NCBI RefSeq assembly: GCF_937859865.1
Contig: NZ_CALMAT010000108.1
Coordinates: 17,390 to 51,826, forward strand
Source of the DNA: an uncultured Mucilaginibacter sp.
GTDB lineage: Bacteria > Bacteroidota > Bacteroidia > Sphingobacteriales > Sphingobacteriaceae
Length of the DNA stretch: 34,437 bases
Direction: 5' to 3'
The notes under the pieces are model-generated. The model saw only the letters and a program-made list of their open reading frames with translations, had not been told where the DNA came from and did not search any database. Position numbers and translations under genes: made by a program. Below are positions 1 to 34,437 of the stretch, piece by piece. The stretch's first letter is position 1. Each line of letters begins with the position of its first letter.

Positions 1-564
1 GCCTTAGCCAACGGAACCGTAAATTTTACGAACAAACGTTTTTTTGAGTATTTTAAATGCGATGAAGTAACTGATCGAAAAGCCTTTTTATTATGTCTTT
101 TTCATCCTAAAGACCGGAAAAAATTATTTAAACGTTGGATTGAAACTGTAGGTCAGGGAAAAGACTTTGAAGCAGAAGTAATGCTTAAAAAGAATACAGA
201 TAATTATGAATGGTTTTTAATCCGGGCCGTTCCTTATAAAGATGCAAACGGCCATGTTTCAATGTGGTTTGGCTCTTGCACAAATGTACATGAGCATGTA
301 ATGCAGCAAAAGTCGGCGGTAGAAAACTTAAACCACAGCTTGTTGAAAGCGAGTGACATTATTTCCTCCAAAGAAAAAACTTTGGAAGAAATTGCGTACA
401 GCCAGTCACATTTGGTAAGGCGCCCACTTGCAAATATCATTGGTTTGGTAGAAATGCTGGAAACCACAGCAGAAACATCGGCCAACAACGCCATCGTTGC
501 GATGTTAAAGCAAAGCGCCGCAGAATTGGATGTAACGGTGAAAGAAATTGTATTCAAAGTTTAA
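1..564 (+). CDS. PAS-domain sensor protein with H-box, C-terminal part (5' truncated)
   Basis: The frame is open from the first base of the window to a TAA at 564, so the gene begins upstream. The visible 187 residues contain the end of a PAS domain and its PAC motif (around WFLIRAVPYKDANGHVSMWF), a short helical linker rich in K/E, then an H-box-like helix around SQSHLVRRPLANIIGLVEML. This resembles the dimerisation/phosphoacceptor helix of histidine kinases, with His in SHLVRRP as the candidate phosphorylated residue. The protein ends about 45 residues later, so there is no HATPase catalytic domain. Such PAS proteins are common in Bacteroidota; whether it is phosphorylated by a partner kinase is inference. 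The next gene, truA, converges on it. Confidence 0.75.
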   Translation, partial: ALANGTVNFTNKRFFEYFKCDEVTDRKAFLLCLFHPKDRKKLFKRWIETVGQGKDFEAEVMLKKNTDNYEWFLIRAVPYKDANGHVSMWFGSCTNVHEHVMQQKSAVENLNHSLLKASDIISSKEKTLEEIAYSQSHLVRRPLANIIGLVEMLETTAETSANNAIVAMLKQSAAELDVTVKEIVFKV

Positions 565-584
565 TTTAACTTGGATATAAGTTG

Positions 585-613
585 ATGCTTCTTTTATCGC
601 ATAAAAATTGGTG
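585..613 (+). repeat. Dispersed motif copy (A-type, long form)
   Basis: Copy of the window-wide motif: core ATGCTTCTTTTATC, then GC and ATAAAAATTGGTG. It lies in the 70-bp gap between the convergent PAS gene and truA. It is a single half site with no inverted partner nearby. The following bases (CCGATCTAAACC) still resemble the interior of the full-length element at 19230. Confidence 0.85.
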
Positions 614-634
614 CCGATCTAAACCTTTTACCTT

Positions 635-1447
635 TCAGCCTTTCACCAAAAAACCTTGATTAGGTAAATCCAAAAAAGGATAAGTAACTTTAGAAAGATG
701 CAAGCCTTGCGGATAGGCCAAATCTAAAATTGCAGGTGTTTCTTTACTAATTAGATGATGTTCAAATTCGTCAACGCTCATTTTTCCGGTTCCAATTTTG
801 AGTAGTTTTCCTATAATTATCCTGATCATTTTACTTAAAAACCGGTTGGCCGAAACTTGGATACTGATGTGTTTTTCATCGTCATCAACAATTAAACTTA
901 CCGAACTAATTTTACAAATGGTATGTTCATATTTTGCAGGCGTGGTACAAAATGCACGGTAATCCTGGTACACAAGCAACAACTGCAAAGCTTTGTCTAT
1001 TTGTTTTAAGTTAAGGTTTTTTAACTGGTAAAAAGAGCTTGTACTACTTAAAAAAGGATTTTTGTAAGTATGGATTTGATAATTGTAAGTCCGTAGATAA
1101 GCATCAAAACGGGCGTGTTGGTTTCCCTTCACTTGGATAATATCAAAAACAGCAATATCGGCAGGCAGGGCTTTGTTTAAACGAAAAAGCAGTTCGTCCA
1201 AATCAATTACATTTAAATCAGCATGAAAAAAGAACTGGCTTGCATGTACGCCTGCATCCGTCCGGCCGCAGCCATTGATGAAAATTGGTGTTTTTAAAAC
1301 CTGCTTCAACTTGTCTTCCAGCACTTGCTGCACCGTTGTTGTGCCGCTGTGTTTTTGCCAGCCGCTGTAATTGGTTCCAAGATAAGCAATGTGGAAAAAG
1401 TAACGCAAGTTTGAATTAGATTTTTTGCTGCAACTTGGAACGCACAA
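635..1447 (-). CDS. truA: tRNA pseudouridine(38-40) synthase TruA
   Basis: Converts U38, U39 and U40 in the anticodon arm of many tRNAs to pseudouridine. The ORF of 270 residues has the family size. The conserved GRTDAGVHA segment, with the catalytic Asp, is present near residue 60, as are an N-terminal YLGTNYSGWQ motif and the NRFLSKMIRIIIGKLL helix near the C-terminus. The annotated start at 1447 overlaps the upstream deacetylase gene by 32 bp. A TTG at 1408-1406, just before RYFFHIAYLG, would remove the overlap and is a reasonable alternative, because the first 13 residues are not family-like. It is the last gene of a three-gene minus-strand run (GT4, deacetylase, truA). Confidence 0.93.
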   Translation of the reverse strand: MCVPSCSKKSNSNLRYFFHIAYLGTNYSGWQKHSGTTTVQQVLEDKLKQVLKTPIFINGCGRTDAGVHASQFFFHADLNVIDLDELLFRLNKALPADIAVFDIIQVKGNQHARFDAYLRTYNYQIHTYKNPFLSSTSSFYQLKNLNLKQIDKALQLLLVYQDYRAFCTTPAKYEHTICKISSVSLIVDDDEKHISIQVSANRFLSKMIRIIIGKLLKIGTGKMSVDEFEHHLISKETPAILDLAYPQGLHLSKVTYPFLDLPNQGFLVKG

Positions 1448-2558
1448 AAAGCAACTGCTTTTTTAACAGCAAAAGCCTTTGTTCCCAGGCAATATCGTCG
1501 GTGATCATATGGTTATGGTTGGCATAACTAAAAATTGCCGCTTGCCGCATATGTGGGGCTTTTTTGGTTAGTTTTCCTTTTTCAATGCCAACATAATTGC
1601 CGTCATAACAACGCAGCATTATTTTATTTTTATCTACCGGGATAAGGTCGAAAGTTTCTGTTTCGCCAATCACGGCCCGGTTTGCTTTAATTTCAATTTC
1701 AGCCGAGCTTAGGTACAAATTATTGGCTGCTTTGATTGCAATTTTTCCAAAGCCTAATTCTTCCAGGCACAATAAATTTTGTGGGTTTTCAGGCTTGCCT
1801 TCGCAGTTTAAATCGGTATCGTTTTTAAGCGAAACACATTTTTCTTTTCCAATCCGTAACGTAAACTTTGGTTTTTCTGCCGATGCTGTTTTTATCGGTA
1901 TAATTTCGTCCAAACGTACAAACTGATAACCTTGTTCCAACAATTGCGGGATCAGGATTTTTAGCAAATCCAACGTTTTGTTGTGTGGTTTTACCACATC
2001 CATATCTGCAATTTCGTCATGAAAAACCACAATGCCGCGTTGGTTGTTGAGTTCAATATCAGATAAATAACGTGCTGCTGCGTCTTCTACGGCCCAATTG
2101 TTTTGCCAGTAATAACAATCCACCCCGGCAATTTCCCAGTGGATCGGGCCAATGTGGTTTGCCGTTAGCATACTTCGGTTTAATTCCTGCGCCACTTCTG
2201 CCGACCATTTTCCATATGGTGCCCGAAAGTAAATTTGCCCACTATCTACAAAAGGTTTTATAATGGCATCTGTACGCAAAACCTGATTGATAACATCACC
2301 ATTAACTGAAACATAATAAGGCAAGTCCGGGTGATCGTAAGTGTGGTTGCCAATCAAATGACCCATTTCCTTCAGCTCTTTTAAAATTTCCGGTTGATGA
2401 AACGCATATTTTCCTACTACAAAAAATGTTGCCCGAATGTGATTTTCAAACAAAAAGCGGGCAATAGCAAGTGTGTGAATTCCGGGCCCGTCATCAAAAG
2501 TAAGGCAAAGAGTTTTTGCAGGAAGATCTGCTCCGTTAAAAGAATTTTGCTGGTACAA
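1416..2558 (-). CDS. Polysaccharide deacetylase (CE4/NodB) with C-terminal beta-trefoil-like domain
   Basis: 380 residues. The N-terminal ~225 residues are a NodB/CE4 catalytic domain that removes N- or O-acetyl groups from polysaccharides. The metal and catalytic motifs are intact: TFDDGP (Asp base and metal Asp), NHTYDHP (metal His pair), RAPYGKW, DCYYWQNN and VVFHDE. The remaining ~150 residues show two weak internal repeats of the form IxIKAANNLYLSS and IMLRCYDGNYVGIEKG, which look like fascin/actin-crosslinking beta-trefoil repeats, probably carbohydrate binding. The start is a TTG (2558-2556), with no ATG before the FDDGP motif. No signal peptide is visible, which is odd for a CE4 enzyme. 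It follows the GT4 gene by 35 bp and overlaps truA. Confidence 0.85.
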   Translation of the reverse strand: MYQQNSFNGADLPAKTLCLTFDDGPGIHTLAIARFLFENHIRATFFVVGKYAFHQPEILKELKEMGHLIGNHTYDHPDLPYYVSVNGDVINQVLRTDAIIKPFVDSGQIYFRAPYGKWSAEVAQELNRSMLTANHIGPIHWEIAGVDCYYWQNNWAVEDAAARYLSDIELNNQRGIVVFHDEIADMDVVKPHNKTLDLLKILIPQLLEQGYQFVRLDEIIPIKTASAEKPKFTLRIGKEKCVSLKNDTDLNCEGKPENPQNLLCLEELGFGKIAIKAANNLYLSSAEIEIKANRAVIGETETFDLIPVDKNKIMLRCYDGNYVGIEKGKLTKKAPHMRQAAIFSYANHNHMITDDIAWEQRLLLLKKQLLFVRSKLQQKI

Positions 2559-2593
2559 ATTTTATAAGATGAAGGTTTAGAATAAATCTTGCG

Positions 2594-3589
2594 TTAAGCA
2601 GCACTTCCAAAAATAGATAAATATTTTTGTGCCACCACCGCCTTTTTATAATTGCTTAAGTATGCGGCTAGCTCTTCGGGCCGGTAAACGGGCTGGTCAA
2701 TATGGTTTAATTCTTCTTTTAACAACAAGTTTAATTGCTGCACATTGCCTGGTTCAAACAGTTTGCCAAAACTTCCAACTGTTTCTGCCAAACCCCCGGA
2801 ATTTGTTGCAATGATACGGCAACCGCAAGCCAGCCCTTCTAAAGCAACAATGCCAAAACCTTCTTTTCCGTTGGATGGAATCACCAAAACCTGGTGCCGG
2901 TTTAGAATTTCGGCTATCTCAAAACTGTTTTTTGTTCCGGTAAAATTGATATAATCTTCAAGCTGCAGCTCGTTGGCAAGGTTTTGCAATGAGGCTAATT
3001 CTGGCCCGTCGCCAACAATGGTCAGGGTAAAAGGCTGCTGCAAATTGGCACAAGCTTTTATCAAAGTATCACAACCTTTTTGCGAAACCAACCTTCCGAT
3101 AAAAACAAAGTTTAGCTTTCTTTCACCTGTATTTTTTAGGGTAAAAACAGCATCATCATAGCAATTGTAAATAATTTCCGATTTTGTGCGGATAGATGTA
3201 GCTATACTTTTACTGACAGAAATATTTTTGTAAGAAAACTTAATCAAAAACAGTTTTAAAAGCGAGAGCGGGTTGGTTTTATTGGTGAGCGAAAAATCAT
3301 TTTGCGAAATGATCCAGCGTTTACTTGGATCAAGCAGCAAGGGCCAAACACCTTTTAACGAAATGTTCGGCATATAATAAACCTGACACCATAAAAAAAG
3401 CTGCAGCATTTTTTTGAAACCCGGTGCATAATAAACTTCGATATCTTTTAAAGGCTCAACCTGTTTTTGGTAAGTAATTACTTTAACCTGGTGGCCTTTT
3501 TCAATAAATTCTGTACACAAATTTAAGGTGAGGTTTTCAATACCACCACGCAAAGGATAAAATACTGTACTAAAAATTAAGATTTGCAT
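2594..3589 (-). CDS. Glycosyltransferase family 4
   Basis: 331 residues, GT-B fold retaining glycosyltransferase. The N-terminus IFSTVFYPLRGGIENLTLNL is the acceptor-side Gly loop typical of GT4. The C-terminal half has FVFIGRLVSQKGCDTLIKA, then EGFGIVALEGLACGCRIIAT with the E-x7-E donor-binding motif and the SGGLAETV segment. No membrane helix is seen, so it is likely a cytoplasmic or membrane-associated enzyme using a nucleotide sugar. Substrate is not predictable. It is the first gene of the minus-strand run with the polysaccharide deacetylase, so the two may act on the same glycan. ATG start at 3589 next to a 240-bp AT-rich divergent region. Confidence 0.9.
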   Translation of the reverse strand: MQILIFSTVFYPLRGGIENLTLNLCTEFIEKGHQVKVITYQKQVEPLKDIEVYYAPGFKKMLQLFLWCQVYYMPNISLKGVWPLLLDPSKRWIISQNDFSLTNKTNPLSLLKLFLIKFSYKNISVSKSIATSIRTKSEIIYNCYDDAVFTLKNTGERKLNFVFIGRLVSQKGCDTLIKACANLQQPFTLTIVGDGPELASLQNLANELQLEDYINFTGTKNSFEIAEILNRHQVLVIPSNGKEGFGIVALEGLACGCRIIATNSGGLAETVGSFGKLFEPGNVQQLNLLLKEELNHIDQPVYRPEELAAYLSNYKKAVVAQKYLSIFGSAA

Positions 3590-3829
3590 GAAGAATATCT
3601 AACTGAAAAAATACAATTATAATTTTTTATGATACTAATTTTTATACAATAATAAATATTATACTTTAAGAATATACAAATAACAACAGTTTTTCAAATT
3701 GTAAACAGTAAAACCAATGAGAAAAAAACTTGCTTCTAACATACGTTTCTTTAATAATTTAGGTTTTAAATAAGACAATTTTATTAAAAAATTTATTTTC
3801 AAGTAATTTCTATTCTTTTAAAAAAACTT
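3590..3829. other. AT-rich divergent intergenic region
   Basis: Very AT-rich spacer between the divergent GT4 gene (minus) and the small Cys-rich ORF (plus). It presumably holds both promoters. I see no clear TAnnTTTG box placed close to either start, and no repeat of the dispersed motif. Confidence 0.5.
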
Positions 3830-3982
3830 GTGAACACAATTTTTTTATTCTCCGAAGAAAAAGACAACCGCTTTGATTTATTTCAAAGTAAAAGTTTGCC
3901 TTCGTGCTTCGATTGTACTTTTAAAAAATGCTGCGAAAAATACAAAAAAGGCAAGCGCTGCAAAAAACGTCCGAAAAGATAA
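3830..3982 (+). CDS. Small Cys/Lys-rich protein (50 aa)
   Basis: A GTG-started ORF of 50 residues ending in TAA at 3982. The C-terminal half has the pattern C-x2-C-x4-CC with another Cys nine residues on (CFDCTFKKCCEKYKKGKRC), followed by a basic tail KKRPKR. This resembles very short Bacteroidota proteins with a CCxKYKKGKxCKxCPK signature, of unknown function; the family link is from memory. Four or five clustered Cys suggest metal binding. The stop codon is followed directly by a strong inverted repeat (3983-4026) that would serve as its terminator, which supports a real gene. No ATG is available in frame, so the start is uncertain. Confidence 0.6.
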   Translation: MNTIFLFSEEKDNRFDLFQSKSLPSCFDCTFKKCCEKYKKGKRCKKRPKR

Positions 3983-4026
3983 ATGCTTCTTTTACCACAC
4001 CAAATTTTAGGTGGTAAAAGAAGCAT
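3983..4026. terminator. Perfect inverted repeat made of two A-type motif copies
   Basis: Left arm ATGCTTCTTTTACCAC, 12-base spacer, right arm GTGGTAAAAGAAGCAT: a perfect 16-bp stem (17 with the flanking A/T). It starts on the base after the stop of the small ORF and ends 21 bp before the mutS2 stop, so it lies between convergent genes. Position and stem strength suit a bidirectional terminator. Both arms are copies of the window-wide motif. Confidence 0.8.
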
Positions 4027-4047
4027 TACTTGTAAAACTTAAAATTG

Positions 4048-6405
4048 TTATTTCAGGTAAACATAAGTAATTCCGTCGCCGCCGCGGTCGGCGTGTTCGT
4101 CTTCCACGTGGCTTACTTCGCTGTATTTTTTCAGGTAATCGCGGATTATCTTTCGCAAAATCCCGTCGCCTTTGCCGTGGATGATTTTTAAAGTGCCAAC
4201 GCCCATCATGATGGCGCGGTCTAAATATTTTTCAATTTCGTACAACGTTTCTTCGCCGCGTTTGCCGCGCACATCAATCTCCGGACTAAAACTTGCCGTA
4301 TCATTTAAAGCCGAATTGTAAGAGCGGCGGATTTCTTTCGGCACTTCTTTTCGGGCTACTTTGTGTACTTTTTTACGTTTGGCAACCGTGCGCAAATCGC
4401 CGATGGCGATAATTACGTTGTCGCGTGCCAGTTCCAACACTTGTCCCATCGTTTCCGAATCGTTCAGTTTCACCCAATCGCCAACTTCAATTTCGGGTGC
4501 TTCTTTTACCGGTGCAATTTCGGGCTTAACGGTGTTTTTCTGCAATTCGCGGTTCAGGTTTTCGCGCAGGTTACGTGTGGTTTCTTTATCGGCATTGCTG
4601 CTTTTTATTTCGGCAATCGTATTTTCCACCAATTTATTGGCATCCTGGATAATCGTTTTCGCCTGAATTTTTGCTTCGCGCAGCAAGGCTTTTTTATTTT
4701 CTTCGAGGTAATTTTTCAATTCTTCATTTTCCCGAAGCAACACGTTTGCCCTTCGCTCCTGCTTTTGCAGGTTCAACTTAGCATCCAAAACTTCTTTTTT
4801 ATCGCGTTCCAGATCAATTAAAAGTGTATCCACTTTTTTCTGGTTTACGCCGATTTTGTTTTTCGCCGCATCAATCACATTTCGGGGCAAACCAATTTTT
4901 TGGGCGATTTCAAACGCGTAAGAACTTCCGGGTTTGCCAACTTCCAAAATGTACAAAGGCCGCAATTGCAAGTTATCAAACAACATCGAAGCATTTTCCA
5001 AACCCGACGTGTTGCTGGCAAACAATTTTAAGTTGGAATAATGCGTGGTAATCACACCTTTTACCTTTTTTTGGTTGAGTGATTCTAAAACAGCTTCAGC
5101 AATCGGTCCGCCAAATTGCGGATCGGTTCCGGTTCCAAACTCGTCAATCAAAATCAACGTTTTGCTGTCGGCCATTTCCACAAAATATTTCATTTTTGAT
5201 AGATGGGCGCTGTACGTACTCAAATCGCTTTCGATGGATTGGTCATCGCCAATATCTGCAAAAATCTGCCGGAAAACGCACAACTCACTTTGCTCTGCCG
5301 CCGGAATTAGTAATCCTGCCTGAACCATCAATTGCAGCAAACCAACTGTTTTCATACAAACCGATTTTCCGCCGGCATTCGGGCCGGAAACCACAATAAT
5401 TCGGTCCGTTTCATCAATCTTGATGTTGAGCGGAACCACGCTTTTCTGCTCTTTTTTGTACGATAAAAGAAGCAACGGATGGCTGGCATTGATCAAATTA
5501 ACGCGCATTTCGGAAACCAGAATTGGCATTTCTGCTTCAATATCCAACGCAAACAAAGCTTTTGCGCGCACAAAATCCAGCTTGGTAAGCAAACCGTGGT
5601 AAGAAATCAGGATCGGAACATAAGGCCGAAGTTCATCTGTTAATCCCGTCAGGATTTTGATAATTTCCCGCCGTCGGTCAAATTCCAAATCCCGCACGCG
5701 GTTGTTCAGCACAAATACTTCTTCCGGTTCTACGTAAACCGTTTGCCCGGAAGAAGATTCGTCGTGGATAAAACCTTTTAACTTGCGCTTATTTTCGGAT
5801 AAAAGCGGAATACACAAACGGCCATCGCGAATGGTTAAAGAGCCGTCAGCCGTCCAGCCGCTGTTGCCTGCATTTTTAAATATTTGTTCGATGGTTTTCC
5901 GCGCCGCTTGTTCGGCTTGTGCAATCCCAGAAGTAATTTCCTGCAAATCGCGCGAAGCATTTGGCCGCACTTTTCCTTTCGGGTCAAGCACGCGGTCTAT
6001 CGCTTTTAAAATATTTTTTTCGATCGGCAAATGCTCAAACAATGCTTCGAGGTTTGGATAAACACCTGCCCGCTCATTAAAATAAGCCAGCACGGCAAAA
6101 ACCGTAGTCAAAGATTGCTGCACCTGGAAAAATTCATCTTCCGATAAAAAAGTACCTTCAACCCGTGCTTTTTTTGCCAGTGTTTTAATGTCGTGAAAAT
6201 TGCTGATCGGCAAAGCCGTATCGTTGGCCAAAATGTTTTTAAACTCGGAGGTTTGCCGTAAAAACTTCTGGATCTGGTCAAAGTTGTTCATCACCTGGAT
6301 CTTGTCTACCATTTCCTGGCCCATCACACTCAGGCATTTGGCTTTAATCAGTTGCTTGATCTCGGTAAAACCCAGTTTATCTTCGCTATTTTTGGGATAA
6401 ATCAT
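4048..6405 (-). CDS. mutS2: Endonuclease MutS2
   Basis: 785 residues, the usual MutS2 length. After the core/lever region comes the ATPase: Walker A GPNAGGKS near residue 340 and Walker B TLILIDEFGTGTDP near residue 415-425, followed by GVITTHYSNLK. Next is a long coiled-coil clamp region rich in E/K (about 520-630), a KOW-like segment (EVGDWVKL), and a C-terminal Smr nuclease domain beginning IDVRGKRGEETL with the HGKGDGIL motif. MutS2 lacks the mismatch-recognition domain of MutS and acts in recombination control or ribosome rescue; which applies here is unknown. It follows the DUF4296 lipoprotein gene by 21 bp on the same strand. Confidence 0.96.
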   Translation of the reverse strand: MIYPKNSEDKLGFTEIKQLIKAKCLSVMGQEMVDKIQVMNNFDQIQKFLRQTSEFKNILANDTALPISNFHDIKTLAKKARVEGTFLSEDEFFQVQQSLTTVFAVLAYFNERAGVYPNLEALFEHLPIEKNILKAIDRVLDPKGKVRPNASRDLQEITSGIAQAEQAARKTIEQIFKNAGNSGWTADGSLTIRDGRLCIPLLSENKRKLKGFIHDESSSGQTVYVEPEEVFVLNNRVRDLEFDRRREIIKILTGLTDELRPYVPILISYHGLLTKLDFVRAKALFALDIEAEMPILVSEMRVNLINASHPLLLLSYKKEQKSVVPLNIKIDETDRIIVVSGPNAGGKSVCMKTVGLLQLMVQAGLLIPAAEQSELCVFRQIFADIGDDQSIESDLSTYSAHLSKMKYFVEMADSKTLILIDEFGTGTDPQFGGPIAEAVLESLNQKKVKGVITTHYSNLKLFASNTSGLENASMLFDNLQLRPLYILEVGKPGSSYAFEIAQKIGLPRNVIDAAKNKIGVNQKKVDTLLIDLERDKKEVLDAKLNLQKQERRANVLLRENEELKNYLEENKKALLREAKIQAKTIIQDANKLVENTIAEIKSSNADKETTRNLRENLNRELQKNTVKPEIAPVKEAPEIEVGDWVKLNDSETMGQVLELARDNVIIAIGDLRTVAKRKKVHKVARKEVPKEIRRSYNSALNDTASFSPEIDVRGKRGEETLYEIEKYLDRAIMMGVGTLKIIHGKGDGILRKIIRDYLKKYSEVSHVEDEHADRGGDGITYVYLK

Positions 6406-6426
6406 TCAATATTCTTTCTTCTTAAA

Positions 6427-6924
6427 TTATGCATGCTTTTTAGCGTTTAATTTTTTTATCGAATCCTGTTTGATGCTTCTTTTAACCGAGTCTTTTTTGG
6501 CTGCTTTGGCGGTAGAATCCATCCGGAGTTTGGTTTTTCGCATTTCTTCTGCCGCCTGCACTTTCACAATCGAATCGTTTTTGGCCTTTAAACGCGCAAC
6601 CACTTCTTTGTAGATGTCGTTCATATCGTTCAAATGGTAAGAATAATATTGAAAGCTTTTCCTAAACTGCGCCGAATCAACACCGTATTTTTTAAAAATG
6701 GCCATGTACAAACCATTTCCACGGACACTTAAACTATCCGGTATCTGTGTGCCCGCGCCCAAATAACCATCGGCCATGTGGACATCAACCATCAGCGGGA
6801 CAAACTTTTCTTTATCAATCAAATTATCGGGCGCGTTATCTTTATTGCAGGCACCTAAAAACAGCACGATGAAAGAAAACAGGATTTTATAAAATCGCAT
6901 TATGTAGTTTTGCAACAATTTCAT
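6427..6924 (-). CDS. DUF4296 domain lipoprotein
   Basis: 165 residues. The N-terminus carries a lipoprotein signal (hydrophobic FYKILFSFIVLFLG followed by the lipobox LGAC), so the mature protein should be anchored in the cell envelope from Cys. The following PDNLIDKEKFVPLMVDVHMADGYL matches the start of DUF4296, a small Bacteroidota family of unknown function. The C-terminal third is a charged K/D/S-rich tail. The second Met (codon at 6900-6898, MRFYKILF) is the better start: it puts the signal peptide at the N-terminus and frees the putative divergent yggS promoter box. It likely forms an operon with mutS2. Confidence 0.75.
   Translation of the reverse strand: MKLLQNYIMRFYKILFSFIVLFLGACNKDNAPDNLIDKEKFVPLMVDVHMADGYLGAGTQIPDSLSVRGNGLYMAIFKKYGVDSAQFRKSFQYYSYHLNDMNDIYKEVVARLKAKNDSIVKVQAAEEMRKTKLRMDSTAKAAKKDSVKRSIKQDSIKKLNAKKHA
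6905..6912 (+). promoter_or_regulatory. Possible -7 box for the yggS operon
   Basis: TAGTTTTG matches the Bacteroidota -7 consensus TAnnTTTG and lies 28 bp before the yggS ATG. No convincing -33 box was found. It lies inside the extended DUF4296 ORF but just upstream of that gene's preferred second Met. Confidence 0.35.
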
Positions 6925-6940
6925 TCAAAATTACGGATTA

Positions 6941-7630
6941 ATGAGCATTGCAGATAATATCAAAAACTTAAAAAAAGAAACCGGCGACGATAATGTGAAG
7001 CTGATTGCGGTTTCGAAAACCAAACCGGTTGAGGTTTTGCAGGAAGCTTACGATGCTGGCCAGCGTGTTTTTGGCGAGAACAACGTGCAGGAAATGGTAG
7101 AAAAACAGGAAAAACTGCCCAAAGATATCGAGTGGCATTTGATCGGCCATTTGCAAACCAACAAAGTAAAATACATTGCTTCTTTTATCAGCTTAATTCA
7201 TTCGGTTGATAGTTTAAAGTTGTTGCAGGAAATTGATAAACAGGCCGCAAAAAACAAACGCGTGATTGATTGCCTGTTGCAGATTTACATTGCCGACGAA
7301 GAAACCAAGTTCGGTTTGGGTTTTGATGAAGCGATCGAACTGTTACGTTCTGAAGAATTTACAGCTTTAAAAAACGTGCGTATTGTTGGTTTGATGGGCA
7401 TCGCAACAAACACGGATAACGAGAAACAATTGAAAGAAGAGTTTTACGAATTGCATACTTTTTTTACCGGCATAAAAACCAGTTTTTTCCGCAAAGAAGA
7501 TTCGTTTAAAGAACTATCCATGGGCATGTCGGCCGATTATAAAATTGCGATTGAAGAAGGCAGCACGATGATTCGCGTGGGCAGTTTGATTTTTGGGCAA
7601 CGGTTGATTCCACATTGGAAAAATAACTAA
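6941..7630 (+). CDS. YggS-family PLP homeostasis protein
   Basis: 229 residues, the normal size of the YggS/PROSC single-domain alanine-racemase-like fold. It binds pyridoxal 5'-phosphate and buffers the free PLP pool. The PLP lysine is in LIAVSKTKP, and FGENNVQE, WHLIGHLQTNK and the C-terminal LSMGMSADYKIAIEEGSTMIRVGS(L)IFG signature are all present. It opens a plus-strand run with the GNAT gene (5-bp gap) and lysC. Two dispersed-motif copies lie in frame, one encoding TFFTGIKTSFF at 7455 and a looser one encoding IASFISLI at 7175. These replace residues in variable surface segments without changing length. Confidence 0.93.
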   Translation: MSIADNIKNLKKETGDDNVKLIAVSKTKPVEVLQEAYDAGQRVFGENNVQEMVEKQEKLPKDIEWHLIGHLQTNKVKYIASFISLIHSVDSLKLLQEIDKQAAKNKRVIDCLLQIYIADEETKFGLGFDEAIELLRSEEFTALKNVRIVGLMGIATNTDNEKQLKEEFYELHTFFTGIKTSFFRKEDSFKELSMGMSADYKIAIEEGSTMIRVGSLIFGQRLIPHWKNN

Positions 7631-7635
7631 GCGGA

Positions 7636-8121
7636 ATGAATTTACACATAAGAGTTGCCGAAAAAAACGATTGCCCGCGCTTGCTGGAACTGATTGCCGA
7701 ACTCGCTTTGTTTGAAAAAGCGCCCGAAGAAGTAACCGTTACGTTAGCAGAATTTGAAGATGCAGGCTTCGGCGAAAAACCCGTTTGGAAAGCTTTTGTA
7801 GCCGAAGTTGATGGCTCGATTGTAGGTTTTGCGCTGTATTACGTCCGCTATTCTACCTGGAAAGGCTGCCGCATGTACCTGGAAGATTTGATTGTAACCG
7901 AAGCTTATCGCGGCAAAGGAGTTGGAATGTTGCTGATAAAAACACTGGTAAAAGAAGCATCAGAAAAAGGTTTTAGCGGGATGCTTTGGCAGGTTTTGGA
8001 TTGGAACGAACCGGCCATCGGTTTTTATAAAAAACTCAATGCTTCTTTTGATCCAAGTTGGATCAATGTTTCGCTTTCCAAAGAACAGTTTTCTGATTTT
8101 GATTTTTCAGATTTAGGTTGA
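7636..8121 (+). CDS. GNAT-family N-acetyltransferase
   Basis: 161 residues with a full GNAT fold: beta-1/alpha-1 segment IRVAEKNDCPRLLELIAELA, the central YLEDLIVTEAYRGKGVGMLLI acetyl-CoA-binding motif A (R/G-x-G-x-G/A form), and the C-terminal QVLDWNEPAIGFYKKLNA motif B. The whole layout, including FEKAPEEV and YSTWKGCRMYLEDL, resembles the spermidine/thialysine acetyltransferase (SSAT-like) subgroup. Substrate is therefore probably a small amine, but this is inference. TGA stop. Its gene lies between yggS and lysC and may be co-transcribed. A minus-oriented motif copy encodes LVKEASEKG and a loose plus copy encodes LNASFDPS. Confidence 0.88.
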   Translation: MNLHIRVAEKNDCPRLLELIAELALFEKAPEEVTVTLAEFEDAGFGEKPVWKAFVAEVDGSIVGFALYYVRYSTWKGCRMYLEDLIVTEAYRGKGVGMLLIKTLVKEASEKGFSGMLWQVLDWNEPAIGFYKKLNASFDPSWINVSLSKEQFSDFDFSDLG

Positions 8122-8153
8122 AATTCCTCCACAACCCACACCAAAATTTAACC

Positions 8154-8167
8154 GATAAAAACAGTAT
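8154..8167 (-). repeat. Dispersed motif copy (B-type) on the lysC start codon
   Basis: GATAAAAACAGTAT, reverse complement of ATACTGTTTTTATC. Its last two bases are the A and T of the preferred lysC ATG at 8166. The AT tract CCAAAATTTAA precedes it, as expected for the extended motif. Confidence 0.8.
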
Positions 8168-9422
8168 GCAAGTTTTCAAGTTTGGCGGCGCATCGGTGAA
8201 AGATGCGGCAGCGATTAAAAATTTGGCGGAGATCGTCCAACATTATCAAAAAGATGAATTGCTGATTGTGGTTTCGGCGATGGGCAAAACTACCAATGCG
8301 CTGGAAAAACTGACGGCCGCTTACATCAACCAAACGGAAGAAGTACATGCTGTTTTTACTGGCATAAAATTTTTTCACCAACAAATCATGGCCGAACTTT
8401 TTGCGCCGACAAATCCGGTTTTTGATGAAGTTGAAAACACGTTTGTGGAAATTGACTGGCTGATCGAAGAAGAACCACACGACGACCCGGACTTTATTTA
8501 CGACCAGATTGTTTCCATCGGTGAGTTGGTTTCTTCGCGGATTGTAACGGCTTATCTAAATCAAATTGGTGTTAAAAGCCGTTGGTTGGATGCGCGTGGA
8601 CTGATTCAAACGGACAATACTTACGGCGAAGGCCGTGTGGATTGGGAACTGACCAGGAAAAACATCAGTGAAACCGTTCTGCAATTGCTACAAACCGAAG
8701 TGCTAATTACGCAAGGTTTTTTGGGCGGAACTTCCGAAAATTATACCACCACTTTGGGCCGCGAAGGTTCGGATTATACGGCTGCTATTTTTGCTTCCTG
8801 CCTGAACGCGCCTTCGGTTACCATTTGGAAAGATGTGGCCGGCGTTTTTAATGCCGACCCGAAACGTTTTCAAAATGTGGTTAAGTTTGAGCAGTTGTCG
8901 TATTCTGAAGCGGTAGAAATGGCTTATTACGGCGCCAGTATTATTCACCCAAAAACTATCCAGCCGTTGCAAAACGCCGGGATTCCGCTTTTTGTAAAAC
9001 CTTTTTTGGCACCGAAAGAAAGCGGAACGGTAATTAACAATGTAGAATTGCTGATTAAAGTCCCGGTTATCATCGTCAAAGCAAACCAGGTTTTGGTTTC
9101 GGTTTCTTCCAAAGACCATGCTTTTATTACCGAAAATCATTTAAGCGCAATCTTTAAAACGCTGGCCGGTTTTCATTTTAAAGTGAATTTGATGCAAAAC
9201 TCCGCTTTAAGTTTTACTTTTTGTGTTGATTTTGAAGTTGCCCGATTTAAACAATTGCAGCAAAAACTAAAACAGGATTTTAACTTTCGGTACAATTTGG
9301 AAGTTGAACTGCTTACCGTTCGGCATTACGAAACCGCTTTGCTGCAAGAACTCTCCGCAGGAAAAACAATTTTGCTGGAACAACTAAGCCGGAACACAGC
9401 GCAATTAGTTATCAAAGCCTGA
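8166..9422 (+). CDS. lysC: Aspartate kinase, monofunctional
   Basis: Phosphorylates L-aspartate, the first step towards Lys, Thr, Met and diaminopimelate. An upstream in-frame ATG exists at 8118, but the family begins at MQVFKFGGASVKDAAAIKNL, so I prefer 8166 (418 residues). The nucleotide-binding KFGGASV, the LLIVVSAMGKTTNAL segment and the substrate motif TTTLGREGSDYTAA are intact. The C-terminal ~130 residues (VLVSVSSKDHAF onwards) form the ACT-like regulatory part, more divergent than in classical LysC, so feedback control cannot be judged. It overlaps the end of the convergent phosphopantetheinyl transferase by 11 bp. Confidence 0.92.
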   Translation: MQVFKFGGASVKDAAAIKNLAEIVQHYQKDELLIVVSAMGKTTNALEKLTAAYINQTEEVHAVFTGIKFFHQQIMAELFAPTNPVFDEVENTFVEIDWLIEEEPHDDPDFIYDQIVSIGELVSSRIVTAYLNQIGVKSRWLDARGLIQTDNTYGEGRVDWELTRKNISETVLQLLQTEVLITQGFLGGTSENYTTTLGREGSDYTAAIFASCLNAPSVTIWKDVAGVFNADPKRFQNVVKFEQLSYSEAVEMAYYGASIIHPKTIQPLQNAGIPLFVKPFLAPKESGTVINNVELLIKVPVIIVKANQVLVSVSSKDHAFITENHLSAIFKTLAGFHFKVNLMQNSALSFTFCVDFEVARFKQLQQKLKQDFNFRYNLEVELLTVRHYETALLQELSAGKTILLEQLSRNTAQLVIKA

Positions 9423-10158
9423 AGTTAAAAAACTGCAATGCTGTTTTTATCGGTATAAAAGCAACGCTGCCTGTGTGGTTTTCATCCACCGGAAAACTTA
9501 AAACCTGCCAGTTTTCAGCAGAACCAATGAGTTCAATTGGATTTTGATGAACGCCGGTTAAAGATGGAACGTGCAAAAGTTCATCCACCAAACCTTTTCC
9601 GGTTGCTTTGAGCAAGCTTTCTTTGCGCGTCCACAATTCATAAAAGCTTTGGTACGGCAAGTTGGAACTTTCGATAAAATCAATTTCCTTTGGATTAAAA
9701 CCAAAAGACAACAAATTTTTATAGGTAAAAGAAGCATTCATTTTTTCGACATCAACCCCGATTTCCGAGTTTGAAATGGCAATCAAAACCCAATTTCCGG
9801 AATGCGAAATATTGAAGCGCAAGTTTCGTACAAAATTGTTTTCTAATTCAGGTTTTTTGTTTTTGGCAGATTTGAATTGAATTGCTTTTGCATCAATATT
9901 TAAATATCGGCCTAACAAAATCCGTAAAACTGCTTTACCAATTAGGGAATGATGCTGGTCGTTTTCCTGTTTGTACTGTGAGATTTTTTCTATTTCCTGT
10001 GGTGAAAGCAATGGTTGTAAAGCAGTTAAAAAAGGCTTGAAACTGGCAACATTTATCCGCCAAACAGCAACAAAATCAAGGTTGCCCGATGTTTCAAATG
10101 CCGCTGTTTGCCATTTTAAACCGGGCAAATAGTTGATATAAATTTTAGATGGCAGCAT
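9412..10158 (-). CDS. 4'-phosphopantetheinyl transferase, Sfp type
   Basis: 248 residues. Transfers the phosphopantetheine arm of CoA to a Ser of acyl or peptidyl carrier proteins. Signature motifs are IGVDVEKMN (Mg-binding Asp and Glu) and FYELWTRKESLLKATGKGL (third acidic residue and Lys), with an N-terminal FNISHSGNWVLIAI segment. Length fits the Sfp rather than the shorter AcpS class. No carrier protein is nearby, so the partner is not evident. Two motif copies are encoded in frame: NASFTYKNL (9724-9737) and FIPIKTALQFF at the extreme C-terminus (9438). The ATG at 10158 faces the divergent YtxH gene. Confidence 0.9.
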   Translation of the reverse strand: MLPSKIYINYLPGLKWQTAAFETSGNLDFVAVWRINVASFKPFLTALQPLLSPQEIEKISQYKQENDQHHSLIGKAVLRILLGRYLNIDAKAIQFKSAKNKKPELENNFVRNLRFNISHSGNWVLIAISNSEIGVDVEKMNASFTYKNLLSFGFNPKEIDFIESSNLPYQSFYELWTRKESLLKATGKGLVDELLHVPSLTGVHQNPIELIGSAENWQVLSFPVDENHTGSVAFIPIKTALQFFNFRL

Positions 10159-10322
10159 AAGTTTGGTTCAAGATCAGATAAATTTTTAATGGCAACAAGC
10201 GTAACCGGCTATAATTTTAACAAAATTCCAACAGATGTAAATGTTCCTTGTCATTTTATTAAAAGTATAAAAAACCTTAAACTTAAAATTGTTACCGTTG
10301 TTAGAACAAAAAACACAAAGCT

Positions 10323-10796
10323 ATGAGTATCAAAAAAGATTTGTTGAAAAAAACGAAAGAGTACGCAGATCAGGCAAAAGAATATGCTAAAGATCATGCA
10401 AAAGACTACACAGATTACGCAAAAAGCTATGCAAAAGATTATGCAGGAGATGCCAAAGGCTATGCAAAAGAATATGCCAAACATGCAAAAAAAGCTGCTG
10501 AAAAAGAAGTTCAGGCCAACAATAATGCAGCATCAGTAGCGATTGCTTTAATCGGAGGTTTGGTTTTAGGCGCCGCATTAGGTGTTTTGTTTGCGCCGGA
10601 AGCAGGGACCGAAACCAGAAACAATTTGGGCAGTTCATTGCAAGATTTAGGAACTACCGTAGCCGATAAAGCACAACAAGGCAAAGAAGCCATCACCAAT
10701 TTAGCAGATAAAGCGGTTGATGCCGTAAAATCAAAAATTGGCGGCGAAGGTGCTGAAGGCGAAGATCCGGATATTGACCACCCTTCTTTTAGCTAA
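10323..10796 (+). CDS. YtxH-domain protein with N-terminal YAKDYAK repeats
   Basis: 157 residues. Residues ~10-55 are a run of degenerate YAKDYAK / YAKEYAK / HAKDYTD units, a strongly amphipathic Lys/Asp/Ala/Tyr helix resembling LEA-type stress proteins. Then VAIALIGGLVLGAALGVLFAPEAGTETR is the YtxH hydrophobic helix followed by its APxxGxxxR signature, which would place the protein at the membrane. The tail again is helical (DKAQQGKEAITNLADKAVDAVKSKIG). The family is associated with general stress in Firmicutes; its role here is unknown. It is monocistronic and ends just before a strong intrinsic terminator. Confidence 0.85.
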   Translation: MSIKKDLLKKTKEYADQAKEYAKDHAKDYTDYAKSYAKDYAGDAKGYAKEYAKHAKKAAEKEVQANNNAASVAIALIGGLVLGAALGVLFAPEAGTETRNNLGSSLQDLGTTVADKAQQGKEAITNLADKAVDAVKSKIGGEGAEGEDPDIDHPSFS

Positions 10797-10819
10797 GCTA
10801 TTTTAATTTTATGTGCATA

Positions 10820-10855
10820 AAAGAAGCATCTGCCTGAAAAGGCAGGTGCTTCTTT
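10820..10855 (+). terminator. Intrinsic terminator after the YtxH gene
   Basis: A 16-bp stem (10820-10835 with 10840-10855, one T-G wobble) closed by a GAAA tetraloop and followed by GTTTTAG. The lower stem, AAAGAAGCA with TGCTTCTTT, is built from the core of the window-wide motif; the upper stem TCTGCCT/AGGCAGG is unrelated to it. Confidence 0.9.
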
Positions 10856-11300
10856 GTTTTAGTTAAAACTATGACGCTTAATGTTAAAGCAATCAGTATC
10901 GTTTTAAATTTATTGATTACTTAATTTGAAACTTTCAAAAGTGTTTAATGCGCTAAAACAAGTTGTATTGATTGAAAATAAGTTGCCAATAGTTAAGTAT
11001 TGTTATCCAAGTTAAAGCTTTTTATGTAAAGCAAAAATTAGATAGACGGTCAAATCCAAACCAACTTTTTAAAAATGCAAACTTGTGTTTCGGCTTCTAA
11101 TTGTTGCATCCAAAATAACACAAAGCCTGAAGTTGTTAAAAGCGCAATTACACGTAAAAGATAAAGGTGGTTTTACGTAAAAATACCTTTTTAGCAGAGA
11201 TCAATTTTATCAATGCTTTTTTTAGCACATATAAATTAGTATGGCAAGGTTAGTTTTTTGAAAAAAAATCCAATGATTTTTAGGGGATAAAGGAAGCATC
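10856..11300. other. AT-rich gap with no recognisable gene
   Basis: About 445 bp between the YtxH terminator and the tRNA-His terminator. I find no credible ORF. A small hairpin occurs at 11163-11192 (AAAGGT and ACCTTT arms around TTTTACGTAAAA, followed by TTTA), which might terminate an unrecognised transcript. A decayed motif copy, GATAAAGGAAGCATC, lies near 11286-11300. Otherwise nothing is seen. Confidence 0.5.
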
Positions 11301-11307
11301 AAACAAA

Positions 11308-11338
11308 AAAGTCCTTAACATTTACTGTTAAGGACTTT
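11308..11338 (-). terminator. Intrinsic terminator of tRNA-His
   Basis: A perfect 13-bp stem, AAAGTCCTTAACA / TGTTAAGGACTTT, with a 5-base loop. On the minus strand it is followed by a T run (TTTTTTG), the right order to end the tRNA-His transcript, whose 3' end is 11 bp away. Confidence 0.88.
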
Positions 11339-11349
11339 CATTTTAAACG

Positions 11350-11424
11350 GGTGAACGATGGGGCTCGAACCCACGACCCTCGGCACCACAAACCAATGCT
11401 CTAACCAACTGAGCTACGCTCACC
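11350..11424 (-). tRNA. tRNA-His (GTG)
   Basis: On the minus strand a cloverleaf reads G-1, acceptor GTGAGCG, D-arm GCTCAGTTGGTTAGAGC, anticodon loop TTGTGGT with anticodon GTG, T-arm GTGGGTTCGAGCCCC, then CGTTCAC and C73. The extra G at -1 opposite C73 is the identity pair of tRNA-His. The CCA end is not encoded. A TACTTTTG promoter box lies 12 bp upstream and an intrinsic terminator follows. Confidence 0.95.
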
Positions 11425-11436
11425 GTTTTGTTGGTA

Positions 11437-11444
11437 CAAAAGTA
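11437..11444 (-). promoter_or_regulatory. -7 promoter box for tRNA-His
   Basis: TACTTTTG on the minus strand, an exact TAnnTTTG match, 12 bp before the tRNA 5' end. The same octamer precedes rnhA and purM. Confidence 0.7.
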
Positions 11445-11488
11445 AAAATCTTATGGTAAATGTCAAGTAAATTTATGCTGAAAATTGC

Positions 11489-11515
11489 ATGCTGTTTTTA
11501 TCGCCCTAAAACCCG
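11489..11515 (+). repeat. Dispersed motif copy (B-type) upstream of rnhA
   Basis: Core ATGCTGTTTTTATC followed by GCCCTAAAACCC. It lies in the divergent gap between tRNA-His and rnhA, 12 bp before the rnhA -7 box, so it overlaps the expected promoter region. Confidence 0.8.
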
Positions 11516-11526
11516 CAACTAAAATT

Positions 11527-11534
11527 TACTTTTG
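11527..11534 (+). promoter_or_regulatory. -7 promoter box for rnhA
   Basis: TACTTTTG matches TAnnTTTG and ends 6 bp before the ATG at 11541. This spacing would give a leaderless or nearly leaderless mRNA. A TTG inside this box starts a longer ORF (11532), but it is better read as promoter. Confidence 0.65.
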
Positions 11535-11540
11535 CCCCGT

Positions 11541-12011
11541 ATGATTGAGATTTTTACAGATGGCGCTTCCAGCGGAAACCCTGGCCCGGGCGGTTACGGT
11601 GCAATTTTGAAAGCCGGAAGCCATTACAAAGAACTTTCCGGCGGTTTCCGTAAAACCACCAACAACAGGATGGAACTAATGGCTGTTATTAAAGCGTTGG
11701 AAGCGGTTAAAAAGCCTGGTCAAACCATTACCATTTATTCCGATTCGAAATACATTATTGATGCCATCGAGAAAAAATGGGTTTACGGCTGGATCAAAAA
11801 AGGCTTTAAAGACAAGAAAAACAAAGACTTATGGCTGCAATTGATGGAATTGTACAAGCTGCATCAAATAAAATTAGTTTGGGTAAAAGGCCATGCCGGA
11901 CATCCGGAAAACGAACGCTGCGATGAACTGGCCGTAGCCGCAGCCAAACAACCAGCCTTGCCTGCCGATGTAGTTTTTGAGGCAGAAGCTGCCAAAGAAA
12001 AACTGTTTTAA
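11541..12011 (+). CDS. rnhA: Ribonuclease HI
   Basis: Degrades the RNA strand of RNA-DNA hybrids, for example R-loops and primers. 156 residues, the standard bacterial RNase HI length. The catalytic DEDD set is visible: Asp in IEIFTDGASSGNPGPGG, Glu in NNRMELMAVIKAL, Asp in IYSDSKYI, and Asp in NERCDELAV, with the basic-protrusion region WIKKGFKDKKNKDLW between them and the active-site His loop in KGHAGHPEN. Start chosen as the ATG at 11541, because the preceding TTG lies inside the promoter box. The last ~15 residues are an unconserved Ala/Glu-rich tail. Confidence 0.96.
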   Translation: MIEIFTDGASSGNPGPGGYGAILKAGSHYKELSGGFRKTTNNRMELMAVIKALEAVKKPGQTITIYSDSKYIIDAIEKKWVYGWIKKGFKDKKNKDLWLQLMELYKLHQIKLVWVKGHAGHPENERCDELAVAAAKQPALPADVVFEAEAAKEKLF

Positions 12012-12024
12012 TTGGAACGGAACA

Positions 12025-12053
12025 ATGCTTCTTTTACCGGCATAAAATTGGTG
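12025..12053 (+). repeat. Dispersed motif copy (A-type, long form)
   Basis: Core ATGCTTCTTTTACC, then GGC and ATAAAATTGGTG. It fills most of the 52-bp gap between the convergent rnhA and YfcE-like genes. A single half site. Confidence 0.85.
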
Positions 12054-12063
12054 TGGCCGGCCT

Positions 12064-12558
12064 TTACGGGTTTAGCATTTCGATCACTTCCAAATCATGG
12101 ATCCGTTTTTCTGAAATAGAGAAACGCAGCAATGTGCGCGTTTTGTGCCAGCCTTGTTTGCCTGCCGCGCCGGGGTTTAAGTGCAAACAATTGATCTTTT
12201 TATCAAACATTACTTTTAAAATATGCGAGTGGCCGGCGATAAACAAAGCCGGCGGGTTGGTGTAAATTTCGGGTTTTACGGCCGCATTATATTTATCGGG
12301 ATAACCGCCGATATGCGTCATCCAAACATCTACTTCTTCGCAAAAAAAACGGAGGTTTTGCGGATAAACAGCGCGCACATCTTTCCCGTCAATATTGCCA
12401 AAAACACCACGAAGCGGTTTAAAAGCAGCCAGTTCATCGGCCAAAGCAATATTCCCGAAATCACCGGCGTGCCAAACCTCGTCAACAGCATCAAAATGTT
12501 TAAAAACGGCCGGGTCTAAATAACCGTGCGTATCAGAAATCAAGCCGATTTTTTTCAT
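12064..12558 (-). CDS. YfcE/MJ0936-type metallophosphoesterase
   Basis: 164 residues. Calcineurin-like phosphodiesterase fold with all metal-binding motifs: ISDTHG, HAGDFG, GNIDGKD, MTHIGGY and AGHSHILK, ending in the LHLNPGAAG segment typical of the YfcE/YmdB group. These enzymes hydrolyse phosphodiesters, but the natural substrate is usually unknown, and so it is here. No signal peptide, so cytoplasmic. The ATG is directly preceded by a minus-oriented motif copy (12559-12572). It lies downstream of trmN6 on the same strand, separated by 88 bp of repeats. Confidence 0.9.
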   Translation of the reverse strand: MKKIGLISDTHGYLDPAVFKHFDAVDEVWHAGDFGNIALADELAAFKPLRGVFGNIDGKDVRAVYPQNLRFFCEEVDVWMTHIGGYPDKYNAAVKPEIYTNPPALFIAGHSHILKVMFDKKINCLHLNPGAAGKQGWHKTRTLLRFSISEKRIHDLEVIEMLNP

Positions 12559-12572
12559 GGTAAAAGAAGCAT
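12559..12572 (-). repeat. Dispersed motif copy (A-type) abutting the YfcE-like start codon
   Basis: GGTAAAAGAAGCAT; on the gene's own strand it reads ATGCTTCTTTTACC and is followed at once by the ATG start, so it occupies the ribosome-binding region. No Shine-Dalgarno sequence is seen. Confidence 0.8.
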
Positions 12573-12582
12573 TTTTAGTTGG

Positions 12583-12643
12583 TGGTTAATAGTTCATTGC
12601 CGATAGTTAATGGCTGATTGCTGAAAGCTGACTGCTGATAGCT
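12583..12643. repeat. Degenerate short tandem repeat, GCTGATTGCTGA type
   Basis: Irregular 7-10-bp units such as TGGCTGATTGCTGA, AAGCTGACTGCTGA and TAGCT run up to the trmN6 stop codon. The same family of units occurs three times between glnN and purM. Copies of this kind are often scattered in genomes of this group (from memory). Confidence 0.7.
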
Positions 12644-12646
12644 TTT

Positions 12647-13348
12647 TCAAAATATCGTTAAAAAATCTTTCAGTAAAGTTTGATATGACTGGCTGTACAC
12701 TTTTTCACTTTCGTAAATGCTTAAAGCAGAATAAATAGGATTAGTTTTCTTCGACCCAAAAGAAAGTACATAACGGTGCTGCGGTTGGTTTGGAAAAGAA
12801 GAAATGGCAATCTCTTCCTGTAAAAACAACAACCCTGTTGCCAAATCTTTTACAAGTGATGCTGTTTTTACCGGTAAAATTAACCAGAAGAAGCCGCTTG
12901 CTGTAAGAAAACCAGGAATGTTTTTAACCAGGTTTTCAAAAAAATCAGGAACGGCGTGCTTTGCCAGCGTTTTGTTTTCCTTCGGGGAAGTTAACGTATC
13001 GAGGTAAAAAGGCGGATTGGAAACAATCAAATCGTATTGCTGATGCTGTTTTTGCAGCCAAAAATTCTCGATAGAAGTTACATGCAAAGTGATCCGGTTT
13101 GCAAAAGGGGAATTTTTAAAGTTTTGCCCTGCGGTTCTTGCTGAAGTTTGATCAATTTCCACGGCATCAATTTTTGCTTCTTTAAATCTTTGGGCCAACA
13201 TCAAAGCAATCACACCGGTCCCGGCTCCAATATCCAAAATTGTTTTTGGGTTTTCTGCAGATGCTGTTGCGCCCAACAACACGCCATCGGTATTGACCTT
13301 CATGGCGCAATTGGTTTGATCTACAGAAAATTGCTTAAATTGGAACAT
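12647..13348 (-). CDS. trmN6: tRNA1(Val) A37 N6-methyltransferase (TrmN6/YfiC)
   Basis: 233 residues. SAM-dependent methyltransferase that methylates N6 of A37 in tRNA-Val1. The SAM motif I is ILDIGAGTGVIALML and the adenine-target motif is IVSNPPFYLD, with the N-terminal KVNTDGVLLGA segment that defines the YfiC/TrmN6 group rather than a generic N6-methylase. The RNA target is assigned from family knowledge only. A B-type motif copy is encoded in frame as LPVKTASLVKD at 12859-12872. ATG start at 13348, in a 42-bp gap from the divergent DUF2442 gene. Confidence 0.9.
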   Translation of the reverse strand: MFQFKQFSVDQTNCAMKVNTDGVLLGATASAENPKTILDIGAGTGVIALMLAQRFKEAKIDAVEIDQTSARTAGQNFKNSPFANRITLHVTSIENFWLQKQHQQYDLIVSNPPFYLDTLTSPKENKTLAKHAVPDFFENLVKNIPGFLTASGFFWLILPVKTASLVKDLATGLLFLQEEIAISSFPNQPQHRYVLSFGSKKTNPIYSALSIYESEKVYSQSYQTLLKDFLTIF

Positions 13349-13390
13349 CTTTTAGATAAATTCGGGAAGAATATTTTAAAAAATAAAATA

Positions 13391-13618
13391 ATGGTTTTGA
13401 TTAAGTCTGTTTGGTTTGATGATGAAAATATTTTTATAGAAATGACTGATGGACAAGTATTTTCTAAACCTGTTGTCCTTTATCCAAACTTGAAAAAAGG
13501 AACCCGAAAACAATTGTCTAATTATTTAATTGAAGGCAATGGCTGATGGTTGCATTGGGAAGAACTGGACGAAGACTTATCCGCAGAAGGTTTTTTAAAA
13601 GAACATCATACGCATTAA
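13391..13618 (+). pseudogene. DUF2442-type small protein interrupted by an in-frame TGA
   Basis: ATG at 13391 starts MVLIKSVWFDDENIFIEMTDGQVFSKPVV and runs to a TGA at 13544-13546 (51 residues). Reading on in the same frame gives WLHWEELDEDLSAEGFLKEH to a TAA at 13618. The HWEELDEDLS segment is the conserved end of DUF2442, and the residues before the stop (LIEGNG) precede it directly, as in intact members. So the gene has a nonsense codon at about residue 52 of 75. Other genes here (lysC, the GNAT gene) use TGA as stop, so recoding is unlikely. DUF2442 genes often accompany DUF4160 partners; none is seen. A sequencing error is possible. Confidence 0.7.
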
Positions 13619-13619
13619 T

Positions 13620-14009
13620 TTACACTTCATACAATTCCAAAGGCAAACCATCCGGATCGGCAAAAAAAGTAAAACGTTTGCCCGTAAATTCATCTACACG
13701 GATGGGTTCTGTTTGCACATTTTTTGCCGATAAAAACAGTATGGCTTCGTTCAAATCGTTCACTTCAAAAGCTAAATGCCGCAAACCTGCAGCTTCCGGC
13801 CGCGAAGGACGAGGCGCAGGACTGGGAAAAGAGAAAAGTTCGATTTGGTATTTGCCGGCTATTTTCAAATCCAGTTTCCAAGAGCTTCTTGCTTCGCGAA
13901 AAACTTCGCGCTCCACTTCAAAAGCTAAAACATTTGTATAGAATTGTTTGGAAATTTGGTAATCGGAACAGATGATGGCGATGTGATGGATTTGATTGAT
14001 TTTCAGCAT
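13620..14009 (-). CDS. VOC-family protein, glyoxalase-like (YaeR/GloA2 type)
   Basis: 129 residues with two beta-alpha-beta-beta-beta units. The metal-ligand positions fit the glyoxalase I/bleomycin-resistance superfamily: His in IHHIAIICSDY, Glu in YQIELFSFP, His in GLRHLAFEV and Glu in GLPLELYEV. The PRPSRPEAAGLRHLAFEV segment is characteristic of the YaeR/SMU1112c group, whose substrate is not known. It ends one base from the end of the convergent DUF2442 reading frame and lies 45 bp downstream of purL on the same strand. A B-type motif is encoded as AILFLSAKNV at 13729-13742. Confidence 0.87.
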   Translation of the reverse strand: MLKINQIHHIAIICSDYQISKQFYTNVLAFEVEREVFREARSSWKLDLKIAGKYQIELFSFPSPAPRPSRPEAAGLRHLAFEVNDLNEAILFLSAKNVQTEPIRVDEFTGKRFTFFADPDGLPLELYEV

Positions 14010-14054
14010 AAGAATTTGGAATTACACAGATTTTGGAAAGATTTCACGGATAAA

Positions 14055-16277
14055 TCAATCGCCTAAAATATTATGCAACACATTGTTATAAATAGCTGAT
14101 GCTTCTTTTACCGTACCAAAATCAGTGTCATCAATCAGCAAATCTCCTGAAGTAACCGTTCCTAAAAAACTAAATTCTGTTTCCGAAGTTGCCAGCAATT
14201 CTACCAATGCTTCCTGGTTTTCTGGTTTGATGGAAACCACAACCCGGCCTTGCGCTTCGCCAAAAAGGAAAGCATCTTTTCGGATTGCTTCATCGGTTTC
14301 AATTTTAAAACCCAATCCGTTTGGCATGGCCGATTCTAACAAAGCAATGTATAAACCGCCATCCGCAACATCGTGTGCCGAAACCAACAGCTTTTCTTTG
14401 ATTAACTGTTTGATTACCTGGTGCATCGCATACTCCTTTTCCAAATCAAAATATGGTGCGGGAGAAGCAGCAATCTTATGGAAAGAAGCCAGGTATTGGG
14501 AAGAAGCAATGTCGTTTTTGGATTCGCCGATCAAATAAATTAAATTACCTTGGTTCCGAAAATCAGAACGGGTTAAAGTAGAAAGGTCATCCATCACGCC
14601 CAGCATTCCGATGGTTGGCGTTGGAAAAACTGGCCCTTCATCGCTGCTTTGATTGTAAAAACTTACGTTTCCGCCCGTAACTGGCGTTTCAAATTTGGTG
14701 CAAGCTTTGCTCATCCCTTTGATTGCGCCCACAAATTGCCAATAAACTTCGGGTACATAAGGGTTGCCAAAGTTGAGGCAATTGGTAATGGCAACCGGTT
14801 CGCCGCCAGCGCAAGTTATGTTTCGTGCTGCTTCGGCAACGGCAATTTCACAACCTATTTCTGGGTCAGCATAAACATATCTTGAATTGCAATCCAAAGT
14901 CAAAACAATAGCTTTATCAGTTCCTTTTACGGCAACAACGGCCGCATCGCAAGGTTGGTTGGTGGTTACGGTAGAAGTGCCAACCATCGAATCATATTGA
15001 TCGGTAACCCAACGTTTGGAAGCAATATTGGGATGCGAAATCAGATGATCTGCAACGGCTTTTAAGTCTTCCGGTTCTAGAACCTGTTCGATGTTAAATT
15101 TTTTATTCTCGGCAAAATAAGCGGGTTCTTTGTATTCACGCTGATAAACCGGCGCGCCTCCGCCTAAAACCAAATCATCTGCCGGAACGTCGGCAACCAT
15201 TTCTCCATGGCGGTAATAAACCAAACGTTTAGTGTTGGTTACTTCGCCAATTTGTACACAGTTTAAATCCCACTTATCAAAAACAGCTTGTACTTCGGCT
15301 TCTCGGCCTTTTTCAACCACAATCAGCATACGTTCCTGAGATTCGGAAAGCAGGATTTCAAAAGGCTGCATGTTTTCCTGGCGGGTTGGAACTTTGTCCA
15401 GATCTATCACCATTCCATGCTCGCCTTTAGCCGACATTTCCGAATTGGAGCAGATAATCCCGGCCGCGCCCATATCCTGCATCCCGATAACGGCCCCGGT
15501 TTTAATTACTTCTAAAGATGCTTCCAGCAATAATTTTTCCTGAAAGGGGTCGCCAACTTGTACGGCCGGCAAATCGTTCACCGAATCTTCTGTAATATTT
15601 TTTGAGGCAAAAGCAGCACCATGAATCCCGTCTTTTCCGGTGGAAGAACCAACAATGTAAACCGGATTGCCTACACCGTAAGAAGTTGCCGAAACGGTTT
15701 CGCCAGCTTTTACAATTCCTGCCGAAAAAGCATTTACCAGTGGATTTACCTGGTAACATTCATCAAAAAACAACTCGCCGCCGACGGTTGGGATGCCAAA
15801 AGCGTTGCCGTAATCGCCAATTCCTTTTACTACTCCTTTTATCAACCATTTTGTCCGATCATTTTTCAAATCGCCAAAACGAAGCGAGTTTAGCTGTGCA
15901 ATCGGCCGCGCGCCCATCGTAAAAATATCACGGTTGATGCCACCTACTCCGGTTGCTGCGCCCTGGTAAGGTTCTAAAGCGGAAGGATGGTTATGCGATT
16001 CGATTTTAAAAGCACAACCAATGCCATCACCCAAATCAACCAACCCGGCGTTTTCTTCGCCGGCTTTGGCCAGCATCCGCGGCCCGTCTTTCGGTAGTTT
16101 TTTTAACCAGGTGATGGAGTTTTTGTAGGAACAATGCTCGCTCCACATTACCGAAAAAATAGAAAGTTCGGTAAAGTTGGGCACACGGCTTAATATCTCT
16201 TTGATGCGTTCAAATTCTTCGGGAAGCAGGCCAAGGTCTTTGGCGGTTTGTACGGTGGTTAAATTTTGCGGCTTCAA
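14055..16277 (-). CDS. purL: Phosphoribosylformylglycinamidine synthase subunit PurL
   Basis: Uses ATP and ammonia from glutamine to convert FGAR to FGAM in purine synthesis. 740 residues, so this is the small PurL that needs PurS and PurQ, not the ~1300-residue fused enzyme. Visible family segments: [19 protein letters not shown] near the N-terminus, [29 protein letters not shown], and a second half with [17 protein letters not shown] and [10 protein letters not shown]. The start is a TTG at 16277-16275, because the usual N-terminus aligns there and the next Met is the conserved one in VMWSEHC. TATTTTTG lies upstream as a possible -7 box. A motif copy at the 3' end encodes [11 protein letters not shown]. 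Confidence 0.96.
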
Positions 16278-16564
16278 GTCGTTTGCTTTTGGTAGAGCCC
16301 AAAAATATAAATTTATAGCAAGGCCACGAAGTTTATCTGAAACAGACTATTGATCCTGTTTTTACTGCTATAAAAACAGCATTAATAAAAAAACGGCAAT
16401 ATTTTTACCTTTTGTCTGTTAAAAATAGTTCTAACAAGGCAATATTTTTACAATAATATTTACCATAAAGCATTTATTATAATTATTATAAATAAACAGT
16501 TAAATATTTGCATATTACAACATATTTTTACAACCAAAAATTATGTTAACTATCCTTCCCATAT
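16278..16564. other. AT-rich divergent gap with a B-type motif hairpin
   Basis: 287 bp between divergent purL and the glycan locus. At 16353-16382 two imperfect B-type copies face each other (CTGTTTTTA and TAAAAACAG arms of 9 bp around CTGCTA). From about 16384 to 16545 the sequence is almost pure A/T with repeated ATATTTTTACA-like words. No ORF or clear promoter box is seen. Confidence 0.6.
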
Positions 16565-19162
16565 ATGGCCAACTATATGCTGACTAACGAAACTTACCGT
16601 AAAAACTTGGAAGGCAGAGTCTCAATTAAAGGAAAATTTTTATACGTTAATAAGCAAAAGCTTTATATAAAAGGGGTTACCTACGGCACTTTTGCACCTA
16701 CCGTTGACGGTTTTCAATATCCGCAAAAGTTAACTATAGAAAAAGATTTTAGTTTGATGGCGCAAAACGGTATCACTTGTGTTAGAACTTACACCGTACC
16801 GCCTAAATATTTATTAGATATTGCTTTGCAATATAATTTAAAAGTAATGGTAGGCCTGCCTTGGGAACAGCATATTACTTTTTTAGATACAGAAGAACGT
16901 AAAAAAGATATTGTAAAAAGAGTAAAAGAAGGAGCCGCAGCTTGCGGTCAACATCCGGCTATTTTATGCTTTGCTATCGGTAATGAAATTCCTGCTCCTA
17001 TTGTTAGATGGTACGGCAAGCAAAAGATTGAAGACTTTCTAAAACAGTTATACAAAGCAGTTAAAGCGACGGATCCCGAATGCTTAGTAACTTATGTTAA
17101 TTTCCCTACTACTGAATATCTTGACTTAAGTTTCCTTGATTTTGATTGTTTTAATGTGTACTTGGAAACACCAGAAAAATTAGGCAGCTATATTTCCAGG
17201 TTGCACAATCTTTCTGGCGACCGGCCTTTGGTGTTGGCAGAAATTGGGTTAGACAGTATTCGAAACGGCGAAGCGTTACAGGCGGAAACCCTAAAATGGC
17301 AGATAAAAACAGTATTTGCCAAAGGCTGTGCCGGGATGTTTGTTTTTGCGTGGACTGACGAGTGGTGGCGTGGAGGATCAAGCATTGATGATTGGGATTT
17401 TGGAATAGTTGATAGAGAAAGAAGGTCTAAACCAGCGCTTTCGGCTGTAAGAGAAACCATGGCTGAAGTTCCTTTTTCTAACGAAAACATGCCGCTTCCC
17501 TTAATTTCTGTTGTAGTTTGCTCGTTTAACGGCGCTTCTACTATTAAAGAGTGCATGGAAGGTTTACAAAAATTAAATTATCCTGCTTATGAAGTGATTG
17601 TAGTTAATGATGGATCAACAGATAATTTAGCTGAAATTGTAAAGGAATACCCCGTAAAGCTTATTAATACAGTTAATTGTGGATTAAGCAGTGCCAGAAA
17701 TACAGGTTCGCACCAAGCAAACGGCGAAATTATTGCTTACATAGATGATGACGCTTATCCGGATCCTCACTGGTTAAATTATTTAGCTTATGCATTTTTA
17801 GATTCCAATCATGCTGGTATTGGCGGCCCCAATATTGCGCCTGCTGATGATGGTCCTATTGCAAAGTGCGTAGCTAATGCTCCTGGCGGCCCTGTACATG
17901 TGTTAATAACCGATGAAATAGCAGAACATATTCCGGGCTGCAACATGGCTTTTAAAAAAGATGTATTATTAGCAGTAGGCGGATTTGATAATATTTATCG
18001 AGCAGCAGGAGACGATGTAGATATTTGCTGGAAAATACAAAAAGCGGGGTTTACAATCGGTTTTCATCCGTCGGCCGTTGTCTGGCATCACCGCCGAAAC
18101 TCGTTTAAAGCTTATTGGAAACAACAAAAAGGCTATGGCAAGGCAGAAGCCTTATTGGAAGATAAATGGCCTGAAAAATATAACCAATTTGGGCACGTAG
18201 CCTGGTCTGGCCGTATTTATGGTAATGGTTTTACCATGCCTATAAACTTAAAAAAGGGTAAAGTTTTTTACGGTAGCTGGGGTAGTGCATTATTTCAATC
18301 AGTTTATCAGCCTGCTCATGGTTTCCTTAATGCTATTCCATTAATGCCAGAATGGTACTTATTTTCTGCATTGCTTGCTTTTTTTGCATCGTTGGGTTTT
18401 TTATGGGCGCCATTATTATGGATCTGGCCAATTTTTGTTTTATCCATCATCATTGTATTTGTGCAGGCCATAATTAGTGCGTCAGAAAATGTATCTGATC
18501 AATTAGCACAATCAAGAAATTATAAACACACAGCACTCATTACATTGCTACACTTGCTTCAGCCAATGGCGAGGCTGTATGGAAGACTTAAACACGGACT
18601 TAGGCCATGGCGAGAAATTAACATCGTTTCTAATATGAAATTTGCTTTTATTTTGAATCCACAAATATTAACACTTTGGTCTGAAGAATGGATTGCCGCT
18701 GAAGTTTGGTTAGAGCGCATCGAAAAAGAACTCATTAATTTAAAAACAAGAGTACAGCGAGGAAACAACTTTGATCGCTGGGATTTACAAGCACGCAATA
18801 GTATGTTTTCTACAAGCAGAGGACTGCTTGTAATTGAAGAACACGGTGCCGGTAAACAATTGCTACGGTTTAAAATATGGCCTTCGATTCCGAAAATAGT
18901 TATTGTAGCAGTTGTTACGCTAACTATTATAGCTGTTTTTGCGGCAATCAATCATGCAGTAACCGTTTCTGTTATACTTAGTATCATCGTACTTCTTATT
19001 GCGGCAGAATATTTTAAAGATTCAGCCAGTACGATGTATGATTTATACACTGCATTTACTGGACTTGAGAAAAGTGAAACGCAAAGCGACAGCATATTGC
19101 AATTTGCTGAAGACATTGATGAAAAAAACCTGGTGGTGGAAGAAAATGTAACTTCCAAATAG
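16565..19162 (+). CDS. Membrane glycosyltransferase GT2 with N-terminal glycoside-hydrolase-like TIM barrel
   Basis: 865 residues with three parts. Residues ~10-300 look like a clan GH-A barrel (GH2/GH5-like): KGVTYGTFAP, then FAIGNE with candidate acid/base E141 and LVLAEIG with candidate nucleophile E226, ending FAWTDEWWRGG. Residues ~310-570 are a GT2 domain: ISVVVCSFNGASTIKECM, YIDDDAYPDPHW (DxD-type), CNMAFKK and GDDVDICWKIQKAG. The rest holds a hydrophobic stretch at ~595-640 (probably two or more helices) and a pair at ~777-820, with a soluble stretch between. It probably builds a surface glycan at the inner membrane, and the barrel may trim or bind it. Both catalytic Glu are present, so hydrolysis or transglycosylation is possible. 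First gene of a five-gene AT-richer locus. Confidence 0.85.
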   Translation: MANYMLTNETYRKNLEGRVSIKGKFLYVNKQKLYIKGVTYGTFAPTVDGFQYPQKLTIEKDFSLMAQNGITCVRTYTVPPKYLLDIALQYNLKVMVGLPWEQHITFLDTEERKKDIVKRVKEGAAACGQHPAILCFAIGNEIPAPIVRWYGKQKIEDFLKQLYKAVKATDPECLVTYVNFPTTEYLDLSFLDFDCFNVYLETPEKLGSYISRLHNLSGDRPLVLAEIGLDSIRNGEALQAETLKWQIKTVFAKGCAGMFVFAWTDEWWRGGSSIDDWDFGIVDRERRSKPALSAVRETMAEVPFSNENMPLPLISVVVCSFNGASTIKECMEGLQKLNYPAYEVIVVNDGSTDNLAEIVKEYPVKLINTVNCGLSSARNTGSHQANGEIIAYIDDDAYPDPHWLNYLAYAFLDSNHAGIGGPNIAPADDGPIAKCVANAPGGPVHVLITDEIAEHIPGCNMAFKKDVLLAVGGFDNIYRAAGDDVDICWKIQKAGFTIGFHPSAVVWHHRRNSFKAYWKQQKGYGKAEALLEDKWPEKYNQFGHVAWSGRIYGNGFTMPINLKKGKVFYGSWGSALFQSVYQPAHGFLNAIPLMPEWYLFSALLAFFASLGFLWAPLLWIWPIFVLSIIIVFVQAIISASENVSDQLAQSRNYKHTALITLLHLLQPMARLYGRLKHGLRPWREINIVSNMKFAFILNPQILTLWSEEWIAAEVWLERIEKELINLKTRVQRGNNFDRWDLQARNSMFSTSRGLLVIEEHGAGKQLLRFKIWPSIPKIVIVAVVTLTIIAVFAAINHAVTVSVILSIIVLLIAAEYFKDSASTMYDLYTAFTGLEKSETQSDSILQFAEDIDEKNLVVEENVTSK

Positions 19163-19195
19163 TTTATCATGTATTAATTTTACATCTTTTTATAA

Positions 19196-19356
19196 GAGCC
19201 TGTTTAAATTTATACAAGAAAAAACCTTAATGCTTCTTTTACCCTATAAAAATTGGTGTTTGTATCAACCTAAACAAAACAAAACCCAATTCCACATCAA
19301 TTTTTATAGGGTAAAAGAAGCATCGAAACCTTAACAAGTAAATTTTAAACAGGCGC
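19196..19356. repeat. Nested inverted-repeat structure with a 9-bp direct repeat
   Basis: Inner element 19230-19323: two 26-bp perfect inverted arms (ATGCTTCTTTTACC, then CTATAAAAATTG) around a 42-bp centre. It is flanked by the direct repeat AAACCTTAA at 19222-19230 and 19326-19334. Outside that is a second inverted repeat, GCCTGTTTAAATTTA (19198-19212) and TAAATTTTAAACAGGC (19339-19354), with one bulged A. Removing the inner element and one 9-mer leaves an ordinary hairpin with a ~23-base loop. It lies between the GT2 fusion and the ABC exporter. Confidence 0.85.
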
Positions 19357-19410
19357 TAAAACTAAATTGCATATGGACAAACAACCTCAAAAACAAAAAT
19401 ATTAAAATTT

Positions 19411-21207
19411 ATGCCAGCAGCTTCCGGCGTTTATGCCAGACTTTTTCATTATATATTGCAATATAAAACAAAGCTGGTATTGGTTGCCCTCCTATCTTTG
19501 ATAGGGGTCGCTTTCGAAATCGTTAAACCCCTTCCAATAAAAATTATAGTTGATAACGTTTTATCAAACCACGCTTTACCTGCTATTTTTAACCGGCTTT
19601 TTAATCATGCTGCCATTTTGCAAAACAAACAGCAGTTACTATTATTATCTATTACTTCGTTAATTCTAATTACAATCGGCAGCGCCATTATATCTTTAGT
19701 GGTTTTTAACTATACGGTTAATCTTTCTCAGCGCTTGGTTTACGATCTTTCCGTAGATTTTTTTAGTAAATTACAGAAGCTATCCTTATCATTTTACAAT
19801 AAAAACCAGGTTGGTGATTTGTTGCAGCGTATGAACGGTGATGTTTTTATTGTTTACTTCCTGGTTGCGCAAATCTTACTGCCGTCTATCACCTCACTTG
19901 TTTGCTTAATAGGTATGTTTTACATCATGGCTAAAATAGATTTGATGTTGGCATTAGTCGCGTTTGCAGTAGTTCCGTTGCTTGGGTTGATACTTGTTTT
20001 TTACGCCAAACCCATGAATGATACTACGATGGATCAATACAACAAACAGGGCGCCCTTTCGGCATTTGTGCAGCAAAGCTTAACCTCCATGAAAATTATT
20101 CAGGCTTTTGGCCGCGAATCATTTATGTACCAAAAATTAATTGTGCATGCAGAAGAGTTTAGCAGAGCATTTAAAGTAGCCAATACTGTTTCTATCACCT
20201 TTAATCAACTATCCTATCTCGTTACAGGTATTGCTTCTGCAGTTGTAATTGGTATTGGTGGTTACCGCGTTTTAAACGGTATACTATCAACTGGTGATTT
20301 ATTTATATTCCTGGGATATATTACTGCTTTGTACGGACCGGTTAATTCTTTATCCACAGCAATTGGTACAGCAGTTACGATTGGAGCAAGAGGGAAACGT
20401 ATTTTTGATATTATAGATTCGGATGAAGTTGTACAAGAAAAGCATGATTCAGTATCGTTAATTATGCCAAAAGGAGCAGTAGAATTTAGTAATGTAACCT
20501 TTGGTTATGGCAATCCGGTTACTGCTGCTCCCGTTTTAAAAAATGTTTCTTTTAAGGTTGCTCCCGGTCAAATCGTTGCCATCGTTGGCTCAACCGGGGC
20601 TGGTAAAACTTCCATAATTTCCCTTCTTTCCCGTTTTTACGACCCTTGGGAAGGAGTTATCAGAATGGATGGAATTGATATTAAGAGCTTGAAGTTGCAT
20701 TCACTTCGGCAAAATATTTCTATTGTTATGCAAGATGCTTTTTTATTTCCGATGACCATCGGTGAAAATATTGCTTTTGGTAATCCGGATGCTTCTTTTA
20801 CCGAGGTAATTGAAGCGGCAAAAGCAGCACAGGCACATGATTTTATTGTTAAATTACCTCAAGGGTATGATACCATGATTAGTGAGGCTGGCGCTTCGCT
20901 TTCCGGTGGCCAGCGGCAAAGGATTTCTATTGCCAGAGCTTTTTTAAAACGTGCACCGATGATGATTTTAGATGAACCGACTTCCGCTGTAGATGCACTT
21001 ACGGAAGCAAGGATATTTAAAGCACTAAATCAGTTTTCAAAAGGAAAAACAGTGTTTCTGATTTCACATCGCTTATCTACCTTAAAACATGCTGATTTAA
21101 TCATCACTATAAAAGATGGTTATGTGGCAGAACAGGGAACGCACCAAAGCTTGTTGGAGGCCGATGATGTTTATGCCAGTTTGTACAAGCATCAACACAT
21201 TACTTAA
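19411..21207 (+). CDS. ABC exporter, fused permease and ATPase (MsbA/multidrug type)
   Basis: 598 residues: six predicted membrane helices over ~1-300, then one ATPase domain. Walker A VGSTGAGKTS near 392, Q-loop in ISIVMQDAFLFP, signature LSGGQRQRIS near 497, Walker B MMILDEPTSAVDA near 517, and the switch His in LISHRLSTL. As a half transporter it should form a homodimer and export a lipid-linked or amphipathic substrate. Its position right after the GT2 fusion and before acyltransferases suggests a glycan or glycolipid, which is inference. A motif copy encodes NPDASFTEVI at 20789, in a variable surface stretch after the Q-loop. Confidence 0.93.
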   Translation: MPAASGVYARLFHYILQYKTKLVLVALLSLIGVAFEIVKPLPIKIIVDNVLSNHALPAIFNRLFNHAAILQNKQQLLLLSITSLILITIGSAIISLVVFNYTVNLSQRLVYDLSVDFFSKLQKLSLSFYNKNQVGDLLQRMNGDVFIVYFLVAQILLPSITSLVCLIGMFYIMAKIDLMLALVAFAVVPLLGLILVFYAKPMNDTTMDQYNKQGALSAFVQQSLTSMKIIQAFGRESFMYQKLIVHAEEFSRAFKVANTVSITFNQLSYLVTGIASAVVIGIGGYRVLNGILSTGDLFIFLGYITALYGPVNSLSTAIGTAVTIGARGKRIFDIIDSDEVVQEKHDSVSLIMPKGAVEFSNVTFGYGNPVTAAPVLKNVSFKVAPGQIVAIVGSTGAGKTSIISLLSRFYDPWEGVIRMDGIDIKSLKLHSLRQNISIVMQDAFLFPMTIGENIAFGNPDASFTEVIEAAKAAQAHDFIVKLPQGYDTMISEAGASLSGGQRQRISIARAFLKRAPMMILDEPTSAVDALTEARIFKALNQFSKGKTVFLISHRLSTLKHADLIITIKDGYVAEQGTHQSLLEADDVYASLYKHQHIT

Positions 21208-21229
21208 TTTAGATTTAAAGAAAGTACAC

Positions 21230-22204
21230 ATGTCAGCCGCCCTAACATACCGTCTTTACAAACCCGCAGATTTTGAAGCTATTTTTAGATTATGGGATGA
21301 ATTTTCGGGCTGGGGAGGCATTTCAGAACAGCAGTTTAAGCAATGGTACTTAGAAACCCCAAATGGCTGTAGTATAATTGTTGTTGCTGTAAATAATGAC
21401 AATCGGGTTGTAGGACAAACTGTTTTTATCCCCTCAAAACTTTATGCTCATGGCAGGTATATGAACTCATATCGTATCTCTGCCCCAATTTTAGATAACA
21501 CAGTAAGGCAAAAAGATTTGAAATTTACATTTGCTCATCCGGCTTTTGCTATGTTTAATTACGGATTAACTGTAGCCAAGGAAAAAGGATTTGAGGTAGT
21601 TTACTTTTTTCCAGCTTATGCCTGGACAGGCGTACTGAAACATGTAAGTTCTATCGTGCAAACTACTTATGCCTGTTTTGCAATATCATTAAACAAGCCC
21701 GAAACGTTTATAGATGATCCAAAAAAAGTATCGGTAAAAACAGCATCAGCCTTTAACGAAGAATATGACCAGTTATGGAAAGATTGCATCAGTAACTTCC
21801 CGATAAATTACAGCGTTATTAGAGATGCAAAGCAACTTGCATGGAAATTAGCAGACGAAGTAGTATTTGAAATCAGGCAAGTTGAAACCCAACAACTAAA
21901 AGGTTATATCGCTGTTAAGAAAAAAACAGGATTGATTGTAGATATGCTTGCGAGAACCAAAGAAGATTTAAAAGAAAATTTTGCTGTTTTTATCCGTGCT
22001 ATTCATGATCTAAATCCGCAGAAAATTTTAGTTGAATGGAAAGAAATTAAAGGAATGCAAAGCCCTCTATTTCAATTTGTACTGCAAAACATAAAATTTA
22101 ATTTGCCGAAATACAATTTTGCGTTTGGTTATATTTCATTAAATGGTACTGATCATGAAGATCTTAATCATCCTGATAATTGGTACTTAATGCCTTCCGA
22201 TTGA
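21230..22204 (+). CDS. GNAT-like acyltransferase of the glycan locus
   Basis: 324 residues from the ATG at 21230. A longer frame reaching back to 21116 would overlap the exporter by 92 bp, and its extra N-terminus is not family-like. The N-terminal half looks like a GNAT fold: YRLYKPADFEAIFRLWDEFSGW, IIVVAVNNDNRVVGQTVFIP, then HPAFAMFNYGLTVAKEKGFEVVYFFP. The C-terminal half (from about LWKDCISNFPINYSVIRD) may be a second degenerate GNAT unit, as in FemAB- or mycothiol-synthase-like proteins found in exopolysaccharide loci. Substrate unknown. It follows the exporter by 22 bp. A B-type motif copy encodes VSVKTASAFNEE at 21733. Confidence 0.65.
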   Translation: MSAALTYRLYKPADFEAIFRLWDEFSGWGGISEQQFKQWYLETPNGCSIIVVAVNNDNRVVGQTVFIPSKLYAHGRYMNSYRISAPILDNTVRQKDLKFTFAHPAFAMFNYGLTVAKEKGFEVVYFFPAYAWTGVLKHVSSIVQTTYACFAISLNKPETFIDDPKKVSVKTASAFNEEYDQLWKDCISNFPINYSVIRDAKQLAWKLADEVVFEIRQVETQQLKGYIAVKKKTGLIVDMLARTKEDLKENFAVFIRAIHDLNPQKILVEWKEIKGMQSPLFQFVLQNIKFNLPKYNFAFGYISLNGTDHEDLNHPDNWYLMPSD

Positions 22205-22231
22205 ATTTATTAATGCAGCAAGCAATTAGTG

Positions 22232-22831
22232 ATGACTGAACAGCAAGAATCTTTTTTACATCTGATAAAACCTGGTGAAGCAATTCCGAACGACTGGTTT
22301 AAAGGTTTAATTCCAAGCAATATAAAAGTAGGTGAAAATTCTGTAATTGATTCTTCCCAAAGTTTTAAAACTTTTTTTTCAAAACTACCTATAGCTTTAA
22401 TTATTGGCAGTTATGTAACCATTTGGCGAGCATCATTTGCAACAGAAGAAAACGGTTTGATTGAAATTGGAGATTATTGTTATTTAGCAGGTGCATCTTT
22501 GGTAGCATCACAAAAGATTACCATAGGAAACAGGGTATTAATTGCAGGCGGCGCAACCATTATTGATTCTGACTTTCATCCTATCGCTCCTGCTGCCAGG
22601 TTAGCAGATACCATTGCTATATCACCGTTGGGTAACCATAATAAAAGACCAACGGTTAAATCAAAACCGGTTGTAATCGGTGATGATGTATGGATTGGAT
22701 ATAATGCAACGATCTTAAAAGGAGTAACTATCGGAGCTGGTGCCATTATCACACCTGGATCCGTAGTAACAGAAAATGTGGCCGCTGGAATAACAGTGGC
22801 CGGAAACCCTGCTAAGCCTGTAGAAATTTAG
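22232..22831 (+). CDS. Hexapeptide-repeat O-acyltransferase (first of tandem pair)
   Basis: About 199 residues from the ATG in GTGATG at 22229-22234. Left-handed parallel beta-helix acetyltransferase: repeated [I/V]G-x4 units such as IEIGDYCYLAGASLVA, ITIGNRVLIAGGATII, VVIGDDVWIGYNATILKGVTIG and the closing VVTENVAAGITVAGNPAKPVEI. The catalytic His is in DSDFHP. It should transfer acetyl (or another acyl) from CoA to a sugar hydroxyl or amine, as in the WbbJ/maltose acetyltransferase group. It has a paralogue immediately downstream, with a 4-bp gap between its stop and the next ATG. Confidence 0.88.
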   Translation: MTEQQESFLHLIKPGEAIPNDWFKGLIPSNIKVGENSVIDSSQSFKTFFSKLPIALIIGSYVTIWRASFATEENGLIEIGDYCYLAGASLVASQKITIGNRVLIAGGATIIDSDFHPIAPAARLADTIAISPLGNHNKRPTVKSKPVVIGDDVWIGYNATILKGVTIGAGAIITPGSVVTENVAAGITVAGNPAKPVEI

Positions 22832-22835
22832 CGTG

Positions 22836-23504
22836 ATGAGAGAAAATATAATACAGGTAAAAGAAGTAGATAAAGATGGTCGTACTCACGTTGAAGGAGA
22901 CTGGTATAGTAAAGGGCTTCCTAAAAACATCGTTTTATCAGATACTGTTTATGTGGAAACATCCTATGGTTTCTCCACTTTTTATTCTCAAGATGAAAAA
23001 GGGCTGATTATAGACCAAGCAAGCGGTTGCTACCAGATTGTTGATTTTATAGTATCTGAAAAAGGTAAAGTATCCATTGGGAAATTTTCTGTTATAAACG
23101 GAGCAACAATTGTTTGTAATAGCAGCATAACCATTGGTAATCATTGCATGCTTGCTTGGAGTTCTGTTATTACAGATACCTGGTTTGATATTTCTACTTC
23201 GCCAATAGAAGTTCGCCAAGAGCTTTTGATAAATGTTTCAAAAAATTCTTTACGATCATTTCCAATTACCGGCAAGCCAATGCCTGTTATTTTAGAAGAC
23301 AATTGTTGGGTTGGTTTTGGCGCCATTATTATGCCTGGAGTACGTTTAGGTAGAGGTTCTGTTGTTGGTTGTAAAACAGTAATTTTAGAAGATGTTCCGC
23401 CTTACGCAGTTATTACCGGGAGTCCGGCCAAAATTGTTAAATTTCTTAATCCGGATGATACAAATGAGTTTAAAGAAAAGACTTTACAAGAATACTTGCA
23501 GTAG
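22836..23504 (+). CDS. Hexapeptide-repeat acyltransferase paralogue lacking the usual His
   Basis: About 222 residues from the ATG at 22836. Same left-handed beta-helix build as the upstream gene: VSIGKFSVINGATIV, ITIGNHCMLAWSSVI, CWVGFGAIIMPGVRLGRGSVVGCKTVILEDVPPYAVITGSPAKIV. Where the neighbour has DSDFHP this protein has DTWFDI, so the expected catalytic His is replaced by Asp and no other His is close. It may be inactive, use another residue, or form mixed trimers with the upstream paralogue. It is the last gene of the glycan locus and converges on tenA. Confidence 0.82.
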   Translation: MRENIIQVKEVDKDGRTHVEGDWYSKGLPKNIVLSDTVYVETSYGFSTFYSQDEKGLIIDQASGCYQIVDFIVSEKGKVSIGKFSVINGATIVCNSSITIGNHCMLAWSSVITDTWFDISTSPIEVRQELLINVSKNSLRSFPITGKPMPVILEDNCWVGFGAIIMPGVRLGRGSVVGCKTVILEDVPPYAVITGSPAKIVKFLNPDDTNEFKEKTLQEYLQ

Positions 23505-23560
23505 TATTTTTTAGAATCGGGAAAAAGAGATTATGTAATCAATTTTTATAGTGATTCAAC

Positions 23561-24208
23561 CTACCATTTTTCCATTCGCCAGGCACTATCCCAAAATAAC
23601 CATTCTAATTTGCAGGCTGTAACAAAGGCTTCTGTCATTTTTTGCTGCTGTGCTGGCGTACAAGTTGCCGCAACAACATCGCAAATATCAATGGCTTCTT
23701 GTACGCGCAGGCCAAAATCTTCTCCGGCATAAGTATCAATCCAGGTTTGGTAAGGGTTTTTTTCTTTGGATTGCTGCTGATAAATATAATCGCCCACCTT
23801 TTTATAGATCCAAAAACAAGGCAGCACGGCAGCCATGGCTACTTCAACCTGAGAAAGCGCAGCTTCTTTTAACAGGAAATTAGTATAATGATGACAAGCA
23901 GGCGAAATTGGCGCTTTTCCTTCAATTCCAAATTCCAGGAAATAGTTGGCGTGCAAAGCCTTTTCTACCACGATGGCGCCTTCTCCAAAACGGATAAACC
24001 TTAATACGTGTGCCATATCATGTGCACGTGCTCCTATTAAAGCTAAAGCTCTGCCAAATTGCTCTAAGTAGTTAGAGTCCTGGGCAATATAAAACTTAAA
24101 TTTTTCTATGGCTAAGGTTCCTGTAATTTGCTCGCAGATAAAAGGCATTTTTAAAATGGCATTGTAAACAGGTTCTGCCTGTAGCCATGCTGTTTTACTC
24201 CAGCTCAT
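23561..24208 (-). CDS. tenA: TenA family aminopyrimidine aminohydrolase
   Basis: 215 residues. Salvages degraded thiamine by hydrolysing aminopyrimidine to HMP. The TenA_C subgroup active site is visible: the catalytic Cys in AVLPCFWIYKKVG, Tyr in HHYTNFLL and Glu in CKLEWLFWDSAW near the C-terminus, plus the N-terminal KFKFYIAQDSNYLEQFGRAL helix. It is the last gene of the thiamine operon and overlaps thiD by 14 bp. It is a likely local HMP source, because the operon has no thiC. Confidence 0.93.
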   Translation of the reverse strand: MSWSKTAWLQAEPVYNAILKMPFICEQITGTLAIEKFKFYIAQDSNYLEQFGRALALIGARAHDMAHVLRFIRFGEGAIVVEKALHANYFLEFGIEGKAPISPACHHYTNFLLKEAALSQVEVAMAAVLPCFWIYKKVGDYIYQQQSKEKNPYQTWIDTYAGEDFGLRVQEAIDICDVVAATCTPAQQQKMTEAFVTACKLEWLFWDSAWRMEKW

Positions 24209-25034
24209 ATATGATTAATTTTGTTGGGTTAAAAAAATGATTTAGCGGGCCATTCCCTTCGCCGGTTTTTACGTCTTTTCCGCTTTCTATCGCTTGATGG
24301 ATATATATTTTTGCTTCTGCAATGGCCGTTAATAAATCCAATTTTCTTGCCATAAAAGCAGCAATGGCCGAAGATAAACTGCAACCTGTTCCATGTGTGT
24401 TATTGGTATCCACAAATTCAGCTAAAAATACTTGCTTTCGTCCGCTTTTATCTAAATAAACATCAAACAATTGCTTTCCTTTTAAATGTCCGCCTTTTAC
24501 CAATACTGCGCTGCAACCAAAACCCATTATTTTTTCGGCCGCTGTTTCCATATCTTCCAGACTGTTTATTTCCATTTCTGCAAGCAAAGCCGCTTCATCT
24601 AAATTTGGTGTAACCAAAGCAGACAAAGGAAAAAGGACTTGTTTTAAGGTATTTATTGTTCCGTTTTCAATCAGTTTATCGCCGCTTGTTGCAACCATTA
24701 CCGGATCAAAAATTACAGGAATTGCAGGATAATCCTTTAAAACAGAAGCAATTGTAACAGCCAGTTCTGCACTGTGTACCATCCCGATTTTAATCGTATC
24801 TGGTTTGATATCTTCTAAAACAACCTGAATTTGTTTTTTAACAGTTTCAGGAGGTATCGAATGTATTGCACTTACCCCCAACGTGTTTTGTGCTGTTATC
24901 GCTGTAATTGCCGAAGTACCGAAGCAACCCAGCGCAGAAAACGTTTTTAAATCGGCCTGAATACCTGCACCGCCGCCACTATCCGAACCGGCAATGGTTA
25001 ACACAACCGGGTATTTGTATTTTTTTGCAATCAC
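24195..25034 (-). CDS. thiD: Hydroxymethylpyrimidine/phosphomethylpyrimidine kinase
   Basis: Phosphorylates HMP twice to HMP-PP. Signature segments: VVLTIAGSDSGGGAGIQADLKTF at the N-terminus, SAITAITAQNTLGV, PVIFDPVMVATSG and DTNNTHGTGCSLSSAIA. The frame is open further up to 25103, but those extra 23 residues are read from the dispersed motif (SCFFYQPKI) and the palindrome before it. I therefore take GTG at 25034-25032 as the start, giving 279 residues (MIAKKYKYPVVLTIAGSDS), the usual length. It is separated from thiF by a 156-bp repeat-filled gap but is on the same strand and pathway. Confidence 0.92.
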   Translation of the reverse strand: MIAKKYKYPVVLTIAGSDSGGGAGIQADLKTFSALGCFGTSAITAITAQNTLGVSAIHSIPPETVKKQIQVVLEDIKPDTIKIGMVHSAELAVTIASVLKDYPAIPVIFDPVMVATSGDKLIENGTINTLKQVLFPLSALVTPNLDEAALLAEMEINSLEDMETAAEKIMGFGCSAVLVKGGHLKGKQLFDVYLDKSGRKQVFLAEFVDTNNTHGTGCSLSSAIAAFMARKLDLLTAIAEAKIYIHQAIESGKDVKTGEGNGPLNHFFNPTKLIIYELE

Positions 25035-25036
25035 AA

Positions 25037-25059
25037 TTTTAGGTTGATAAAAGAAGCAT
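25037..25059 (-). repeat. Dispersed motif copy (A-type) before thiD
   Basis: On the minus strand ATGCTTCTTTTATC then AACCTAAAA. It ends 3 bp before the preferred thiD GTG. Together with the copy at 25167-25191 in the same orientation it brackets the palindrome 25071-25157. Confidence 0.85.
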
Positions 25060-25070
25060 GAACATTTTTT

Positions 25071-25157
25071 GTCATCTCGACCAACGGGAGAGATCTTTTT
25101 CAAAGCTGGATAAGATTGAATTATTGAAAGAAGATTTCTCCTGTTGGTCGAAATGAC
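25071..25157. repeat. Palindromic repeat of the GTCATTTCGACC family
   Basis: Left arm GTCATCTCGACCAACGGGAG + AGATCTT (25071-25097) and right arm AAGATTTCTCC + TGTTGGTCGAAATGAC (25131-25157) are inverted repeats of 27 bp with three differences, each of which leaves a G-U pair in RNA. The centre is ~33 bp. Similar sequences are common as dispersed palindromes between genes in Pedobacter-like genomes (from memory). It sits inside the thiF-thiD gap of an operon, so it may modulate thiD-tenA expression. Confidence 0.8.
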
Positions 25158-25166
25158 AGCATGATA

Positions 25167-25191
25167 AAATTTTGGTTGATAAAAGAAGCAT
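25167..25191 (-). repeat. Dispersed motif copy (A-type) on the thiF stop codon
   Basis: On the minus strand ATGCTTCTTTTATC then AACCAAAATTT. Its first base (25191) is the last base of the thiF TAA stop. Confidence 0.85.
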
Positions 25192-26243
25192 TAGTAAATT
25201 CCGTTTTTAAGGTTGTACATTGCTCCTTTAAAAACCGGTTTCAATAATTCTACAGCCATTTTACTACGTTGTCCGCTTCGGCAACAGAATACAATTTTTT
25301 TGTTTTTGGGGAGAGAACCTGCCTCGTCCATCAATTCATCAAAGGGAATGTTAATGCCGCCAATGTTGTAATCTTCAAACTCGTAATCTTCTCTTACATC
25401 AACCAGGTAAACTTCGTCTGGTGTTTTTTTCAGCCAGTTTTCTAATTCTTCTATGCTGATTTCCTGATTGTTACCTTTAGTAACTTCAACTTCTTTTGTT
25501 TTGGTTATTGGTTTTTGCTGAGTTTGTTTTCCAAACTTAAAAACGCTGACAGCATTATCTAAAGCGTTAACCGTCATCAGTTTTCCTGAAAGTGTTTCTC
25601 CAATCTCACAAATAATTTTAATGGCTTCGTTTGCCATATACAAACCTGCCAAACCCGGCAATACGCCTAAAACGCCAATTTCTGCACAATTCGGAACATC
25701 ATTATCTGCAGGGGCTTCGGGGAAAATATCACGATATTGCGGTCCGCCTTTAAAATTAAAAACAGAAATATGGCCTTCAAACTTAAAAATAGAACCAAAA
25801 ACAAGCGTTTTATTTAAAGCAACACAAGTATCATTTACCAGATAACGCGTTGGGAAATTATCAGAACCATCAATAATTAAATCATAAATTCTGATTAATT
25901 TTTCAGCATTTTCTGTTGAGATTCGTTCCTGAAAAGCCGTTATTTCAATGTAGGGATTCATCATTTTTAGCTTTTCGGCAGCAACAACCGCTTTGGATTT
26001 TCCCACGTCAGCTAAAGAATATAAAATCTGCCGGTGCAAATTGCTTTCGTCCACCAAATCATCATCCACAATCCCGATTTCGCCTACGCCTGCTGCAACC
26101 AAATATTGCAAAACCGGGCAACCCAGACCTCCTGCGCCAACCATCAGCACTTTGGCTGCTTTTAGTTTTTGCTGGCCTTCCAGTCCTATTTCAGGCAAAA
26201 TGATTTGTCGGTTGTATCGTTTTAGTTCTTCTCGTGTTAACAT
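25191..26243 (-). CDS. thiF: ThiF-type ThiS adenylyltransferase fused to rhodanese
   Basis: 350 residues. Residues ~1-240 are a ThiF/MoeB/HesA E1-like adenylyltransferase: VLMVGAGGLGCPVLQYL (ATP loop), IGIVDDDLVDESNLHRQ, LIIDGSDNFPTRYLVND, and PNCAEIGVLGVLPG with the conserved Cys. Residues ~260-350 are a rhodanese domain, VYLVDVREDYEFEDYNIGGINIPF ending VFCCRSGQRS with the persulfide Cys. It should activate the C-terminal Gly of ThiS and deliver sulfur in one protein. MoeB is an alternative assignment, but the operon context (thiS, thiG, thiH) favours ThiF. Start 1 bp from the thiH stop. Confidence 0.92.
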   Translation of the reverse strand: MLTREELKRYNRQIILPEIGLEGQQKLKAAKVLMVGAGGLGCPVLQYLVAAGVGEIGIVDDDLVDESNLHRQILYSLADVGKSKAVVAAEKLKMMNPYIEITAFQERISTENAEKLIRIYDLIIDGSDNFPTRYLVNDTCVALNKTLVFGSIFKFEGHISVFNFKGGPQYRDIFPEAPADNDVPNCAEIGVLGVLPGLAGLYMANEAIKIICEIGETLSGKLMTVNALDNAVSVFKFGKQTQQKPITKTKEVEVTKGNNQEISIEELENWLKKTPDEVYLVDVREDYEFEDYNIGGINIPFDELMDEAGSLPKNKKIVFCCRSGQRSKMAVELLKPVFKGAMYNLKNGIY

Positions 26244-26244
26244 T

Positions 26245-27360
26245 TTAAATAGCTAAACTGTTGTCCCAGTCTTTCCAAACAGGTTCGTAACCTTGCGCTT
26301 CAATCATGGCTGCAATTGCTGCCGGACTTCTATCATCAGAAATTTCAAATTGCTCTAATGATTCCGGTTCGACAGCATAACCGCCTGGATTGGTTTTAGA
26401 ACCGGCACTAATGGCTGTAATACCTAACTTAATAATGTTGTTTCTAAATTTTTCTGATTCCCGTGTGGAGATTGAAAGCTCTACTTCTTCATTAAAAATC
26501 CGGTAAGCACAAATCAATTGCACCAATTCGCGGTCGTTCATTTCTACTTTCGGTTCCAGTCCGCCGCTGAACGGCCGCAAACGTGGAAAGGAAATGCTGT
26601 ACTTCGTTTGCCAGTACTTTTTCTCTAAATAATCCAGATGCAAAGCGGTGAAAAAACAATCCGTGCGCCAATCTTCCAATCCAATTAAAACACCTAAACC
26701 CATTTTATGGATTCCGGCCTCTCCCAACCGATCAGGCGTTTCCAAACGGTATTGAAAGTTTGATTTTTTTCCTTTCGGATGATGCTTGCGGTAATCTTCC
26801 TGATGATACGTTTCCTGATAAACCAAAACCGTATTTAATCCGTAAGGCGTTAATTGCTGGTAATCTTCCAGATCCAACGGCTGCACTTCCATCGAAATAT
26901 GCGAAAAATGCGGACGAATTAAATCCAGCACTTTTTTAAAATAATCTACATGAACGGTTTGATTTGCTTCTCCCGTAACCAGCAACACATGGTTGTAACC
27001 CATATCTTTAATCACCGCAACTTCCTGCATAATCTCCATCGGCGAAAGTGTTTTACGCTTTACCTTGTTATCGTAACTGAAACCACAATACGTGCAAATG
27101 TTATTGCATTCGTTGGAGAGATACAGCGGCACGTACATCTGCACCGTTTTGCCGAAACGCTTTAAGGTTAATTGCTGACTGAGTTGCGCCATTTGCTCCA
27201 AATAAGGCGCAGCAGCCGGTGAAATCAAAGCTTTAAAATCTTCCAATGTTCTTTTAGGGGAAGCAAGGGCGCGCTCCACATCCATACTGTTTTTAGCATA
27301 GATATTTTGCTTCGTTTCGTCCCAATCGTACGATTCGAAAATTTGTGTGAAATTATTCAT
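26245..27360 (-). CDS. thiH: 2-iminoacetate synthase, radical SAM
   Basis: 371 residues. Cleaves L-tyrosine to dehydroglycine (2-iminoacetate) and p-cresol, supplying the glycine unit of the thiazole ring. The radical SAM cluster motif is C-x3-C-x2-C in [17 protein letters not shown] near residue 90. Further family segments: [43 protein letters not shown] and [11 protein letters not shown]. Overlaps thiG by 8 bp, indicating translational coupling. Using ThiH rather than glycine oxidase ThiO fits an anaerobic or facultative route. A B-like motif copy encodes [10 protein letters not shown] near the N-terminus (27284). Confidence 0.96.
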
Positions 27361-28120
27361 CTAAAAAAGAAGTTAAAGGACTGCTTGCTACGGCGTGAGA
27401 AACCGGTGAAGCCAGTTTCGCTTCAAACGCCATCCGGCCAGCTTCTACCGCCATTTTAAAAGCTGCTGCCATTTGCACCGGATTACTTGAAACGGCAATT
27501 GCAGTATTAACCAGCACCGCATCAGCGCCGATTTCCATCGCCCGTGCCGAATCAGAAGGTGAACCAATTCCGGCATCAATCACCACCGGAACATTACTTT
27601 GACTGATGATAATCTCTAAAAAATCAATCGTTTTTAAACCTTTGTTACTGCCAATAGGCGAACCTAAAGGCATTACGGCAGCAGTTCCGGCATCTTCCAA
27701 ACGTTTACATAAAACCGGATCAGCATGAATGTAAGGCATAACGATAAAACCTAATTTCGCCAATTCTTCCGTTGCTTTCAGCGTTTCAATCGGGTCGGGC
27801 ATCAAATATTTTGGATCCGGATGAATTTCTAATTTAATCCAGTTGGTTTCCAAAGCTTCCCGCGCTAATTGCGCTGCAAAAACAGCTTCACGCGCCGTTC
27901 TCACACCAGAAGTATTCGGCAGTAAATTAATGTGCGGATATTTTAGACGGAGTAATAAATCATCTTCATCCTGATGGTTGGTGTCCACACGTTTTAGCGC
28001 AACCGTAACCAATTCTGAGCCTGACGCCAGCAAAGCATCTTCCATCAAAACAGAAGAACTGAATTTTCCGGTTCCGGTAAAAAGGCGCGAGCTAAATATT
28101 TTGTCTGCTATTTTTAACAT
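27353..28120 (-). CDS. thiG: Thiazole synthase ThiG
   Basis: 255 residues, the family length. Condenses deoxyxylulose 5-phosphate, dehydroglycine and ThiS-thiocarboxylate to the thiazole phosphate. Signature segments: [23 protein letters not shown] (the Lys forming the imine), [48 protein letters not shown] and [32 protein letters not shown]. It follows thiE after 35 bp that hold a motif copy, and overlaps thiH downstream. Confidence 0.97.
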
Positions 28121-28124
28121 TGAA

Positions 28125-28146
28125 TTTTAGGTGATAAAAGAAGCAT
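28125..28146 (-). repeat. Dispersed motif copy (A-type) between thiE and thiG
   Basis: On the minus strand ATGCTTCTTTTATC then ACCTAAAA. It fills most of the 35-bp thiE-thiG gap and ends 4 bp from the thiG ATG, so it lies in the thiG translation-initiation region. Confidence 0.85.
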
Positions 28147-28155
28147 TGCTTCCGG

Positions 28156-28797
28156 TTAATATTCTTGTTTGGCCAAATTGGTTTGCAACAGCATTTCCTG
28201 CACCGTTTCTTTTGGGTTTTCGGCCCTCGTAATTGCGCCCGAAACCGCAACGCCATAAATGCCGGTTTGGATGATGGAAGCAATATCTTCCAATTCAATT
28301 CCACCGATAGCAATAATTGGCAGGCTGATTTGCGCTTCCTGCATTTGCTGCATAATGGTTTTATAACCTTCCAAACCTAAAATCGGACTTAATTTTTCTT
28401 TTGTTTTGGTGAAACGGAAAGGACCTAAACCAATATAATTTACACCTTCGGCAACTCTTTGCATAACGTGTTCAAACGTATTTGCTGTTCCGCCGATCAT
28501 CATTTCCGGCCCAACAATTGCCCTTGCCTGCAAAACCGGCATATCCTGCAAACCTAAATGCAAACCATCAGCTTTTGCTTTTAGCGCAACTTCCGGATGA
28601 TCGTTTACAATCAATTTTGCCGAAAACGCATCACATAATTTCTTGGCTTCCAAAGCCAATTCAAGCACTTTTTCTTCCGGTTGGTTTTTTACGCGGAGTT
28701 GTATCCAGTTGCAGCCAGCTTCCAATGCTTTTTTTATGGCTTGTAAATGCGATTGTTCGGCATTTTCCTGGGAAATGTATTGAAGTTTAGCAATCAT
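28156..28797 (-). CDS. thiE: Thiamine phosphate synthase
   Basis: 213 residues. Joins HMP-PP and thiazole phosphate to thiamine phosphate. The active-site segments are intact: WIQLRVKNQPEEKVLELA, LIVNDHPEVALKAKADGLHLGLQDM, IGGTANTFEHV, NYIGLGPFRFTKTKEKL and LPIIAIGGIELEDIASI. Of the two ThiE/TenI-like genes in the operon this is the one with the full catalytic set (ND, HLGxxD, TxTK), so it is most likely the true synthase. It starts 11 bp after the upstream paralogue's stop. Confidence 0.95.
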   Translation of the reverse strand: MIAKLQYISQENAEQSHLQAIKKALEAGCNWIQLRVKNQPEEKVLELALEAKKLCDAFSAKLIVNDHPEVALKAKADGLHLGLQDMPVLQARAIVGPEMMIGGTANTFEHVMQRVAEGVNYIGLGPFRFTKTKEKLSPILGLEGYKTIMQQMQEAQISLPIIAIGGIELEDIASIIQTGIYGVAVSGAITRAENPKETVQEMLLQTNLAKQEY

Positions 28798-28808
28798 TTT
28801 TTTCGATT

Positions 28809-29438
28809 TTATTGCGGAATGGTTAAAGCCGGAATACTGTTTTTAAGGCATATTTCCTGCAAAGTTTTAAAATTAGAAACGGCGTTTTCCGGCTTTTGCC
28901 AAATCGCTCCCAAAACAGCGGCGCCATCAAAATTCATTGCTTTAAGCTGATGGATGTTAGTTGCATCTATTCCGCCTAAAGCAATTACTTCAGGCGCATT
29001 CACTGATTTTTGCAAGGTAAAAGAAGCATCAGCAAAACCTGGATAATTTGCTTTGCTGATGCTGTTAAAAACCGGGCTTAAAAGTACGTAGTCAAAATGC
29101 ACATGTTCTGTAACCGCTTGAACTTTATGAACGGAAGTACTCAATATAAATCCTTCTTTTTTAAGCCGTTGAAGTTCGTCATTTTTAGTATTACTTCTAT
29201 CTTGCTCTGTAAAATGCAATCTATTGATGCTGTTTTTATCGGCTAAAAAATGGTATTGGTGCAAAGCAATTTTAGGGCGATGTTGCGGTACAATTTTTTT
29301 GATCAGCTCCTCCACTTCTGCTGGCGTTTGTTTTGGTTTCCTCAAATGGAAACAACTCATTCCGGCCTCAAAAAGCTGGTTAATTATTTTTGCTTCCTCC
29401 GGAACTTGTTCTTCGGCAGAAATGATGATCAGTTTCAT
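28809..29438 (-). CDS. ThiE/TenI-like protein, probable thiazole tautomerase
   Basis: 209 residues from the ATG at 29438; a longer frame back to 29522 would overlap thiS and adds non-family residues. Same TIM-barrel outline as ThiE (GMSCFHLRKPKQTPAEVEELI, FDYVLLSPVF, VIALGGIDATNIHQL, GAAVLGAIW). However, the Asn-Asp of the phosphate site is absent (IALHQYHFLADKN) and the TxTK loop reads NSISKANYPG. That fits TenI, which tautomerises the thiazole product of ThiG, better than a second thiamine phosphate synthase. It carries two exact in-frame motif copies (DASFTLQKS at 29016 and FLADKNSINR at 29227) and a near copy (LKNSIPALT at 28834). Confidence 0.82.
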   Translation of the reverse strand: MKLIIISAEEQVPEEAKIINQLFEAGMSCFHLRKPKQTPAEVEELIKKIVPQHRPKIALHQYHFLADKNSINRLHFTEQDRSNTKNDELQRLKKEGFILSTSVHKVQAVTEHVHFDYVLLSPVFNSISKANYPGFADASFTLQKSVNAPEVIALGGIDATNIHQLKAMNFDGAAVLGAIWQKPENAVSNFKTLQEICLKNSIPALTIPQ

Positions 29439-29455
29439 TTGAAATGTTTTAACTG

Positions 29456-29659
29456 TTAACCGCCTTGTGTAGCTGTAATCATTACAATCTGGTCGCCGTT
29501 TTGCAGTTGCTGCGCCATCCAATTTGTTTTTGGAACGATGGTTTGGTTAATGGCAATTGCGATACCTTTTGCCGGCCGGTTAAGCACTTTTAAAACCAGT
29601 TCTTCTACAGAACAAGTTTCTGAAACCGAATATTTTTGTTGATTAACAGTTACTTCCAT
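29456..29659 (-). CDS. thiS: Sulfur carrier protein ThiS
   Basis: 67 residues, ubiquitin-like. It begins MEVTVNQQKYSV and ends in the required ...TATQGG, whose C-terminal Gly is adenylated by ThiF and turned into a thiocarboxylate for thiazole synthesis. First gene of the thiamine operon, about 75 bp downstream of the TPP aptamer. In many Bacteroidota the next gene would be thiC or thiE; here it is the TenI-like gene, with a 17-bp gap. Confidence 0.96.
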   Translation of the reverse strand: MEVTVNQQKYSVSETCSVEELVLKVLNRPAKGIAIAINQTIVPKTNWMAQQLQNGDQIVMITATQGG

Positions 29660-29700
29660 GTTGTTTAAACTAAACTTTAGGGACTGTTCCTGTTGTTAAG

Positions 29701-29740
29701 AGGGAAAAAGCAAAACAGCATATTCGCTTTTACTTTTCCC
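29701..29740 (-). promoter_or_regulatory. Possible expression-platform hairpin of the TPP riboswitch
   Basis: On the minus strand GGGAAAAGTAAAAGC can pair with GCTGTTTTGCTTTTTCCC (bulged, ~13 pairs). Its 5' arm reuses the 3' side of the aptamer P1 stem, so the two are mutually exclusive. No clear U run follows, so translational or Rho-linked control is as likely as termination. Confidence 0.45.
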
Positions 29741-29805
29741 TTCGGCAATATCAGCTGCATCAGGTTCAAAGGGTATTATCTCAGTCCGAAGGACACCCCT
29801 AAAGT
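29732..29805 (-). promoter_or_regulatory. TPP riboswitch (THI element)
   Basis: On the minus strand: ACTTT, then AGGGGTGTCC with TTCGGACTGAGATAAT, ACCCTTTGAACCTGATGCAG, CTGATATTGCCGAAGGG and AAAAGT. The conserved CUGAGA and ACCUGAU bulges and the closing P1 (ACTTT/AAAGT) are all present. It lies in the leader of thiS and should repress the thi operon when thiamine pyrophosphate is abundant. Confidence 0.95.
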
Positions 29806-30249
29806 TGCAGTAAAGCTAAAAGAAAAAATTTATAATCCTGCTTTATTTTAAGAGTCTTTTTAAAATTGTACAATAGCCTTCAATATTCTCAGGATTGATC
29901 GTAATGCTTCTTTTACCGTATAAAAATTGGTGCTTGTATCCATTAAAATAAAACTAATGTTTGCCGGTTTTTAGGTGATAAAAGAAGTATTTGGCCATGC
30001 CGTACTGTACATTAAACTTTACACCCCAAATTACCTTTTTGTTGTTATTTCAGTTAAAGCCAGTAATACGGTTTACAACCTCTCTTTTTTCCCCAAAAAA
30101 CATACTTGCCTTATTGTTTTTTTACTTTTTCATCAAATTTTTACCTTTATTTATGAAATTAGCAACATTTCTTGTAACTATGGGAATTATTTTCAACTAT
30201 ATTTTTTGGGAATAATCATTAGCAAACTTGTTAAAAACCTAAAATTAAT
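29806..30249. other. Divergent gap between the thi operon and glnN
   Basis: About 440 bp, AT-rich. It contains the promoter region of the thi operon, the inverted-repeat element at 29904-29990, and then a long glnN upstream region in which I see no clear promoter box. Short ORFs overlapping 29975-30310 have no family-like content and are not called. Confidence 0.5.
29904..29990. repeat. Second full-length, diverged copy of the 19230 inverted-repeat element
   Basis: Left end ATGCTTCTTTTACC then GTATAAAAATTGGTG, right end TTTTTAGGTGATAAAAGAAGTAT. The interior is homologous to the 19230 copy: both continue TTGGTG(C/T)TTGTATC, then an A-rich stretch ending AAAC. The arms here match each other only imperfectly, about 20 of 27 positions. 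87 bp against 94 bp. No flanking direct repeat is evident. Confidence 0.82.
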
Positions 30250-32424
30250 ATGTCTAACATCCGTTTTCAGGCGCTTCAGTCTGTTTCAACCCGCACTATT
30301 CCTGAGGTAAACGCGCCTTCGCCCAAAATTTCCGATTATTTTGGTTCTAATGTTTTCGACAAAAAGAAAATGAAGGAATATTTATCAAAAGAAGCCTACC
30401 AAAGCATTATAGACTCGATTGATAAAGGTGTACCGGTTGAACGTGAAATTGCCGAACACATTGCTTCGGCCTTAAAAACTTGGGCGGTAAGCAAAGGCGT
30501 TACGCATTACACACATTGGTTTCAGCCATTAACCGGTACAACAGCTGAGAAACATGATTCGTTTTTTGAACCCAGCGGAGACGGAAACGGCATCGAAAAA
30601 TTTAGCGGTGATGCTTTGGCGCAGCAAGAACCGGACGCTTCGAGTTTTCCCAACGGCGGTATCCGCAACACTTTTGAAGCCCGTGGTTACACGGCTTGGG
30701 ACCCATCTTCTCCCGCATTTATCATCAGCCAAACGCTTTGCATCCCAACGGTTTTTGTTTCGTACACTGGCGAAGCGCTGGATTTTAAAGTGCCCTTGCT
30801 AAAAGCCTTGGTTGCTTTGGATAAAGCTGCCGTAGATGTTTGCCATTATTTTGATAAAGGTATCGAAAAAGTAAACGCTTCTTTGGGCATCGAGCAGGAA
30901 TATTTTTTGGTGGATGTGGCTTTGTTCAATGCGCGTCCGGATTTGTTTTTAACCGGAAGGACGCTTTTCGGCCACATGTCTGCCAAAAGCCAGCAGTTGG
31001 AAGACCATTATTTTGGTTCCATCCCAGACCGCGTTTATGCGTACATGCAAGATTTTGAAACGGAAGCGTTGAAGTTAGGCATCCCGTTAAAAACCCGCCA
31101 CAATGAAGTTGCGCCTTCGCAGTTTGAGTGTGCGCCGATTTATGAAGAAATCAACCTGGCCATTGATCACAACCAGTTGCTGATGGATTTGATGGATAAA
31201 GTTGCCTTGCGCCATCATTTTAAAGTTTTATTGCACGAGAAACCTTACGCCGGTATCAACGGTTCGGGCAAGCACAACAACTGGTCTTTGATTACCAATA
31301 CAGGAAAAAACTTGCTTTCGCCGGGCAAAACGCCGAAGAATAATTTGATGTTTTTAACCTTTTTCGTGAACACCATTCGTGCGGTTTATGAACATGCAGA
31401 TTTGCTGCGCGCTTCCATCGCTTCGGTTACCAACGACCATCGTTTAGGTGCAAACGAAGCGCCGCCTGCCATCATTTCCATCTTTTTAGGCAGTCAGTTG
31501 AACGAGGTTTTGGATGAGATAGAAACAGCACGTATCAGCCGAATCATGAAAGATGAAAACTCTTTATGGTCAGGCATTCCAAAAATCCCACAAATTTTGC
31601 GCGATAATACCGATCGTAACCGGACTTCGCCTTTTGCATTTACCGGTAACAAGTTTGAGTTGCGCGCGGTTGGTTCTTCGGCCAACTCTTCCAGTCCGAT
31701 GACGATTTTGAATTTGATTGTTGCCGACCAGTTGACCAAGTTTAAATACGATGTAGATAAGCTGATCAAAAAAGGCGAGAAAAAGGATGTGGCACTAATG
31801 ACGATCATCAAACGCTACATCAAAGAATCCAAGTCCATCCGTTTTGAAGGAAACGGGTACAGTGAAGAATGGGAAAAAGAAGCGGCAGCACGCGGTTTGG
31901 CCAACATCAAATCCACACCAAAAGCGCTGGACGTTTTACTGTCAGAAAAAACAGCCGAACTATTTAACAAAACCGGCGTTTTCAGCGAACGTGAGGCTCA
32001 TGCCCGCCATGAGATTTTGTTGGAAAACTTCTACAAAAAACTACAGATTGAAGCGCGCGTGATGGGCGAGCTGATCAACAGTTCCATCCTTCCTGCGGCC
32101 ATTATTTACCAAAATAAACTGATTGACAATGTAAAAGGTTTAAAAGAAATTGGCTTGGAAGAAGCAGCTTACAGTGTGCAAATGGAGTTGATCCGCAAAA
32201 TTTCCAGCCACATCAACGAAATTCAAACCAACGCTAAACAAATGCTGCAAGAGCGAAAAAACGCCAATGCCATCGAAGACATGCGCGAAAAATCCATTGC
32301 TTACGATGAAAAAGTAAAAGGCTATTTCGACCCGATCCGTTACCATGTTGATAAATTAGAGCAACTGGTTGACGACGCGCAATGGCCGCTGCCAAAATTT
32401 AGGGAGTTGTTGTTTATAAAGTAG
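30250..32424 (+). CDS. glnN: Glutamine synthetase type III
   Basis: Makes glutamine from glutamate, ammonia and ATP. 724 residues, the size of the GSIII class (GSI and GSII are ~470 and ~350), which is common in Bacteroidota and forms dodecamers. Segments seen: WAVSKGVTHYTHWFQPLTGTTAEKHDSFF, the Glu-rich metal site SLGIEQEYFLVD, TRHNEVAPSQFECAPIYEE, the ATP-site AGINGSGKHNNWSL, and FTGNKFELRAVGSSANSSSPM. The C-terminus is a long helical region. Preceded by a 259-bp leader after the element at 29904, and followed by an intrinsic terminator. Confidence 0.96.
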   Translation: MSNIRFQALQSVSTRTIPEVNAPSPKISDYFGSNVFDKKKMKEYLSKEAYQSIIDSIDKGVPVEREIAEHIASALKTWAVSKGVTHYTHWFQPLTGTTAEKHDSFFEPSGDGNGIEKFSGDALAQQEPDASSFPNGGIRNTFEARGYTAWDPSSPAFIISQTLCIPTVFVSYTGEALDFKVPLLKALVALDKAAVDVCHYFDKGIEKVNASLGIEQEYFLVDVALFNARPDLFLTGRTLFGHMSAKSQQLEDHYFGSIPDRVYAYMQDFETEALKLGIPLKTRHNEVAPSQFECAPIYEEINLAIDHNQLLMDLMDKVALRHHFKVLLHEKPYAGINGSGKHNNWSLITNTGKNLLSPGKTPKNNLMFLTFFVNTIRAVYEHADLLRASIASVTNDHRLGANEAPPAIISIFLGSQLNEVLDEIETARISRIMKDENSLWSGIPKIPQILRDNTDRNRTSPFAFTGNKFELRAVGSSANSSSPMTILNLIVADQLTKFKYDVDKLIKKGEKKDVALMTIIKRYIKESKSIRFEGNGYSEEWEKEAAARGLANIKSTPKALDVLLSEKTAELFNKTGVFSEREAHARHEILLENFYKKLQIEARVMGELINSSILPAAIIYQNKLIDNVKGLKEIGLEEAAYSVQMELIRKISSHINEIQTNAKQMLQERKNANAIEDMREKSIAYDEKVKGYFDPIRYHVDKLEQLVDDAQWPLPKFRELLFIK

Positions 32425-32471
32425 GCTTTCAGCTATCGGCAATCGGCTTTCAGCTTCTTGCCTAAATTTAT

Positions 32472-32501
32472 AAAAGCTTCGAAATTTTCGGAGCTTTTTT
32501 T
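32472..32501 (+). terminator. Intrinsic terminator of glnN
   Basis: AAAAGCTTCGAAA pairs with TTTTCGGAGCTTTT (one T-G wobble) around a short AT loop, followed by a run of T. It lies 48 bp after the glnN stop. Confidence 0.85.
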
Positions 32502-32678
32502 ATGGCATAAAAACATTATTACGAACAGCATTTAGCTTTCAGCGGTCAGCTATCAGTGCCATTCTAAATTAAAAAGCTTCAGAAATTCCCTAAGCTATTT
32601 TATGCCGATAAAAACAGTATTGGACTTTTTATACACCGAAAGCTGATTGCTGATAGCTGATAGCTTCTTCCATTTTCC

Positions 32679-32686
32679 TACTTTTG
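32679..32686 (+). promoter_or_regulatory. -7 promoter box for purM
   Basis: TACTTTTG, an exact TAnnTTTG match, ending 4 bp before the purM ATG. The surrounding TACTTTTGCCCC is shared with rnhA. It implies a leaderless or nearly leaderless mRNA. Confidence 0.65.
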
Positions 32687-32690
32687 CCCC

Positions 32691-33869
32691 ATGATTTCTT
32701 CACAGCGATATGATCTGCGGGGCGTTTCGGCTTCCAAAGAAGACGTGCACCAAGCCATCAAATCCATTGACAAAGGCATTTTTCCGAAAGCTTTTTGCAA
32801 AATTATCCCCGATATTTTAGGCCATGACGAAGCGTATTGCAACATTATGCATGCCGATGGAGCCGGCACAAAATCATCTTTGGCGTATTTGTATTGGAAA
32901 GAAACAGGCGATCTGTCGGTTTGGAAAGACATTGCGCAAGATGCCGTCATCATGAACCTGGACGATTTGCTTTGCGTTGGCGCAACTGATGATATTCTGC
33001 TTTCTTCTACCATCGGCCGAAATAAAAACTTGGTTTCGGGCGAAGTGATTGCCGCCATCATCAACGGAACTGAAGAACTGCTTTCCAATTTACGGGAATT
33101 AGGAATTGGCATTTATTCAACCGGCGGCGAAACGGCTGATGTTGGCGATTTAGTCCGGACGATCATTGTTGATTCAACCGTTACCTGCCGCATGAAAAAA
33201 GCAGATGTCATCTCCAACGGAAACATCCAAGCAGGTGATGTAATTGTGGGATTAGCTTCTGACGGACAAGCTTCTTACGAAAATTCTTACAACGGCGGAA
33301 TGGGTTCAAACGGCCTTACTTCTGCCCGCCACGATGTGTTTAATAAATTGTTAGCCCAAAAATATCCTGAAAGTTTTGACCCTTTGGTTCCCGAAGCTTT
33401 GGTTTTCTCCGGATCTAAAAACCTGACTGATCTGGTTGATATTGGCAACGGCAAAACCATAACAGCCGGAAAATTAGTGCTTTCTCCAACCCGGACTTAT
33501 GCGCCGGTTATCAAAGAAATTTTAGAACAACATCGTCCGCAAATTCATGGTATGGTGCATTGCAGCGGCGGTGCGCAAACCAAAGTTTTGCATTTTGTAG
33601 ATCAGGTTCATGTCATTAAAGACAACCTGTTCCCGGTGCCGACATTGTTTAAATTAATTCAGCAAGAATCCAACACTAACTGGCAGGAAATGTACAAAGT
33701 GTTTAACATGGGCCATCGGATGGAATTGTATGTGCCGGAAACACTGGCAGCGCAAATCATCGAAATCTCTGAAAAGTTTAACATTGCAGCACAAGTTGTT
33801 GGCCGTGTGGAAGCTGCATCTGCAAAAAAATTAACGATACGATCTGAGTTTGGGGAATTTGTGTATTAG
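32691..33869 (+). CDS. purM: Phosphoribosylformylglycinamidine cyclo-ligase (AIR synthase)
   Basis: Closes the imidazole ring, converting FGAM to AIR with ATP: the step after PurL, whose gene also lies in this window (14055-16277) but is not linked to it. 392 residues, longer than the ~345 of E. coli PurM, as in Bacteroidota members. Segments seen: HADGAGTKSSLAYLY, AQDAVIMNLDDLLCVGA, LGIGIYSTGGETADVGDLVRT, GLASDGQASYENSYNGGMGSNGLTSARH, SPTRTYAPVI and VFNMGHRMELYVPE. Its promoter box is directly before the ATG. A motif copy follows the stop. Confidence 0.95.
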   Translation: MISSQRYDLRGVSASKEDVHQAIKSIDKGIFPKAFCKIIPDILGHDEAYCNIMHADGAGTKSSLAYLYWKETGDLSVWKDIAQDAVIMNLDDLLCVGATDDILLSSTIGRNKNLVSGEVIAAIINGTEELLSNLRELGIGIYSTGGETADVGDLVRTIIVDSTVTCRMKKADVISNGNIQAGDVIVGLASDGQASYENSYNGGMGSNGLTSARHDVFNKLLAQKYPESFDPLVPEALVFSGSKNLTDLVDIGNGKTITAGKLVLSPTRTYAPVIKEILEQHRPQIHGMVHCSGGAQTKVLHFVDQVHVIKDNLFPVPTLFKLIQQESNTNWQEMYKVFNMGHRMELYVPETLAAQIIEISEKFNIAAQVVGRVEAASAKKLTIRSEFGEFVY

Positions 33870-33883
33870 CGTTAATAGTAGCA

Positions 33884-33910
33884 ATACTTCTTTTACCACC
33901 TAAAAATCTG
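33884..33910 (+). repeat. Dispersed motif copy (A-type)
   Basis: ATACTTCTTTTACC then ACCTAAAAATC, in the 67-bp gap between the convergent purM and the last minus-strand gene. Single half site. Confidence 0.85.
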
Positions 33911-33936
33911 TCTGGTTTTACAAAGCAAACAGCTGT

Positions 33937-34437
33937 TTACCGCTTATGCCTCCGATGTTTTTTGCTGCTTCTACTACTGCTTTTATGCTTGGTTTTTTTA
34001 GCAGCATGATGTTTATGGTGTTCTACAACATGATGATGCTTCTTTTGCGACCTCTTTTTTGTTGAAGTTGAAGTTCTTTCAGAAGAAGTTGATGTTTTTG
34101 TTGCAGCAACCGATGCTTCTTTTACCGGTGTTTTTTTAGTGGTATCTGCTGCTGCAGTTATTGCCGGTTTTTCATTTTCATCCCCAGCGTCTACTGTTTT
34201 TACCGTAAAATTATTGTTGCGGATGCCGTATTCCAAAACCCGTTTTTGGCCGGTTGGTTTTGCATTGGCCCCGCTCCCATTATAAACCGGAAATTCGCGC
34301 ATTAAACCGCCGTCTTTGATGTAAAACTGGTCTTCGCCGCGGTAACCTTTTTTTTGTGAAGAGGTTAGTTTTGGGAAATCCAGCTTTTGCGCCCGGTTGT
34401 CTTTGTACTCAAACGCATCAATTTGTGTGTGTTGGGT
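33937..34437 (-). CDS. Protein of unknown function with His/Lys/Arg-rich tail (5' truncated)
   Basis: The minus-strand frame is open from the window end (34437) to a stop at 33937, giving the last 166 residues; the Met at 34302 is internal. I do not recognise the family. The first ~80 visible residues look folded (YRGEDQFYIKDGGLMREFPVYNGSGANAKPTGQKRVLEYGIRNNNFTVKTV, shown here in fragments: YRGEDQFYIKDGG, LMREFPVYNG, RVLEYGIRNNNF). Then comes a Thr/Ser/Ala/Lys linker and an extremely basic end with histidine clusters (KKHHHVVEHHKHH) and SSSRSSKKHRRHKR. Such tails may bind nucleic acid, metal or anionic polymers. Motif copies encode PVKEASVAA (34113) and a near copy FTVKTVDAG (34192). Confidence 0.6.
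   Translation of the reverse strand, partial: TQHTQIDAFEYKDNRAQKLDFPKLTSSQKKGYRGEDQFYIKDGGLMREFPVYNGSGANAKPTGQKRVLEYGIRNNNFTVKTVDAGDENEKPAITAAADTTKKTPVKEASVAATKTSTSSERTSTSTKKRSQKKHHHVVEHHKHHAAKKTKHKSSSRSSKKHRRHKR

Follow-up and report, generated by a model that had tools for sequence, protein, structure and literature searches.

Uptake sequences have been described for the Pasteurellaceae (USS) and the Neisseriaceae (DUS) (PMC7811141, PMC1939737), and the available text of one report gives 1,465 core copies for Haemophilus and 1,892 for Neisseria, with A/T tracts beside the USS core (PMC7811141). For Haemophilus influenzae, 1,471 perfect copies were counted against 764 singly mismatched ones, and the available part of that work holds that they originate by point mutation (PMC1939737). 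The DUS of Neisseria occur as inverted pairs at terminators and are missing from recently acquired genes; the same source, as far as its available sections go, argues that many of them arrive via recombination rather than point mutation (PMC2397512). In the Bacteroidota, candidate 10-bp words that are A-rich and enriched 2.6- to 7.8-fold have been reported for Riemerella and Flavobacterium, and R. columbina was found to take up its own DNA preferentially, so that an uptake preference within the phylum is not far-fetched, on the available portion of that study (PMC7965970). A literature search on uptake sequences and competence in Bacteroidota yielded this paper as the sole one relevant by its title, and its available text holds candidate words only. 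In a search with the string AAAAGAAGCAT, no occurrence was found in a paper that, judged by its title, deals with uptake.

Among mobile elements, close counterparts include the Correia elements (NEMIS) of the naturally competent genus Neisseria, which are MITEs of approximately 100-160 bp with inverted repeats of approximately 26 bp. These repeats are transposon ends and are not known to be DUS. MITEs of the IS5 family are likewise short, carry no transposase gene and have terminal inverted repeats and a 3-bp target duplication.

The window analysed here is the whole stretch of 34,437 nucleotides from an uncultured Mucilaginibacter sp. It contains a 161-bp unit at 19196-19356 that is a MITE with a 3-bp target duplication, as shown by its copies, its ends, the duplication itself and empty sites in M. 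arboris. The MITE, now correctly bounded, is the ordinary part of the locus; the new part is its cargo and the motif underlying it.

The 161-bp unit, its family and its relatives

The features of the locus are as follows, with the evidence for each in brackets.

16565-19162, plus strand: upstream gene, Glyco_hydro_2_C (glycosyl hydrolase 2-type) followed by a family 2 glycosyltransferase (domain matches)
19193-19195, no strand: left target-site duplication TAA, 3 bp (identical outer 3-mers in 21 of 44 copies; letters checked)
19196-19356, plus strand: MITE as a whole, mobile unit of 161 bp (family in the same genome, near-full copies in M. arboris, empty sites)
19196-19211, plus strand: left terminal inverted repeat GAGCCTGTTTAAATTT (family ends; 14/16 and 13/16 bases shared with IS5-type ends)
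19222-19230, plus strand: left AAACCTTAA, a rare variant and not a target duplication (left word in 1/44 copies, 2/40 in the other set)
19230-19259, minus strand: left extended uptake-sequence-like motif, 13-mer core at 19230-19242 (core matches RTAAAAGAAGCAT; extended logo)
19260-19293, no strand: spacer separating both motif copies (variable across the family; inverted along with the arms in the sister copy C15:4150-4302)
19294-19323, plus strand: right extended uptake-sequence-like motif, 13-mer core at 19311-19323 (core match; extended logo)
19326-19334, plus strand: right AAACCTTAA, part of the element and commonest right-hand word of the family (word counts over copies)
19340-19356, minus strand: right terminal inverted repeat (family ends; letters checked)
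19357-19359, no strand: right target-site duplication TAA, 3 bp (3-mer count in the family; letters checked)
19411-21207, plus strand: downstream gene, ABC transporter with membrane region and ATPase, with a motif copy at 20790 (domain matches)

The palindrome at 19230-19323 with perfect 26-bp arms, the single AAACCTTAA on each side of it and the outer inverted repeat (GAGCCTGTTTAAATTT.. / ..AAATTTTAAACAGGCGC) were all confirmed as given in the preliminary description. Taken as 19230-19259 and 19294-19323, the inner arms show 97 % complementarity across 30 nt, with no mismatch in the outer 26; the left AAACCTTAA shares one base with the left inner arm, and two bases, CG, lie between the right arm and the right AAACCTTAA. 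The region folds well beyond chance (z = -9.8, 0/200 shuffles). When the whole window was compared with Rfam at the gathering threshold, a TPP riboswitch and a tRNA were the sole matches, and none was obtained at the 161-bp element. The riboswitch, at 29720-29810 on the minus strand, adjoins an apparently degenerate MITE copy in which both motif cores are present (29840-29991). At 25035-25191, the extended motif is found twice in direct orientation, on either side of an inverted repeat, TGTCATCTCGACCAACGGGAGAGATC.. (25070-25158), in what seems to be a further repeat family.

When the 161 bp were compared with their own genome, 88 matches were obtained, both strands and partial matches included, and at approximately 39 separate places besides the window more than 100 bp were matched at 76-89 % identity. 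Near-full copies also occur in M. arboris. In an alignment of the best 41 of 57 pieces, outer arms, inner arms and spacer co-occur in most, some being truncated, which makes the outer hairpin the end of a repeated unit and not an older site that had been hit. A set of 44 distinct copies, taken from loci of this genome with a search pattern demanding both ends and both motif cores, was obtained from 93 starting rows after removal of double strands, overlapping loci and those loci that came from M. arboris. Its consensus runs GAGCCTGTTTAA..TTAAACAGGCTC. Equal 3-mers directly outside the ends were found in 21 of these copies against 8.7 expected (0/20,000 shuffles), 12 of them being TAA, 5 TTA and 4 others; among the 44, none of the other lengths (2-10) and offsets (-4 to 4) was conspicuous.

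The preliminary description had taken the 9-bp direct repeat as the mark of transposition and the inner palindrome as an insertion into the loop of an older hairpin. Neither claim was upheld. Equal 9-mers flank the palindrome in 1 of the 44 copies, that of the window, and in 2 of 40 in the other set (40 of the 41 aligned copies yielded a 9-mer pair), the second being a sister copy; flanking repeats in other genomic copies are thus nearly lacking as regards the 9-mer and present as regards the 3-mer. On the right-hand side AAACCTTAA is the commonest word (3/44, tied with AAACCTTGA; 6/40 in the other set), whereas the commonest left-hand word is AAATGTTAA, from which the left AAACCTTAA, seldom seen on that side, differs in two bases. 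The 9-bp direct repeat is a coincidence, explained by chance. The inner and outer repeats travel together, and the best empty site lacks all 161 bp. What did hold is the broader proposal of a miniature element of transposon type, borne out by the family copies, the 3-bp duplication and the empty sites.

The sister copy, C15:4150-4302 (L019:1251-1403), has the same 9-mers and contains the inner 94 bp of the window in inverted orientation. Compared with the inverted window form, this inner part differs by two substitutions and one gap of 5 bases (alignment score 142, against 96 for the direct form). On the basis of this copy, the inner arms probably recombine and thereby flip the inside of the element.

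The upstream GT2 fusion gene gave no more than partial matches in the 12 relatives searched, and empty sites were therefore assessed at other copies. Six of the 44 copies had both flanks in the M. arboris DNA examined, and in 4 of these 6 the joined flanks were spanned by an M. arboris match, one of them perfect; three short spanning matches elsewhere in M. arboris (41-56 bp; copies L003 and L118) were left out of the count. At the best site (C129:1531), ctttgctttaattaa, the unit and taaacaaat stand here against CTTTGCTTTAATTAAACAAAT in M. arboris, with a single TAA and nothing more, i.e., the entire 161 bp plus one TAA are absent. The junction of C6:41220 aligns gap-free with TAA counted once. 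Somewhat diverged and with gaps, the M. arboris site of C119:5980 is likewise empty, and at L116, a copy without equal 3-mers, the match spans the junction with 10 gaps. In the case of C3:53277, a diverged copy with both motif cores intact is located at the same M. arboris place. Empty sites in a relative, as had been proposed, thus exist in M. arboris at other members of the family, and what is missing at the best of them is the whole 161 bp and not the inner element alone.

A transposase with matching ends had also been proposed. In M. arboris, an IS5-type element of 855 bp (L277:1463-2317) has 13-bp perfect ends GAAACTGTTTAAA flanked on either side by TTA and contains two ORFs matching DUF4096 and DDE_Tnp_1, and the end of the MITE equals its end in 14/16 bases. 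An IS5-type element with DUF4096 and DDE_Tnp_1 on contig C174 of this genome has ends GAGGTTGTTTAAACTT, to which the MITE end is equal in 13/16; no clear 3-bp duplication was seen at its flanks. Among the transposase matches to PF13586 (this genome, 1) and PF01609 (three congeners, 16), there was no autonomous element with ends identical to those of the MITE. We read the MITE as a relative of these two elements, with an IS5-type transposase as its putative helper; among MITEs of the IS5 family it compares with those of the IS1031/IS427-like group. Directly beside the M. arboris element, at L277:1190-1420, many motif copies and inverted repeats are seen by eye.

Abundance, placement and conservation of the motif

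The inner arms contain the 13-mer core RTAAAAGAAGCAT, of which there are 1,845 copies in this genome, as against one of the reversed control; two congeners have 1,657 and 939. In each of 57 other genomes 0-4 copies were counted. The 14-mer GRTAAAAGAAGCAT was surveyed in 301 genomes of the family, evenly drawn out of a larger group, with counts of 1479, 1357 and 711 in the genus and of no more than 4 in any of the 298 others. The 10-mer TAAAAGAAGC exceeds the expectation from base composition approximately 180-fold in 438 kb of this genome, where the top 10-mer count is 268, as compared with 25 and 14 in 200 kb each of two neighbouring genera. Another genus of the family (G008, L198-L207) has a different over-represented 10-mer, AACTAAAAAC, with 25 copies in 200 kb.

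Copies with at most one mismatch number 337 in 438 kb of this genome and 255 in 397 kb of M. arboris, with a mean of approximately 1 for permuted controls. Perfect copies outnumber singly mismatched ones in both (202 vs 135 and 142 vs 113, respectively). The extended motif reads AYACYAAWTTTTxxSYG-RTAAAAGAAGYATY, and its exact 13-mer core is found about once per 2 kb in this genome. A second core, RTAAAAACAGYAT, is present in the stretches of G000 and G001 (M. arboris) in the same surroundings and with the same upstream A/T tract, and is perhaps a dialect of the motif.

Counted on either strand, the motif lies inside ORFs in 106 of 337 copies in this genome and in 118 of 255 in M. arboris, and coding copies favour certain frames, e.g., KEAS, ASFT and KRSI. 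When coding copies alone were aligned (n = 224), an A/T run was retained at -11 to -7, where 93 % of the bases are A or T as compared with 59-60 % at the margins of the aligned stretches, and G occupied position -1 in 71 %; a weaker downstream A/T patch is restricted to intergenic copies. The motif is denser between genes than within them, a difference to which the MITE-type pairs contribute, 37 head-to-head pairs being spaced 55-85 bp apart. Copies are spread more evenly than at random (CV 0.73 and 0.88 once clusters are merged).

Three of the 17 motif-free gaps longer than 6.5 kb were examined, without a control set, and correspond to two M. arboris regions, one of them at a contig start. 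Both are glycosyltransferase/flippase/Wzz loci by 10/16 and 10/13 of their large ORFs. Polysaccharide loci are a classic place for foreign DNA. The motif-poor surface-polysaccharide clusters of M. arboris, L227 and L237, each contain one motif copy in 20 kb.

Conservation within the element was assessed in 30 of 62 sites that had been found by the left outer repeat alone, the window copy included. In sites chosen in this way, the left 12-mer core ATGCTTCTTTTA was unsubstituted in 28/30 and the right motif core was present in 27/30 and exact in 26, whereas the right outer repeat was present in 24/30 and exact in 5. The cores, exact in most sites, are thus better kept than the end that is needed for transposition, exact in 5 of 24.

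Possible roles of the element and its motif

Taking the two parts together, we consider it probable, with moderate confidence, that 19196-19356 is an IS5-type MITE hitchhiking with a pair of candidate uptake tags. An IS5-type transposase (DUF4096 plus DDE) encoded elsewhere would recognise the GAGCCTGTTTAAA ends and insert the MITE at 3-bp targets, mostly TAA or TTA; the identity of this helper is deduced from the likeness of the ends. The cargo is two inverted extended copies of the genus-specific motif, which, judging from its pattern in the genome, most probably acts as a DNA uptake sequence. Cells importing free DNA would prefer motif-bearing fragments, and such fragments would in this way be copied into the population. 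The same pattern suggests that the motif accumulates by substitution and is restored upon decay. A MITE with two tags would be taken up more readily and could seed new tags, and selection or drive on the tag may be what keeps the two cores while the rest of the element decays.

ComEC is present in all three congeners and in 15/17 genomes overall; of the 14 relatives outside the genus, none of them enriched in the motif, 12 have it as well. The T2SSE profile (pilus/T2SS assembly ATPase) gave no match in this genome and sub-threshold matches only in the two congeners; on this result, the uptake machine and its receptor would have to differ from the pilus type. We know of no uptake experiment in the genus Mucilaginibacter.

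The motif could instead be a genome-wide site for a chromosome-organising or recombination protein (nucleoid, Chi-like or segregation), of which the MITE merely holds two, an alternative to be taken seriously that we nevertheless regard as unlikely. Abundance, even spread and conservation fit any such site, and the pilus ATPase that was not found also counts in its favour. Signals of the Chi and KOPS type have a strand bias along the replichore and sites of the matS and SlmA/Noc type are regional. The present motif showed no significant strand bias in 10/10 contigs longer than 50 kb (smallest p 0.067) and a density of 0.58-0.89 per kb across these contigs, which speaks against a site of this kind. 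Its scarcity in the two polysaccharide loci and its inverted pairs at convergent gene ends are moreover habits of the DUS, according to the available text of PMC2397512. Of 20 short tail-to-tail pairs (at most 30 bp apart), 10 are located between convergent genes, the background being 94 of 474 intergenic gaps; the pair at 10820-10855 (10804-10871) forms a 16-pair hairpin with a T-rich tail that is built from the motif itself and scores as a terminator.

These pairs also bear on a very unlikely explanation, in which the unit serves the preceding gene as a transcription terminator or mRNA 3' stabiliser. It is a strong hairpin that starts 33 bp past the upstream stop codon, as such a role would have it, yet no terminator-like site was found within the unit. 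The gene context of the 44 copies (24 tandem, 13 divergent, 5 convergent, 2 at edges; none inside the mechanically called ORFs) is much like ordinary intergenic space, and it is the tail-to-tail pairs that favour convergent genes; the MITE-spaced head-to-head pairs have no such preference (convergent in 5/35).

Since each MITE copy carries the motif twice, the motif might be considered mere debris of very many old MITE insertions. Comparison of coding copies with orthologs makes this highly improbable. Against two outgroup genera, 31 alignments over coding motifs were obtained, and 17/17 of those at 55 % identity or above (14 genes) were gap-free in the motif residues; among the 14 below 55 %, one (28 %) had a gap at the motif. 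Within the genus, the first 397 kb of M. arboris yielded one reciprocal ortholog match, and further M. arboris DNA was then added. The resulting comparison covers 14 of the 106 coding copies, mostly from two contigs, and 14/14 (11 genes) were gap-free; in 11/14 the motif has no more than one mismatch, where 3.6 would be expected on the basis of other windows in these genes (P = 4e-5). In these alignments, the motif appears to arise in place by substitution and not by insertion. In addition, MITE-spaced pairs account for 74 of 592 motif copies in two samples.

Spread as a REP/BIME-type repeat by a Y1 (RAYT-like) transposase is scarcely credible. The repeats are palindromic and intergenic and the genome has one Y1_Tnp gene, but the outer ends with their 3-bp duplication and IS5-type relatives, as well as the proportion of motif copies in ORFs given above for both genomes, those compared looking like substitutions, are at odds with it. 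This sole IS200-type Y1 transposase gene (L047:1327-1788) lies between what by eye appear to be genes for a sensor kinase and response regulators.

If the inner palindrome alone had jumped into an older hairpin loop and duplicated 9 bp there, two identical 9-mers close to the arms would be accounted for. The probability of this is negligible, since the inner and outer repeats are linked in the family, equal 9-mers are confined to the copies named above and the best empty site lacks 161 bp; in our view, the family alignment, together with the empty sites found for other copies, has already refuted it.

The preferred reading, a MITE hitchhiking with candidate uptake tags, can be carried one step further. 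A genus of the Bacteroidota may have independently evolved a further uptake-sequence system, without the pilus ATPase on which the known ones depend, and a transposon family may spread a captured head-to-head tag pair as a mobile uptake cassette that re-enters by transformation and seeds tags. For this fuller proposal, drawn from genome patterns, we see even chances.

Comparison with known systems

A strong candidate in the Bacteroidota, with a named strain, M. arboris HMF7410, would offer an independent replicate for the debate between molecular drive and self-recognition, and it points to a receptor and an uptake machine other than the usual pilus. The tag pair being the best-kept part of the MITE suggests a selfish element exploiting an uptake bias. 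A later paper reportedly describes an uptake sequence in Riemerella anatipestifer and was not found in the literature search; if it exists, the present candidate would not be a first for the phylum, and the motif and the MITE would still be new as far as is known.

The element resembles IS5-family MITEs in being short, in lacking a transposase gene, in its terminal inverted repeats and 3-bp duplication, and in the similar ends of IS5-type elements of the genus. It differs from them in its cargo, an inverted pair of uptake-sequence-like motifs that is better conserved than the transposon end. With the Correia elements it shares its MITE nature, a similar size and inverted repeats of approximately 26 bp; the difference is that the 26-bp inner arms are here the abundant motif itself. 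The candidate words of Riemerella and Flavobacterium are enriched 2.6- to 7.8-fold in the available text of their report, as compared with the approximately 180-fold of TAAAAGAAGC (PMC7965970).

The closest likeness is to the DUS of the Neisseriaceae and the USS of the Pasteurellaceae, which in the available parts of the sources are also hyper-abundant, lineage-specific cores (9-12 bp in those families) in coding and intergenic DNA with inverted pairs at terminators (PMC7811141, PMC1939737, PMC2397512). With the USS of H. influenzae, as documented in the available text, the motif further shares A/T tracts beside the core and singly mismatched copies that are rarer than perfect ones (PMC7811141, PMC1939737). 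It differs from both DUS and USS in its sequence, in belonging to the phylum Bacteroidota, in the lack of a T2SSE match over the cut-off and in being known from the genome pattern. It also differs in that some of its copies belong to a mobile element, where they form head-to-head pairs.
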